Assembly: GCF_025128055.1 (NCBI RefSeq)
Contig: NZ_JAHLYS010000036.1
Span: forward strand, 62,001-126,000
DNA length: 64,000 nt
Source of the DNA: Synechococcus sp. CS-1329
GTDB taxonomy: Bacteria; Cyanobacteriota; Cyanobacteriia; PCC-6307; Cyanobiaceae
Reading direction: 5' to 3'
The notes below the pieces were generated by a model. The model was not told the origin of the DNA. It did not search any database and was given only the letters and a program-made list of their open reading frames with translations. Positions 1 to 64,000 of this stretch are shown piece after piece. The translations under genes were made by a program, and so were the position numbers. Position 1 is the stretch's first letter, and every line of letters begins with the position of its first letter.

Positions 1-1202
1 AAGCCGATGCCGGCCACGGAAAAGCGAAAGGGGGTCGTGCCGTCACCGAGGGCATAGAACACCCGCACCAGCACATCGCGGCCCAGGTAGGCCGGCATGC
101 CCACGCCGTAGGCCATCAGCAGGCTGGCCACCAGCAGCGCCGCACCCTGATCGAAGGCCCCCCGCTCGTAGACCAGGGCCACGATCGGATAGGCCAGCGC
201 CACGAACAGAGCCCCCAAGGGCATCATGCTGGCGGTGGAGAGCATCAGCCCCTGGCGGATCCGGTCCACCAGAGCCGGGCGATCCGCCGGGGCCGTGAGC
301 CGGGCGAACACCGGCAGCAGGGGCACCAGCAGCACATTGGAGAGCAGGCCCAGTGGTGTCTGCACCAGCAGGTTGGAATAGCCCAGGCCAGCGGCGGCGC
401 CGACGATGCCACTGGCAAAGAACAGATCGGTGAAGACATTGATCTGCAGCATCCCCGAGGAGAGCGTGGCGGGGCCCATCACGTGCATCACCTCGCGCAC
501 ACCGGCGTGCTTCCAGTCCCAGACAAGCTGGAAGCGGTGCAGGCCCTGCTTGGCCAGGGCGGGCAGCTGGATCAACCACTGCAGCACCGCCCCCAGGGTG
601 GTGCTGCCGGCCAGCACGATGCCCCCCAGCGCCGCCGTGGCCGGCAGGGCGATCTCCGCTCCGAGCTGAAACCAGAGCAGGCCGATGCCGGCGATCATCG
701 CCACGCTCGACACCAGCGGGCTCACCGACGGCAGCCAGAACACATCAGCCGCATTCAGCGCCCCGAAACCGAGCCCGATCAGGCCGGCGAACAGGGCCAT
801 CGGCGCCATCCAGCGCAACTGCAGCACGGCGATGGCGTGACGCTCCGGGTCGAGCCCAGGGCCCACCAGGGTGATCAGGGGATCGGCGGCCAGCAGCAGC
901 AACACGGTCACCGCCAGCAGGCCCACCCCCACCAGGGTGTTGATCGCCGCCAGCACGTGGGCGCCTTCCTCGCGGGGGCGGCGGGCCAGAACGCTCACCA
1001 TGGCGCTGTGAAACGGCCCGTTGATGCCCCCCAGCAGGATCAGCAGGAAGCCCGGCAGCACGTAGGCGTAGTTGTAAGCGTCGTAGGCGGCGCCCACACC
1101 GAAGGCGGCGGCGATCACCTGCTGACGCAGCAGACCGGCCACCTTGCTCAGGGCCGTGGCCACCGCCACGATCAAGGCGATGCGCCGCAGGGATTTCGCC
1201 AT
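1..1202 (-). CDS. murJ: Lipid II flippase MurJ (MviN), C-terminus beyond window
   Basis: This inner-membrane protein flips lipid-linked peptidoglycan precursor to the periplasmic side. The visible 400 residues start MAKSLRRIALIVAVATALSK and continue with the MurJ/MviN signature region (GLLRQQVIAAAFGVG, then a YAYVLPGFLLILLGGINGPF stretch), followed by a succession of hydrophobic helices. The gene reads off the left edge, so no stop codon is seen; a complete family member has about 510-540 residues and 14 helices. The ATG at 1202 is preferred; an in-frame GTG at 1229 would add nine residues. It is divergent from sfsA, with about 120 bp between the starts. Family assignment is firm. Confidence 0.93.
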   Translation of the reverse strand, partial: MAKSLRRIALIVAVATALSKVAGLLRQQVIAAAFGVGAAYDAYNYAYVLPGFLLILLGGINGPFHSAMVSVLARRPREEGAHVLAAINTLVGVGLLAVTVLLLLAADPLITLVGPGLDPERHAIAVLQLRWMAPMALFAGLIGLGFGALNAADVFWLPSVSPLVSSVAMIAGIGLLWFQLGAEIALPATAALGGIVLAGSTTLGAVLQWLIQLPALAKQGLHRFQLVWDWKHAGVREVMHVMGPATLSSGMLQINVFTDLFFASGIVGAAAGLGYSNLLVQTPLGLLSNVLLVPLLPVFARLTAPADRPALVDRIRQGLMLSTASMMPLGALFVALAYPIVALVYERGAFDQGAALLVASLLMAYGVGMPAYLGRDVLVRVFYALGDGTTPFRFSVAGIG

Positions 1203-1325
1203 CCAGTCAGGCCGCTGGGCCCCATCCACCGGGGGATTCTCCACCCCGTGGCCGACAGCGAGGTCAACGGGCCGGGCGGCAGCATGGACATCTGAGCCAT
1301 CACGCCCTGGCCAGCCCCTGAGTTG

Positions 1326-2123
1326 ATGCCGGATTCCAAGCCTTGCTCCAGCCCCACCGGCACGCTGATCCTGCCGTTGCAGAACCTCGTGGAGGGGGTG
1401 CTGCTGCGCCGCTACAAGCGCTTCCTGGCGGATGTGGAGCTGGCCGACGGCCAGGTGGTGACAGCCCATTGCCCCAACACCGGCCCCATGACCGGGGTGC
1501 TGCTCCCGGGGGGCAGGGTGCGCCTGCGCCACGACCCCCGGCCGGAGCGCAAGCTGGCCTGGACCTGGGAGCAGGCCCAGGTGCCCGGCAGTGACGGGAC
1601 GCCCTGCTGGGTGGGAGTGAACACGATGCTGCCCAACCGGCTGGTGCGGGCCACGATCGAGGCGGGCTGCCTGGAGCCCTGGATCGGGCCGATCGGCTCG
1701 ATCCGCGCCGAGGTGGCCTATGGCCAGGGCCGCCGCAGCCGGATCGATCTGCTGCTGAGCCCGGCCGCGGGGGCCGCCGACCCGCGCCCCATCTACCTGG
1801 AGGTGAAGAACACCACCTGGAGCCGGGGGGAGCTGGCCCTCTTTCCCGACACCGTCACGGAGAGGGGGCAGAAGCACCTGCAGGAGCTGATGGCCGTTGG
1901 GCCCGAAGCCCGCGGCCTGCTGGTGCCCTGCCTGAGCCGCGCCGATGTGACGAGCTTCGCCCCAGGGGATTCGGCCGATCCCCGCTATGGCGAGCTGTTC
2001 CGGGACGCTCACGCGGCGGGGGTCGAGGTGTTGCCCCTTCGTTACGGCTTCAGTGCCGAAGCCGTGAGCTGGCTTGGGGTGGCCGAGCTGATTTGCAGGG
2101 ATCCGCAGGCCTGTCCCAAGTAA
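1326..2123 (+). CDS. sfsA: SfsA family DNA/RNA nuclease-like protein
   Basis: SfsA is named after sugar fermentation stimulation in E. coli; the fold suggests a nucleic-acid-binding, PD-(D/E)XK nuclease-like protein, but its physiological role remains vague. The 265-aa product has the family landmarks: CPNTGPM near residues 49-55, VGVNTMLPNRLV in the middle, and YLEVKNTTW carrying the E-x-K pair expected of the nuclease core. Length matches the family (230-270 aa). A TTG lies directly before the ATG at 1326 and is not needed. It stands alone between divergent murJ and amt. Confidence 0.93.
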   Translation: MPDSKPCSSPTGTLILPLQNLVEGVLLRRYKRFLADVELADGQVVTAHCPNTGPMTGVLLPGGRVRLRHDPRPERKLAWTWEQAQVPGSDGTPCWVGVNTMLPNRLVRATIEAGCLEPWIGPIGSIRAEVAYGQGRRSRIDLLLSPAAGAADPRPIYLEVKNTTWSRGELALFPDTVTERGQKHLQELMAVGPEARGLLVPCLSRADVTSFAPGDSADPRYGELFRDAHAAGVEVLPLRYGFSAEAVSWLGVAELICRDPQACPK

Positions 2124-2139
2124 ACGGATCAGGGGTTTT

Positions 2140-2153
2140 GTAGCGGATGCCAC
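2140..2153 (+). promoter_or_regulatory. Possible NtcA site upstream of amt
   Basis: The sequence GTA-N8-CAC differs by one base from the cyanobacterial NtcA consensus GTA-N8-TAC and lies 95 bp upstream of the ammonium transporter start. NtcA commonly activates amt genes under nitrogen limitation. The mismatch and the lack of a clear -10 box about 22 bp downstream keep this tentative. Confidence 0.35.
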
Positions 2154-2193
2154 CAGCAGTTGATGCTTCAGCGTGCACTTTTGCCTGGTAGGA

Positions 2194-2207
2194 ACGCCTT
2201 CGGGCGT
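2194..2207 (+). other. UUCG-capped hairpin in the amt leader
   Basis: ACGCC-TTCG-GGCGT forms a perfect five-pair stem closed by a stable UUCG loop, 41 bp before the amt ATG. No T-tract follows, so it is unlikely to be an intrinsic terminator for sfsA. It may be a leader structure. Confidence 0.35.
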
Positions 2208-2247
2208 GATTCACCTTTCCGCAAATTCCTGTGCGACGTTGCGCTCC

Positions 2248-3705
<1,458 letters not shown>

Positions 3706-3745
3706 GTCACCGCTCCTGCCCATTCCGGCCCATGGTCCGGCTCCT

Positions 3746-3772
3746 GCCCCGGTTTCGACCGGGGCTTTTTTT
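3746..3772 (+). terminator. Intrinsic terminator after amt
   Basis: GCCCCGG-TTTCGA-CCGGGGC gives a seven-pair stem with a six-base loop followed directly by seven T residues, 41 bp past the amt stop. It separates amt from ispH. Confidence 0.9.
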
Positions 3773-3830
3773 CGCCCGCCGATGGGCGGCAGCCCATAGA
3801 GTCGGCCCCTGCCTGCCCTGCGGCGACGCC

Positions 3831-5027
3831 ATGGATACCCGCGCCTTCAAACGCTCGCTGCATCACTCCGAGCGCTACAACCGCCGTGGCTTCGGCCTGG
3901 GCGAGCAGGTGGCGGTCAACCTCGAGGAGGCCTACCAGAGCGAGCTGATCGCCACGATCCGCGAGAACGGCTACGAGCTGCGCCATGGCCGGCTGACCGT
4001 GCGTCTGGCCGAGGCCTTCGGCTTCTGCTGGGGGGTGGAGCGCGCTGTGGCGATGGCCTACGAAACCCGGCGGCACTATCCCAGCGAGCGGATCTGGATC
4101 ACCAACGAAATCATCCACAACCCCTCGGTGAACGCCCATCTGCGCGACATGAACGTGCTGTTCATCCGCGTTGAGGAAGGGGTCAAGGATTTCTCCGAGG
4201 TGGGAGTGGGTGATGTGGTGATCCTGCCGGCCTTCGGTGCCACCGTGCAGGAGATGCAACTGCTGAACGAGCGTGGCTGCCACATCGTCGACACCACCTG
4301 TCCCTGGGTCTCCAAGGTGTGGAACACCGTGGAGAAGCACAAGAAGCATGCCTTCAGCTCGATCATCCACGGCAAGGTGAAACACGAGGAAACCCTGGCC
4401 ACCAGCTCGTTTGCCGGCACCTACCTGGTGGTGCTGGGGCTGGATGAAGCGCAGATGGTCTGCGATTACATCCTGGGCAAGGGCGACCGCGAGGCCTTCA
4501 TCAGCCACTTCGCCAAGGCCTCCTCTCCCGGCTTTGACCCCGACCTGGACCTGGCGCGCGTCGGTGTGGCCAACCAGACGACGATGCTCAAGAGCGAAAC
4601 CGAGGAGATCGGCCGCATGTTCGAGCGCACCATGCTGCAGCGCTACGGCCCGGCCGAACTCAACGATCACTTCCTGGCTTTCAACACCATCTGTGATGCC
4701 ACCCAGGAGCGCCAGGACGCCATGTTCTCCCTGGTGGATGAACCGCTCGACCTGATGGTGGTCATCGGCGGCTACAACTCCTCGAACACCACGCACCTGC
4801 AGGAGATCGCCATCAGCCGCGGCATCCGCTCGTTCCACATCGACACCCCCGAGCGGATCGGGCCGGGCAACCGCATCGAGCACATGCCCCTGGGGGGCAA
4901 CCTGGAGATGGTGACACCCTTCCTGCCGGAGGGTCCGCTGCGGGTGGGCATCACCTCAGGCGCCTCGACGCCCGACCGGGTGGTGGAGGATGTGATCCGT
5001 CACCTGATGCAGCTCTGCGACGACTGA
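3831..5027 (+). CDS. ispH: 4-hydroxy-3-methylbut-2-enyl diphosphate reductase IspH
   Basis: This is the last enzyme of the MEP isoprenoid pathway; it reduces HMBPP to IPP and DMAPP with an iron-sulfur cluster. The 398-aa protein has the longer cyanobacterial/plastid form with an N-terminal extension. Three cluster cysteines are visible: C66 in [10 protein letters not shown]157 in [11 protein letters not shown] and C288 in [11 protein letters not shown]. The closing [15 protein letters not shown] stretch is typical. The ATG at 3831 is chosen because the longer open frame would run through the amt terminator. In a photosynthetic cell it feeds carotenoid, phytol and quinone synthesis. Confidence 0.97.
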
Positions 5028-5156
5028 GGTCCATCCGGCCTCAGCTCCGGTGCTGTCACAAGCCCAGCGGTCGCTCTCCCGAGCTGCAGTTACATTGATT
5101 CACCATCTCCCGCGACCACGGGGTAGTTGCTCGGGCCACGAGGAGATCGAACAGTT

Positions 5157-5831
5157 TTGAGCACCGCCCTGTCCAGCGACGCCTCAACGACCGTGGACCT
5201 TGCCCAGGATCCGGAGTCTGTCCAGCGGCCACCAGCCGAGGTGCTTCCCCTGCGCCACAGCGATGATCCACGGGTGCACCGCTACAGCAGCCGCTTTGCG
5301 GATGTGATGGAGATGCGGGCGCCCTCCCACGACGTGGCCACCTACCTCGACCATCACGACGGCTGGTTCAGACGCTGTGCGGCGCCGATGACGGTGCAAC
5401 CACTCGGGCCCAATGGCTATGCCCTGACCCTGGGTCGCTTCGGCAATTTCGGCTTCGAGGTGGAGCCCACCATCGGCCTGGAGCTCCTGCCCCAGAGCGA
5501 AGGCATCTATCGCATCCTCACAGCGGCCCTGAGCGAACCCGACGTCAGCCTGCAGGAGGTCTACGACGTGGAGTTCAACGCTGCCCTGCAGCTGGAGGAA
5601 GGCCTGAGCGACCCCCTCACCCAGGTGCGCTGGGAACTGGACCTCTGCGTATGGATCCGGCTGCCGGCGGTGATCGGCCTGCTTCCCGACAAGCTGGTGC
5701 AATCCAGTGGCGACCACCTGTTGCGTCAGATCGTGCGTCAGATTTCGCGCAAGCTCACCTGGAAGGTCCAGGAAGACTTCCACGCCACCCACCAGCTGAG
5801 CTGCCCGCCGCGCCGGCGGGCCCCGTTCTGA
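5157..5831 (+). CDS. DUF1997 family protein
   Basis: This soluble protein of about 224 residues belongs to a family found in cyanobacteria and plastids whose function is not established. Recognisable parts are the conserved core YLDHHDGWFRRCAAPM, a GYALTLGRFGNFGFEVEPTIGLEL strand region, and VRWELDLCVWIRLPAVIGLLP. The end carries a positively charged CPPRRRAPF tail. The start is uncertain: the TTG at 5157 has AGGAG about eleven bases upstream, another TTG lies at 5127, and no early ATG exists. It follows ispH by about 130 bp. Confidence 0.78.
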   Translation: MSTALSSDASTTVDLAQDPESVQRPPAEVLPLRHSDDPRVHRYSSRFADVMEMRAPSHDVATYLDHHDGWFRRCAAPMTVQPLGPNGYALTLGRFGNFGFEVEPTIGLELLPQSEGIYRILTAALSEPDVSLQEVYDVEFNAALQLEEGLSDPLTQVRWELDLCVWIRLPAVIGLLPDKLVQSSGDHLLRQIVRQISRKLTWKVQEDFHATHQLSCPPRRRAPF

Positions 5832-5909
5832 TCCAGGCGTCTGCGGACTCGCGTCCGGCAGGGCTGCGCTGAGCCGTGAGCTGTGGATCAGGTCTCAGCG
5901 ACTCGGGCT

Positions 5910-6368
5910 TCAGCGACTGGTCCAGATCTTGTTGACGATCTGCATGCCGGTGACCGCCTGCCAGAGGAAGAGGGTCATCAGGGTCATGTTCAGGCCCACA
6001 TGGGCCTTGCGGGCGATCAAGTTGCCCTTGAGCATCAGCGGCGAGAGGGAGGCCGCCACGGCGATCAGGCTGACCATGGCGATGCCCACCAGCAGGTGCG
6101 GCCCCACAAACAGCTTGCCGTTGTTGATGTAAGTGACGGCCATGCCACCGAAGCTGCCCAGCACCATCACCGCCAGCACGATCGAGCCGATCTGGAAGTG
6201 GCGCTGAGCGAACTTGCCCTTGATCAGCTCCTTGCGCTGCTCCGGCTCGGCGGTGCGGGTTTTCTTGGCCTTGATCCCCAGGCTGAGGGCATAGCCGGAG
6301 AGGGCCAGCAACACCCACATCAGCAGCGGGTGAAGGAAATTGAGGTTGAAAGCGAGGGCGTCGGGCAT
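5910..6368 (-). CDS. DUF4079 family membrane protein
   Basis: This 152-aa integral membrane protein is typical of cyanobacteria and has no known function. Four hydrophobic segments are visible: FLHPLLMWVLLALSGYALSL, GSIVLAVMVLGSFGGMAV, LLVGIAMVSLIAVAAS and LNMTLMTLFLWQAVTGMQIV. A charged loop (KAKKTRTAEPEQRKELIKGK) follows the first. Histidines lie near membrane segments (LHPLL, QRHFQ, GPHLL, KAHVG), a pattern resembling four-helix cytochrome b-type proteins, but haem binding is inference only. The ATG at 6368 is preferred; a GTG lies two codons upstream. Confidence 0.75.
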   Translation of the reverse strand: MPDALAFNLNFLHPLLMWVLLALSGYALSLGIKAKKTRTAEPEQRKELIKGKFAQRHFQIGSIVLAVMVLGSFGGMAVTYINNGKLFVGPHLLVGIAMVSLIAVAASLSPLMLKGNLIARKAHVGLNMTLMTLFLWQAVTGMQIVNKIWTSR

Positions 6369-6469
6369 GGTCACGGGGTGAGGCCGTTGGCAGCGAAACT
6401 ACTGCTCCGAGCCCTCCCCGCGTCGTTCAGCGGCCGCCGCGCACCCGTTGAGGGCGGCGCAGAGGCGCT

Positions 6470-8041
6470 TCAGTGCAGGAAGTGGCGCTGGCCGGTGCAG
6501 ACCATCGCCAGACCGAGCTGGTCACAGGCCTCAATCGATTCCCCATCGCGCACACTGCCGCCGGGCTGAATCAACGCGCTGATGCCATACTCCGCCGCCA
6601 GCCGCACGGTGTCTCCGAAGGGGAAAAAGCCATCACTGGCCAACACCGCCCCCTGGCCGGCCTCGGCGGCCGCCTCCAGGGCGAGGCGGGCGGAGCCCAC
6701 CCGGTTCATCTGACCGGCGCCGATCCCCAGGCTGACTCCGGCTCTGGCCACCACGATCGCGTTGGAGCGCACATGGCGCACCAGACGCCAGGCCAAGCGC
6801 AGGTCGTCGAGCTCAGCGGAACTGGGCGGCCGCTGGCTGACCACCTGCCAGGCGTCTTCACAGACGGCCTGATCATCGAGGTCCTGGGCCAGCAGGCCGC
6901 CGAGCACGGTGCGCAGCTGCCGCCGCGGCGCCCGCAGCAGCGCCGCCGCAGGAAGCTCCAGCAGACGCAGATTCGCCTTGGCCCCCAGGCGCGCCAGGGC
7001 CTCATCACTGAATCCAGGCGCCACTACGCACTCCAGGAACAGGCTGGTGAGCCGCTCGGCACTGGCCCCATCCACCACCGCGTTGAGGGCCACGATGCCA
7101 CCGAAGGCCGAGACCGAATCAGCCGCCAGAGCCCGCTGCAGAGCCTCGGCGAGGCTGCTGCCCACGGCCACCCCACAGGGGTTGGTGTGCTTGACCACCA
7201 CCGCCGCCGACTGCACCCCCTCGCCGTAGCCGAACTCGCGCACCGTGGCCAGGGCGGCATCGAGATCCAGCAGGTTGTTGAAGCTGAGCTCCTTGCCCTG
7301 CAGCTGACGGGCCCCGCCCCAGCCCGCCCCTGGCTCGCTGTACCAACCGGCCTGCTGATGGGGGTTCTCGCCGTAGCGCAGGGTCTGACGCAAGGGCAAC
7401 TCCAGCCGCAGGGGGGGCTGCTGAGCAGCGGCAGCCTCCTGCGGCGCGGGGGCTGGCTCCAGTTGCTGCGCCAGCCAGGAGCTGATGGCGCTGTCGTAGC
7501 TGGCGGTGTGGCGGAACGCCTCCAGGGCGAGCTGGCGGCGCAGGGCAACATCCAGCCGATCCTCGGCCAGGGCCGCGAGGAAGTCGGCGTATTGGCAAGG
7601 GTCGGTGAGCACCGCCACATCGGCGTGGTTCTTGGCGGCGGCGCGCACCATGGCCGGGCCACCGATGTCGATCGTCTCCACCGCCTTCTGCCAGGACACG
7701 GCCGGATCGGCCACGGTTTCGCGGAAGGGATAGAGGTTCACCACCACCACATCGATGGGGGTGATCGCCTGGGCCTCCAGATCCGCTTGGTGGGCCGGAT
7801 CGTCGCGGCGGGCCAGGATGCCGCCGTGGATGCGCGGGTGCAGGGTCTTGACCCGGCCACCGAGGATCTCCGGAGCTCCGGTGTGATCGGCCACACGGGT
7901 GACCGGCAGGCCGGCGGCGGCCAGGGTGGCCGCAGTGCCGCCACTGGAGAGCAGGCTGTAGCCATGGCGGTGGTGCAGGGCCGTGGCGAGTTCCACCACG
8001 CCCTGCTTGTCCGACACACTCAGCAGCGCGGTGGGGGCCAT
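6470..8041 (-). CDS. purH: Bifunctional AICAR formyltransferase / IMP cyclohydrolase PurH
   Basis: PurH catalyses the last two steps of purine synthesis: formylation of AICAR and ring closure to IMP. The N-terminal cyclohydrolase (MGS-like) domain begins MAPTALLSVSDKQG and contains LLSSGGTAATL and RVKTLHPRIHGGIL. The C-terminal transformylase domain contains LRYGENPHQQAGW, VVVKHTNPCGVAVG and SAFGGIVALN, and ends with DGFFPFGDTVRLAAEYGI and QPGGSVRD. At about 523 aa the length is normal. The ATG at 8041 is chosen; a GTG at 8068 would add nine residues. It is divergent from the esterase gene. Confidence 0.97.
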   Translation of the reverse strand: MAPTALLSVSDKQGVVELATALHHRHGYSLLSSGGTAATLAAAGLPVTRVADHTGAPEILGGRVKTLHPRIHGGILARRDDPAHQADLEAQAITPIDVVVVNLYPFRETVADPAVSWQKAVETIDIGGPAMVRAAAKNHADVAVLTDPCQYADFLAALAEDRLDVALRRQLALEAFRHTASYDSAISSWLAQQLEPAPAPQEAAAAQQPPLRLELPLRQTLRYGENPHQQAGWYSEPGAGWGGARQLQGKELSFNNLLDLDAALATVREFGYGEGVQSAAVVVKHTNPCGVAVGSSLAEALQRALAADSVSAFGGIVALNAVVDGASAERLTSLFLECVVAPGFSDEALARLGAKANLRLLELPAAALLRAPRRQLRTVLGGLLAQDLDDQAVCEDAWQVVSQRPPSSAELDDLRLAWRLVRHVRSNAIVVARAGVSLGIGAGQMNRVGSARLALEAAAEAGQGAVLASDGFFPFGDTVRLAAEYGISALIQPGGSVRDGESIEACDQLGLAMVCTGQRHFLH

Positions 8042-8176
8042 GGACGGTCGTGACGGCGTGCTGGCCACAACTTACGCAGCGACACACCCCCAGCGCCCGT
8101 GATCGCGCAGCACCATGGCCCCAGCTCCGGCCCTGCCGCCGGCGCCCCCACCCGAGAGCGCCAGGACCCCAATGCC

Positions 8177-8782
8177 ATGACGGATGACCTTCTGATCCGC
8201 GGACCCGCCGCCGCCGAGCAGCGGCTGGTGTTGCTGCATGGCTGGGGCGCCGATGCCGACGACCTGCTGGACCTGGGCGAGGAGCTGGCCGGGCGCTCCA
8301 CGGGGGTGATCAGCCTGCGGGCGCCGGAAGCCCATCCCCACGGAGTAGGTCGCCAGTGGTACGACCTGCAGCAGCCGGAGTGGCCGGGCCTGGCGGGGGC
8401 ACGGCTGCAGCTGCGCCAGCGGCTGGAGGCCCTGGCGGAGAGCCTGCCCCTGCAGCAGACGATTGTTCTGGGCTTCTCCCAGGGGGCCGCGATGGCCCTC
8501 GATGTGGCCGCTGAGCTGCCGGTGGCCGCCGTGGTCAGCTGCAGCGGCTATCCCCATCCCGGCTGGAGCCCACAAGCCCCGCTGCCGCCGATCCTGCTCA
8601 GCCACGGCCGAGGGGATCCGGTGGTGCCCTATGCCGCCAGCGAGGAGCTGCAGCGGCTGTGGCGCAGCGCCGGCGGCCAGTGCCAGCTGCTGGGCTTCCC
8701 GGGGGGCCACACCATCGACCCGGCCCTGTTCCCCTCGATCCGCTCCTTCCTGCAGGAGCACTGGCTGCCCCCATCCCCATGA
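8177..8782 (+). CDS. Alpha/beta hydrolase, carboxylesterase/phospholipase type
   Basis: This 201-aa serine hydrolase belongs to the small carboxylesterase (acyl-protein thioesterase-like) group. The oxyanion-hole region is VLLHGWGAD, the nucleophile elbow is GFSQGAAMALD with serine in G-x-S-x-G, an acidic residue lies in LLSHGRGDPVVPY, and the catalytic histidine is in GFPGGHTID. The substrate cannot be told from sequence. The ATG at 8177 fits the family N-terminus; a longer open frame back to 8099 is unlikely. It is followed by a hairpin terminator shared with the convergent DUF3155 gene. Confidence 0.88.
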   Translation: MTDDLLIRGPAAAEQRLVLLHGWGADADDLLDLGEELAGRSTGVISLRAPEAHPHGVGRQWYDLQQPEWPGLAGARLQLRQRLEALAESLPLQQTIVLGFSQGAAMALDVAAELPVAAVVSCSGYPHPGWSPQAPLPPILLSHGRGDPVVPYAASEELQRLWRSAGGQCQLLGFPGGHTIDPALFPSIRSFLQEHWLPPSP

Positions 8783-8785
8783 ACA

Positions 8786-8818
8786 AACCCCCGCGGATCC
8801 AGTGATCCAGCGGGGGTT
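8786..8818. terminator. Bidirectional hairpin terminator
   Basis: AACCCCCGC pairs with GCGGGGGTT, and inside it GGATC pairs with GATCC around a CAGT loop, giving fourteen pairs. It lies between the stops of the convergent esterase and DUF3155 genes. The T-tract is weak (GTTGTT), so termination efficiency is uncertain. Confidence 0.75.
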
Positions 8819-8846
8819 GTTGGGTCCGTGGGCCCCTGGGCAGGGC

Positions 8847-9218
8847 TCAGACGAAGGCGTATTCGTACTCTTCCATTTCCTCCCAGTCGTCGGAGCCGTT
8901 GGCTTCAAGGCCGGCGAAGAGGTTGTCTTCACCGACCTGATCGACGATCAGGCGCAGGGAAGGGAAGAGGAAGTGGTTCTCCTCGGCGTACTGGGCACTG
9001 AACAGGCCCTTTTCGCCCCAGAAGAAACGATCGGTGGTGTGCTCATTGCGGCGGACGTTGAGCAGGGCAGGCGCCTCAAGGCCGGTTTCGGCGATGTAGC
9101 GGCGAGCCGCGGTGACCGGCTTGTGCTCTCCGGTCTCCAGGTTGTGGGTGGGCACGTGGGCGAGCACGCGCTGACCGGCGAGACGACGGCGACTGATCCG
9201 CTTGCGCTTCTTGGACAT
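8847..9218 (-). CDS. DUF3155 family protein
   Basis: This small cyanobacterial protein (123 aa) has a strongly basic N-terminus (MSKKRKRISRRRLAGQR), a middle part VPTHNLETGEHKPVTAARRY that matches the conserved core I associate with DUF3155, and a very acidic tail (SDDWEEMEEYEYAFV). The charge split suggests nucleic-acid or ribosome contact, but no function is known. The ATG at 9218 has a good GGGAG ribosome site about nine bases upstream. The open frame further upstream (to 9329) is discarded. Confidence 0.78.
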   Translation of the reverse strand: MSKKRKRISRRRLAGQRVLAHVPTHNLETGEHKPVTAARRYIAETGLEAPALLNVRRNEHTTDRFFWGEKGLFSAQYAEENHFLFPSLRLIVDQVGEDNLFAGLEANGSDDWEEMEEYEYAFV

Positions 9219-9622
9219 GAAACAACTCCCGAGGGGGAGAAGGAGAGGGATGGGAAGGATGGGCCGGTCTCGCAGGGCGAGACAGCTCGGCTGAGCGCCC
9301 CTTGGGGGAGCGCAGGCACGTCCAGACACCTGGCAACCGTGAGCGGAATTTCCAGGGCGGCTGCTGGCAGCTGCTCAAGAAATGGCCAGAGAGGAAGCAA
9401 ACCGGAGCGATCCCAGGGGAGAGCTCCGAACAGCGGAGGGACGGGTCTCTCTCTGCTGTAGCCTCGTTTGCAGAAAAGTGCAACCGATGCGTTCGTACCT
9501 ACACTTGGGGTCCGCTCGCGGACCGCGAAGTAATGGTCGATACGTAAATCTTAAGGCAATTTCCGAGATTTCCAGCACGGATCCAGGAATTTTTTTTCGC
9601 AGGCTCTCCCGTTCAGCTTCAG
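9219..9622. other. 404-bp intergenic region, possible small RNA or leader
   Basis: No gene is supported here between two divergently transcribed genes. Two short perfect hairpins are visible: GTCTCGC-AGG-GCGAGAC at 9267-9283 and GGTCCG-CTCG-CGGACC at 9509-9524. A run of eight T residues (9590-9597) follows a weak TTCC/GGAA stem, which could end a short plus-strand transcript just before the histidine kinase gene. Base composition becomes more A+T rich from about 9460, as expected of a promoter region. Confidence 0.3.
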
Positions 9623-10738
9623 ATGCAGGTGTCGCCGCGCTTCCTGACCCTGCTGCAGCTGCAGCTTGAGCAGTTCGCTGACCGCAGCGACCTCCGCTCC
9701 CTGGTGGTTTATCTGGCGATGCCGCGGGAAGACGGCAAGCTGGCGCTGATGCCGGCCGGCCACTGGCCACCCCAGCGCCGGGTCCTTCCCGCCGTCGATG
9801 AAGACCAGAGCCTGCTGCTGCCCAGTGAGCAGCGCCGCTGGCTGCCCCTGCGCCACCAGAGCACCCTCCTGGGTGCCCTGCGGGTGGAATTGGCGGGCAG
9901 CGCCTGGCCGGCCAACCTCCATCCACGGCTGCAGGCGGCGGCCCAGGCCCTGACCGAAGCCCTGCTGCTGGATCTGGAACATCAGCGCCTGAGCGAGCAG
10001 CTGGAGCTGCAGCAGCAGCAGCTGCGCCTGCTGGTGCACCAGATGCGCAACCCCCTGGCTGCCCTGCGCACCTTTGCCCAGCTGCTCAAACGGCGCCTGG
10101 AGGGCGATCCCGAGAACCGGGCCCTGGTGGAGAACATGCTGGTGGAAGGTCAGCAGCTCCACCGCTACATCGAAGCGATCGATGGGCTTACGGATCCAGC
10201 GGCGCTCCAGGCCGGCCCCGAGAGCGCAGGCCCCCTGCTGCTGCCACCATCCCTCCGCAGCGGCGAAGCCTTGCCGCTGCGGGAACGGGTTGAGCCCCTG
10301 CTGCAGCGCGCCGCCGCCACCGCCTCCCTGCGGGGCCGCCCCTGGCAGGCCCCCGCCTCCCTGCCGGACTGGCACGGTGACAGCGCTGTGGTGGCGGAGA
10401 TCCTCGCCAACCTGCTGGAGAACGCCTTCCGCTACAGCCCCGAAGGCAGCAGCGTCGGGCTGCACAGCGCCCTGGCCCCAGACGGCCGTCCCAGGCTCAC
10501 GGTCTGGGACGGAGGACTGGCGATCGCCGATCAGGAGCGCGAATCGATCTTCGGGCGGGGGGTCCGTGGGGAGCGGGGCCAGGAGCTGCCTGGCACGGGG
10601 TTGGGGCTGGCTCTGGCCAGGGATCTGGCCCGCAGCCTGGGCGGTGAGCTGCGCCTGCTCTGCCCCCCCAGCCGCGCCGCCAGCGATCTCCCCGATGCCG
10701 GCAACGCCTTTCTGCTGGAGCTGCCCCCCAGCGCCTAG
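9623..10738 (+). CDS. Sensor histidine kinase, Hik2/CSK-like
   Basis: This 371-aa kinase lacks obvious membrane segments. An N-terminal sensory region (about 1-115, probably a degenerate GAF fold) is followed by a glutamine-rich coiled coil and the phosphoacceptor helix LLVHQMRNPLAALRTFAQLL with His139. The N box is ILANLLENAFRYSP, and the G box is GTGLGLALARDLARSLGG. The RNPL-ALRTF-LLKRRL pattern resembles the Hik2 / chloroplast sensor kinase group, which links plastoquinone redox state to photosystem gene control; that identity is inference. No response regulator is adjacent. The stop overlaps the convergent cobS by 4 bp. Confidence 0.85.
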   Translation: MQVSPRFLTLLQLQLEQFADRSDLRSLVVYLAMPREDGKLALMPAGHWPPQRRVLPAVDEDQSLLLPSEQRRWLPLRHQSTLLGALRVELAGSAWPANLHPRLQAAAQALTEALLLDLEHQRLSEQLELQQQQLRLLVHQMRNPLAALRTFAQLLKRRLEGDPENRALVENMLVEGQQLHRYIEAIDGLTDPAALQAGPESAGPLLLPPSLRSGEALPLRERVEPLLQRAAATASLRGRPWQAPASLPDWHGDSAVVAEILANLLENAFRYSPEGSSVGLHSALAPDGRPRLTVWDGGLAIADQERESIFGRGVRGERGQELPGTGLGLALARDLARSLGGELRLLCPPSRAASDLPDAGNAFLLELPPSA

Positions 10739-11514
10739 CCGGCCCCAGCCACCAGGGCCGCCAGGGCCAGCAGCAGCAGGGTCAGTGTCTCCACCCATTC
10801 CACGCAGGCGCCGTAGCTGTCGCCGCTGTGGCCCCCCAGGCGGCGGCCCAGAGCCAGCGGCAGCAGCCAGGCCGGCAGCAGGCCCAGCCAGCCCTGCCAG
10901 GGCCAGCCCATCGAGGCCCCCACCAGGCTGAGCGGCAGCAGCAGCAGCAGCGCAGGCCTGAGCTCCCGGCCCAGCCCGAGCCAGTGCCGCTGATGGAAGG
11001 CCGCCGTGCCGTCGGGGCGCAGGTAGGGAAAGTGCTGGATGGCCAGCAGCGGGGCGATGCGGCCCCACACCCCGGCCCAGACCAGGGCAAGGGCTCCCAG
11101 GGGGCCCAGGTTCAGCTCCGCCAGGGTGAGCAGCGCGGCTGCCCGCAGCAGCAGCACCTGCAGCAGAGCGAGCACGCCGCTGGCGCCCACCCGGCTGTCC
11201 TCCATCGCCTCCAGGGCTCGATCGCCGGCGGCCAGACCATCGCCCGTGTCCATCACCCCATCGGCATGGATGCCGCCCGTCAGCCAGAGGCCCAGGGCCA
11301 GCACCAGGGCCACGCGGGCCCCGGCCGGCAGCCAGGCTTCGGCCAGGCACCAGAGCAGGCCCTGCAGCAGTCCCTGCAGCAGTCCGATCCAGGGGGCGAA
11401 GCGGGCAATGCGCTCGAAGCGGGGCTGGGGCCGCGGCCAGGCGGGCAGCACCGTGTAGAAGATCCAGGCTCCGGCCAGGTCCCGCAGCCAGGGGGGTGCC
11501 GCCAGGGGCCTCAT
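10735..11514 (-). CDS. cobS: Adenosylcobinamide-GDP ribazoletransferase CobS
   Basis: CobS joins adenosylcobinamide-GDP and alpha-ribazole (phosphate) in the final assembly of the cobalamin nucleotide loop. In picocyanobacteria the product is usually pseudocobalamin, with adenine as lower ligand. The 259-aa membrane protein shows the diagnostic acidic motif GGIHADGVMDTGDGLAAG, followed by EAMEDSRVGASGV, and several hydrophobic helices of alanine and leucine. It ends on the opposite strand, overlapping the histidine kinase stop by 4 bp. No other cobalamin gene lies nearby. Confidence 0.94.
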   Translation of the reverse strand: MRPLAAPPWLRDLAGAWIFYTVLPAWPRPQPRFERIARFAPWIGLLQGLLQGLLWCLAEAWLPAGARVALVLALGLWLTGGIHADGVMDTGDGLAAGDRALEAMEDSRVGASGVLALLQVLLLRAAALLTLAELNLGPLGALALVWAGVWGRIAPLLAIQHFPYLRPDGTAAFHQRHWLGLGRELRPALLLLLPLSLVGASMGWPWQGWLGLLPAWLLPLALGRRLGGHSGDSYGACVEWVETLTLLLLALAALVAGAG

Positions 11515-11567
11515 CGGCCAGCCCCCGGCAGGCGATCTAGGTTCAGTCCCGAACTGTTCCAGCCGCC

Positions 11568-12713
11568 GTGACCCGCTCCGCCGCAGCGGCCGACCTCTTC
11601 CGCTTCAGCGCCACGGCCCACTGCCCCAGGACCCAGGCCCGCTGCGGCGTCTTCCACACCCCGCACGGCAGCATCGAGACGCCCCGCTTCATGCCGGTGG
11701 GCACCCTGGGCACCGTCAAGGGGGTGACCCCGGCCCAGCTGGCGGCCACCGGCGCCCAGATGGTGCTCGCCAACACCTATCACCTGCACCTCCAGCCCGG
11801 GGAGGCCATCGTGGCGGAAGCCGGTGGGCTGCACCGCTTCATGGGCTGGGATGGGCCCCTGCTCACCGATTCCGGTGGGTTCCAGGTGTTCAGCCTCGGT
11901 GACATCAACGTCATCAGCGACGAGGGGGTGGTGTTCCGCTCGCCCCGCGACGGCTCGCGCATCAATCTCACACCGGAGCGGTCGATGCAGATCCAGATGG
12001 CGCTGGGAGCCGATGTGGCCATGGCCTTCGATCAATGTCCGCCCTATCCCGCCAGTGAAAACGACGTGGCCGAGGCCTGCCGCCGCACCCACGCCTGGCT
12101 GGAGCGCTGCGTCGCCAGTCACGATCGCCACGATCAGGCCCTGTTCGGCATCGTCCAGGGGGGCACCTTCCCCCATCTGCGCGAGCAGGCGGCACGGACG
12201 GTGAGCGCCATGGACCTGCCCGGCATCGCCATCGGCGGCGTGAGCGTGGGCGAGCCGGTGGAATCGATGCACCAGATCGTGCGCCAGCTGGCGCCGCTGC
12301 TGCCCCGGGATCGCCCCCGCTACCTGATGGGGGTGGGCAGCCTGCGGGAGATGGCGATCGCCGTGGCCCAGGGCATCGACCTCTTCGACTGCGTGCTGCC
12401 CACCCGCCTCGGGCGCCACGGTACCGCCCTGGTGGGAGGCGAGCGCTGGAACCTGCGCAATGCCCGCTTCCGCCACGACCACAGCCCACTGGATTCCAGC
12501 TGTGCCTGTGCGGCCTGCACCGGCCACAGCCGGGCCTATCTGCACCACCTGTTCCGCAGCGGCGAACTGCTGGGCCGGATCCTGCTCAGCCTGCACAACC
12601 TCACCCAGCTGATGCGCTTCAGCGCGGCCATGGCCACGGCCATCCGCGAGGGCTGTTTTGCAGAGGATTTCACTCCCTGGGAGCCCGGCTCCCAGGCCGC
12701 TCACACGTGGTAG
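11568..12713 (+). CDS. tgt: tRNA-guanine(34) transglycosylase Tgt
   Basis: Tgt exchanges guanine-34 for preQ1 in tRNAs with GUN anticodons on the way to queuosine. The 381-aa protein has the TIM-barrel landmarks: [16 protein letters not shown], the catalytic [33 protein letters not shown], and [12 protein letters not shown] with the second catalytic aspartate. The zinc site is the cysteine cluster [16 protein letters not shown] near the C-terminus. The start is a GTG at 11568. The psbK gene follows after 34 bp, so the two may be cotranscribed. Confidence 0.96.
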
Positions 12714-12747
12714 CGTCCAGCCCATATCACGATTTCGACGTTCAGGG

Positions 12748-12900
12748 ATGGTCTTCTCCACACTGATCACCGCCACCACCCTGGCCCAGCTTCCCGAGGC
12801 CTACCAGGCCTTTGGTCCCCTGGTCGACATCCTGCCGATCATCCCCCTGTTCTTCCTGCTGCTGGCCTTTGTCTGGCAGGCCTCCGTCGGCTTCCGCTGA
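12748..12900 (+). CDS. psbK: Photosystem II reaction center protein K (PsbK)
   Basis: PsbK is a single-helix subunit of the photosystem II core next to CP43 in the thylakoid membrane. The 50-aa precursor has a short leader ([14 protein letters not shown]), and the mature part should begin at [16 protein letters not shown]. The hydrophobic helix ends in the signature [10 protein letters not shown]. The ATG at 12748 gives the usual precursor length. It sits 34 bp after tgt, and its stop is only 3 bp from the stop of the convergent wecG-like gene. Its likely terminator lies at 13004-13035, inside that neighbour. Confidence 0.97.
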
Positions 12901-12903
12901 CCT

Positions 12904-13635
12904 TCAGCCACCCCGCAGCACCGCCCAGGCGAACGCCGGCAGGGCCAGCATCCGCCGCCAGCGGCTCGGTTCCTGGATCAGCCGGTACAACCATTCGATC
13001 TGCAGGGCCCCCATCCAGCTGGGGGCCCTTTTTTTAATGCCTGCCCAGACGTCGAAGCTGCCGCCCACCCCCATCCAGAGGCCGGGCTGGCCCCGATGCA
13101 GGCGCTGGATCCAGATCTCCTGGCGGGGAACCCCCAGGGCCGCCAGCACCAGATCCGGCTGGCTGGCCTGCAGGCTGGTCTCCAGCCCAGGCCAGGCTTC
13201 AGCGGGCTGATAGCCGTGCACCGTGGCGATGAGAACCAGCCCCGGCAGACGCAGCAGCAGCCGCTCCTTCAGGCGCTCCATCACCTCAGGAGACGCCCCC
13301 ACCAAAGCCACCCGCCAGCCGCGCTCGGCAGCCTCCACCAGCAGCCGATCGGCCAGCTCGATGCCCGGGCTGCGCCGCACCCGGTGCCCCTGCCGCCCCA
13401 GGGCCCAGACCACCCCGGCCCCATCGGGGATCACCAGCTCGGCGGCGCGAATCACATCCCCGAGGGCCGGATCCTCGAGGGCCGCCATCGTCATCTCGGC
13501 ATTGAGGGTGACGATCTGACCACCGCCGCGGCCGTGCAGCCCCAGGGCGGCCTCGGTCACATCAGCGCAGACATCGATCGGCAGCCCCAGCACCTTCGAG
13601 CGCAGGCCGGCGGGAACCTGAGTTTCCGTCACCAT
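12904..13635 (-). CDS. WecG/TagA/CpsF family glycosyltransferase
   Basis: Members of this GT26 family transfer N-acetylmannosaminuronic acid, N-acetylmannosamine or glucose to undecaprenyl-linked intermediates in surface polysaccharide synthesis. The 243-aa protein shows the family order: VLGLPIDVC, IVTLNAEMTMAAL, VIPDGAGVVWA, a nucleotide-binding-like GWRVALVGASPEV, LVLAALGVPRQEIWI, WMGVGGSFDVWAGIKKRAP and EWLYRLIQEPSRWRR. The donor is not predictable. The ATG at 13635 is preferred; an ATG at 13686 is possible, and anything longer would run into the divergent GH15-like gene. Its coding sequence carries the psbK terminator on the other strand. Confidence 0.9.
   Translation of the reverse strand: MVTETQVPAGLRSKVLGLPIDVCADVTEAALGLHGRGGGQIVTLNAEMTMAALEDPALGDVIRAAELVIPDGAGVVWALGRQGHRVRRSPGIELADRLLVEAAERGWRVALVGASPEVMERLKERLLLRLPGLVLIATVHGYQPAEAWPGLETSLQASQPDLVLAALGVPRQEIWIQRLHRGQPGLWMGVGGSFDVWAGIKKRAPSWMGALQIEWLYRLIQEPSRWRRMLALPAFAWAVLRGG
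13004..13035 (+). terminator. Intrinsic terminator for psbK, embedded in the wecG-like gene
   Basis: AGGGCCCCC-ATCCAGCT-GGGGGCCCT is a perfect nine-pair stem with an eight-base loop and seven T residues at 13029-13035. It is oriented for the plus strand, starting 104 bp past the psbK stop. The same bases encode the conserved KKRAPSWMGALQ segment of the convergent glycosyltransferase. Confidence 0.85.
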
Positions 13636-13729
13636 CACGGCCAGGTCCTCTCGAACCGCAGGGGAGAATCCAGGCAGAGTACCCATCTGCGACGCAGATC
13701 CCTCCATCAATCTCGCTGCCAAACCGACC

Positions 13730-16700
13730 ATGACGAGCGAGTGGACCAGTGAAGGACGCCTGGAGCCGCCCCTGCAGGAGCAGCTGGGTCCGCGCCAGCT
13801 CAGCGATGAGGACGCCCGCGAGCTGTTGCGCCACCTCGACAATCAGATCGAGCGGGTGGTGCTGGCGCGCCAGCACCCCATCACGGGCCTGCTGCCCGCC
13901 AGCACCGCCAACACCGTGCACGGCAATTACGGCGATGCCTGGGTGCGCGACTGCGTCTACTCGATCCAGTGCGTCTGGGGGCTGGCCCAGGCCCACCGCC
14001 GCCTCCATGGCCCCTGCACCCGCAGCCATGAGCTGAACCAGCGGGTGCTGCAGCTGATGCGCGGACTGCTCACCGCCATGCTGCGTCAGTCGGCGAAGGT
14101 GGAGCGCTTCAAGCGCAGCCTCGACCGGCTCGATGCCATCCACGCCAAGTTCGACACCGGCACGGGCCATCCGGTGGTGTCCGACGACGGCTGGGGGCAT
14201 CTGCAGCTCGATGCCACGGCCCTTTATCTGCTGCAGCTGGCCCAGCTGACCCGGGCCGGGCTGGTGGTGGTGCAGAGCAGCCACGAGCGGGATTTCCTGC
14301 AGAATCTGGTGTATTACGTGGCGCGGGCCTATCGGATCGCCGATTACGGGATCTGGGAGCGGGGTGACAAGGGCAACCACGGCGAGCCGGAGCGCAACGC
14401 CAGCTCGATCGGCCTGGTCAAGGCGGCCCTGGAGGCCCTCGAAGGCCTCGACCTCTACGGCCCCCACGGCGATGGCAGCTGCTGCCTGCACATCCCCCAT
14501 CCGGCGATCGTGCGGCTGCGTCGGGCCCTGCAGGCCCTCTTGCCGCGGGAATCAGCCAGCAAGGAGGTGGACAGCGCCTGCCTCTCGGTGATCGGCTACC
14601 CCGCCTGGGCGGTCGAAGACCCGGAGCTGGTGGAGCGCACCCGCAGCAAGATCCGTCGCGACCTCGGTGGCGCCTACGGCTACAAACGCTTTCGCCGCGA
14701 CGGCCACCAGACCCTGGTGGAAGACCACGAACGGTTGCACTACCAGCCGGAGGAACTGGCCCAGTTCGAGGGCATCGAGTGCGAATGGCCCCTGTTCTTC
14801 GCCTACGAGCTGGTCACGGCCTGTTGCGAGGAGCGCTGGGGTGAGGCCTGGCACTGGCGACGGCGGCTGGAGGCGGTGAGCGTGGACGTGGATGGCGTGC
14901 CCGAGCTGCCCGAGCTCTACCTGGTGCCGGCCGAGGCGATCGAGGCGGAGCGGCTCCACCCCGGCACCCAGGAGCGCATCGCCAATGAGAATGTGCCGCT
15001 GCTCTGGACCCAGAGCCTCACCTGGCTGGGGGACCTGCTGCTCCACGGCCTGCTGACACCGGAGGACATCGATCCCAGCCATCGGCGCCTGCCGGCGCCC
15101 CTGGGGGCCGAGCGGGTGCTGGTGGCCCTGGTGCCTGAGAACGAGGCCATCGCCGCGGCGCTGGAGCAGGCCGGCCTGCCGGTGACCCACTCCCATGGTT
15201 CGGTGCGGGTGGCCAGCTCCAGGGAGCTGGGCCGACGCATGGCCTCGGTGGGCGCCAACAGCAAGCTCGGCCTCAGCGGCTATCCACCGGTGCGGATGGA
15301 AACCATGGCCACGGCGCTGCTCTACCGCAGCCCCGCCGGTAATGGCGGTGGCGGCGGAGGCAGGGGCGGCGGCGAAATCATGGCCTTCCTGCCCTCGGTG
15401 CTGGAGGAGGGCACCTTTTATCTGGCGGACGACCCCGAACAGCTGGCGGACACCGTGAGCGGTGAGCTGCGGCTGCTGCAGCGGCAGTGGCGCGGCGATG
15501 GCCTGCCCCTGCTGTTGATCCCCCTGGCCGCCGGCCCCTTCCAGCGCGATCCCGACGCCCTGATCCGCCTGGGGGACTCCCTGCGCAGCGGCCTGGTGGA
15601 GGGGGTGCCGGTGCAGCTCGACCGTCTGGAGGGATTGATCGATCAGGTCTGCTGGGAGGAGCTGCCACCCCTCCTGGAGCAGCCGCCGGCCCGGCGCAGC
15701 CAGCCGGCGGCTCCGGTGCTGCGCAGCAGCACCAGCCAGCAGCCACTGACGATCCAGCAGGAGCAGGAACTGGAGGACATCGCCATCCCCGGCCTGACGG
15801 ATCTGCTCTGGCGCAGCACCTCGCTGCCGGAGCAGGCGGAGGTGCTGGAGCAGCTGGTGCAGCGCCTGGGACAGAGCGCGATCCTGCAGGGCCCAGCCAG
15901 CGCCGGGCCGCTGAAGCTGCAGGCGCTGGTGGAGGAGATCTACCGGCGGGGCCTGGCGGAGGGCGACTGGAACGTGGTGCGGCGCTGCGCCGGCCTGATG
16001 CAGCTGGTGCATCCCCAGCTGGAGGATGCGCTCACCGACATCCTGGTGCGTCAGAAGCAGGTGGTGGTGGGTCGCAATTACACCCATGACTCCTTGATCA
16101 GCCAGCCCCAGGGCAGCGCCATGATCGGGGCCATGATCCGCCGCTTCAGCGGTGACGACGGCCGCGAGTGGATGCTGCAGCAGGAACTGCTGCTGGCCCT
16201 CGACGGCCTGGGCCGCTCGGAGCCGGAATTGCTCAGCGGCAGCCTGACGATCCAGCTGGGGCAGCTGCTGCTGCTGCTCACCGGCGAGCTGGCGGCCGAG
16301 CGGGATCTCACCGCCGACGACGCCTTCGAAGCGCTCTGCGATCTGCCGCCCCACGCCATCCGCCGGCGACTGCGCACGGTATTGGCGGATGTGGAGCATG
16401 CCCGCGAGGCCCTGCGTCGCAAGGAACAGCTTCATCTGAGCGGGCGGGTGCTCTGGGAGGTGCCCGATCCCCTCGACGACCTGCCGCTGGGCAGTGGCTG
16501 CGGCTGGATGCAGCACCGCCAGCGCCTGGGGGCCCTGCAGCGGGTCCCGCGCGATTTCTACGCCGGCATCTGGGATCTGCTCCACCACTGCCGCGGCCTG
16601 GTGATCGGCGACAAGCTGGAGCGGCGCAACCGCCTGGTGAGCGAGCCCCTGCTCTCGGAGAAGACCCCTGGTGAGCGCAATTTCGCCGCCCTGGTGGAGC

Positions 16701-17056
16701 ACCTGCTCAACAAGATCGAGGCACCGGAATACCGGCAGCTCTGCACCGAGACGCTGCTCTCGCTGGTGGTGTTCGTGGGTGCCAACACCCAGGTGCGTTT
16801 CGACGACTACCTGGCCCTTGATGTGGTGATCGGCCACGCGGTGCGGGTGGGCTGGCAGCAGACCCATCCGGAGCTGGCTGGGAAGGATTACTCCCAGCAG
16901 AAATCAGCGGCCTGGGATCTCTTCTACGCCTCGTCACCGGCCCGCTGCCGCCGCTGGCAGATCCTTGCCCTGCGCGACCTCACCGAAGTCGTGGACGGGG
17001 CCGCTGCTGCTGACGCTCAGATCGGTGCGTCAAGGGCCATGCAGAGCGAGGGCTGA
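13730..17056 (+). CDS. GH15-like / phosphorylase kinase alpha-beta-like protein
   Basis: This 1108-aa protein resembles the regulatory alpha/beta subunits of eukaryotic phosphorylase kinase, which carry a glycoside hydrolase family 15 (glucoamylase-like) barrel. The signature HGNYGDAWVRDCVYSIQCVW (residues 64-83) matches the alpha/beta-subunit pattern; IADYGIWERGDKGNHGEPER and EWPLFFAYELV also fit the (alpha/alpha)6 barrel. The C-terminal half (about 660-1100) is helical and has no hydrolase motif I recognise. A glycine-rich loop ([12 protein letters not shown]) occurs near residue 540. No kinase catalytic subunit or calmodulin lies nearby. A role in glycogen metabolism is inference. Its 3' end overlaps the convergent oxidoreductase by 40 bp. 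Confidence 0.82.
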   Translation: MTSEWTSEGRLEPPLQEQLGPRQLSDEDARELLRHLDNQIERVVLARQHPITGLLPASTANTVHGNYGDAWVRDCVYSIQCVWGLAQAHRRLHGPCTRSHELNQRVLQLMRGLLTAMLRQSAKVERFKRSLDRLDAIHAKFDTGTGHPVVSDDGWGHLQLDATALYLLQLAQLTRAGLVVVQSSHERDFLQNLVYYVARAYRIADYGIWERGDKGNHGEPERNASSIGLVKAALEALEGLDLYGPHGDGSCCLHIPHPAIVRLRRALQALLPRESASKEVDSACLSVIGYPAWAVEDPELVERTRSKIRRDLGGAYGYKRFRRDGHQTLVEDHERLHYQPEELAQFEGIECEWPLFFAYELVTACCEERWGEAWHWRRRLEAVSVDVDGVPELPELYLVPAEAIEAERLHPGTQERIANENVPLLWTQSLTWLGDLLLHGLLTPEDIDPSHRRLPAPLGAERVLVALVPENEAIAAALEQAGLPVTHSHGSVRVASSRELGRRMASVGANSKLGLSGYPPVRMETMATALLYRSPAGNGGGGGGRGGGEIMAFLPSVLEEGTFYLADDPEQLADTVSGELRLLQRQWRGDGLPLLLIPLAAGPFQRDPDALIRLGDSLRSGLVEGVPVQLDRLEGLIDQVCWEELPPLLEQPPARRSQPAAPVLRSSTSQQPLTIQQEQELEDIAIPGLTDLLWRSTSLPEQAEVLEQLVQRLGQSAILQGPASAGPLKLQALVEEIYRRGLAEGDWNVVRRCAGLMQLVHPQLEDALTDILVRQKQVVVGRNYTHDSLISQPQGSAMIGAMIRRFSGDDGREWMLQQELLLALDGLGRSEPELLSGSLTIQLGQLLLLLTGELAAERDLTADDAFEALCDLPPHAIRRRLRTVLADVEHAREALRRKEQLHLSGRVLWEVPDPLDDLPLGSGCGWMQHRQRLGALQRVPRDFYAGIWDLLHHCRGLVIGDKLERRNRLVSEPLLSEKTPGERNFAALVEHLLNKIEAPEYRQLCTETLLSLVVFVGANTQVRFDDYLALDVVIGHAVRVGWQQTHPELAGKDYSQQKSAAWDLFYASSPARCRRWQILALRDLTEVVDGAAAADAQIGASRAMQSEG

Positions 17057-18024
17057 TCCACCGCCAGCTCGATCAAGTTGGCCAGCATCAGCGCCCTGGA
17101 GGCCTGCTGGCCATCCACGGCCGGCACCTCCCGGCCGCGCAGACAGAGCAGGAAATGTTCCAGCTCGGCGTAGAGCGGCTCGATCGAGGTGGTACTCACT
17201 TCCTCGATGAAGCCGTCGTTGCGATACAGCAGCTCGCCGTGGTCGGCGGAGACCCACTCATGGGCGCGGCGGTGGATGTGCAGCCGGCGATTGAGGAAAT
17301 CGGTTTCCACCAGGCTGGCGCGGCAATGGGCGCTGAGGCTGCGGATCTTGCGGTGGGCCATCTTGCTGGCCGTGAGACTGGCCACCACCCCGTTGCTGAA
17401 GCCGAGGGTGGCATTGACGTAGTCGATCGGGCCCTCGGAACTGCGCCCGCCCGCCGCCGCCAGCCGCACCACCTGGGAGCCGGCCAGCTCGAGCACCAGA
17501 TCGATGTCGTGGATCATCAGATCCAGCACCACGGAAACATCGTTGGCGCGATCGGCATGGGGGCTGTGGCGCCGTGCCTCCAGCACCACCACCTCCTCGT
17601 TGGCCACCACCTTGAGCAGTTCACGGAAGGCGGGGTTGAAGCGTTCGATATGGCCCACCTGAAGCTGGCGCCCCGCCAGTTCCGCCGCGCCGATCAGGGC
17701 GCTGGCCTCCTCCTGGCTGGCGGCGATCGGCTTCTCGATCAGCACGTGCAGACCAGCCTGGAGGCAGGCCATGCCCACCCGGTGGTGCAGCAGGGTGGGC
17801 ACGGCGATGCAGACCGCCTCGACCTCAGGCAGCAGGTCGTCGAAGTTCTCGAACCAGCGGCAGCCGAACTGCTCAATGGCCAGCTGACCGCGGCGTTGAT
17901 CGGGATCCGCCACCCCCACCAGCTCGGCATCCCGCAGCAGGCTCAGGACCCTGGCGTGGTGCCATCCCATGTTGCCGATGCCGATGACCCCCACCTTGAC
18001 CGGGGTGATGGGATCGCTGCTCAT
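17017..18024 (-). CDS. Gfo/Idh/MocA family oxidoreductase
   Basis: This 335-aa NAD(P)-dependent dehydrogenase acts on a sugar or a similar substrate that cannot be specified. The Rossmann motif is VGVIGIGNMGWHHARVL near the N-terminus, the EKP motif typical of the family is HVLIEKPIAAS, and the substrate-domain start is QVGHIERFNPAFREL, with DLMIHDIDLVLEL further on. The HIERFNP form is common in dehydrogenases of UDP-sugar or inositol-type substrates, which would fit surface-sugar synthesis. The ATG at 18024 is chosen over an open frame to 18090. Its last 40 bp overlap the convergent GH15-like gene. Confidence 0.88.
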   Translation of the reverse strand: MSSDPITPVKVGVIGIGNMGWHHARVLSLLRDAELVGVADPDQRRGQLAIEQFGCRWFENFDDLLPEVEAVCIAVPTLLHHRVGMACLQAGLHVLIEKPIAASQEEASALIGAAELAGRQLQVGHIERFNPAFRELLKVVANEEVVVLEARRHSPHADRANDVSVVLDLMIHDIDLVLELAGSQVVRLAAAGGRSSEGPIDYVNATLGFSNGVVASLTASKMAHRKIRSLSAHCRASLVETDFLNRRLHIHRRAHEWVSADHGELLYRNDGFIEEVSTTSIEPLYAELEHFLLCLRGREVPAVDGQQASRALMLANLIELAVDQPSLCMALDAPI

Positions 18025-18126
18025 CGCCGCACCAGCACACCCGCCAACGTGATCTCCCAGCGCTCCAGTGCAGGCATTATCAATGATCATCCGCTCCTGT
18101 TGCGTCAGCGCTGCCGAGGCGTTGCC

Positions 18127-19418
18127 TCAGTCGGAGGGGCGGCGGGTGATCTGAACCCGCTCGATGCGGGGGCCGTCCATGGCACTGATCTCGAACTGGT
18201 GCCCCTTCCAGCGCAGGCACTCGCCCGGAGCCGGGATGTGCTGCAGCCGCTCCAGCATGAAACCAGCCAGGGTGTGGTGGCCATCGGCCTCCGGCAGGGA
18301 GAGGTCCAGCTGGCGGTTGAGCTCGAAGATCTCCAGATCGCCCGCCACCAGCCAGGTGTCGTCCTGAAGCCGTTGCAGGTTCTGGCGGATCATGATCAGA
18401 TCGTCCTCATCGCCGACGATCTCGCTGGTGAGGTCGGCCACCGTCACCAGGCCCTCGGTGCCGCCGTGTTCATCCACCACCACCAGCAGGGGCTGACCGC
18501 TGCGGATCAGCGGCAGCAGCACCGCCAGAGGCACCGTTTCCTGCACCCGTGCCACCGGAGTGATGTAGGGAGCCAGAAGCGTGTCGCCCTGCAGCAGCCC
18601 CTGGGCGATCGGTTCGGCCAGGCGACGCAGGTCGAGCACGCCGCGCACGTCATCAAGCGACTGGGCGATGACGGGGAAACGGGCGTGGGCAGTGGCGTGC
18701 ACCGCCTCCATCATCTCGGCGAAGGTGACCTCCAGGGGCAGGGTGACCATGCCGGAGCGGGGCACCATCACCTCGCGCACCTGGGTGTCGCGCAGGGAGA
18801 ACACCCCTTCGAGAATGCTGCGCTCATCCGGCAGCAGACCGGTGACACTGTTGGATTCGATCAGGGTTTCCAGTTCGCCGGCGGAGAGGGCGGGCACCAG
18901 CTCATCCCAGTTGCGCGGCAGACCCAGCAGGCGCAGCAGACCATTGGCGAACCGCTCCACCAGGATCAGCAGGGGCCAGAGCGTGCGGATCACCCACTCC
19001 AGCAACGGCGCCAGTTGCAGCGCCGAGCTCTCCGGCCGGTGCATCACCCAGGCCTTGGGGGCCACGCCGCCGATCACGGTGGCCAGCCCCACCAGGCCCA
19101 GAAACACCGCCACATCCAGCCAGAGGCGTTCGCCCCCGGGGTCAAGCCGCACCGCCAGACCACGGCCGGCCCAGCCGAGGGCCACCATCGCCAGGGCCGC
19201 CCCCAGCTGGGTGGCGACCAGCACCCGGCGCAGACGCTGCTGCAGCCGCTCCACCGAGAGGGCGCCGCTGTGGCCATCGGCGGCGAGCACCTTGACGCGG
19301 CTGGGGCGCAGATGAATCAGGGCGAACTCACTGGCGGCGAAGAAGGCCAGCAGTGCCAGCAGTGCCAGCAGCAGAACGAGCAGGCGCATGGAGAGGAGAG
19401 CAGCGAGCAGGTTGAGGT

Positions 19419-19422
<4 letters not shown>
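18127..19422 (-). CDS. CNNM/CorC (HlyC) family membrane protein with CBS domains
   Basis: This 431-aa protein has an N-terminal CNNM (DUF21) membrane domain with three or four hydrophobic segments, starting RLLVLLLALLALLAFFAASE, then a CBS-domain pair (around LRDTQVREVMVPRSGMVTL and VVVDEHGGTEGLVTVADL), and a C-terminal CorC_HlyC domain. Relatives are implicated in magnesium or cobalt export; earlier hemolysin labels rest on weak evidence. The GTG start at 19422 overlaps the glmS stop as GTGA, suggesting translational coupling to glmS. Confidence 0.9.
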
Positions 19423-21344
<1,922 letters not shown>

Positions 21345-21427
21345 GGCTGGTGGGCCGGACTTGGGCTGTTTCTAAAGGATCACCACCCGCGCGCCCAGCC
21401 CACCAGGGCAGAGCGGCCTGCAGACAT

Positions 21428-21451
21428 GAAAAAGCCCGGCCAAGCCGGGCT
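21428..21451 (-). terminator. Intrinsic terminator after psaC
   Basis: Read on the minus strand, AGCCCGGC-TTG-GCCGGGCT forms an eight-pair stem followed by a run of T residues (A-run at 21429-21433 on the plus strand). It lies 26 bp past the psaC stop and separates psaC from glmS. Confidence 0.9.
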
Positions 21452-21476
21452 GAGGTGCACAGAGCGGGTGAGGGCC

Positions 21477-21782
<306 letters not shown>

Positions 21783-21869
21783 TCAGGGGCCCCAGGCCGT
21801 CATCCTTTTTCATACGGGCCAGGGGGCGTTCAGGGCGACCCGTAGGATGCGGCCTCCCACACATCGGCC

Positions 21870-22112
21870 ATGTCACAGGAAGCGATCTTCGAGAAAGTCC
21901 GTTCGATCGTTGCCGAGCAGCTCAGCGTCGATGCCGCTGAAGTGAAGCCAGAGTCGAATTTCCAGAATGATCTGGGCGCCGACTCGCTCGACACGGTGGA
22001 ACTGGTCATGGCCCTGGAAGAGGCCTTCGACATCGAGATTCCCGACGAGTCGGCCGAGGGCATCACCACCGTCGGTGACGCCGTCAAGTACATCCTGGAT
22101 AAGCAGGCCTGA
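21870..22112 (+). CDS. acpP: Acyl carrier protein AcpP
   Basis: This 80-aa acidic carrier holds growing fatty acyl chains on a phosphopantetheine arm. The attachment serine is Ser39 in [17 protein letters not shown], and the rest ([19 protein letters not shown]) is canonical. fabF follows with only 8 bp between stop and ATG, so the two genes form an operon. The start is the ATG at 21870. The 147-bp space to divergent psaC must hold promoters in both directions. Confidence 0.99.
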
Positions 22113-22120
22113 GGGTGTCG

Positions 22121-23368
22121 ATGGTGGAGGGTCTCCGCCGTGTCGTGGTCACGGGCCTCGGCGCGGTCACACCGATCGGCAACAACGTCTCCCAGTACTG
22201 GGACGGCTTGCGGCTCGGCTCCAATGGGGTGGCAGCGATCACCCTGTTTAATGCCTCACGGCATGCCTGTCGTTTCGCGGCCGAGGTGAAGAACTTCGAT
22301 CCCAGTGGTGTGCTGGATCGCAAGGAGACCAAGCGCTGGGACCGCTTCTGCCAGTTCGGCGTGGTGGCCTCCAAGCAGGCGGTGGAGCAGGCGCAGCTGG
22401 TGATCGACGAGAGCACCCAGCACCGCATCGGTGTGGCGATCGGCTCCGGCGTCGGCGGCCTGCTGATGATGGAGACCCAGGCCCACGTGCTCGCCGACCG
22501 GGGACCTGACCGGGTCAGCCCGTTCTGCGTGCCGATGATGATTCCGAACATGGCGGCTGGGCTCACCGCGATCGCGCTGGGGGCCAAGGGTCCCAGCAGC
22601 GCTGTCTCCACGGCCTGTGCGGCTGGTTCCAACGCCATCGGCGATGCCTTCCGTCTGATTCAGCTGGGCCTGGCCGACGCGATGGTGTGCGGCGGAGCCG
22701 AATCGGCAATCACGCCCCTGGGGGTGGCCGGCTTCGCCAGTGCCAAGGCGCTCTCCTTCCGCAACGACGACCCCGCCACCGCCAGCCGCCCCTTCGACGC
22801 CGAGCGCAACGGCTTCGTGATCGGCGAGGGCTCCGGGATCCTGGTGCTCGAAAGCCTGGAGAACGCCCGCGCCCGGGGAGTGGAGATCCTCGCCGAGGTG
22901 GTGGGTTACGGCATGACCTGCGACGCCCATCACATCACCTCGCCAACGCCGGGGGGTCTCGGTGGCGCCGAAGCGATGCGGCTGGCCATGGCCGATGCAC
23001 GGCTGGAGCCGGAGCAGGTGGACTACGTCAATGCCCACGGCACCAGCACCCAGGCCAACGACAGCAACGAGACTGCGGCGATCAAGGCGGCCCTCGGCGA
23101 GCACGCCTATCGCATCCCCGTCAGTTCGACCAAGTCAATGACCGGCCACCTGCTGGGCGGCAGCGGCGGCATCGAGGCGGTGGCCGCGGTGCTGGCGATA
23201 GGCCACAACCTCGTACCACCTACGATCAATTACCAAAATCCAGATCCGGCCTGTGATCTGGATGTCGTGCCCAATCAGGCGCGGGAACAGAAGCTGAACG
23301 TCGTGCTCTCCAATTCGTTCGGATTTGGCGGCCACAACGTCTGCCTCGCCTTCCGTCGGATGCGCTGA
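22121..23368 (+). CDS. fabF: 3-oxoacyl-ACP synthase II FabF
   Basis: FabF elongates acyl-ACP by condensation with malonyl-ACP. The 415-aa protein begins MVEGLRRVVVTGLGAVTPIG. The active-site cysteine is in VSTACAAGSNAIGDA, the first histidine in NAHGTSTQANDSNE and the second in KSMTGHLLGGSGG. The C-terminal NSFGFGGHNVCLAFR is typical. The ATG at 22121 is preferred, with GAGGG about seven bases upstream; a GTG two codons earlier is possible. It is in an operon with acpP, and tktA follows after 66 bp. Confidence 0.98.
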   Translation: MVEGLRRVVVTGLGAVTPIGNNVSQYWDGLRLGSNGVAAITLFNASRHACRFAAEVKNFDPSGVLDRKETKRWDRFCQFGVVASKQAVEQAQLVIDESTQHRIGVAIGSGVGGLLMMETQAHVLADRGPDRVSPFCVPMMIPNMAAGLTAIALGAKGPSSAVSTACAAGSNAIGDAFRLIQLGLADAMVCGGAESAITPLGVAGFASAKALSFRNDDPATASRPFDAERNGFVIGEGSGILVLESLENARARGVEILAEVVGYGMTCDAHHITSPTPGGLGGAEAMRLAMADARLEPEQVDYVNAHGTSTQANDSNETAAIKAALGEHAYRIPVSSTKSMTGHLLGGSGGIEAVAAVLAIGHNLVPPTINYQNPDPACDLDVVPNQAREQKLNVVLSNSFGFGGHNVCLAFRRMR

Positions 23369-23434
23369 AGGCCTGGCCCCGCCAGCCATCCGCCGCCCGG
23401 AACGCCCCACTCCCCACCACTCCTTCCCCCAACC

Positions 23435-25447
<2,013 letters not shown>

Positions 25448-25476
25448 GCGCCACCACCTCTCTCGCCCGGGGCCCG

Positions 25477-26577
25477 ATGGGCTCGTCCGAGCGCCTGTCC
25501 ATCGTTCTGCCGACGTACAACGAACGGCAGAACGTCGCCAGGATCCTGGAGGAACTGCTGCCGCTGAAGCAACACTTCGACCTGGAAGTGCTGTTCGTGG
25601 ACGACGATTCGGCCGATGGCACGGCTGATCTGGTCAAGCAGCTGGCCCACGGCCAGGCCGGCGTGCGCCTGATCCGCCGGGTGGGGCGCGCCGGCCTGGC
25701 CAGCGCCATCAAGGAGGGCATCCTCGATGCCACAGGTGATGTGATCGTGGTGATGGACTGCGACGGCCAGCACGAGCCGGCGGCGGTGGAAGCAGCGGTG
25801 GCAGCCCTGCTCAGCAGCGGCAGCGATCTGGTGGTGGGCAGCCGCTTCCACCCTGACGCCGCCATTCACGGCCTGAGTGCGGAGCGCACGCGCAATTCCA
25901 CCTGGGCCAACACGATCGCCCGCTTCAGCCTGCCGGGCTACCGCCGCCTCACCGATTACATGAGCGGCTTTTTTGCCCTGCGGCCAGAGGCTGTGCTGCG
26001 CCATGTGCGGCGGGTGGATGTGAACGGATTCAAGTTTCTCTACGAGCTGCTCTCGATCAGCCGCGGATCGCTGCAGGTCAGTGAGATCCCCCTGCGCTTC
26101 CAGGCCCGGATGGCCGGTGATTCAAAGCTGGATCTGGCCATCGTCTGGGATCTGGGAGTCTCGATCCTGCACACGTTGCTGCTGCGCGCGATCCCCCGCC
26201 GCGCCATCAGTTTTGCCCTGGTGGGCCTGAGCGGGGTGGCGGTGCAGATGCTGGTGGTGCAGGCCTTGATGGCCGCGGCGGGGCTGGCCTTCAGGCAGGC
26301 GCTGCCGGTGGCCGTGGTGATGGCCGCCAGCACCAACTACCTGATCAACAACGCCCTCACCTTCCGCTTTCAGCGCCAACAGGGACCAGCGCTGCTGAAA
26401 GGACTGCTCAAGTTCCTGCTGGTGGCTTCCCTGCCGGTGCTGGCCAATGTGGGCGTGGCCTCCACCTTCTACAACCTGGTGTCCCGCAACACAGTCCTGG
26501 CCCAACTGGCGGGCATTCTGGTGGTGTTCGTCTGGAACTACGCAGCGTCCTCGCGGTTCGTGTGGAACACGCCTTAG
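25477..26577 (+). CDS. Fused GT2 glycosyltransferase-GtrA protein
   Basis: The first two thirds are a GT2 polyprenyl-phosphate sugar transferase (dolichol-phosphate-mannose-synthase type): [18 protein letters not shown], a DDD motif in [13 protein letters not shown], and [16 protein letters not shown]. The last third (about 240-366) is a GtrA domain of four membrane helices, beginning [20 protein letters not shown] and ending [17 protein letters not shown]. Together these suggest synthesis and flipping of a lipid-linked sugar. The 366-aa length fits known GT2-GtrA fusions. Base composition is like the core genome, unlike the split pair that follows. The sugar donor is unknown. Confidence 0.9.
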
Positions 26578-26664
26578 CGAGCCCACCCCAATGCGATCGG
26601 CTCAACGCCATGGAGCCATCAGGGCGGCCCACTCTCATGCATTACCGTAAGGATTAGCAGCGAC

Positions 26665-27705
26665 ATGAACGCCATTGTGGAGAGCATGAGCACATCTGCT
26701 GACAGAAAGGGTCCGGCTGCAGCCGAGCAATTCACGCCCCAAAGCAGTCAGCCAAGCCCATTGATTTCCCTTGTCATTCCATGCTTCAACGAGGAAGGAT
26801 GCCTGGAGACACTGTTTGAAGAACTGCACAAGCAGGCTCAATACGTCCTCAAGGCCAGATCAGAACTGTCATTTGAAATCATCATCATTGATGATGGCAG
26901 CAAGGATCAAACGATTGAAAGCGCCAAGAAACTCCTAATCCAAAGCCAAGATTGGGCCTCGGGTAAGATCATCTGTTTTTCTCGAAATTTCGGCAAGGAG
27001 TCGGCACTGCTGGCAGGCCTGCACTATTGCTCAGGTGATGCATGCATCACTATTGATGCTGACTTACAAGATCCCCCTGAGGTGATTCCAGACATGATTA
27101 GCTCATGGCTCGAGGGCCATGAGATCGTCAGTGCAGTCAGAAGCGATCGCTCCAATGATCATTGGATCAAACGCTTCACGGCCGAATCCTTTTATCGAAT
27201 CTTTCTCGCACTCTCCAAACTTGACATTCAGCTGAACGCCAGTGATTTCAGACTTCTGGATCGAAAGGTGGTCACTGCAATCCTGGCCTGCGAAGAACGG
27301 GTGCGGTTCTCTAAAGGCTTCTTTGCCTGGGCAGGTTTTCGGAAAAAAGAAGTCTATTACAAAAGGCAGATGCGCTCTGCTGGCGAAGGGAAATGGAACC
27401 AATGGAAGCTCTGGAACTACGCCTTGGACGGAATCTTCAGTTTCTCAACAGCACCATTGAGAATCTGGAGCTATGTTGGCTTTATCGTGACCATAGCAGC
27501 CTTTATCGTTGGGATGACTTCGGTCGTGCGGGCGATTCTCTTTGGAATTGAAACTCCTGGCTACGCCTCACTGTTCGCAGCTGTCACCCTTCTTGGCGGG
27601 CTCCAGCTGATCGGAATCGGAATTGTGGGAGAGTACCTTGGACGCACCTACATGGAGTCTAAACGGCGGCCTTGGTTCATCGTACGTGATATTTTTGAGA
27701 CTTGA
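26665..27705 (+). CDS. GT2 glycosyltransferase, GtrB/ArnC-like
   Basis: This 346-aa protein should transfer a sugar to undecaprenyl phosphate at the cytoplasmic face. The GT2 domain contains SLVIPCFNEEGCLETLF, EIIIIDDGSKDQT, FSRNFGKESALLAGL and the DxD ACITIDADLQDPPEVIP. The C-terminal part has two membrane helices (about 265-320), as in GtrB. The ATG at 26665 has AAGGA upstream. By eye it is lower in G+C than its neighbours, which suggests transfer. The next gene, gtrA-like, overlaps its stop by 4 bp (TTGA), so the two form a functional pair parallel to the fused protein just upstream. Confidence 0.9.
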   Translation: MNAIVESMSTSADRKGPAAAEQFTPQSSQPSPLISLVIPCFNEEGCLETLFEELHKQAQYVLKARSELSFEIIIIDDGSKDQTIESAKKLLIQSQDWASGKIICFSRNFGKESALLAGLHYCSGDACITIDADLQDPPEVIPDMISSWLEGHEIVSAVRSDRSNDHWIKRFTAESFYRIFLALSKLDIQLNASDFRLLDRKVVTAILACEERVRFSKGFFAWAGFRKKEVYYKRQMRSAGEGKWNQWKLWNYALDGIFSFSTAPLRIWSYVGFIVTIAAFIVGMTSVVRAILFGIETPGYASLFAAVTLLGGLQLIGIGIVGEYLGRTYMESKRRPWFIVRDIFET

Positions 27706-28073
27706 ATATCATCTCACGGCTGGGTAGATTCAGTGCAGTTGGCCTGGTCGCCACCGGGATCCATGCCACTGTTCTTGTCGCACTCATCAGCCTTGGCATC
27801 GGCAACGGCCTTGCCAATCTCTCTGGTTTCCTGATTGCATTCATCTGTTCATTCTTTGGCCAACAGGCGCTGACATTCAAAGACCGGCTCGGAGAAAAAC
27901 GGCTTAACAAAAGAGCTGCAGCGGTGCTGCTGATCGTCAACAGCAGCCTGGCGATCATCTTGGGGCAAATCGCTCCAGCCGTAGCCCTCCCGGCCCTGCC
28001 GATCCTCCCCGCAGCAACCAACTACATTCTGCTCTGGATATTCACTGGGCGCAGCTTCTTCATTGCCAACTAA
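27702..28073 (+). CDS. GtrA family membrane protein
   Basis: This 123-aa protein has four predicted membrane helices and is proposed to flip undecaprenyl-phosphate-linked sugar. The start of the domain, RLGRFSAVGLVATGIHATVL, and the closing NYILLWIFTGRSFFIAN are typical of GtrA. Translation probably starts at the TTG at 27702, overlapping the stop of the GT2 gene as TTGA. It completes a GtrB/GtrA-type pair. A third gene giving sugar specificity (gtr-type transferase) is not seen downstream; instead there is a decayed transposase. Confidence 0.85.
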   Translation: MNIISRLGRFSAVGLVATGIHATVLVALISLGIGNGLANLSGFLIAFICSFFGQQALTFKDRLGEKRLNKRAAAVLLIVNSSLAIILGQIAPAVALPALPILPAATNYILLWIFTGRSFFIAN

Positions 28074-28734
28074 CAGTTTTTGACCATCAGTTTCAGACAG
28101 TGAACGGCAACCGGGTTTAGACAGAAATCAAGTGAGGCCCTCAGCGCTCAGCTGTTGAGGGGGTCACAGGAACATCTTCGTAGAACTGCTGAAGAGCCAG
28201 CACCACCGCTCTCCAATCCGGAACAACCGCACCGGCAGAGGAGATCCAGATCAGCCGATCAGGGCGGAGGCACTGTCACGACAACATCCTGGTTGAGCGG
28301 CTATGGCAAATGCTCCAGCATGAAGAGGTGTACTGGCCTACTACAGCGACGGCTGGGCGGCAAAACCCTCAATGAGATCTACAATCAGTTGGGCACCTGT
28401 TCCGCCCACCTTGGGTTAATGAGTACAGGGGCACCGGCTGTTCAAAAAAAGCCATCCAGCTCAGAGGCTGTTCACCAGATTTTCGAGAAGATCGAGAATC
28501 ATTTCTCCATGAAATCCTCAAAGCATAAAGCCATGAAACTATCAAGGCATGAAGCCACCAAAGGCGACTGCCTAGCGGCTTTTCATGCATAGAAGAACAT
28601 ATTGAATCGTAAGTTGGTTGACGGCCTAAAGACCTCGGCCTCTATGGCGCCGAGGACAAAAGGAACCAACCAACCCACGTCACCATTCAGGCGAAAGCCT
28701 GGGCAAGCAAGCGATGGGCGTGCGCCACTGGTTG
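28074..28734. other. Gene-free stretch with transposase debris and a structured element
   Basis: Apart from the IS3 remnant, no gene is supported here. Beyond the debris, at 28613-28670 an outer stem GTTGGTT/AACCAAC encloses CCTCGGC/GCCGAGG, and at 28688-28701 CAGGC-GAAA-GCCTG forms a hairpin with a GNRA loop. These lie 3' of the lipoprotein gene on the minus strand and could be a transcript end, part of a mobile element, or a small RNA. An open plus-strand frame over 28155-28592 looks spurious. Confidence 0.4.
28226..28440 (+). pseudogene. IS3-family transposase (OrfB) C-terminal remnant
   Basis: Conceptual translation from 28238 gives EEIQISRSGRRHCHDNILVE followed by RLWQMLQHEEVYW. This matches the end of the IS3-family integrase core, in which an ISMDG-type stretch, DN-x3-E (with the last acidic residue of the DDE triad) and ERLW occur in this order. 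The reading then breaks: a YYSDGWAAK-like stretch continues from 28339 in another frame and EIYNQLG-type residues from 28374 in a third. At least two frameshifts and the absence of the upstream half make it a dead fragment. Inverted repeat ends were not identified. Confidence 0.75.
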
Positions 28735-29109
28735 CTACTTAACAATCAGCATAACTTCATTCGACTTCTTGCCAGTCTTTTCATCAACAATATAAAGGGG
28801 GTATGAACCTGGCTTGGCATAGAGCTCAGGCGGGACTAGCCCTGAAACCAAGGTGCCGTCAGAATTGACACTTGATCCAGGCAGTTTTTGTCCTGCAAGC
28901 ACCGGCACCGCAGATTTAGGTGCGTCCGTGGTGTCTGCCCAGATGGCACTGAGGCCATCTGGTTGGACGTTAAATGGCTGACCAGCCTGGATTTCCAAGG
29001 GCCCATACCCCTTGAGGGAAATCTGCTTTGCAGCCGGTGAGCAAGCTGCAAGCCCGAGGGGGATCGCCAAAAGTGACGCCATCAGGGCATTCCGAGCGGG
29101 TCCGGTCAT
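28735..29109 (-). CDS. Small lipoprotein of unknown function
   Basis: The 124-aa product has a signal peptide ending in a lipobox, LGLAAC with Cys23, so it should be lipid-anchored. The mature part is one small beta-rich domain (YGPLEIQAGQPFNVQPDGLS, then a SGLVPPELYAKPGSYPLYIV strand region) and ends KKSNEVMLIVK, reminiscent of single immunoglobulin-like or IPT/TIG folds. No family is recognised. The ATG at 29109 is chosen; a TTG lies two codons upstream. It points away from the MscS operon across a 344-bp gap holding a CRP-like palindrome. Confidence 0.72.
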   Translation of the reverse strand: MTGPARNALMASLLAIPLGLAACSPAAKQISLKGYGPLEIQAGQPFNVQPDGLSAIWADTTDAPKSAVPVLAGQKLPGSSVNSDGTLVSGLVPPELYAKPGSYPLYIVDEKTGKKSNEVMLIVK

Positions 29110-29453
29110 CTTCAAAGCAAGAAATCGTATTCAATCATACCTGATCTTAGAGCTGAATTCCGGCTCGGCGGAACCTTGCTGACCTGCCCTTGATGGCTGG
29201 CCGTTTTTCGAGACCTGGATAGCCAGCCATGGCTTCGCAGACGCTTGCGGTTGTGACATAGATCACACCCACGCCTCCGTTCAGCAGTTCAGAAATTGGG
29301 GTCAGATTCTCTATGTTGGCAGGGATGGATCGAGTTGGGTGGGACAAGACTTGACCAAGAAAAATTCTGCTCCCAAAATGAATATTAATGCCTGCAGGAA
29401 TGTGAGGCAAGGCCATGCCACAATTCAGTCTTGCCCTGGGTTGAGCGGGACCA
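29110..29453. other. 344-bp divergent intergenic region
   Basis: This stretch separates the lipoprotein gene from the first MscS gene. It holds the CRP-like palindrome at 29252-29267. A minus-strand open frame continues through it into the MscS gene, but the product resembles nothing recognised. It is treated as non-coding. Confidence 0.4.
29252..29267. promoter_or_regulatory. CRP-like palindrome TGTGA-N6-TCACA
   Basis: TGTGA-CATAGA-TCACA contains both perfect half-sites of the CRP/SyCRP1 consensus. It lies 187 bp upstream of the MscS-operon start and 143 bp upstream of the lipoprotein start, in the only gap between these divergent units. Confidence 0.5.
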
Positions 29454-30266
29454 ATGGCCGAACTGCTCGACTGGCTGCCCAAAGGGCTGGCGGCCCTCGC
29501 CATTCTTGTGGTGTCCTGGCTGGTGTGGCGCACGGCACGGCGTGCCGTGGGACTGGCGATCGAGCGGGCGGGGCTGGATCCGACTGCCAGTAATTTCCTG
29601 CTGACGATCCTGAAGTATGTGATTCTCTCGATCGGGGTCGTCACAGCCCTCGGGCGGGTGGGAGTCAACACCACCTCCATTCTCACCAGCCTCGGTGTTG
29701 TCGGCTTGAGCCTTGGCTTTGCCGCCAAAGATGCCCTCTCCAACATGATCTCAGGACTGTTCATCTTCTGGGATCGCCCTTTCGTTCTCGGCGATCTGAT
29801 CGAGGTGGGTGGGCACTATGGCCGGGTGGATCGGATCACGATGCGCTCAACCCGGGTGGTGACACCTGATGGGCGAATGCTTGCTGTTCCCAATACGATC
29901 GTGGTGAATTCAATTGTGGCTTCTTACACGAATTTCCCCCATCTTCGCCTTGATATTCCCTTCAGCGTGGGCGTTGAGGAGAACCTTGCTCGGGTTCGCG
30001 CGATCGCCCTCTCCCAGTGCCCCGATGCGGATCTGCTGGCCGAGGATCCGCCGGCCAGGGTGGTGGTCACAGCCCTGAATGATTACAACATCGGTATGGA
30101 GCTCCAGGTGTGGATCTTTGATGAGAAGCAGCACATCGCCATGCGCCACCTGCTGCGCGAACAGCTGTTCGAGGCCCTGCGCAAGGCCGATGTGGACATG
30201 CCACTGCAGACGTTGGCTCTGCGAAGCATCGATGGCAATTCTGAGGTGAGCAGGAAAACCCAGTAG
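29454..30266 (+). CDS. MscS family mechanosensitive channel (first copy)
   Basis: This 270-aa small-conductance mechanosensitive channel releases solutes when membrane tension rises. An N-terminal helix (GLAALAILVVSWLVWRTARR) and a second helix near 50-70 precede the pore helix TSILTSLGVVGLSLGFAAKD and the conserved ALSNMISGLFIFWDRPF. The cytoplasmic beta domain contains LGDLIEVGGHYGRVDRITMR and VPNTIVVNSIVASYTN. The patatin-like gene follows after 49 bp in the same direction. The length and domain order are those of a minimal MscS. Confidence 0.92.
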   Translation: MAELLDWLPKGLAALAILVVSWLVWRTARRAVGLAIERAGLDPTASNFLLTILKYVILSIGVVTALGRVGVNTTSILTSLGVVGLSLGFAAKDALSNMISGLFIFWDRPFVLGDLIEVGGHYGRVDRITMRSTRVVTPDGRMLAVPNTIVVNSIVASYTNFPHLRLDIPFSVGVEENLARVRAIALSQCPDADLLAEDPPARVVVTALNDYNIGMELQVWIFDEKQHIAMRHLLREQLFEALRKADVDMPLQTLALRSIDGNSEVSRKTQ

Positions 30267-30315
30267 GCTTGCAAGGGCCAATGTGGCCCAAATCATTCAT
30301 GCGAAACTGGAAGGC

Positions 30316-31299
30316 ATGACAAGCATCGGCCTGGCCCTGGGCAGCGGCGGTGCCAGGGGATGGGCCCACATCGGAGTGCTCCGTGCCCTGCAGGAGCAAG
30401 GGATCCGGATCGATGGGATCGCCGGCTCCAGCATCGGCGCCCTTGTGGGAGCGATGCACTGCGCCGATGAGCTCGACGACCTGGAGGACTTCATCCGGGA
30501 ATTGAGCTGGAAAGGCATGCTCAGCTACTTCGACATGGTCTTCCCCACCAGCGGCCTGCTCGATGGCAATAAGATCTATGCGTTGCTCTCAGAGCGCCTG
30601 CAGGAGATGAGGATCGAAGATTCAGACATCCCCTTCTGCTGTGTGACCACTGATCTGATCAACGGCAAAGAAGTGCAGCTCCGCTCAGGTTTGATGGTGG
30701 ATGCAGTCCGGGCCAGCATCTCAGTGCCGGGCATCTTCACACCATTCTGCGCTGGTGATCGTGTCCTGGCCGATGGCGGCCTCGTCAATCCAGTGCCGGT
30801 GGATGTGGTCAGGAGCATGGGGGCCGAGGTGGTGATCGCGGTGAATCTCAACAGCCCCGGCACCGGCTCTGAGGCGGAGCCGAGCGGCGAAGCGCAGGGA
30901 GCAACGCACAGAAAGGAGGCCGAAGAGTCTGGGGGTGGCCCTCACCCCAGAGCCAGCAGTGAGGCCTCAAAGCAGCGCAAGGAGTCGTTTCTGAAGAGCC
31001 TCGCAGAGCGCTACGAGAACCTGCAGGACAATCTTCAGGAGTCGTTGCAGGACAAGGTGGATCGGTGGTTCCCTGATCAGGATCCCTGCCCGAACATCTT
31101 CGAGGTGATCGGCCTGTCGCTCAACGTGATGGAGCAGCAGGTGACCCGCAGCCGCCTGGAGGAGCACACTCCCGACCTGCTGGTGCAGCCTCTGCTGGCC
31201 GACTTTGCCATCTTCGATTTTCACAAGGCTGATGCGATCATCCGCAAGGGTTACACCGCCATGAAGCAACAGATGCCGGCCCTGATGGAACTGCTCTGA
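30316..31299 (+). CDS. Patatin-like phospholipase (RssA/NTE type)
   Basis: This 327-aa serine lipase has a Ser-Asp dyad. The oxyanion loop GSGGARGWAH is at 9-18, the nucleophile Ser39 is in GSSIG (37-41), and catalytic Asp153 is in LADGGLVNPVPVD. The fold should therefore be active on membrane lipids or acyl esters. A charged, low-complexity insert (about 184-225, rich in E, G, S) interrupts the C-terminal part before a helical segment with repeated NLQ/SLQ. The start is uncertain (ATG 30316, or GTG 30283). It is 13 bp from the next gene, and two mechanosensitive channels flank the unit. Confidence 0.9.
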   Translation: MTSIGLALGSGGARGWAHIGVLRALQEQGIRIDGIAGSSIGALVGAMHCADELDDLEDFIRELSWKGMLSYFDMVFPTSGLLDGNKIYALLSERLQEMRIEDSDIPFCCVTTDLINGKEVQLRSGLMVDAVRASISVPGIFTPFCAGDRVLADGGLVNPVPVDVVRSMGAEVVIAVNLNSPGTGSEAEPSGEAQGATHRKEAEESGGGPHPRASSEASKQRKESFLKSLAERYENLQDNLQESLQDKVDRWFPDQDPCPNIFEVIGLSLNVMEQQVTRSRLEEHTPDLLVQPLLADFAIFDFHKADAIIRKGYTAMKQQMPALMELL

Positions 31300-31312
31300 T
31301 GGACCAGATCTG

Positions 31313-32452
31313 ATGGCGCTGCATCTGCTCGAGGCCCTGCGGGACAGCCTGGATTCCTGGTTTGAGCAGCAGAAGTCTCAGTTGGCAGAGGATCCGCTGG
31401 AGCCTCTGCCGCGGGAACGCAGCCTCGCCGTGCAGCGGCAGGTCGCTGGTCTCAACATCCCGGCGGCCCAGCTGACCTTTGTGCGCCAGGAGCTGGAGGA
31501 GGCGATCGCGGCCTGGCGCTCCGATCCCGACGCCTCCCATGTGCTGATCCTGCTCAGCCGGCCGGTGGACCCCATCGCCCCGGTGATCGAAGCGGCCCTG
31601 GCGGGGTGGACAGCACCGGTGGACGTGTGCCACACGCTGCTGCCCTGCCACCATCGGCCCGCGGATCCCCAGGCGACGGCGCTGATGCTCAGCGCCGCAC
31701 TGGAGGAGCCCCTGCCGTCTGGGGCCGGCGATGACGACACGGTGCTGCTGTGCCTGCCGAGCCTGGACCAGTGTTTTCTGCGCTGCATCAAGGGCTGGAG
31801 CGGGATCGGGCACCTGCGCGAGGTGATCCTGGAACGCCGCGACCGCTTCTGGCTGCTGGGCTGCAACGGCTGGGCCTGGAAATTCCTCGACCACGTCAGC
31901 CAGATCAACTCCTATTTCCCCGACGCCAGAACCCTGCCGGCCCTCACCGGCGACGACCTCAGGGACTGGCTGGCGCCGGTGAGCCACGACCTCGGTCTCG
32001 GCCGTGCCGCGGACGACCAGCCCAATGACGCTGGCGACGGGGAGCACTCCAAGACGGGTGCAGGCGAGACAGACCAGTGGGCCCAGCTGGCAGACCTGTC
32101 CCTGGGCAGCTTCAGGATCGCGGCTGAACTCTGGCTCGGGGCACTGCGACTGGACCCGGACAGCGAAGCGGGCCGCCTGCAGCAATCGAGGCCGGCACTG
32201 CCCACACTGCCGGCCCTGACGGATGAGGACCGCTACATCCTGCACAGCCTGTTGATCCACGGAGCCCTGCGCAGGGACCATCTCGCCTATGGCCTGGGGC
32301 TGCCCAGCCACCGCCTCCAGCCCCGCATCCAACGGCTGCTGGGCGAAGGGCTGCTGCGGCAATCAGCGGCGGAGCTGTGCGTGCAGCCCGGGCACTATCC
32401 CGCTCTGGTGAAGGAGCTGGCGAACAGCAATCTCTTCACCGGGGAGGCCTGA
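31313..32452 (+). CDS. ATPase-like winged-helix protein of the MscS operon
   Basis: The function is unknown. The 379-aa protein resembles the ATPase-like proteins I recall beside MscS channels: VLLCLPSLDQCFLRCIKGW looks like a Walker B strand region, then RRDRFWLLGCNGWAWKFLD (sensor-like) and ISQ-type helices. The C-terminal 75 residues (DEDRYILHSLLIHGALRRD onward) look like a winged helix. No Walker A (GxxxxGK[ST]) loop is present, so ATP hydrolysis is unlikely. A low-complexity acidic stretch (around 235-255) separates the halves. It is 13 bp after the patatin gene and 3 bp before the second MscS gene, a strong operon signal. The homology statement is from memory and needs a search. Confidence 0.6.
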   Translation: MALHLLEALRDSLDSWFEQQKSQLAEDPLEPLPRERSLAVQRQVAGLNIPAAQLTFVRQELEEAIAAWRSDPDASHVLILLSRPVDPIAPVIEAALAGWTAPVDVCHTLLPCHHRPADPQATALMLSAALEEPLPSGAGDDDTVLLCLPSLDQCFLRCIKGWSGIGHLREVILERRDRFWLLGCNGWAWKFLDHVSQINSYFPDARTLPALTGDDLRDWLAPVSHDLGLGRAADDQPNDAGDGEHSKTGAGETDQWAQLADLSLGSFRIAAELWLGALRLDPDSEAGRLQQSRPALPTLPALTDEDRYILHSLLIHGALRRDHLAYGLGLPSHRLQPRIQRLLGEGLLRQSAAELCVQPGHYPALVKELANSNLFTGEA

Positions 32453-32455
32453 GCG

Positions 32456-33334
32456 ATGGCTTGGCCCCTGCTCCACCCTGGTCTGCGCCCCGAGCTGCTG
32501 TTGGCGGCAGCGCAGGCTGAAACCAGCAGGCAGCGGATCCTGGCTGAGCTGACGCTGTGGAAGTCGATCAGCGCCGTCCTCGCGATCCTGCTGGCCTACG
32601 GAAGCATCGTCCTGATCGAGCGGCTGACCGTCTGGCTCTCCGAAAAGGTGGCCCGTCGCTACAGGCTGCTGATCAAGCAATCGCTGCCCTTCCTCAAGGG
32701 GCTGATCCTGGTGGTGACGGTGTCCCACCTGCTCGATCAGTTTCTGAATCTCAACCAGAACAACCTGCTGGCGCTGACAGGAACCCTGGCCGTGGCCCTC
32801 GGCTTTGCCTTCAAGGACTATGTGAGTTCGATCATTGCGGGGGTGGTCTCCCTGTTCGAGGCCTCCTATCGGGTGGGGGACCGGGTCAGGATCGGCGACC
32901 ACTACGGGGAAGTGGTGGGCTACGGATTGCGCAGCCTGCAACTGCTGACCCCCGACGACGACACCGTCACCATTCCCCACAACCTGCTCTGGACCGATCC
33001 GATCGCCAATGCCAACAGCGGCCACCTGGAGGCACAAGTGGCCACCGATGTGTATTTCGACCACAGGGTGGACGTGGATCTGGTGATGGAGATTCTCTAT
33101 CAGGCGGCCTACAGCAGCCAGTACACCCAGCTGCGCCTGCCTGTGGTTGTGGTGATGACTGAACACCTGTGGGGCACCCAGTTCAAGTTGCGCTCCTATC
33201 CCATTGATGCCCGTGATGAGTTCACCTACCAGACTGATCTGCTGAGGCGAGCCAAGCGAGCCTTTGCCCAGCATGATCTGCCCTATCCCTACCGCTCGCT
33301 GGCACTGCTCCAGCAGGCGGCAGCCAAAGGCTGA
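32456..33334 (+). CDS. MscS family mechanosensitive channel (second copy)
   Basis: This 292-aa channel has two N-terminal hydrophobic helices (WKSISAVLAILLAYGSIVLI and LPFLKGLILVVTVSHLL), the pore helix ALTGTLAVALGFAFKD, and YVSSIIAGVVSLFEASYRVG leading to the beta domain DRVRIGDHYGEVVGYGLR. It is distinct in sequence from the copy at 29454, especially in the N-terminal helices and the C-terminal cage, so the two are not a recent duplication. It begins 3 bp after the ATPase-like gene, which argues for coupled translation and a joint function. Confidence 0.92.
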   Translation: MAWPLLHPGLRPELLLAAAQAETSRQRILAELTLWKSISAVLAILLAYGSIVLIERLTVWLSEKVARRYRLLIKQSLPFLKGLILVVTVSHLLDQFLNLNQNNLLALTGTLAVALGFAFKDYVSSIIAGVVSLFEASYRVGDRVRIGDHYGEVVGYGLRSLQLLTPDDDTVTIPHNLLWTDPIANANSGHLEAQVATDVYFDHRVDVDLVMEILYQAAYSSQYTQLRLPVVVVMTEHLWGTQFKLRSYPIDARDEFTYQTDLLRRAKRAFAQHDLPYPYRSLALLQQAAAKG

Positions 33335-33428
33335 TCTGCAGCGGCCGTGAGTGTTGAAGATTTGCGAATTCCCGCACAAGCCCAGCCGCATAGATTCAGA
33401 ATTCTTCCACATACTGACTCATCGACAG

Positions 33429-34004
33429 GTGGTAACACGCGCCAAAAAGTTGACGCTACCGGAAGTCAGCGAACGGATCCAGGCACTGCTGAGTCAGTCG
33501 GCTCTAACAGAAGCTGATCTTCTGGCCTTCGCCAGGGCCGTGAATGGAAGTGACTTCAAAGTCCCACCGCCACCCAAACCAAAACCGGTGCCCAGGCCAA
33601 AGGCGCCCACCCTCGCGGAAGTCAAATCCGCCGTGCTGGCACATTTTGACTGCAAGACAGCCATGCAGCTGAAAAAGAACAAGAATTTCCAGATGTCGAT
33701 GACCGGAGACCAGATCATCCTCAAGAACAAAGAGGATTGGCTGAGGCTCTATCGCCGCTTCGTTGGTATCCCCAGCCATGAACGGGGGCTTGAAGCAGGG
33801 CCGACCGTCATCAACGGCATCGACGTGCTCAAGCATTTCCGGCCCTGGGTGGTGTTCGACCTGGATCCAAAAACCGCCAGCGCTGATGACGTGAGGGAAG
33901 CCTTTCGAGCCTTAATCAAGGTGCACCATCCTGACCACAACGGTGATCCCCGTGTGGCGGAACGCCTGCAGAAGATGAAAGATTCAGTCCTGGCCCTGAT
34001 GTGA
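33429..34004 (+). CDS. J-domain (DnaJ-like) protein
   Basis: The protein ends with a short J-domain: HFRPWVVFDLDPKTASADDV and REAFRALIKVHHPDHNGDP hold the HPD tripeptide that contacts Hsp70, then a short closing helix. Upstream are a basic N-terminus (TRAKKLTLPEVSERIQALLS), a proline/lysine linker (PPPPKPKPVPRPKAP) and a middle domain (VKSAVLAHFDCKTAMQLKKN, GDQIILKNKEDWLRLYRRFV). A C-terminal J-domain is unlike DnaJ itself and suggests a specialised Hsp70 adaptor. The start is uncertain: GTG at 33429 gives 191 aa, GTG at 33351 gives 217. An HNH-type gene follows after 47 bp. Confidence 0.7.
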   Translation: MVTRAKKLTLPEVSERIQALLSQSALTEADLLAFARAVNGSDFKVPPPPKPKPVPRPKAPTLAEVKSAVLAHFDCKTAMQLKKNKNFQMSMTGDQIILKNKEDWLRLYRRFVGIPSHERGLEAGPTVINGIDVLKHFRPWVVFDLDPKTASADDVREAFRALIKVHHPDHNGDPRVAERLQKMKDSVLALM

Positions 34005-34051
34005 GTTTAATACAGAGCTGAAGCCCTTACGACAACACTTCAACATCCAGC

Positions 34052-35095
34052 ATGCGCGACCTGTTAACGGATCGGGAAACAGCCAGGATTCTCGGCAAAA
34101 GAATTGATTCTCTCTACAAGATTGTCGATGCCTTTGATGCGCAGTCCGACGATGAGTGGGAGCTGGTGGAGGGTGAACACTTTGAGTTCACTGGAGCGCC
34201 TGTGGCTGCGGCCCAAGGCAAGCGCGCCCGGCGTTTCACGGAGGAGGGCATTGAAGCCCTGGCCCGTTACATCGAAACAAAGGAAAAGATAGGACTTCTG
34301 CGCTTACTCCGTGACCGGATCTTCAATGTGAAGCAAAAGCGCCGACAGATGCTGGTGTCACGGCGCATTACCCAGGAGTTCATGGAGATGGGCGATGACC
34401 TGGTGATTCGAGGCGAACTGGCCTTCGTGAGCCGTAAGACCACGGTGAGCATCCTCCAGACCAACTACCAGGGCTTGAGCAACTCCTGGAGTCGCTTGCG
34501 TTCTACTGGCACTGAAGATGGGGAAGAAGCTCTTGAGATCGATAAGGATTTTGTTGAGGCCGAAGCCAAGATCGTGCTGATCAGTCAGCGCGGCATCGCA
34601 CGAGTTGCTCGTGACATGCACAAAAACAGCCAGATCACCCCAGCGCGCAAAGCCTGGATCGAAGCGGTGGGCGATGTGGTGGAAACATGCTTCAACGCTG
34701 AAATCCGCCACCTGACCCAGGGATCAGATCTAGCCATCAAGCGAGCCAAGGGTGCTGCCGGGAATCGCTGCGAAGTGACCGGACAGAAGTCCTCAAGGCA
34801 GACGAAAGTGGACCTGGCCGGTCACCACCTGTTTGATCGCTGCAGCCGCCCAGACCTGGCAGATCTGAGCGATAACATCCTGGTGATCATTCCAGATCTG
34901 CATCAGGAGTTTCACAGCTGGAGGCCTGGAGCCTGCACCCCCAACGACTTTCTAACTTTCGCCGAAACCGTGCGCGCTGATCTCTTCGATCCTGTGAACT
35001 CCAGACAAATGAAACGACTGCAAACCTTGACCCGACGACTGAAACGGCTTCAACACGAACGGGAAGGGCAGCAGGTGAGGTATCACAGGAGTTGA
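34052..35095 (+). CDS. HNH-nuclease-like protein with N-terminal DNA-binding region
   Basis: The C-terminal part (240-290) fits an HNH/beta-beta-alpha nuclease: Cys240 in RCEVTGQ, the histidine pair in LAGHHLFDR (258-259), Asn275 in DNILVI and two histidines in LHQEFH (284, 288). Only one cysteine of the usual zinc pair is obvious, so the structural zinc may be partly lost. The N-terminus (LLTDRETARILGKRIDSLYK) resembles a small helix-turn-helix or phage-type DNA-binding segment. A middle segment is helical and charged. It follows the J-domain gene by 47 bp in the same direction, and the composition is lower in G+C than the core. Role unknown; DNA cleavage is inference. Confidence 0.68.
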   Translation: MRDLLTDRETARILGKRIDSLYKIVDAFDAQSDDEWELVEGEHFEFTGAPVAAAQGKRARRFTEEGIEALARYIETKEKIGLLRLLRDRIFNVKQKRRQMLVSRRITQEFMEMGDDLVIRGELAFVSRKTTVSILQTNYQGLSNSWSRLRSTGTEDGEEALEIDKDFVEAEAKIVLISQRGIARVARDMHKNSQITPARKAWIEAVGDVVETCFNAEIRHLTQGSDLAIKRAKGAAGNRCEVTGQKSSRQTKVDLAGHHLFDRCSRPDLADLSDNILVIIPDLHQEFHSWRPGACTPNDFLTFAETVRADLFDPVNSRQMKRLQTLTRRLKRLQHEREGQQVRYHRS

Positions 35096-35202
35096 GCAAA
35101 GAATCTTGCAGCGATGATTATCACGAACGCTCCACGATCATGCTGAGGCCATCCGCAGCAACGAGGCTACGCCGCGCCCAACTGCATGCTTTTATTAACT
35201 TT

Positions 35203-35697
35203 CTAGTAGGCACCTTGTGAATAGGTTAATTCATAACTGTGTGAATAGATCTCAAAGATGAGGCCGAAGGGATCTTCGACGTAGCACATCCTGTAGGGTT
35301 TTTCTCCGGGATAGTATTCGCGGATAGGCATCCTCTGCTTGCCGCCGTGTTCGACAATCTTTTTTACCAGTCCTTCAATATCTGGATCCTGAACGCAAAA
35401 GTGAAAAGTGCTCGTCTTCCAATACTCAAAGTCTTTTGGTGTTTCATTGTTTTTAAATTCAAACATTTCAACACCAATCTTATCACCTGTAGACATGTGC
35501 GCAATTTTAAACGAGCCCCAGCCCTCGCCGAATACATCGATACACATTTGCCCTATTGGGGTTCTTGACTCTTCAGTAATCACTGTTGGCTTCATTATAT
35601 GATACCAGCCCATCGCATCACTGTAAAACTGAGCCGCTTTCTCTACATCTGGGACAGAAATTCTGATATGCGAAAACGTTCTTGGATATGGGCTCAT
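35203..35697 (-). CDS. VOC (glyoxalase/bleomycin resistance) superfamily protein
   Basis: This 164-aa protein has two beta-alpha-beta-beta-beta modules: FSHIRISVPDVEKAAQFYSD with His10 near the start and STFHFCVQDPDIEGLVKKIV in the second half. The closing YVEDPFGLIFEIYSHSYE carries the usual acidic metal ligand. The substrate is unknown; lactoylglutathione lyase, dioxygenase or resistance roles all occur in the superfamily. It is clearly more A+T rich than the surrounding core genes, supporting recent transfer. A ribosome site (AGGA) lies before the ATG at 35697. It ends the accessory region next to thiC. Confidence 0.85.
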   Translation of the reverse strand: MSPYPRTFSHIRISVPDVEKAAQFYSDAMGWYHIMKPTVITEESRTPIGQMCIDVFGEGWGSFKIAHMSTGDKIGVEMFEFKNNETPKDFEYWKTSTFHFCVQDPDIEGLVKKIVEHGGKQRMPIREYYPGEKPYRMCYVEDPFGLIFEIYSHSYELTYSQGAY

Positions 35698-35799
35698 AGC
35701 TTATTCCTATCACTTGAAAATCAACAGTAGCTCGACGGGCCCGAAAACACTTCCCGAAGGAAAGGCCCTGGAGTATCCGCGGAACACTCTCGACATCAA

Positions 35800-35854
35800 G
35801 GCTGTCTGGGTGGGCCCCTGAGCCACTGGTGCATCACGCCCCACCCAGACAGCC
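35800..35854 (-). terminator. Long stem-loop directly 3' of thiC
   Basis: GGCTGTCTGGGTGGG (35800-35814) and CCCACCCAGACAGCC (35840-35854) form a perfect fifteen-pair stem with a 25-base loop, starting 8 bp past the thiC stop. No strong T-run follows on the minus strand, so it may be a processing or stability element rather than a pure intrinsic terminator. Bases in the loop (35819-35826) can also pair with 35858-35865 at the thiC stop. Confidence 0.6.
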
Positions 35855-35861
35855 CCCTGGC

Positions 35862-37491
<1,630 letters not shown>

Positions 37492-37528
37492 CGCTTAAAA
37501 CCTAGCAAGCCTGGCCGGAAACGGACTC

Positions 37529-38161
37529 TCAACCCTGCAGACCATTGAGAGCCGCCGCCACCACCCGATGGTCGGGATCCTGCTGCAGGCCGCTCAATGC
37601 CTGGCGCGCCGCCTCACTGATCTCCGTCTGCTGCGAGTTGGCGCCGGCATCCCGGACGATCCGGCCGAGAATCTCAGTTCCACCCACGCGCACACTGCCA
37701 TCGGTATCGGCGATGGCCATCTGGGCCAGCTCCAGCAGCACACCGGGCTCGATCTCCGCCTGCTCCGCCAGGGCCGAGAGGATGCTGCAACGCACCAGCC
37801 ACTGGTCGTCGGCCGCAAACGACTGGCGCAGCAGCGGCCAGGCCCGCTCCACCCCGTAACTGGCCAGGGCATTGGCGGCCTCGGCGCGCACATTGGCATC
37901 CTCATCGGCACTGAGGGCCGTCGTCAGGGCCTGCCAGCCCGCCTCGTTGCGCTTCACCCCCAGGCCCGCGCAGCTGATCGAGCGCACGATGAACGGTTCC
38001 TGCTCCAGGCCCAGCAGCAGCAGCGGCACCGCCTGCTCTGCCTCCAGCCGCCGCAGCCCCACCAGCGCCGGCAGGGCGCGGGATGGGTCGCCGGAGACGA
38101 TGGCCTCGCGAATCTGCTCGGGGTTCAGGCCAGCCGGGCTGGCGGAGTCTGGATCGGCCAT
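37529..38161 (-). CDS. HEAT-repeat protein
   Basis: This 210-aa helical protein consists of HEAT/PBS-lyase-type repeats from about residue 25: SRALPALVGLRRLEAEQAVP, FIVRSISCAGLGVKRNEAGW, ANVRAEAANALASYGVERAW, WLVRCSILSALAEQAEIEPG, and a repeat containing SVRVGGTEILGRIVRDAG. Related repeat proteins in cyanobacteria include phycobilin lyase subunits and assembly scaffolds, but no lyase signature is apparent. It is the last gene of the minus-strand run that begins at ruvB, 26 bp after the DUF3188-like gene. Confidence 0.82.
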   Translation of the reverse strand: MADPDSASPAGLNPEQIREAIVSGDPSRALPALVGLRRLEAEQAVPLLLLGLEQEPFIVRSISCAGLGVKRNEAGWQALTTALSADEDANVRAEAANALASYGVERAWPLLRQSFAADDQWLVRCSILSALAEQAEIEPGVLLELAQMAIADTDGSVRVGGTEILGRIVRDAGANSQQTEISEAARQALSGLQQDPDHRVVAAALNGLQG

Positions 38162-38187
38162 GGCCTCAGCTCAGGGGTGGAGTGAGT

Positions 38188-38463
38188 TCACCCTCCCACG
38201 CCGTTCACGCGACCGCCACCGGGGGCCTGAGGTGTGGCCTGCTGCAGCGCCTCCAGCAGGCTGCGCCGCCGCCGGGCCCGGCGCACACCGCTGCTCACCA
38301 GCAACCCGCTGCCGATCAGCAGGGCCGGCACCGCCTCGAGCCGCTGGTGGCCACTGCGGGAAGCCAGGCTCACCAGCGCCAGCAGGATCAGCAGCGGGGC
38401 CGAGAGGGCCAGCAGCGTCCTCAGGGCCGGGTGGGAGCCACTCAAGCCTGGCGCTCCATCCAC
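38188..38463 (-). CDS. DUF3188-like small membrane protein
   Basis: The 91-aa product has two hydrophobic segments, TLLALSAPLLILLALVSLAS and LEAVPALLIGSGLLVSSGV, followed by a basic cluster RRARRRRSLLEAL that should stay in the cytoplasm. This matches my memory of the cyanobacterial DUF3188 family; its function is unknown. The start is uncertain: ATG at 38463 overlaps the upstream M20 gene by 22 bp, while a TTG at 38445 would overlap its stop by 4 bp (TTGA). It lies in an operon with the M20 hydrolase and HEAT gene. Confidence 0.7.
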   Translation of the reverse strand: MDGAPGLSGSHPALRTLLALSAPLLILLALVSLASRSGHQRLEAVPALLIGSGLLVSSGVRRARRRRSLLEALQQATPQAPGGGRVNGVGG

Positions 38464-39665
38464 AGCAGCAGGCTGAGGGTGAGCACCTGCACGCCCACGG
38501 CCAGGGACCCTTCATCGGGATTGAAAGCGCCGTTGTGCAGGGGCGCACAGCCCTCGGCTCCCGCCACCCCCAGACGGAACATCGTGCCCGGTGCGGCGCT
38601 GAGCAGCTGGGCGAAATCCTCAGCCCCCAGGGACGGTTGGTCGAGCCGCAGCACCTGCTGGCGACCCATCAACGCCTGGGCGGCCTCTTCGACGATGTCG
38701 GTGAGATCGGGGTCGTTGTGCACCGGCGGCGAAATGCAGCGGTAGCGCACACGGGCCTCGCCGCCGTAACCCCGGCAGATGGCATGCACCGTGTCCTCGA
38801 TCCAGCCCGGCAGCTCGGCGTGGACGGTGGTGTCCAGGCAGCGGACGGTGCCCAGCAGGCGCACATGGTCGGCGATCACGTTGAACGCCTTGCCCCCTTC
38901 GATCCGCCCGAAGCTCACCACCACCGGGTGCAGGGCATCGAGCCGACGGCTGATCGCCTCCTGCAGACCGCTCACCACCCGGGCCGCGATCCAGATCGCA
39001 TCAGTGGACTGGTGGGGCCTGGCCCCGTGTCCCCCTTCCCCCAGCACCTCCACCTCCAGCTCGCCGGCGGCGGCGGTGAGGCTGCCGCTGCGCACGCCGA
39101 TCGTTCCCACCTCCAGGCTGGGGAACACATGCAGCCCGAACAGGGCCTGCACCCCCTCCATGGCGCCATCGGCCAGCATCCAGGCCGCCCCCTGGGCCGT
39201 CTCCTCCGCCGGCTGAAACAGCAGCCGCACCCGCGCGCGCAGCTGGTTCGCCAGCGGTGCCAGCAGCCGCGCCACACCGAGCCCCACAGCGGTGTGCAGA
39301 TCGTGGCCGCAGGCATGCATCAACCCCTGCTGGCTGGAGGCGAAGGGCAGGCCGGTGCGTTCCTCCACCGGCAGGGCATCCATATCCACCCGCACGGCCA
39401 CCAGCGGCGCGTCGAGGGGGCCCAGCTCGCCCACCACACCGGTGCGGCCCACGCCTTCGCGCACCTGCCAACCGAGCAGGCGCAGTTCACCGGCCACCAG
39501 GGCCGCCGTCTGGTGTTCAGCGCCGCTCAGCTCGGGGTGGGCATGGACATGGCGGCGCAGACCGATCAGCTCGGGCGTGGCCTGCTCCAGGGCCCGAGCC
39601 AGATCCAGCCGCTGCCACAGCTCCGCCGCGGTGCCGCTGGGACGGGGTGGGGCGGCAGAACTCAT
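38442..39665 (-). CDS. M20 family metallopeptidase / amidohydrolase
   Basis: This 407-aa zinc hydrolase resembles N-acyl-amino-acid or IAA-amino-acid amidohydrolases. Metal and catalytic motifs are RVDMDALPVEE, MHACGHDLHTAVGLG and LFQPAEETAQGA; the dimerisation lid domain includes GEGGHGARPHQSTDAI. The last ligand histidine is expected in the C-terminal CAPLHNGAFNPDEGSL. The substrate is unknown. The ATG at 39665 overlaps the TPR gene stop (ATGA), so translation is probably coupled. An open frame extends to 39740 but would run deep into that gene. Confidence 0.9.
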   Translation of the reverse strand: MSSAAPPRPSGTAAELWQRLDLARALEQATPELIGLRRHVHAHPELSGAEHQTAALVAGELRLLGWQVREGVGRTGVVGELGPLDAPLVAVRVDMDALPVEERTGLPFASSQQGLMHACGHDLHTAVGLGVARLLAPLANQLRARVRLLFQPAEETAQGAAWMLADGAMEGVQALFGLHVFPSLEVGTIGVRSGSLTAAAGELEVEVLGEGGHGARPHQSTDAIWIAARVVSGLQEAISRRLDALHPVVVSFGRIEGGKAFNVIADHVRLLGTVRCLDTTVHAELPGWIEDTVHAICRGYGGEARVRYRCISPPVHNDPDLTDIVEEAAQALMGRQQVLRLDQPSLGAEDFAQLLSAAPGTMFRLGVAGAEGCAPLHNGAFNPDEGSLAVGVQVLTLSLLLWMERQA

Positions 39666-40471
39666 CGCTGGACCAACTGGAGAAAATTCTCGAGAGCCTG
39701 GACCGGCCCTGGGGGCCAGCGTCGGATCTCCAGCAGCCATTCTGGCTGGCGATAGCGGGGATCCAGGCCCGAAGCCGCCGCCCAGTTGCTTTCGGCTTCA
39801 CCGACGGCGCCCCGCTGCCAGAGCAGGGCCGTCAGCGCCGCCCGCGCATCGGCGAACAGGGGATAGCGGCGCACCAGCTTGCGCAGGTCCTGCTCAGCCT
39901 CGGCCGGCTCCCCCAGCTGAAAAGCGGCCAGAGCCGCACTGGAGCGGGCCATGGCAAAGCCCGGCCGGGCCGCCGCCGCCGCCTCGAAGCAGTCCCTGGC
40001 CTGATCCCAATGGCCGAGGGAGCCCTGCACATTGCCGAGGTTGTAGAGGGCGGAGGCGTCCTCGGGATCCCGCTCCAGAATCCAGTGGTAATCGGCGGCG
40101 GCCAGCTCCCACTGGCCCAGGGCCTCTTCAGCGGTGCCGCGGTTGAGGTGGGGATCGGGGTTGATCGGATCGAGCGCCATCGCCCGCTCCTGATCGGCGA
40201 TCGCGGCCTCAGCCCTGCCCAGGGCCAGTTGCACATTGCCGCGGTTGCTCCAGGCCGCGGCATCCCTGGGGGCCTGCTCCAGCACCTGATTCCAGAGGGG
40301 CAGGGCATCGCCGAAGCGGCCCTCGCGGCTGGCGATGAGCGCCTGCTCGAACACCTGCGGCAACGGAACGGTGGGGCTGGCCCAGAGCGGCGCCGGACCC
40401 GGCAGCAGCAGCAGGGCCAAGGCCAGAGCGATCGCCAGCAGCCCCCGTCGAACGACCTGCCAGCTGGCCAT
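39662..40471 (-). CDS. TPR-repeat protein with signal peptide
   Basis: The 269-aa product begins with a signal peptide (RRGLLAIALALALLLLPGPA with a likely cleavage after PLWAS), so it should be exported to the periplasm or thylakoid lumen. At least five tetratricopeptide repeats follow: FEQALIASREGRFGDALPLW, AWSNRGNVQLALGRAEAAIA, PHLNRGTAEEALGQWELAAA, ALYNLGNVQGSLGHWDQARD and a weaker one near 185. TPR proteins of this kind often help assemble membrane complexes, but no specific role is visible. Its ATG overlaps the ruvB stop by 1 bp and its stop overlaps the M20 start by 4 bp. Confidence 0.87.
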   Translation of the reverse strand: MASWQVVRRGLLAIALALALLLLPGPAPLWASPTVPLPQVFEQALIASREGRFGDALPLWNQVLEQAPRDAAAWSNRGNVQLALGRAEAAIADQERAMALDPINPDPHLNRGTAEEALGQWELAAADYHWILERDPEDASALYNLGNVQGSLGHWDQARDCFEAAAAARPGFAMARSSAALAAFQLGEPAEAEQDLRKLVRRYPLFADARAALTALLWQRGAVGEAESNWAAASGLDPRYRQPEWLLEIRRWPPGPVQALENFLQLVQR

Positions 40472-41550
40472 CAGGCGGCCTCCGGCCAGCCCAGGTGGCG
40501 CCGTGCCGCCTCGGTGGCCACCCGGCCCCGGGGGGTGCGTTGCAGGAAGCCGAGCTGCAGCAGGAAGGGCTCCACCACGGTTTCCAGGGTGATCGGGTCT
40601 TCGCCGAGGCCGGCGGCCAGGGTGTCGAGACCCACGGGGCCGCCGCCGTAGCCGCCGAGCAGCAACTCCAGCAGGCGGCGATCGCTGGCATCGAGGCCGC
40701 GGGCATCCACCCGGTGCAGGCTGAGGGCCTCGGCCACCAGCCGTGGGCCGATGCGCGCCTCCCCCTGCACGCTGGCCACATCGCGCACCCGCCGCAGCAG
40801 CCGGTTGGCGATGCGGGGCGTGCCGCGGCAGCGACGGGCCACCTCCACGGCCGCCTCCGCCTCCAGCACCAGGCCGATCAGGCCAGCGGCCCGCTCGACG
40901 ATCGCCTGCAGGTCGTCGACGGTGTAGAACTCCAGCCGCTGAATCAGGCCGAAGCGGTCGCGCAGGGGTGAACTCAGGGCCCCGGCCCGCGTGGTGGCAC
41001 CCACCAGGGTGAAGGGCACCAGCGGCACCGCCCGGGTGCGGGCCGTGGTGCCCTTGCCCACGGTGAGATCGAGGCGGAAATCCTCCATCGCCGGATAGAG
41101 CAGTTCCTCGGCCACACGGTTGAGCCGGTGGATCTCATCGATGAACAGCACCTCATGGGGGCGCAGGTTCACCAGTAGACCCACAATGTCGCGCGGGCGC
41201 TCCAGGGCCGGGGCGCTGGTGATGCGGCAGCGCACCCCCAGTTCCTCCGCCAGCACCAGGGCCATGGTGGTTTTGCCGAGGCCAGGCGGGCCGTAGAGCA
41301 GCACGTGATCGAGCGCTTCGGCCCGCTGGCGCGTGGCCTCCACGGCAATGCCCAGCACCTGCTTGAGCTCGCTCTGGCCGATGTACTCGCTCAGGCGCCG
41401 CGGCCGCAGCCCGTCTTCGCGGTTGGGCAGGGGAGCTTCGGCATCGGCCTCCTGCGGATCCTGGCCTGAGCCGGTCTGCTGCTGGCGAGGATCCAGCAGC
41501 CGCGGCGGCGGCTGGGCGCCGGATCCGGCTGCGGAGGAGACGATCGCCAT
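40471..41550 (-). CDS. ruvB: Holliday junction branch migration helicase RuvB
   Basis: RuvB is the hexameric motor that drives branch migration with RuvA in recombination repair. After a variable N-terminal stretch rich in Q and P, the core starts at [20 protein letters not shown]. Walker A is [15 protein letters not shown], Walker B is [16 protein letters not shown], sensor 1 is near [13 protein letters not shown] with [13 protein letters not shown], and the winged helix ends at [15 protein letters not shown]. The 359-aa length is normal. It is the first gene of the minus-strand run through to the HEAT protein; ruvA is not in the window. Confidence 0.97.
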
Positions 41551-41609
41551 GGCCTCGACAGTAGGCAGGCCCGGCCGTGGATAGGGTCAGCTCAGCAGAG
41601 GGGAGGTCG

Positions 41610-42107
41610 ATGGCCAAAGGCGCGGGCAAGAAGGCGGCCAAGGCGGCACGGGATGCCTCCAATCGGCTGCTGGCCGACAACCGTTTCGCACGGCACCAAT
41701 ACGAGATCCTCGAAACCCTGGAAACGGGCATCGAGCTGGTGGGCACCGAGGTGAAGTCGATCAGGGCGGGCAAGGCCAACCTGCGCGACGGCTTCGGCCT
41801 GATCCGCAGCGGTGAACTGCAGCTGCACAACGTGCACATCTCGCCCCACAGCCACGCGAGTGCCTACTTCAACCATGAACCGCTGCGCACCCGCAAGCTG
41901 CTGGCCCACCGCCGCGAGATCGACAAGCTGCGGGTGGCGCTCGACCAGAAGGGCCTCACCCTGGTGCCCCTGAATCTGCACCTCAAGGGCTCCTGGATCA
42001 AGCTCACCCTCGGCCTGGCCAAGGGCCGCAAGCTGCACGACAAGCGTCAGGATGAGCGCCGCAAGGACGCCGACCGGGAGGTGCGCTCGGCCCTGGCCCG
42101 CCTCTAG
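41610..42107 (+). CDS. smpB: SsrA-binding protein SmpB
   Basis: SmpB binds tmRNA and brings it to stalled ribosomes for trans-translation. The 165-aa protein has a basic alanine/lysine-rich N-terminus ([18 protein letters not shown]), the core [38 protein letters not shown] and [18 protein letters not shown], and the C-terminal tail with [19 protein letters not shown] that inserts in the mRNA channel. GGGAGG precedes the ATG at 41610, which decides the start over the longer frame from 41577. It is divergent from ruvB, and kdsD follows after 33 bp. Confidence 0.97.
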
Positions 42108-42140
42108 CCATACAGTCCCCAGCACGAGCGGGGCACCGGG

Positions 42141-43139
42141 ATGTCGGCACTGACGCGCTGTCTGCAGGAAGAGGCGGCCGCCATCGCCGCCGCCTCCGGG
42201 CGCCTGGATGCCGCGCAGGTGGACGCGGCCCTGGCGCTGCTCGATCGCTGCGCCGACCAGCGCGCCAAGCTGGTGATCACCGGCGTGGGCAAGAGCGGCA
42301 TCGTGGCGCGCAAGATCGCCGCCACCTTCTCCTCGATCGGGCTGATGGCCCTCTACCTCAACCCCCTCGATGCCCTGCACGGGGATCTGGGGGTGGTGGC
42401 CCCCGAAGACGTGGTGCTGCTGCTCTCCAACAGCGGCGAGACCCAGGAGCTGCTGGAGATCCTGCCCCACCTGCGCCGCCGCGGCACCGGCCGCATGGCG
42501 CTCGTGGGCCGGGTGGCCTCCAGCCTGGCCCGGGGCTGTGAGGTGGTGCTGGATGGCTCCGTCGATCGGGAAGTGTGCCCGCTCAACCTGGCGCCCACCG
42601 CCAGCACCGCCGTGGCGATGGCGATCGGCGATGCCCTGGCGGCGGTGTGGATGGAGCGGCGCGGCATCTCACCGGCTGATTTCGCCCTCAACCACCCCGC
42701 CGGTGCCCTGGGCAAGCAGCTCACCCTCACGGTGGGGGATCTGATGGTGCCCACCGCCAAGCTCCATCCCCTCGAGGAGGGCGCCAGCCTCAGCGAGGTA
42801 ATCGCCGGGCTCACCGGCGATGGGGTGGGGGCCTGCTGGGTGCGCCGGGCGAACTCCAGCGCCGAGCTGGCCGGGCTGATCACCGACGGCGACCTGCGCC
42901 GGGCCCTGGAGCAGCACGCGCCAGCCGAGTGGGCTGAGCTGCGGGCCGCCGATCTGATGACAGTCGATCCAATCACCGTGGCGGCGGATCTGCTGGCGGT
43001 GGAGGCCCTGGAGCGGATGGAGCGCAACCGGCGCAAGCCGATCGGCGTGCTGCCGGTGCTGGCCGCGGGGGGACCGATGCTGGGCCTGCTGCGCCTGCAT
43101 GACCTGGTGCAGGCGGGCCTGACCCCCTCGGCCAGCTGA
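42141..43139 (+). CDS. kdsD: Arabinose-5-phosphate isomerase KdsD (KpsF)
   Basis: KdsD interconverts ribulose-5-phosphate and arabinose-5-phosphate, the first committed step towards Kdo. The 332-aa protein has an N-terminal SIS domain (LVITGVGKSGIVARKIAATF, LNPLDALHGDLGVV, LLLSNSGETQELLEIL), LAPTASTAVAMAIGDALA, FALNHPAGALGKQL, and two C-terminal CBS domains (around VGDLMVPTAKLHPLEEGASL and DLMTVDPITVAADLLAVEAL). Gene order and length are canonical. kdsB lies convergent, stop to stop 4 bp apart; kdsA and kdsC are 16-18 kb away. Confidence 0.96.
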   Translation: MSALTRCLQEEAAAIAAASGRLDAAQVDAALALLDRCADQRAKLVITGVGKSGIVARKIAATFSSIGLMALYLNPLDALHGDLGVVAPEDVVLLLSNSGETQELLEILPHLRRRGTGRMALVGRVASSLARGCEVVLDGSVDREVCPLNLAPTASTAVAMAIGDALAAVWMERRGISPADFALNHPAGALGKQLTLTVGDLMVPTAKLHPLEEGASLSEVIAGLTGDGVGACWVRRANSSAELAGLITDGDLRRALEQHAPAEWAELRAADLMTVDPITVAADLLAVEALERMERNRRKPIGVLPVLAAGGPMLGLLRLHDLVQAGLTPSAS

Positions 43140-43143
43140 GCGC

Positions 43144-43989
43144 TCAGGCGGCAGCAGCAGCAGCAGCGATGGCGCGGGCCTGCTCCAGCTGCTCGGCGGT
43201 GTCCACCGAGAGGAAATCACCGTCGACGGGGAAGGTACCCACCGGAATGCCCGCCTCGATCAGCCGCAGCTGCTCCAGCTTCTCGATCTGCTCCAGCGGC
43301 GAAGCCGGCAGGTCACTCCAGCGCGCCAGCACATCGGCCCGGTAGCCGTAGATGCCCACATGGCCCCAGTAGGGCGCGTGCTGGGGCCAGTCGGCGGGCT
43401 CAACGCCGCGCACATGGGGCAGGGCCGAGCGGGAGAAGTAAAGGGCGCGACCATCGGCCGCCAGCAGCGTTTTGACCACATTCGGGTTGTGCACCTTCTC
43501 CGCCCCCATCCGGTACACCGGGGTGAGCACAGCAGGACCTGGGGTGGTGCTGGCGAAGGCCTCGGCCATCGCATCGATCACCGCCGGATCGATGAAGGGC
43601 TGATCCCCCTGGACGTTGATGATCACCGTGCGGGAGGGATCCGGCGGGGGCGCGTCAGGGCTGGCCGCCGCCGCCGCGGCCAGGGCCGTGAGCGCCTCCA
43701 CCACCGAAGCGAGACGGTCGCTGCCGGAGCTGCAGGAGGCCGCTGTCATCAGCACGGGGAACCCCCAGGCTCCTGCTTCCCGGCGCAGCAGGTCGCTGTC
43801 GGTGCAGAGCACCACCGCAGCGGCCCGGCGGGAGCGCCGGCAGCACTCCAGCACCCGCCGCAGCATCGGCTGCCCGCCGATGTCGGCCATCACCTTGTTG
43901 GGCAACCGCGACGACTCCAACCGGGCGGGCACCGCCACCAGACAGCGCCAGGGGGCCGCTGCTTCCTGCTGCAGGTCCGCCTCGTTCAC
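43144..43989 (-). CDS. kdsB: 3-deoxy-manno-octulosonate cytidylyltransferase KdsB
   Basis: KdsB activates Kdo with CTP to CMP-Kdo. The 281-aa protein has the nucleotidyltransferase signature VAVPARLESSRLPNKVMADI, AVVLCTDSDLLRREAGAWGF, SGSDRLASVVEAL and NVQGDQPFIDP, and closes with FPVDGDFLSVDTAEQLEQAR. A short alanine/serine/proline insertion (ALAAAAAASPDAPPPDPS) before the NVQGDQ motif lengthens it relative to the usual 250 aa. The start is a GTG at 43989. It faces kdsD; together they supply the first and last cytosolic steps of CMP-Kdo synthesis. Confidence 0.95.
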   Translation of the reverse strand: MNEADLQQEAAAPWRCLVAVPARLESSRLPNKVMADIGGQPMLRRVLECCRRSRRAAAVVLCTDSDLLRREAGAWGFPVLMTAASCSSGSDRLASVVEALTALAAAAAASPDAPPPDPSRTVIINVQGDQPFIDPAVIDAMAEAFASTTPGPAVLTPVYRMGAEKVHNPNVVKTLLAADGRALYFSRSALPHVRGVEPADWPQHAPYWGHVGIYGYRADVLARWSDLPASPLEQIEKLEQLRLIEAGIPVGTFPVDGDFLSVDTAEQLEQARAIAAAAAAA

Positions 43990-44040
43990 CGCTGGATCCC
44001 GGTCGCTGCAGCGGAGCTTATCGCCAGGCGGCGGTGAGCC

Positions 44041-45387
44041 CTAGAGCCGTTCCTGATCCAGCCGGGCCGCCCTCGAGCGGCGCAGTCGCTCCCCCAGGGC
44101 CGGGCCGGGCGCAACGCCTGCGACGAGCAGATCAGCCGCCACCAGATCCCCCCTGAGATGGCGCCAGCGCAGCCACCAGCGCAGCAGGGGGCGGCGGGGG
44201 CCGGTGCCAGCAGCCAGGGCCAGGGCCACCGCCGCCGGAGTGGCGCCCTGACCCTCCAGCAGCACCGCCCAGCCTGAGGGAGACCAGGCCGAGAAGGCCT
44301 CTCCCGAGTCAGATCCGCTCACCTGCGCCAGCCGCTCCGCCAGCCGCAGCCACTGGGCCAGCAACTGGTGCTGACGGTGAGGCAACTGCAGCCGCTCGGC
44401 CACCGCCAGCGGAGCGCTGCAGCCCGCCAACAGAGCCACCAGCGCTGGAAGCCCCAACCGGCTCGCCCAGCGCATCCGCCGGAGCCAGTGCCGGTCGGCC
44501 TGAAGTCCGTCATCGAGCAGCGCCAAGCCACCCCACTGCTGAAGGGCCGCCAGCGCGATCGGCCAGGGCTCCCGCTTCAGCAGCAGGTCCAGCTCTCCCC
44601 GCAGGCGGGTGCCCAGCGCCGCCGGCGCCAGGGCGGGATCCTGGCCGTGACGCCACGACCAGGGCCAGGCCGCCAGGGTGTCCTGCGCTTGAAGTCGGCC
44701 CTCTGCCGCGAGGCGGAAACCGAGCCGGGCGGCGTAGCGGGCGGCGCGGATCAATCGGGTGGGATCGTCCCGAACGCTGCCGCCATGGAGAAAGCGGAGC
44801 TCCCGGCGACTCAGATCCGCCTGCCCCCCATGGGGATCGAACAGGATCAGCGAGGGGCCGTCCTGAGCCGCTGCATCGGCCGCGAAGGACAGCACCAGGG
44901 CCATGGCATTGATGCTGAAGTCCCGACGGGCCAGGTCGTCCTCCAGCCGGCCGGCCCGCACCACGGGGTTCTCGCCCACCACCGGATAGCTCTCCAGCCG
45001 CGCGCTGGCCAGATCAAGCAGAAGCGGGCCTTCCGCCAGCAACAGCTCCAGTTCCACCGTGCCGTAGGCCCCATGCTCCTGGACAGCCACCAGCTGACCG
45101 GGCGCCAGCTGCTTCTCCAGCGCCTGCGCCAACCGCAGAGCGGCCCGCGGGTTCGGGCGCTCAGCGCCCTCAGGAGTCGTCTCGCTGCCGTCGACCACCA
45201 GGTCGAGATCAGTGACGCCGCGCCAGGGATCCCGATGCACGCTGTGCAGCAGCAGATCCCGCACCGCACCTCCCACCACCGCCAGGCGATCTGATCCGGC
45301 CGCCCGCAGCAGCAGGGGCCAGAGGCAGGCGGGAATGCCGGGGATCTCCACGGCGCGGAACGCATGGGCGGACGGTGGCTGCATCAT
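44041..45387 (-). CDS. CCA-adding enzyme / poly(A) polymerase family nucleotidyltransferase
   Basis: This 448-aa class II tRNA nucleotidyltransferase-family protein has the head motif AVVGGAVRDLLL, the catalytic aspartates in VTDLDLVVDGSE, LARRDFSINAMALVL and the RRELRFLHGGSVRDDPTRLI stretch typical of CCA/PolyA enzymes, followed by helical neck and tail domains. In cyanobacteria CCA and A-adding activities can be split between paralogs, so the exact activity is uncertain. ATGATG at 45387 is the start; the open frame extends into the HIT gene and is not used. It follows the HIT gene by 22 bp. Confidence 0.9.
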   Translation of the reverse strand: MMQPPSAHAFRAVEIPGIPACLWPLLLRAAGSDRLAVVGGAVRDLLLHSVHRDPWRGVTDLDLVVDGSETTPEGAERPNPRAALRLAQALEKQLAPGQLVAVQEHGAYGTVELELLLAEGPLLLDLASARLESYPVVGENPVVRAGRLEDDLARRDFSINAMALVLSFAADAAAQDGPSLILFDPHGGQADLSRRELRFLHGGSVRDDPTRLIRAARYAARLGFRLAAEGRLQAQDTLAAWPWSWRHGQDPALAPAALGTRLRGELDLLLKREPWPIALAALQQWGGLALLDDGLQADRHWLRRMRWASRLGLPALVALLAGCSAPLAVAERLQLPHRQHQLLAQWLRLAERLAQVSGSDSGEAFSAWSPSGWAVLLEGQGATPAAVALALAAGTGPRRPLLRWWLRWRHLRGDLVAADLLVAGVAPGPALGERLRRSRAARLDQERL

Positions 45388-45409
45388 CCCCAGGCCCCAG
45401 GCAACAGCT

Positions 45410-45901
45410 TCACCAGGACGCGCAACAGGCGCGGGCCCGGCAGAGAAATGACGCCACAGCGGCGGGATCGGCCGGCGGTCGGCTGCCGCTGGCCACGGCC
45501 CGGTAGAGATCGGCCACCCGCCAGCTCTCGGTGTCGCTGGCGGCGCCATGGCGCGGGATCAGGTGCAGATGGAAGTGGCGGGCCCCCTCCCCGAAGGCGA
45601 TGGCATAGACCCGCTCACAGCCCACCAACTGCTTGAGAAGCGCCGAGCTGCGCCGCAGCATCGGTCCGAATCCAGCGGCCTCAGCGTCATCGAAGGCGTC
45701 CGGGCCCGGCACGTGCCGGCGCGCATCAAGCAGCAACCAACCCACCAAGGGGCTGGGGTGGGGATGATGCCGCAGCAGCCAGGGACCGCTGCGGTGGATC
45801 AGCGGATCGTCACCGGTGTGGAGCGCCGCCTGGATCTGGCAGACAGCGCAGCCGAGATCGGGAACCGCCCCGTCGGGGCCGGACCCTCCGCTCAGTCCCA
45901 C
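45410..45901 (-). CDS. HIT family nucleotide hydrolase/transferase
   Basis: The 163-aa protein carries the histidine-triad motif HFHLHLIPR near residue 111, where the central histidine attacks the alpha-phosphate of a dinucleoside polyphosphate or AMP conjugate. The N-terminal part has a C-x-x-C-like start (LGCAVCQIQA), and PLVGWLLLDARRHVPG is typical of the group. The start is a GTG at 45901, overlapping the upstream glycosyltransferase stop by 10 bp. The C-terminal tail is enriched in cysteine (LCRARACCASW). The substrate is unknown. Confidence 0.88.
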   Translation of the reverse strand: MGLSGGSGPDGAVPDLGCAVCQIQAALHTGDDPLIHRSGPWLLRHHPHPSPLVGWLLLDARRHVPGPDAFDDAEAAGFGPMLRRSSALLKQLVGCERVYAIAFGEGARHFHLHLIPRHGAASDTESWRVADLYRAVASGSRPPADPAAVASFLCRARACCASW

Positions 45902-46599
45902 AGGGCCATGGCGTCATCGCGGGCACCGAACCATTCGGCCGCCAGCGGACCACCCATGGCCCGCTGCTGACGGAACCAGGGTCCGCCCAAGGTCCAGTGC
46001 AGCAGGGTGGGGCCGGCCTCGGCGTTGGCAGCGGGCTCCGGTGGGGCCTGCACATCCACCAGATGATTCCAGCCAGTGGGAAGCGCACCGATTTCATGGT
46101 CGCCGGCCAGCCAGTGGAACCGATGCAGCTCCAGGCCGCTGGCGGTCTCGACGTAGGCGGGGGTCAGGGCGGAGCAGCGATCGCAGTTGAGCAACATCAG
46201 CGAGCTCCAGTTCTTCTTGGGATAGGCGCTCTGCACCTCACCGAGGAATTTCGCCGCTTCGGTGGGGACGTGCTCGTGCTGCACGCACATCACGGCATAG
46301 CGGTCGTCGCGCAGCGACCAGAGGGAGGCAATGTCACCGCGACAGAGCATGTCGCAGTCCATGAAAATGGCCCAGCCCTGATAATTCATCAGGTAGGGAA
46401 CCAGAAAGCGGGTGAAGGAGAAGGCCGTGCTCTGCTTCGGATCGCGGAGGCGCGTGTGCTGAGCGCTCAGCTGTTCCGCCACCACTGGAGTGATCGCCAG
46501 CGGCAGGCTGCTGTGCTGGTACAGGCTGTCGATCAGAACGTTGGTGGCAGCCCGCTCGCGCGGGTCGTAACCGATAAAGATGGGGATCGGTCGGCTCAT
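45892..46599 (-). CDS. Glycosyltransferase, GT8-like
   Basis: The 235-aa protein starts MSRPIPIFIGYDPRERAATN, typical of small sugar transferases with a GT-A fold. The metal-binding DxD is in WAIFMDCDMLCRGDIASLW. Further on are VMCVQHEHVP, YPKKNWSSLMLLNCD, HRFHWLAGDHEIGALPTGWN and LLHWTLGGPWF, resembling GT8/glycogenin-like and stealth-type proteins. Donor and acceptor are unknown. The ATG at 46599 is chosen; a much longer open frame continues through the divergent gene and is not real. HIT and CCA genes follow on the same strand. Confidence 0.85.
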   Translation of the reverse strand: MSRPIPIFIGYDPRERAATNVLIDSLYQHSSLPLAITPVVAEQLSAQHTRLRDPKQSTAFSFTRFLVPYLMNYQGWAIFMDCDMLCRGDIASLWSLRDDRYAVMCVQHEHVPTEAAKFLGEVQSAYPKKNWSSLMLLNCDRCSALTPAYVETASGLELHRFHWLAGDHEIGALPTGWNHLVDVQAPPEPAANAEAGPTLLHWTLGGPWFRQQRAMGGPLAAEWFGARDDAMALWD

Positions 46600-46635
46600 G
46601 AAGAGATGGTAGGGGTCGAGGCGGAGACGACCGAA

Positions 46636-47829
46636 ATGATGCCCGGCAACGGCGAGCCGAACGGGCTGGCCGACATCACCCTGCTCGCCACGGCCGACTG
46701 GGACCATCCGCTCTGGACCAACAAACAGCATGTGGCCTGCTCCCTGGCCAAGCTGGGGCACCGGGTGCTCTACGTCGAATCGCTGGGTCTGCGCCCACTG
46801 CGCGCCGGCCGCTCCGACTGGAGACGGGTGCTGCAGAGGCTCCGCCATGGCCTGCGGCCGCCGCGGCCGGTGCGGGAGCGCCTCTGGGTCTGGTCCCCCC
46901 TGGTGCTGCCAGGGGCCCGCAGCGGCCCGGCCGCCTGGCTGAATCGCCAGGTGCTCCGGCTGGGGCTGGCCCGCTGCCGCCGCCGGCTGGGGCTGCGCCG
47001 TGACTGGCTCTGGACCTACAACCCCCGCACCCTCGACGTGCTCGACGCTGGGCCCTACCAGCGGCTCATCTATCACTGCGTCGACGCGATCCAGGCGCAA
47101 CCGGACATGCCGGCCGCCGCGATCGACCGCGGCGAAGCCCGGCTCTGCGCCGAGGCCGATGCGGTGTTCGTCACCTCCCCCCAGCTGCTGAGCGACCTGC
47201 GGCCGCTGAATCCCCAGACCATCTACTACCCGAATGTGGCCGATGGCGCCCACTTCGCCCGCGCCCTGGACCCCAGCCTGGGCGTTCCCGCCGAGCTGGC
47301 CGCCCTGCCGGCGCCACGGATCGGCTTCGTCGGTGCCATCAGTGCCTACAAGCTGGATCTGTTGCTGCTGGAGACCCTGGCGCGGCGCCATCCCCACTGG
47401 TCTTTTGTGCTGATCGGTCCGGTGGGCGAGGGGGACCCCTCCACCGATGTGGCGGCCCTGGCGACCCTCGACAACGTGCACCTGCTGGGCACCAGGCCCT
47501 ACAACGATCTGCCCGCCTATCTCAAAGGCCTGGATCTCGGGCTGCTGCCCCTTCGCCTCAGCCCCTACACCCAGGCGATGTTCCCGATGAAGTTCTTCGA
47601 ATATCTGGCGGCAGGGCTGCCGGTGGTGGCCACGGCCATCGACGCTCTCGAGCCGTTCGGCCACCTGGCCCTGCTGCGCCAGCCCACGGCTGAAGCCTTC
47701 GCCGCCGCCATCAGCGCGGCCCTTGAGGGGGACGGACCGACACAGCAACAGCGGCTGGCGGGGGCTGCAGCCCACACCTACCGGGGCCGCACCGAAGCCA
47801 TGCTGCAGGATCTGAGCCAACTGGTGTGA
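46636..47829 (+). CDS. Glycosyltransferase, GT1/GT4 type (GT-B fold)
   Basis: The 397-aa protein has an N-terminal acceptor region (LLATADWDHPLWTNKQHVAC, then RVLYVESLGLRP) and a C-terminal nucleotide-sugar half: RIGFVGAISAYKLDLLLLET, SFVLIGPVGEGDPSTDV, VHLLGTRPYNDLPAYLKGLD and MFPMKFFEYLAAGLPVVATA. This type is common in capsule and exopolysaccharide clusters. The ATGATG at 46636 is taken as the start, 36 bp from the divergent GT8-like gene; the open frame upstream of it is non-coding. It opens the plus-strand run up to 52997. Confidence 0.9.
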   Translation: MMPGNGEPNGLADITLLATADWDHPLWTNKQHVACSLAKLGHRVLYVESLGLRPLRAGRSDWRRVLQRLRHGLRPPRPVRERLWVWSPLVLPGARSGPAAWLNRQVLRLGLARCRRRLGLRRDWLWTYNPRTLDVLDAGPYQRLIYHCVDAIQAQPDMPAAAIDRGEARLCAEADAVFVTSPQLLSDLRPLNPQTIYYPNVADGAHFARALDPSLGVPAELAALPAPRIGFVGAISAYKLDLLLLETLARRHPHWSFVLIGPVGEGDPSTDVAALATLDNVHLLGTRPYNDLPAYLKGLDLGLLPLRLSPYTQAMFPMKFFEYLAAGLPVVATAIDALEPFGHLALLRQPTAEAFAAAISAALEGDGPTQQQRLAGAAAHTYRGRTEAMLQDLSQLV

Positions 47830-47839
47830 GCCCGATCCC

Positions 47840-48829
47840 ATGCCCAGATCGACCAGCATCGTGACGGCCTGCATGAACCGCCAGGCCCACCTGCTGGAAG
47901 CGGCCCGACGGGTGACGGCCTGGGCCCACCACCAGGAGCATCTGATCGTCGACTGGAGCAGTGAGATCCCCCTGCGACGCTGCGATCTGCCAGCCGATCC
48001 GCGCATCCGGATCCTGCGGGTGAGCGGCGAAGACCGCTGGAATCTCTGCCGGGCCTACAACTTCGCCCTGGCGCACGCCCGCGGCACCTGCCTGTTCAAG
48101 CTCGACGCTGACTGCTGGCCGGAGGCTCTGGACCATCCTGATGTTCTGGCCGGGGCGACGCCGCTCTGCCGGTTCGGCAGCGGACCCGACGGCAGGCTGG
48201 GACAGTGGATCATCGATCGGGTCCTGGTCGAGCAGGTGGGCGGCTTCAACGAATTCCTCTGGGGCTACGGCTTCGACGACAAGGATCTCAAGGCGCGGCT
48301 GGGCTGCCTGCTGCCCCTGCCCCTTGAGACCCTGCCGGAGCAGGCGATCGGAGTGATCCGGCACTCGATCCACTACCGGGCCGCCCGCCGGGACGGGGTG
48401 GAGACGGAAACCCCCGGCCTTGAGCTGCGCCGCAGCCAGGCGTTGAAGTCGGCCACATCCCTGGCCAACCGGGTGCTGGCGGCCCACTGCCCCTGGCACG
48501 CCGGCGCGGCCCCCAGCCGCTATCTCCTGGGCGAGCCTGACCACTGGGTGGCCGAGCCAGGCTCCCTGCCCCGGCCACCGGCCGCCGTGGCCAGGGAGGT
48601 GAACCGCCTGCGGCGGGTGGTGTTCTGGAGCCGGTTCATGGCCATCCCCGAGATCTGCGTGGAGCGGCTGCCGGAGAAGCTGTTGCCGGCCGGCACGCTG
48701 GCAGCTGTGCCGATCTCCTGGTGGCATCGGGCCTACTGGCACACCATCCGGCGGCTGATCGAACTGCCGGTCAACATCCTCTCCAGCCTGCGGGGCTCCC
48801 TGCAGTCCACCCGGAGGATCCGTGAGTAG
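47840..48829 (+). CDS. Glycosyltransferase, GT2 type with galactosyltransferase-like C-domain
   Basis: The 329-aa protein begins STSIVTACMNRQAHLLEAAR, a GT-A start. The DxD is in LFKLDADCWPEA, preceded by WNLCRAYNFALAHARGTC. The acceptor-side motif VGGFNEFLWGYGFDDKDLKA is typical of galactosyltransferase C-terminal (GT7-like) domains. The C-terminal third is basic and helical. It lies 10 bp after the preceding GT gene, and its end overlaps the next gene by 8 bp, so it is in an operon. Confidence 0.85.
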   Translation: MPRSTSIVTACMNRQAHLLEAARRVTAWAHHQEHLIVDWSSEIPLRRCDLPADPRIRILRVSGEDRWNLCRAYNFALAHARGTCLFKLDADCWPEALDHPDVLAGATPLCRFGSGPDGRLGQWIIDRVLVEQVGGFNEFLWGYGFDDKDLKARLGCLLPLPLETLPEQAIGVIRHSIHYRAARRDGVETETPGLELRRSQALKSATSLANRVLAAHCPWHAGAAPSRYLLGEPDHWVAEPGSLPRPPAAVAREVNRLRRVVFWSRFMAIPEICVERLPEKLLPAGTLAAVPISWWHRAYWHTIRRLIELPVNILSSLRGSLQSTRRIRE

Positions 48830-49772
48830 GCGTGCGGCCCTGCGGCTGATGCTGGAGCGTCGCAGCGGCAGGGTGGCGGCCTGGCTGTTGAGCCGTCCGA
48901 TCGGGGCGGGTCTGCCCTCTCCCCTGCGCAGCCTGCTGCTGGGCAGCCGGGTGCATCGAGCCGTTGGCGCCAATGACGACGCCACGGCCCTCGCCGACCT
49001 GCACACCCTGGCCGAACGCCATGGCCGCCACGAACTGGTGCATCGGCTGCTGTTCCGCCGTGGCTTCCGCCCCAAGGACCCAGCCAGCCAGCGCCGGTTG
49101 CTCTGGGGGGTGGCTGGCCACCAGGTGTTCCACGACTCCCATCGCTCCTACGCCCTGATCAGCCTCTCCTACAGGAGCCTCAAGGATGGGGACAGCTCCC
49201 AGGCGGCCTTGCTGATCCCCCGGATCGAGGCCATGGCGGCAGCCCTGGAGAACGATCCCGCCACCCTCAGCTGCCCCCTGGGCAACCGCCGGAACCGGGC
49301 CAAGCTGCTGATCTCGTCGTACGCCACCCTGGTTCATCTGCACCTGCTGGTCCGTGACGGGGACGCGGTGGCACGCATCGGCGCCCGGGCGCTGGCCCTG
49401 GCGGAGCGGATGGATTACGAGCAGCTGCCCGCCGACGTGGCCTATCGGCTCACGACCAACCTGGCCCGCAGCCTCGGCATTGCTCAGCTCGATGCCTGGC
49501 GCCGCCAGGACGACGAGGGGCAGCGGCGCGCCCTCGTCGCACTGGAGGCCCTCCGGCTCGAAACCCTCAATCCCCGGCACGGTGGCAGCGGCGCCCAGGA
49601 GAACCACCGGCGTTTCGTGGCCGGCCTGCTGGAGTCGTACGCCACAGGCTCTGGGGAACAGGGCAGCAGCCCAGGACTTCGTCCCCGCCTGGAGCCGATC
49701 CAACCGGAGCGGATCCTCAACGTGGCCACAGCGGAGCTGAACGAGCGCCTGGCGGAATTTCTGAGCTGCTGA
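48822..49772 (+). CDS. Uncharacterised helical protein of the polysaccharide cluster
   Basis: No family is recognised. The 316-aa product appears fully alpha-helical and soluble: ERHGRHELVHRLLFRRGFRP, HRSYALISLSYRSLKDGDSS, LISSYATLVHLHLLVRDGDA and TTNLARSLGIAQLDAWRRQD suggest repeated helix pairs of the TPR or alpha-solenoid kind. N-terminal residues are basic (RRAALRLMLERRSGRVAAWL). GTG at 48822 overlaps the previous gene by 8 bp, and the stop overlaps the next GT start by 1 bp (TGATG). The tight packing between glycosyltransferases implies a role in the same polysaccharide, perhaps as a scaffold. Confidence 0.7.
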   Translation: MSRRAALRLMLERRSGRVAAWLLSRPIGAGLPSPLRSLLLGSRVHRAVGANDDATALADLHTLAERHGRHELVHRLLFRRGFRPKDPASQRRLLWGVAGHQVFHDSHRSYALISLSYRSLKDGDSSQAALLIPRIEAMAAALENDPATLSCPLGNRRNRAKLLISSYATLVHLHLLVRDGDAVARIGARALALAERMDYEQLPADVAYRLTTNLARSLGIAQLDAWRRQDDEGQRRALVALEALRLETLNPRHGGSGAQENHRRFVAGLLESYATGSGEQGSSPGLRPRLEPIQPERILNVATAELNERLAEFLSC

Positions 49773-50923
49773 TGCGAATCCTGCTGTACATCGATTCGCT
49801 CAAAGCCGGTGGTGCCGAACGCGTCACGCTTCAGTTCGCCGCCTGGCTCAACCAGGCGGGCCATGACGTCACCGTGCTCACCCGCCATGGACCGTCCTGG
49901 GACTTTTATCCGATCGATGCCGAGGTCCGGCGCGTCGTGGAACTCGACTCCGCCCGTGCCCTCGGTCCGCTCGGCTTTCCCTGGCGCCTGCTGGCCCTGC
50001 GCCGCCAGCTCCGGCGCCTGAGGATCGAGCTGGCCATCGGCATGACCACCCTGCCGGCGATCAAGCTGCTGCTGGCCAGCCGAGGCCTCGGTGTGCCCGT
50101 GGTGGTGTCGGAGCGTAATTACCCACCGGCCAAGCCCCCTTCAGCGCCGTGGCGGCTGCTGCGACGGCTTGCCTACCCCTGGGCAGCCCTGCACCTGGTG
50201 CAGACCGAGGCCATCGCGGCCTGGCTGCGGCGGCAGGGGCTGGCCCGGCAGACGGCCTGTCTCCCCAACGCGGTGGCCTGGCCCCTGGCGAGCTTCGAGC
50301 CCCGTCTTGATCCCGCCGACTGGCTCGATCCATCCTGGCCGGTGATCCTGGCGGTCGGCACCAAGTCGCATCAGAAGGGGTTCGACCGGCTGGTGGGCGC
50401 CTTCGCCCGGATTGCGGCGGACCATCCCGACTGGCGGCTGGTGATTGTGGGGCTCGAAGCTCGCCCGTATCACGGCGATGATCAGGTGGCGGCCCTGCGC
50501 GGGCTGCTGCCGGCGGACGCGTCGCTGCAGCGGCGGTTGGTGCTTCCCGGCAAGGCCGGCAACGTGGCCGACTGGTATGGCCGGGCCGACCTGTTCGTGC
50601 TGAGCTCCCGCTACGAAGGCTTCCCGAATGTGCTGCTGGAAGCCATGGCCTGTGGTTGCGCCTGCCTGGCGCTCGACTGCCCGACCGGCCCGGCGGAGAT
50701 CCTCGAACCGGGCCAGAACGGCTGTCTTCTCGCCGCCGACGCGGACGAAACCGAACTCGCCGCGGCCCTCAGCCGGCTGATGGCCGATCCGGACTGCCGC
50801 CATGGTCTGGGCCAGGCGGCACGGGGGGTGCGTGAGCGCTTCGCGCCCGAGCGGATCAAGGGGCACTTTCTTGAGCGGCTCCAGCCCCTGCTTCAGGGCG
50901 GTCGCGATGGTGGGGGCCCATGA
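49772..50923 (+). CDS. Glycosyltransferase family 4 protein
   Basis: The 383-aa GT-B enzyme starts MRILLYIDSLKAGGAERVTL, the classic GAER loop of GT4. The C-terminal half has ILAVGTKSHQKGFDRLVGAF, RLVLPGKAGNVADWYGRADL, LSSRYEGFPNVLLEAMACGC with the E-x7-E motif, and LDCPTGPAEILEPGQNG. It should transfer from a nucleotide sugar to a lipid-linked saccharide. The start overlaps the preceding stop by 1 bp, and the stop overlaps the next gene by 4 bp (ATGA). Confidence 0.93.
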   Translation: MRILLYIDSLKAGGAERVTLQFAAWLNQAGHDVTVLTRHGPSWDFYPIDAEVRRVVELDSARALGPLGFPWRLLALRRQLRRLRIELAIGMTTLPAIKLLLASRGLGVPVVVSERNYPPAKPPSAPWRLLRRLAYPWAALHLVQTEAIAAWLRRQGLARQTACLPNAVAWPLASFEPRLDPADWLDPSWPVILAVGTKSHQKGFDRLVGAFARIAADHPDWRLVIVGLEARPYHGDDQVAALRGLLPADASLQRRLVLPGKAGNVADWYGRADLFVLSSRYEGFPNVLLEAMACGCACLALDCPTGPAEILEPGQNGCLLAADADETELAAALSRLMADPDCRHGLGQAARGVRERFAPERIKGHFLERLQPLLQGGRDGGGP

Positions 50924-52107
50924 GCGCCCCTTCTGCAGAGCAGCGACAGAAGCCGCTCAAACTGCTGGTGTTCGTCCCGAGTCGCCGGGCCCCGTCCGAG
51001 ACCTTCATCCGGGCAAATCTGCGGGCGCTCCCCTATGCCACCAGCGTCTACTGCGGCGACGAGCGGCCCTGGGGTGGTCCGCCGCTGCGGCTGGCCTTCG
51101 GACTGGCGATCCTGGTCAGCAAGGTGCTGGATCGAGCGGGCTGGCAGCGGCTGGCCAACTGGCTTCCCTCGAGGATGGCCATCGCCATCTGCCGCCAGGA
51201 GCGGCCTGATGTGGTCCTGGCCGAATTCGGCTTCCATGCCGTGCGGGTGATGGACCTGGTGCCCGCCACCGGGCTGCCGCTGATCGTTCACTTCCGCGGG
51301 GCCGACGCCTCTTCGCGCCTCTACCTGGAGCGGCTGGGGCCGCAGTACCGGCGGCTGCTGCAGCTGTGCAGCGCCGTGGTCGTCAAATCGCAGCCGATGG
51401 CGAACACCCTGCGGTCCCTGGCCCTGGAGCGGGCCACGCCACTGCCACTGCTGATCAGTCCCTCGGGCGCCGACCCCGATCACTTCGGCGGCTCCGATCC
51501 GGCGGCGGCGGCGCCCCTGTTCCTGGCGGTGGGACGATTCGTGGCCAAGAAGGGTCCACTGCTCACCCTGGAGGCCTTCGCCCGGGCCGCCAGGGGGCGT
51601 TGCTCCGACCTGCGCTTGGTGATGGTGGGGGCCGGCCCCCTGCTGGCGGAGGCTCGGCAGCGGGCGCGGGCACTGGGGGTGGAGGGGCAGGTGCTGTTCA
51701 CCGGCCTGCAGACGCCGGAGCAGGTCGCCGGCTGGATGCGACGCAGCCGCTGCTTCCTGCAGCACTCGCTGACCGGGCCTGACGGCGACCAGGAGGGCTC
51801 ACCCGTCGCGGTGATGGAAGCCCAGCTCAGCGGTCTGCCCGTGGTGGCCACGCGCCATGCCGGAATTCCCGAGGTGGTGCTGGAGGGAACAACCGGTCTG
51901 CTGGTGGAGGAAGGCGACTGGGAGGGCATGGCCCGTGCGATCGGGCTCCTCGCCGATGATCCATCCCTGGCGGCGCAGCTGGGGCGCGCCGGTCGGGCCC
52001 GCTGCGCGGCGCGGTTCACGGTGGCGCATCACATCAAACAGCTGATGGCCCTGATCGAGCGTGTACGCTCCGACCCCTCCCCCTCCGACACTCGGCCAGC
52101 TCCATAA
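50920..52107 (+). CDS. Glycosyltransferase family 4 protein
   Basis: The 395-aa protein begins KPLKLLVFVPSRRAPSETFI, a GT4 variant seen in exopolysaccharide clusters (the SETFI start resembles colanic-acid transferase WcaL). The donor half includes LFLAVGRFVAKKGPLLTLEA, VMVGAGPLLAEARQRA, VLFTGLQTPEQVAGWMRRSR, CFLQHSLTGPDGDQEGSPVA and VMEAQLSGLPVVATRHAGIP. It overlaps the previous GT4 gene by 4 bp. A sulfotransferase gene follows after 35 bp. Confidence 0.92.
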   Translation: MSAPSAEQRQKPLKLLVFVPSRRAPSETFIRANLRALPYATSVYCGDERPWGGPPLRLAFGLAILVSKVLDRAGWQRLANWLPSRMAIAICRQERPDVVLAEFGFHAVRVMDLVPATGLPLIVHFRGADASSRLYLERLGPQYRRLLQLCSAVVVKSQPMANTLRSLALERATPLPLLISPSGADPDHFGGSDPAAAAPLFLAVGRFVAKKGPLLTLEAFARAARGRCSDLRLVMVGAGPLLAEARQRARALGVEGQVLFTGLQTPEQVAGWMRRSRCFLQHSLTGPDGDQEGSPVAVMEAQLSGLPVVATRHAGIPEVVLEGTTGLLVEEGDWEGMARAIGLLADDPSLAAQLGRAGRARCAARFTVAHHIKQLMALIERVRSDPSPSDTRPAP

Positions 52108-52142
52108 GGTCGGCATCCCCTCTGTCGAGCCGCCTTCCCGCC

Positions 52143-52997
52143 ATGGCCAACCCGAACCTGCTGCTGATCCGGGGCCTGGGCCACAGCGGCACCACCATCC
52201 TCGATCTCATCCTCGGCAGCCACTCCCGCATGGTCGGCCTGGGGGAAGCGGTGCGGATCCTCGAGCCCATCAGCCCCGGCCAGGAACAGCGGGGTCCGGC
52301 CCAGCTGCGCCAGGAGCTCCGGCACACGCGCCGGTGCACCTGCGGGGAAACGGCGGCGCACTGCCCGGTCTGGGGCCCACTGCTGGAGTGGCTGCCGGCC
52401 CATGACGAGAGCGCGATCACCGACAAGCTTCAGCGGCTGCTGGGCCAGGTGAGCGGCCTGAGTCGCAGCGATCACCCCATCACCTGGGCCGTGGACTCCT
52501 ATCAATCCGATCTGCAGGTCCCGCTGCTGCCAATGCCGGGCGTGGAGGTGCGGCTGGTCCACCTGGTGCGCGATGTGCGCTCCTGGGTCCACTCACGCTC
52601 CAGTGGATCCCGCTCCGCCCCCGGGGCCGCCTGGCGGTCGCTGGCCCGCTGGGCCCGCACCAACGCCCAGGTGACCAGGGTGCTGCAGCGCTCCGGTCGG
52701 CCCGTGTTCCTGCTCGGCTACGAGGAACTGGCCCTGGCACCGGAAGCCGCGATCACCAAGCTCTGCGCCTGGCTCAACCTCGACTATGAGCCGGCGATGC
52801 TCAGACCGGCCCAGGCCGCCGAGGGCAGTCACATCCTCTCGGGCAACCGCATGCGCTTCGATCCGTCCCGATCCTCCGCCATCCGGTACGACACCCGCTG
52901 GCTCAGCGGCAGTCACCCGTGGATCGGTCTCGCGGCCCAGCTCCCGCCCCTCCAGGCCATGAACCGCCGCCTCGTCTACTCCAACCAGCTGCTCTGA
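52143..52997 (+). CDS. Sulfotransferase family protein
   Basis: The 284-aa protein begins PNLLLIRGLGHSGTTILDLI, where GLGHSGTT is the 5'-phosphosulfate loop that binds PAPS. The 3'-phosphate motif lies around VHLVRDVRSWVHSRSSGSRS, followed by FLLGYEELALAPEAAI. It should add sulfate to a sugar of the surface polysaccharide, consistent with the glycosyltransferases directly upstream. Cysteines in RRCTCGETAAHC may bind metal. The acceptor is unknown. It is the last gene of the cluster before pcrA (28 bp). Confidence 0.88.
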   Translation: MANPNLLLIRGLGHSGTTILDLILGSHSRMVGLGEAVRILEPISPGQEQRGPAQLRQELRHTRRCTCGETAAHCPVWGPLLEWLPAHDESAITDKLQRLLGQVSGLSRSDHPITWAVDSYQSDLQVPLLPMPGVEVRLVHLVRDVRSWVHSRSSGSRSAPGAAWRSLARWARTNAQVTRVLQRSGRPVFLLGYEELALAPEAAITKLCAWLNLDYEPAMLRPAQAAEGSHILSGNRMRFDPSRSSAIRYDTRWLSGSHPWIGLAAQLPPLQAMNRRLVYSNQLL

Positions 52998-53025
52998 GCC
53001 AGCCTCCGAGCCGTAGGCTGGCCTG

Positions 53026-55455
53026 ATGGTCGGACCCAGCCACGCTCCCTCTGATTCGGGTGGCTTCCTGGCCGGTCTCAACGACGCCCAGCGCCGGGCG
53101 GTGGATCACCACGTGGGACCCCTGCTGGTGGTGGCCGGCGCCGGCAGCGGCAAAACGCGGGCGCTCACCCACCGCATCGCCCACCTCATCGGCCACCACG
53201 GCGTCGATCCCCACCAGCTGCTGGCCGTCACCTTCACCAACAAGGCGGCGCGGGAGATGAAGGAGCGGCTGGAGTTGCTGCTGGCCCAGCGGCTGGCCGG
53301 CAGCCAGTTCGGCCAGCCCTTCAGCACCCTGCAGCCCCAGCAGCAGCGGCAGCTGCGCAACCGCATCTACCGGGAGGTGACCAAGGAGCTCTGGATCGGC
53401 ACCTTCCACGCCCTGTTCGCGCGGCTGCTGCGCTTCGACATCGACAAGTACAAGGACCCGGAAGGGCTCAGCTGGACCCGCCAGTTCTCGATCTACGACG
53501 AATCCGACGCCCAGACCCTGGTCAAGGAGATCGTCACCCAGGAGCTGGGCCTCGACCCCAAGCGCTTCGAGCCCAAAAAAGTGCGCTGGGCGATCAGCAA
53601 TGCCAAGAACCAGGGCTGGCTGCCGGATGTGATGGAGGCCAAGGCCGAGGGGGTGCGCGGCCGCAAGGAGGCCGAGGCCTACCGGCTCTACCGCCGCGCC
53701 CTCGCCGCCAACAATGCCCTCGACTTCGACGACCTGCTGCTGCTGCCGGTTCAGCTGCTGCAGAGCAACGAGCAGGTCCGTCACTACTGGCATGGCCGCT
53801 TCCGCCACGTGCTGGTGGACGAATACCAGGACACCAACCGCACCCAGTACGACCTGATCAAGCTGCTGGTGACCGGCGGCCGCGACCCCGAAACCTTCAA
53901 CGACTGGGGCGGGCGCTCGGTGTTCGTGGTGGGCGACGCCGACCAGAGCATCTACAGCTTCCGGGCGGCTGATTTCACGATCCTGATGGGCTTCCAGGAC
54001 GACTTCGGCGACCGGGCCAGCGATGAGGCCACCCGCACGATGGTGAAGCTGGAGGAGAACTACCGCTCCACCGCCACAATCCTGGAGGCGGCCAACGCCC
54101 TGATCGCCCACAACAGCGAGCGCATCGACAAGGTGCTGCGCCCCACCCGCGGCGAGGGCGAGCTGATCACCCTCACCCGCTGCGACGACGAGATCGCCGA
54201 GGCCGAGGCGGTGGTCCACCGCCTGCGGATGCTGGAGGCGGCCCACCCCGAGCTGAGCTGGGGCGACATGGCGATCCTCTATCGCACCAACGCCCAGAGC
54301 CGGGCGATGGAGGAATCCCTGGTGCGCTGGGGGATTCCTTACATCGTTGTGGGCGGTCTGCGCTTCTACGACCGGCGCGAGATCAAGGATGTGCTGGCCT
54401 ATCTGCGCCTGCTGGTGAACCCTGCCGACAGCGTCAGCCTGCTGCGGGTGCTGAACGTGCCCCGGCGCGGCATCGGCAAAACCACGGTGCAGCGCCTCAG
54501 CGATGCCTCCGCCCAGCTGGGCATGCCGCTGTGGGAGGTGGTGAACGACGCGGAGGCCGTGCGCTCCCTGGCCGGTCGCTCCGCCAAGGGGCTGCTGCAG
54601 TTCAGCGAACTGATCAGCGATCTCAGCGGCCGCATCCAGGACGCGCCCCCATCGGAGCTGGTGCAGCGGGTGATGGAGCAGAGCGGCTACCTGGCCGAAC
54701 TGATCACCGAGGGCACCGATGAGGCCGAGGAGCGGCGGCGCAACCTGCAGGAACTGGTGAACGCCGCCCTGCAGTACCAGGAGGAGAACGAGGAGGGGTC
54801 GCTGGAGGGTTTCCTGGCCTCCGCCGCCCTGGCCAGCGATGCCGACAGCAAGGACACCGCCGCCGACCGGGTCACCCTGATGACCCTGCACGCCAGCAAG
54901 GGACTGGAGTTTCCGGTGGTGTGCCTGGTGGGGCTGGAGCAGGGACTCTTCCCCAGCTACCGCTCCCTGGAGGATCCCTCCGCCCTGGAGGAAGAGCGGC
55001 GCCTCTGCTACGTGGGCATCACCCGCGCCAAGGAGCGGCTGTTCCTCTCCCACGCCAGTGAGCGGCGGCTGTGGGGCGGCATGCGCGAGCCGGCCATTCC
55101 CTCGGTGTTCCTCTCGGAGCTGCCGCCGGAGCTGGTGCAGGGCGACATCCCCCAGAGCGGTGGCGCCGCCATCCGGCGGGAGCAGCGGCTGGATCGCCTC
55201 ACCCGGGTGGACCGCCAGGAGAGCCAGCGGCTGGCTGGCGGCAGTGCCTCGGCCCCCACCAATGCGGTGCGGCGCCGGGCGCCGGGGCGGGCCTGGGCCA
55301 TCGGCGATCAGTTGCGCCACGCCAGCTTCGGGGTCGGTACGATCACCCACCTGTTTGGCTCGGGGGAAAAAATCTCGATCGCCGTGAAGTTCGAAGGGAT
55401 GGGGCCGAAGATCCTCGACCCCCGGCTGGCCCCGATCGAGGCCATCGATGCCTGA
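53026..55455 (+). CDS. pcrA: UvrD/PcrA family ATP-dependent DNA helicase
   Basis: PcrA is a superfamily 1 3'-5' helicase in repair and replication-fork maintenance. In the 809-aa protein, the Q-motif LNDAQRRAVDHH is followed by Walker A VVAGAGSGKTRALTHRIAHL, AVTFTNKAAREMKERL, Walker B VLVDEYQDTNRTQYDLIKLL, and GDADQSIYSFRAADFTI; motifs IV-VI include YRSTATILEAANALI, TLMTLHASKGLEFPVVCLVG and EERRLCYVGITRAKERL. The C-terminal tail has a Tudor-like end (GDQLRHASFGVGTITHLFG). Its stop overlaps the next membrane protein by 8 bp. It sits inside a polysaccharide cluster with no evident link. Confidence 0.96.
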   Translation: MVGPSHAPSDSGGFLAGLNDAQRRAVDHHVGPLLVVAGAGSGKTRALTHRIAHLIGHHGVDPHQLLAVTFTNKAAREMKERLELLLAQRLAGSQFGQPFSTLQPQQQRQLRNRIYREVTKELWIGTFHALFARLLRFDIDKYKDPEGLSWTRQFSIYDESDAQTLVKEIVTQELGLDPKRFEPKKVRWAISNAKNQGWLPDVMEAKAEGVRGRKEAEAYRLYRRALAANNALDFDDLLLLPVQLLQSNEQVRHYWHGRFRHVLVDEYQDTNRTQYDLIKLLVTGGRDPETFNDWGGRSVFVVGDADQSIYSFRAADFTILMGFQDDFGDRASDEATRTMVKLEENYRSTATILEAANALIAHNSERIDKVLRPTRGEGELITLTRCDDEIAEAEAVVHRLRMLEAAHPELSWGDMAILYRTNAQSRAMEESLVRWGIPYIVVGGLRFYDRREIKDVLAYLRLLVNPADSVSLLRVLNVPRRGIGKTTVQRLSDASAQLGMPLWEVVNDAEAVRSLAGRSAKGLLQFSELISDLSGRIQDAPPSELVQRVMEQSGYLAELITEGTDEAEERRRNLQELVNAALQYQEENEEGSLEGFLASAALASDADSKDTAADRVTLMTLHASKGLEFPVVCLVGLEQGLFPSYRSLEDPSALEEERRLCYVGITRAKERLFLSHASERRLWGGMREPAIPSVFLSELPPELVQGDIPQSGGAAIRREQRLDRLTRVDRQESQRLAGGSASAPTNAVRRRAPGRAWAIGDQLRHASFGVGTITHLFGSGEKISIAVKFEGMGPKILDPRLAPIEAIDA

Positions 55456-56812
55456 AGCCGGTCCGATCAGCCGATCGAAGCTGGAGGAGCCCCGCTGGTG
55501 GATCGAGCCGATGCTGGAGCGTTCCAGGGCCTGGATTGAGCGGCGGCGCGAACCGCTGGAACGCTTCAGCGACCTTCTGCTGGGCCTGGGCGTGCTGATG
55601 GCCTGGACCCAGAACGACACCACCAGTGCACTGGCGGCCCTCCTCTGGCTGGTGCTTCGCCTGGTGATCAGTCCAGGAAGTCGAAACTTCAACTGGGTCC
55701 TGATTCTGATCCTGCTGCTGAATCTGCGGGGCGTGGTGCTGCACGAGGGCACCAAACCCTTTTCTCACATTGAGTACATCGTCCTGATCGCCGCCTTGGT
55801 GGCCGGCGTGGGGCGGACCCTGCGGCATTGGCAGGCCTCCCTGGTGGCGATCGCGGCGGCCGGTGTGATCGGTTTCATCTTCAATCTCACCCCTTTGGTC
55901 ACCTCCCTGCAGGCCATCTGGTCCGGCCAGGCCGCGCTACCCGGCTATCTGGGCCAGACCTGGGGAGGTCAGTACTTCCGGGTCGGCGCTCTGAGCGTCA
56001 ACCAGACAGCTTTTCTCTGCGGTCTGACCCTCTGCCAGAGCGCCATTGTGGCGATCCGCAGCAGGGGTCGCCTGCGAACGCTGATGACGCTGGCCGCCCT
56101 GACCAGCGCCCTGGCGGCCTTCGCCACCGGCTCCCGCCTGGCGGTGCTGCTCCCCCCGCTGCTGGTGGGGACCGCCCTCGCCCTGACACGCCGATCTCCG
56201 GTGTGGCGGCCGAGGCGAATCACCCTGGTGATCGGAGCGGCGGCGCTGGCTCTGGTGCTGGTCGTGGCCCACCAGAGCGGCTTGGGCTCCTGGCTGCTGC
56301 AGATGTTCGGCGAACGCAAATCCACTGGAGATGACGGCCGCATCGCCGTGCTGGCCTGTTATCTCGGCCTACCCTTCCTGGAGCCGGGTTTCTGGTTTTT
56401 CGGGGCAGGCTACGGAGCGGCCAGAGTTCGCTTCTGCGACGAAGATGTGGGGATCACGGTGAGCCATGCCCACAACTTCATCGTTCAGATCATCGCTGAC
56501 TCAGGTCTGATCAGTGCCGCTGCCGTCACCGTGACGGCCGTCTTGGTCTTCGGTCGGCTGAAGCGGCTGTTACCGGCCAGCACCGGAGCTGGCGCCACGG
56601 ACCACCAGGCCCATGTGATCGCACCGGCCCTGCTGGCCAGCTGCCTGTTTCTGCTGATCTTCAACAGCTTCGAGCTGACGACGATGAAGGTGACGATGCT
56701 CATTGCTCTGTTCGGCTTTCTGCCGGCCTGTGGCTTCTGGGTCCAGCCACCATCCGACGCCGGCGCAGAGCCCCTGGAGCCAGTGCCGCCCACCGGCGCC
56801 ACCCATCCGTAG
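55448..56812 (+). CDS. O-antigen ligase-like membrane protein (copy 1)
   Basis: The 454-aa protein has about eleven hydrophobic segments and a large loop near the end with CYLGLPFLEPGFWFFGAGYG and SHAHNFIVQIIADSGLI, matching the Wzy_C / O-antigen ligase layout in which a conserved histidine lies in the periplasmic loop. It should join lipid-linked glycans at the outer face of the membrane. The start is ATG at 55448, overlapping pcrA by 8 bp. A second copy (56882) shares the same loop motifs. Wzy polymerase activity is equally possible. Confidence 0.8.
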   Translation: MPEAGPISRSKLEEPRWWIEPMLERSRAWIERRREPLERFSDLLLGLGVLMAWTQNDTTSALAALLWLVLRLVISPGSRNFNWVLILILLLNLRGVVLHEGTKPFSHIEYIVLIAALVAGVGRTLRHWQASLVAIAAAGVIGFIFNLTPLVTSLQAIWSGQAALPGYLGQTWGGQYFRVGALSVNQTAFLCGLTLCQSAIVAIRSRGRLRTLMTLAALTSALAAFATGSRLAVLLPPLLVGTALALTRRSPVWRPRRITLVIGAAALALVLVVAHQSGLGSWLLQMFGERKSTGDDGRIAVLACYLGLPFLEPGFWFFGAGYGAARVRFCDEDVGITVSHAHNFIVQIIADSGLISAAAVTVTAVLVFGRLKRLLPASTGAGATDHQAHVIAPALLASCLFLLIFNSFELTTMKVTMLIALFGFLPACGFWVQPPSDAGAEPLEPVPPTGATHP

Positions 56813-56881
56813 CCGACAGGACCTCTCAGCGCAGCGCTGCACGCCCCTCGCCTTCCCTGACCACTCTCGCCAGCCCTTCCT

Positions 56882-58186
56882 TTGAACCGAACGGATCCGT
56901 CGACGCGCAGCCCTTTCAACGTCCAGGCCTTCGTCTCACTGATCAGCGATGCCTTGCTGGTGCTGGCTGTCGTGTTGCTGTTCATCGAGGATGGCAAGCG
57001 CTACAGCGCCGGAGCCACCACCCTCTGGCTCGCCATCGAGACCCTGCGCCTGTCCGGTGCCAGGCCCTGGTCCCTGGGGGCGCTGTCCATCCTGGCCCTG
57101 AACGTGCGAGGCATCGTGCTCGAGGACGGCCCGACCCCCGTCTCCCACATGGACTACGTGGTGATCATCATCGCCGTCCTGGTGGGCTTCGGCCGCGACG
57201 CCGCCCACTGGCGCCGCACGGCTGCCCTGGTCAGCGGAGCCTGCCTGCTGGGCGTGCTGCTCAACGCCGAAGTGATCTTCGATTTCGCCTGGTGGTCGAT
57301 CGAGTATCAGGCCCAGAGCCTCACCAAGAACTCGACGGCCCTGCTGGCTGGAATCGGCGCCCTCAGCGGCGTGATGGCGGCCCTGCTGGGCCGTCATCAG
57401 TGGCGCTGGTGGCTGCCGATGATCCCCTGCATCCTCGCCAGCTTTGTGCTGGCGAAAGCCACCACCTCGCGCGCCGCCCTTGGGCTGGTGCCCCTGGCCC
57501 TGCTGCTGGCCGGTCTGTTGATCAGCCGCGATCGGCTCAGCTCAGCGTTCCGCACTCGGCTCACGGCGCTCTCCCCCCCCATCCGCCGCGGGCTCGGCCT
57601 GGCCGCCGTGCTGGTGCCCATCTCACTGGTGGCGATCGCCCTGGTGGTGGAGATCACGGCACCGGGAGGCCTGCTGCGCTGGTTCAGCGGCCTCTACGGG
57701 GCGGAGAACATCGCCAACGACATCGGCAGGCTGCGGGTGTGGGAGTGCTATCTCGGGTTGCCGTTCAAAGGTGAGAACCGCTTCATCTATGGAGTCGGTT
57801 TTCAGAACTCCTGGCAGATCTGGTGCACCCCGGAGGTGACAGGACGGTTCCTCACCCATTCCCATAACATCCTGCTGCAGATCTGGGCGGAAAACGGAGT
57901 TCTTCCCTTCAGCCTGATTCTGGTCCTGCTGGTGCTGATGATCCGGCGGGTGCTGCGCAACACGGCGCAGCGCTCTGATCAGGGCCGGAGCCGGGAGATG
58001 GGCGGTGCGCTGGCCTTCTCCAGCACCGCCATGTTCCTCTATATGATCGGTTTCCATATGGTGGAGCTGGGCATGATGAAAGTGCCTCTGCTCACCGCCC
58101 TGTTCGGATATTTCCTGGGCTCCATCTATCCAGCCGCCAAGCCAGGCCAGCGCTCACTCCAGGTCGATCACCACAGCGCCGGATGA
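56882..58186 (+). CDS. O-antigen ligase-like membrane protein (copy 2)
   Basis: The 434-aa polytopic membrane protein resembles copy 1: ECYLGLPFKGENRFIYGVGF and THSHNILLQIWAENGVLPFS occupy the same position in the large loop, with the S-H-N histidine kept. Hydrophobic segments span most of the sequence (for example DALLVLAVVLLFIE, LGLAAVLVPISLVAIALVV and FSLILVLLVLMI). The start is TTG at 56882. The 3' end overlaps the convergent lipoprotein gene by 33 bp. The pair may be ligase plus polymerase, or two ligases with different acceptors. Confidence 0.8.
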   Translation: MNRTDPSTRSPFNVQAFVSLISDALLVLAVVLLFIEDGKRYSAGATTLWLAIETLRLSGARPWSLGALSILALNVRGIVLEDGPTPVSHMDYVVIIIAVLVGFGRDAAHWRRTAALVSGACLLGVLLNAEVIFDFAWWSIEYQAQSLTKNSTALLAGIGALSGVMAALLGRHQWRWWLPMIPCILASFVLAKATTSRAALGLVPLALLLAGLLISRDRLSSAFRTRLTALSPPIRRGLGLAAVLVPISLVAIALVVEITAPGGLLRWFSGLYGAENIANDIGRLRVWECYLGLPFKGENRFIYGVGFQNSWQIWCTPEVTGRFLTHSHNILLQIWAENGVLPFSLILVLLVLMIRRVLRNTAQRSDQGRSREMGGALAFSSTAMFLYMIGFHMVELGMMKVPLLTALFGYFLGSIYPAAKPGQRSLQVDHHSAG

Positions 58187-58648
58187 GGCCGCCAGCTCGC
58201 TGACGTGCCGTTTGACGCCGAATTCCCCATCGGCCACCTCCACGCTGTAGATGCGGGCCGGCGTGCGCAGCGGGATGGTGGTGGAGAACCGACAGCCTCG
58301 ATAGAACCAGGTTCCGTCAGCTTCTCGCTCCTTGGCCAGCACCTTCCCAGCCCCCAGGACACCCGAGCCGATCACGTCGCCCCGTTCGTCACGGATCACC
58401 ACCTCGGCGGTGGGACTGACCCGTCGGTACTCGCCGATGCCCTGGCAGGCGAGGGTGTCGGCATCGAAACTCATGGCCCGCTGACCAGCGGTCGACACCG
58501 GCGTCCGCAGGGACTTCTGGTTGCTGGAGGCCACGATGAAAGTGAGGTCAAGGGACTGAGGGGGGTCATGCCGCCCGCAGCCGCTGAGCAGAACCAGCCC
58601 GCAGAGGGCGCCGGTTCGAGCAGAGATCATCGAGGGGCGGAATCGCAT
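58154..58648 (-). CDS. Lipoprotein of unknown function
   Basis: The 164-aa product has a signal peptide with the lipobox LLSGC (Cys24), so it should be anchored in a membrane. The mature domain is beta-rich (LDLTFIVASSNQKSLRTPVS; SFDADTLACQGIGEYRRVSP; EVVIRDERGDVIGSGVLGAG; FYRGCRFSTTIPLRTPARIY), similar in outline to small immunoglobulin-like or transthyretin-like sheets. No family is recognised. The start overlaps the preceding minus-strand gene by 22 bp, and its last 33 bp overlap the convergent ligase gene. Confidence 0.75.
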   Translation of the reverse strand: MRFRPSMISARTGALCGLVLLSGCGRHDPPQSLDLTFIVASSNQKSLRTPVSTAGQRAMSFDADTLACQGIGEYRRVSPTAEVVIRDERGDVIGSGVLGAGKVLAKEREADGTWFYRGCRFSTTIPLRTPARIYSVEVADGEFGVKRHVSELAASSGAVVIDLE

Positions 58649-59763
58649 GAAGCGGGGACATCGCCCCGGAGGATAGAGCGCATCTCTTCAGGGTCACGAA
58701 CCCGATCAAATCCCCAGTAGGGCTGCAACAGGGAGCGGAGGGCGGCGGCCGTGTCGCCAGCTGGCGCGGCAGGGGCCGACCCCACCTGGCGGCTGAGAAG
58801 GGCGGCCAACTGGCCGCTGAGCGCCAGGCGCTGTCCCCACTCAACGGCCTCGACGTCGGCCTGACCGGGCCGCAGGGCGGAGAGGTCCTGCTCTGGAGCC
58901 ACGTCGATCCAGTGCAGATCAAGATCCAGCGCCACTCCGTAGCCCAGGTGGGTGCCGAAGGCATTGGTCGCCAGGCCCTGACAGAGCTCCATCAAGGTGC
59001 GCAGGGCATCGAGGAACCAGGGGTTGGAGCGGTGGCCGTTGCAGGCCACGATCCAGTCATCTGGCAGAGCGGGGCACTCGGGGTCTTTCCAATGCCTCAG
59101 CCAGATCACCGAGCGGTAGCCCCCGGCCGCCTGGATCCCACGGACGGCGTCGAGGCAGGCGGAGAGATCCATCCGGCGCTCCACCGCATCCCAGCTGTGG
59201 GCCAGCACCACCAGCAGAGTGGGGCCAAGCTGGCCCCGCAGCGCCTCCTGCCGCTGCGGGGCCAGCAACGAGCGGGCGTAGGCGATCCAGGGGCCAATCG
59301 CCAGGGCCGGCTGGCCGAACCGCTCCTGGACCCACTGGGCCCGGAGGGGTCCCATGCACAGGAAAGCCTTCGACCAGGGCCTGGGGCTCTCGAAGCCCGA
59401 CTCCCGCGACACCTTCAGCCCATGCTCGAGCAGCAAGGGCAGGGGGGTCCCCACCAGCTCCAGTCCGGCGTGCCGCTTGAGCAGGATGTCGTGGCCATAG
59501 TGGTGCGACGACTTCTCGCGCTCACGCCGGGCCGGGGTGTGGAAGGCCGGCAGATCACAACTGGAGCGAAAGCGTCCCCCCTCCCAGAGGTCGTGGCAGA
59601 CCCGGGGAGCGAAGGGCTCGCTGTGGAAGGCCTGGTGCACCAGGCCGGCATAGGCGGCCAACGCCTCCTGCTCCTGCCCTTCGCCCAGGAACCGCCGTCT
59701 CTGGCCCTTCAGCCACCAGTGGAAATCCTCCCGCCGGCGCCTGAGCAGGCCACTCCTAAGCAT
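58627..59763 (-). CDS. Uncharacterised polysaccharide-biosynthesis-type protein
   Basis: No firm family is recognised. The 378-aa soluble protein has a basic N-terminus (RSGLLRRRREDFHWWLKGQR) and HYGHDILLKRHAGLELVGTP followed by LLEHGLKVS, a pattern I associate with capsule/LPS transferases of the CMP-sugar kind. Later motifs are QPALAIGPWIAYARSLL, LLVVLAHSWDAVERRMDLSA, and ATNAFGTHLGYGVALDLDLH, which resembles a GT-B nucleotide-binding end. It sits directly before kdsC (8-bp overlap), so a transferase using a Kdo-type sugar is attractive but unproven. Confidence 0.62.
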   Translation of the reverse strand: MLRSGLLRRRREDFHWWLKGQRRRFLGEGQEQEALAAYAGLVHQAFHSEPFAPRVCHDLWEGGRFRSSCDLPAFHTPARREREKSSHHYGHDILLKRHAGLELVGTPLPLLLEHGLKVSRESGFESPRPWSKAFLCMGPLRAQWVQERFGQPALAIGPWIAYARSLLAPQRQEALRGQLGPTLLVVLAHSWDAVERRMDLSACLDAVRGIQAAGGYRSVIWLRHWKDPECPALPDDWIVACNGHRSNPWFLDALRTLMELCQGLATNAFGTHLGYGVALDLDLHWIDVAPEQDLSALRPGQADVEAVEWGQRLALSGQLAALLSRQVGSAPAAPAGDTAAALRSLLQPYWGFDRVRDPEEMRSILRGDVPASCDSAPR

Positions 59764-60337
59764 TGGTGTCCGTCCAGCCTTGGCGCAACAGGGCGTTCAT
59801 CCGGCCGCGGCGGCGCGCAATCGCTTCGGCCAGGGCGCGGATGGCGCCATGGCCACCGGGTTGAGGCAGCACCAGGTCGGCCCGGCGGCGAAACCAGCCT
59901 GGCGCATCCGCCGGAGTGAGCAGCAGCCCGACGTGATCGCGCACCACCAGATCATTGAGGTCGTCGCCCACATAGGCCGTCTCACTCGGCGCCACACCCA
60001 GCAGCCCGCCCAGCTCGACGATGGCGGCGGCCTTGTCCTTCACGCCCACCAGGGCATGGCGAATGCGCAGGTGGGCGGCACGCAGCTGGGTGGCCCCGCC
60101 GCGGCCGCCACTGAGGCAGGCCACCTCGATGCCCAGCGACTGAATCAGACGGATGCCCAGGCCATCGCGCACGTCGAAGCGCTTGAGCGGTTCACCCTCG
60201 GATCCGTAATACAGACCGCCATCAGTGAGCACACCATCGACATCGAGCACCAACAGGCGCAGCCCATCGAGGCGGCGGCCACAGACCAGCAACCCGAGCT
60301 GGAAACGCAGTTGACGCAGAAGGGAGGAGTGCTGCAC
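59756..60337 (-). CDS. kdsC: 3-deoxy-D-manno-octulosonate 8-phosphate phosphatase KdsC
   Basis: KdsC removes phosphate from Kdo-8-phosphate. The 193-aa HAD-family protein has motif I LLVLDVDGVLTDGGLYYG, FDVRDGLGIRLIQSLGIEVA, the conserved VKDKAAAI region and motif III/IV AYVGDDLNDLVVRDHVGLLL. It is small and without a cap domain, as expected for the tetrameric C0 group. The start is GTG at 60337. It lies 29 bp after kdsA on the same strand, and overlaps the polysaccharide-type gene by 8 bp. Confidence 0.95.
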   Translation of the reverse strand: MQHSSLLRQLRFQLGLLVCGRRLDGLRLLVLDVDGVLTDGGLYYGSEGEPLKRFDVRDGLGIRLIQSLGIEVACLSGGRGGATQLRAAHLRIRHALVGVKDKAAAIVELGGLLGVAPSETAYVGDDLNDLVVRDHVGLLLTPADAPGWFRRRADLVLPQPGGHGAIRALAEAIARRRGRMNALLRQGWTDTNA

Positions 60338-60366
60338 AGGGGATGGCTGGAAGGCGGCCAGGGGGC

Positions 60367-61179
60367 CTAGAGCGTGCTGACCGCGACTGGGGCCTGCTGG
60401 AGCGGCGCGCGGATCGCCAACAGCTGCTCCAGCAGAGGTTCAAGCCGGTGCAGGGGCACCATGTTCGGCCCATCACTGAGGGCCTGGTCCGGATCGGGAT
60501 GCACCTCCATGAACAGCCCGTCCACCCCGACGGCCACAGCGGCGCGGGCCAGGGGAGCCACGAATTCCCGCTGTCCTCCACTGCTGGTGCCCTGTCCACC
60601 GGGCTGCTGCACCGAATGGGTGGCGTCGAAGATCACCGGGCAGCCCAGGTCAGCGAGCTGGGGCAGGCTGCGGAAATCCACCACCAGGGTGTTGTAACCG
60701 AAGCTGTTTCCTCGCTCCGTCAACCAGATCTCGGGAGCACCCGCCTGCCTGAGCTTGGTCACCACCTGGGCCATGTCCCAGGGGGCGAGAAACTGACCCT
60801 TCTTGACGTTGATGACCTTGTCGGTGCCGCTGGTGGCCTCGGCGGCGGCGATCAACAGGTCGCTCTGACGGCAGAGAAACGCCGGGATCTGCAGCACATC
60901 CACCACCTCCGCCACGGGGGCAGCCTGCTGGCTTTCGTGGATATCGGTGAGCACGCGCAGGCCGTAGCGCCGCTTGACTTCGGAAAGAACATCCAGGCCA
61001 GCCGCAACACCCGGCCCGCGGAAGGAACGGCCCGAGCTGCGATTGGCCTTATCAAAACTTGCCTTAAAGATGTAAGTGATGCCCAAGCGATCCGTGATGG
61101 CCTTCACTTTCTCGGCGATCTCGAACACCAGATCTGGGCTCTCGATCACACAGGGACCAGCGATCAGGGTGAAAGTCAT
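60367..61179 (-). CDS. kdsA: 3-deoxy-8-phosphooctulonate synthase KdsA
   Basis: KdsA condenses phosphoenolpyruvate with arabinose-5-phosphate to Kdo-8-phosphate. The 270-aa protein begins [20 protein letters not shown], followed by [40 protein letters not shown] and [14 protein letters not shown]. Cys10 in AGPCVIES is the position that carries Asn in metal-independent enzymes, so this should be the metal-dependent class. It is followed by kdsC; kdsD and kdsB are 16-18 kb away. Confidence 0.96.
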
Positions 61180-61254
61180 CAGGGCAGCGGCAGAATCGGG
61201 AGATGGACTGAACGAACTGGGGTTGAACCCGCCAAGCTCAGGAGAAGCTAAGGA

Positions 61255-63141
61255 TCAGGATCCAACGAGTTTGCGCTCCAGCGAGGCGAGATCCCTGAAG
61301 GAATCGGAGCGTTCCACCAATTCGCGGAAATTACCGGACGCCTTGATTCGGCCCTGGTGGAACTCATAGATGCGGTCGCAGCGCATCACCGTGGAGAGGC
61401 GATGGGCGATCACCACAGTGGTACATCTCCGACCGATCACATCAAGGGCTTCAATCACATCACTCTCGGTGCGATTGTCGAGGGCACTGGTGGCTTCATC
61501 CAGCAGCAGAAACTCCGAACCTCGATAAAATGAGCGTGCCAGAGCGAGGCGCTGGCGCTGCCCACCGGACAACTGCAGCCCGTTCTCTCCGATCGGGGTG
61601 TGCAGGCCATAGGGAAATTCACTGACGAATTCATCCAGTTGGGCGGCCTCCAGTGCCGCCCAGACCGAATCCTGATCGATCTCATCGGCAGGCTGGCCGA
61701 AAGCCACGTTCTCAAGAACACTGGCATCCAGCAGATTGATGAATTGAGGAACCTGGGAGCAGCAGGCTTGCCAGGCCGGCACGTCGAAGCTGGAGACGGG
61801 AATGCCATCGAGGGAGAGGTGGCCCTTGCCGGGGCTGAGCAAAGCCAGCAGCAGCTGGGCCGTGGTGGTTTTGCCACTGCCGGTGGCCCCCACGAACGCC
61901 ACACGGGAGCCCACGGGAATGCTGAGATCAATCCCTTTGAGCACCCAGTCATGGGAGCCCGGATAGGCGTACCAGACATCCTCCAGTCCGATCGTGCGTG
62001 TGGGCATCACGCCTTTGGGGGAGGGAACACCAGGATCCCCCAGGACCGGAAGTCCCGCGGGCAGCGTCAGGTACTCAATGGTCTTGTCGATCACCGGCAG
62101 ACCGCCACGCAGCTGGTTGAGCGAACTGAAGAACTCCTGCAGAGGGGGAGTGAGTCGCAGGGCTGCAATCGCCAGAGAGGAGATGAAAGGGATGATCTCC
62201 GTGACGCTGGAGCGATTCCCATTCAGCAGAGCAGGAACAGCGCCAACAGCGAAGATCAGGGTGATGCCCAAGGGTTCAATCAAAAAGCGGGGCACCACCG
62301 GCAACAGCTCGGCCGACCAGGCATACTCCTTGGCCTTTTCGCCGGTTTCAATAAAAGCCTTGCGGAAGAAGGCTTCTGAGCCGGTGAGCTTGATGTCGCG
62401 AATGGAGCCGAGTGACTCGAGCAGGATGTGGGCCGTGCGGGCCTCCAGCCGCAGCTTCTGCTTGGAGGCATGGCGCAGGTAGGGGGTGATCAGCTGTGAG
62501 AGCACCAGATAGGAGCCGACCAGCGACACGATCAGCACCACAGCCGACCAGCGGCCGATCACCAGCACCCCGAAGGAAAGCAACAGAATCGAGAAGATAC
62601 TGCTAAACATCTTCAGCAGAGGATTGACTACCGAATTAGACGTTTTTTTGATATGGCTCAGCAGCATCGCCGATAATTTGGCCGTGCTCCTTGAAAGGTG
62701 ATATTCATAACCCTGAGCCAGAACATTGGCATGGATCTTATTTGAAAGGTCGATCCATACCCTGGCCGTGAGGCGCTGCTGGAAGAACTGCAGACCGAGC
62801 TTGCTGAACGAGGCCGCCCAGGCCAGCAGGGCAAACAGCAGGATGAGCCAGATGCTCTGGTCGATCTCATCACCGCCGAAAATGCGCACCCCGGGGATGC
62901 GATCCTCAAGGGGTCGGCCGACGAGCGCTCCCATCAACCGAGCGATCACTCCGACGGAGGCCAGGTCGATCAGACCAGGCAGAATCGACAGAGGCACCAG
63001 GATCTTCAGCTGCTTGATCCGTTCCCGGGGCAGGAATGTGAGCAGGGTGCGCAGCTGTCGGTACGTCCGGCTCTTCGAGAGCGGGTTCAATCGCCTGACG
63101 GACTCAACGGTGGTCACAACCCTATGGGAGGCGACCACCAT
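61255..63141 (-). CDS. ABC transporter, fused permease and ATPase
   Basis: The 628-aa half-transporter has an N-terminal membrane domain with about six hydrophobic helices (LKILVPLSILPGLIDLASVG, WLILLFALLAWAASFSKLGL, ILLLSFGVLVIGRWSAVVLI) and a C-terminal ATPase. Walker A is FVGATGSGKTTTAQLLLALL, the signature LQLSGGQRQRLALARSFYRG, and Walker B FLLLDEATSALDNRTESD, with the His switch in VIAHRLSTV. The type is MsbA/PglK-like and could export a lipid-linked glycan. Composition is slightly lower in G+C. Its start overlaps the stop of the glycosyltransferase gene by 20 bp. Confidence 0.9.
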   Translation of the reverse strand: MVVASHRVVTTVESVRRLNPLSKSRTYRQLRTLLTFLPRERIKQLKILVPLSILPGLIDLASVGVIARLMGALVGRPLEDRIPGVRIFGGDEIDQSIWLILLFALLAWAASFSKLGLQFFQQRLTARVWIDLSNKIHANVLAQGYEYHLSRSTAKLSAMLLSHIKKTSNSVVNPLLKMFSSIFSILLLSFGVLVIGRWSAVVLIVSLVGSYLVLSQLITPYLRHASKQKLRLEARTAHILLESLGSIRDIKLTGSEAFFRKAFIETGEKAKEYAWSAELLPVVPRFLIEPLGITLIFAVGAVPALLNGNRSSVTEIIPFISSLAIAALRLTPPLQEFFSSLNQLRGGLPVIDKTIEYLTLPAGLPVLGDPGVPSPKGVMPTRTIGLEDVWYAYPGSHDWVLKGIDLSIPVGSRVAFVGATGSGKTTTAQLLLALLSPGKGHLSLDGIPVSSFDVPAWQACCSQVPQFINLLDASVLENVAFGQPADEIDQDSVWAALEAAQLDEFVSEFPYGLHTPIGENGLQLSGGQRQRLALARSFYRGSEFLLLDEATSALDNRTESDVIEALDVIGRRCTTVVIAHRLSTVMRCDRIYEFHQGRIKASGNFRELVERSDSFRDLASLERKLVGS

Positions 63142-64000
63142 TCCCGACCCGAAGCGGCCAGCGCCTTAGCCGCCCCCGCACCTGCCGCAGCCTCAGGCTC
63201 CAGCCGGGGGGCGAGCGCAGGGCCGCAGCCTGACCCTGGAGCAGCCGGCTCCAGTGGGCATCCATCTCCTCGAGCGCCCGCTCCCAGCGGTGTCGCAGCG
63301 CCAGCTCCGAGCAGCCCTCCAGCAGCCGCTCCAGCCGTGCCGGCGGGGGAAGCCAAGCGCCGGGGTCAGCCACGGCCGCCGCGATCCGCTCCAGATCAGC
63401 CTCCATGGTCCCGCAGCCGATCTGATGGCCGAGCAGGCCGGGATCAAGGCTGTCGGCCAGGGCGTGATTGAGGCTGCTGAACAGGACGCAACCACAGGCC
63501 AGGGCCTCGATCGGCGGCAGTCCGAAACCCTCGCTGACGCCGCGCCCCCGCCAGTAGTCGGCCGAGTCGTAGAGCACCACCGCAGCGCTGTTGAACAGAC
63601 CGACCAGGTCCTCCACCCAGCCCCGTTGGACCTCCACCCGCAGCCCCCTGGCCCGCAGGGCAGGAACGAGCCGATCCAGCACGTAGGCGCTGCACTTGCG
63701 CTCCTGCACCAGCACGTCGATGGGGCGTGGCCCCGCGGCGCCCTGCTCGCGCCGACGCTCCCCCCGCTCCAACCACGCAGCCTCCAGGGCATTGGGCACC
63801 AGGAAGAGGGGATTGCGGGCGGCCCTCTCCCCCCAGTATCCAAGGGTGTTGCGACTCACCGCCAGCACAGGGACACCGGGCGGCAGCCCAAAACCATAGC
63901 CGCTGCTGTGGGCGTGGTAAGCCACGGGCCGACCGCACAGCCGGCGCAACAGCCGGGGCACATCAAAACCCCAGCTGACGATCCAGAGGCTGTGGGCCGG
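63122..64000 (-). CDS. Glycosyltransferase, GT4-like, N-terminus beyond window
   Basis: The visible 292 residues form the C-terminal part of a GT-B enzyme. The frame continues without stop to the right edge as AHSLWIVSWGFDVPRLLRRL, so the start lies outside; GTG at 63961 is internal. The motifs are YHAHSSGYGFGLPPGVPVLA, PLFLVPNALEAAWLERG, VLVQERKCSAYVLDRLVPAL and EGFGLPPIEALACGCVLFSS with the E-x7-E pair. It belongs to the surface-polysaccharide locus and precedes the ABC transporter by a 20-bp overlap. Confidence 0.85.
   Translation of the reverse strand, partial: PAHSLWIVSWGFDVPRLLRRLCGRPVAYHAHSSGYGFGLPPGVPVLAVSRNTLGYWGERAARNPLFLVPNALEAAWLERGERRREQGAAGPRPIDVLVQERKCSAYVLDRLVPALRARGLRVEVQRGWVEDLVGLFNSAAVVLYDSADYWRGRGVSEGFGLPPIEALACGCVLFSSLNHALADSLDPGLLGHQIGCGTMEADLERIAAAVADPGAWLPPPARLERLLEGCSELALRHRWERALEEMDAHWSRLLQGQAAALRSPPGWSLRLRQVRGRLRRWPLRVGNGGRLP

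Follow-up and report, generated by a model that had tools for sequence, protein, structure and literature searches.

The locus lies in a window of 64,000 nucleotides (the whole stretch of DNA analysed here), within a 139 kb contig of the 2.58-Mb genome of Synechococcus sp. CS-1329, in which there are 11 MscS-type loci. Its closest relatives, Synechococcus sp. BSA11S and WH 5701 among them, are picocyanobacteria of the Synechococcus/Cyanobium type. Four genes make up the locus (Table 1), and the ORF coordinates confirm what the sequence-only reading had described, namely that all four face in one direction, separated by gaps of 49, 13 and 3 bp. In the pairs tested, dN/dS for the four genes is 0.14–0.39, indicating purifying selection. 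Scanning for promoters and terminators was uninformative, the sole promoter-like match upstream (29351–29379) being at chance level.

Table 1. The four genes of the cluster, with their positions in the window.
Gene product	Position	Strand	Basis of assignment
MscS1, MscS-family channel 1, E. coli MscS-like, 270 aa	29454..30266	+	Pfam and PDB matches
Patatin-like serine hydrolase, RssA-like, 327 aa	30316..31299	+	Pfam Patatin; Ser39, Asp153, loop GSGGARG
Protein X, 379 aa, modelled as a degenerate AAA+-like fold ending in a winged helix	31313..32452	+	Model, Foldseek
MscS4, MscS-family channel 4, 292 aa, distinct cyanobacterial subfamily	32456..33334	+	Pfam; co-occurrence with X

Proteins were assigned to the MscS family by PF00924 together with PF21088/PF21082 and transmembrane helices. 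Both MscS1 (P0001) and MscS4 (P0004) score over the Pfam cut-off for PF00924, and each has three hydrophobic peaks. MscS1 matches MS_channel_2nd (4e-18), MS_channel_1st (7e-11) and, in the PDB, MscS itself (7e-29); MscS4 matches MS_channel_2nd (9e-19) and MS_channel_3rd (3e-10). By these features both are MscS-family proteins, with predicted tension-gated channel activity. They have in common the pore-helix/beta domain of the family (E. coli MscS; structures 3t9n and 4hw9), and MscS4 has the C-terminal domain as well. The initial impression that the two channels look unrelated was sound, in that they are only distantly alike. MscS4 also differs from the solved MscS structures, being distant from them in sequence (best PDB match 43 bits) and belonging to a subfamily that always occurs with protein X. 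The model of its monomer (pLDDT 83, pTM 0.42) has a helical membrane part and a mixed cytosolic part.

The second gene matches Pfam Patatin (4e-29) and, in the PDB, PlpD (1.6e-36). The Ser39–Asp153 dyad that had been picked out as intact is indeed so, with Ser39 placed in G37-S-S-I-G41 and Asp153 in DGG, and these residues and the oxyanion loop GSGGARG (residues 9–15) are invariant in 7 close orthologues. With a GxSxG nucleophile, a DGG aspartate and an oxyanion glycine loop, the product is classed from its sequence as a putative patatin-like phospholipase. Its Ser-Asp dyad, oxyanion loop and order of motifs are those of the RssA-like patatin phospholipases and of PlpD (5fqu). The RssA model (NCBIfam NF007623, an equivalog) scores 218 bits, under its curated cut-off of 272, and we call the protein RssA-like rather than RssA; the gene differs from RssA, too, in adjoining MscS genes and in that no rssB-like partner was seen.

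Protein X has no match in Pfam, NCBIfam or PADLOC. An AlphaFold2 model using 32 homologues (pLDDT 85, pTM 0.83) finds the AAA+ proteins ORC/Cdc6 and RuvB as its top Foldseek matches in the PDB (E 2e-6 to 6e-5), with NSF/Sec18, TnsC, Avs4 and an NLR among the lower ones. While Foldseek gives a probability of 1.00 and an E of 2e-6 against AAA+ structures, the whole-length TM-scores are low (0.29–0.43), and for this reason we term X AAA+-like and degenerate rather than a member of the AAA+ family. Like Cdc6/Orc1, the RuvB-type AAA+ proteins and the STAND ATPases, X is predicted to run from an alpha/beta core through a helical lid to a winged helix; unlike them, it has neither Walker motif, its winged helix is not basic, and identity is 9–16 %. 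The window's X contains no Walker A (GxxxxGK[ST]) and no Walker B (hhhhD[DE]), and among the 32 homologues Walker B is found in none and GKS in one only (G203), where the string EGKSEIATQ lies, by eye, in a C-terminal helix and not after the first strand. The sequence-only reading, which had taken X for an ATPase-like protein with a winged helix but without Walker A, was thus accurate. X itself contains no hydrophobic segment. The N-termini of many X proteins look like an amphipathic helix with SWF or SWL at its end, going by the best of several windows, and this helix is a possible membrane contact.

We then turn to whether the four genes belong together. The arrangement was sought in other genomes, as the sequence-only reading had proposed, and the order MscS1–patatin–X–MscS4 is kept in four relatives: BSA11S (G073), CCY 9618 (G145), WH 5701 and CZS48M (G064), where a frameshift has split gene 1. 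Present in other genomes, the arrangement withstands the refuting check set by the sequence-only reading, and we conclude that the cluster is operon-like and real, beyond chance. A scan of GTDB contigs with the single X sequence (P0003) gave no match, while a scan with the X profile gave 5 loci, of which 4 are apparently from genomes already in our set and the fifth is that of WH 5701. The region is best described as an operon-like cluster with a two-gene module, X and MscS4, at its base, and its four genes may form a single transcript.

Not all of the cluster is equally constant. Close MscS1 orthologues adjoin the patatin gene in the same four relatives (the split copy included), and none is found in G112, G079 or G091; in G079 and G091 the order is patatin–X–MscS4. 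In none of 14 genomes searched does a close MscS1 orthologue stand anywhere but next to the patatin gene. MscS1 is optional and confined to the window's clade. The lipase that the two channels enclose is not the core of the cluster either; the core is X and MscS4.

The evidence for this core comes from 386 Cyanobacteriota genomes (143 genera) and 150 genomes of the window's order. It is important to note that the sampled genomes are related, and that the counts are not independent events. The X profile finds 25 of the 386 genomes, in 17 of the 143 genera, and the MscS4 profile (cut-off E 1e-60) finds the identical 25; in the order, X and MscS4 are again present in an identical 7 of 150. The weakest MscS4 scores 293 bits, against 54 bits for the top MscS in 48 sampled genomes without X, and given this gap the match in presence is not a threshold effect. 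In 33 of 34 X copies, MscS4 starts downstream on the same strand within 0.71 kb. The gap between the two has a median of 3 bp, with 26 of the 32 measured being at most 8 bp, 10 being overlaps and one being a 706-bp spacer; the other flanking genes differ between genomes.

Joint presence of X and MscS4 does not depend on linkage, as they lie ∼420 kb apart in G205 and are nonetheless both retained. Furthermore, G312 carries two tandem X–MscS4 pairs, and when the two genes are placed in separate trees, G219 is the partner of both X-a and MscS4-a (supports 93/83 and 87/76) and G303 that of both X-b and MscS4-b (97/88 and 100/99). In G431 the patatin has the same flanking genes as in G464, but both X and MscS4 are missing between it and a hisZ-like gene, which leads us to conclude that the pair is gained or lost together. 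G112 provides a natural X mutant, in which X is interrupted by a transposon-like insert carrying transposase-type ORFs (L024:4295-8277), while patatin and MscS4 are intact; either X may be dispensable, or this insertion may be recent. Separately, an apparent X–MscS4 fusion in G342 (L067:129-2264, a 711-aa ORF) was left out of the evidence: a homopolymer reads T7 vs T6 in sister genomes, and this one-base difference, possibly a sequencing slip, is enough to abolish an ATGA overlap and most likely accounts for the fusion.

Channels of the MscS type release solutes under membrane stretch, and are generally regarded as sensors sufficient in themselves, opened by tension and nothing else. Where a soluble partner is inseparable from such a channel, the simplest reading makes that partner a subunit for regulation or assembly, working on the cytosolic part of the channel. 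We give about an even chance to the explanation that X is a dedicated, non-hydrolysing cytosolic partner of MscS4, and that the patatin and MscS1 joined the unit. X would then have an AAA+-derived core that can neither bind nor hydrolyse ATP in the conventional manner; lacking nucleotide-binding motifs, it is expected to act by binding rather than by ATP-driven work. It would bind the cytosolic part of MscS4 and set its opening, desensitisation or assembly, and its N-terminal helix may lie on the membrane. To this X–MscS4 unit the present lineage would have added an RssA-like patatin, acting on a membrane lipid or lysolipid, and an ordinary MscS1, both probably as parts of one response to hypo-osmotic or membrane stress; by trimming lysolipids or phospholipids the patatin could alter local tension. 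Contact between X and MscS4, control of gating, attachment to the membrane and the role of the lipase are what we infer from these patterns, and co-occurrence fits any common pathway, not binding alone. More tentatively, and somewhat short of an even chance, we suggest as a principle that X is a dedicated, nucleotide-independent regulatory subunit (a pseudo-AAA+ protein) that binds the cytosolic part of an MscS channel and tunes its gating, and that in some lineages it may recruit a patatin to that site too.

A different emphasis would make the patatin the main effector of a stress unit, with the MscS proteins sensing tension or lipid damage and the patatin remodelling lipids, in line with the membrane repair raised in the sequence-only reading. 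We consider this unlikely, although it survives better than the other alternatives. One and the same patatin subfamily stands beside X–MscS4 in two families and in different positions, the order being patatin–X–MscS4 in the window's family and X–MscS4–patatin in another (L069, L072, L076). It is also found near other MscS genes: in G069 it is ∼1.5 kb from two of them, one 65 % identical to MscS1, and in G080 (L125:7900-8844), which has neither X nor MscS4, it adjoins another MscS, although this copy has lost the DGG aspartate and is probably inactive. The subfamily is present in 9 of the 386 genomes of the phylum and 9 of the 150 of the order, and it co-occurs with X above expectation (6 of 25 X-bearing genomes vs 3 of 361 others; Fisher p 3e-6, a value inflated by related genomes). 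Against this, 19 of the 25 X-bearing genomes have no patatin of the subfamily, and it is not the conserved part; it lies apart from X–MscS4 in G310 and G349, G316, G436 and G431 have it but lack the pair, and elsewhere it has no MscS neighbour. As the patatin adjoins MscS genes repeatedly yet inconstantly, we take a link to lipids to be possible, though secondary. The original proposal that tension sensing is coupled to lipid hydrolysis thus stands in so far as the patatin association recurs, and fails as a description of a conserved unit, the patatin and the clade-restricted MscS1 both being optional.

Less probable again is that X regulates transcription of the MscS4 gene or the operon through its winged helix, in the manner of a STAND/AAA-type or CggR-like regulator. 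By sequence, the winged helix matches the CggR DNA-binding domain best (E 5e-5), CggR_N is matched in 10 of the 32 family members, and co-occurrence with a target gene would be equally expected of a regulator. However, median net charge is 0 for the winged helix and for the presumed recognition helix within it, and −16 for the acidic X as a whole; a neutral winged helix speaks against DNA binding, and X, whose winged helix is not basic, is probably not a DNA binder. Furthermore, a winged helix is part of the same fold in many AAA+ proteins (Cdc6, RuvB), and X overlaps or nearly touches the channel gene, as is seen with subunits made together.

We regard as improbable an operon that is due to chance or is merely positional, with osmotic-stress genes packed side by side without acting jointly. 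The coming and going of MscS1 and the patatin would suit such an operon, as would the 11 MscS homologues of the genome, among which neighbours are easily found, but it leaves X–MscS4 unexplained, given the identical presence of the two (the unlinked case included) and the paired paralogues. As for the earlier suggestion of abortive-type defence, with patatin and channel as effectors, patatins do serve as effectors in some CBASS systems, but the patatin domain is the sole likeness of gene 2 to the CapV-type effectors, and the one PADLOC match above noise is its generic and weak phospholipase match at 18 bits. The adjacent proteins scanned include no CD-NTase or accessory protein and nothing that could partner the patatin as cyclase, sensor or nuclease, the flanks carry no conserved defence genes, no plasmid was found to carry X, and inheritance of the cluster tracks lineages, making us highly sceptical of a defence role.

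If X is indeed a dedicated partner of MscS4, then some MscS channels would be regulated complexes, one subfamily never occurring without a given soluble protein whether or not their genes are linked, and the unannotated protein family X would gain a first functional handle. Picocyanobacterial genomes contain 24 different MscS, whose presence varies between fresh and salt water (PMC9361551), and mechanosensitive channels have been invoked in relation to drops in salinity (PMC9948718); X–MscS4 may explain part of the MscS variety. In the open-access literature we found no paper on X, on the X–MscS4 pairing or on an MscS with an AAA partner, no accessory protein of the X kind for MscS, no report of the accessory-subunit principle and nothing relevant on the pairing of MscS with patatin.

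Several further features were observed around MscS genes of this kind. Directly downstream of MscS4 in the window, a short ORF (33351–34004) has at its end a J-domain-like stretch with an HPD motif, and its Pfam DnaJ match (4e-6) is slightly under the cut-off. It is followed by an ORF of 347 aa (34052–35095) that has no match in Pfam, PADLOC or PHROG, and whose C-terminal C..C/H..H pattern is, by eye, HNH-like. Downstream of the patatin in G069 (L126:10399-12388), the MscS1-like gene lies 49 bp behind a further MscS gene and precedes a 454-aa membrane-protein-like ORF. Lastly, another contig of the CS-1329 genome (G000:C23:38060-43475; L001, L005, L006 and L127) holds four more MscS-type loci within ∼5.5 kb, forming a dense cluster of channel genes.
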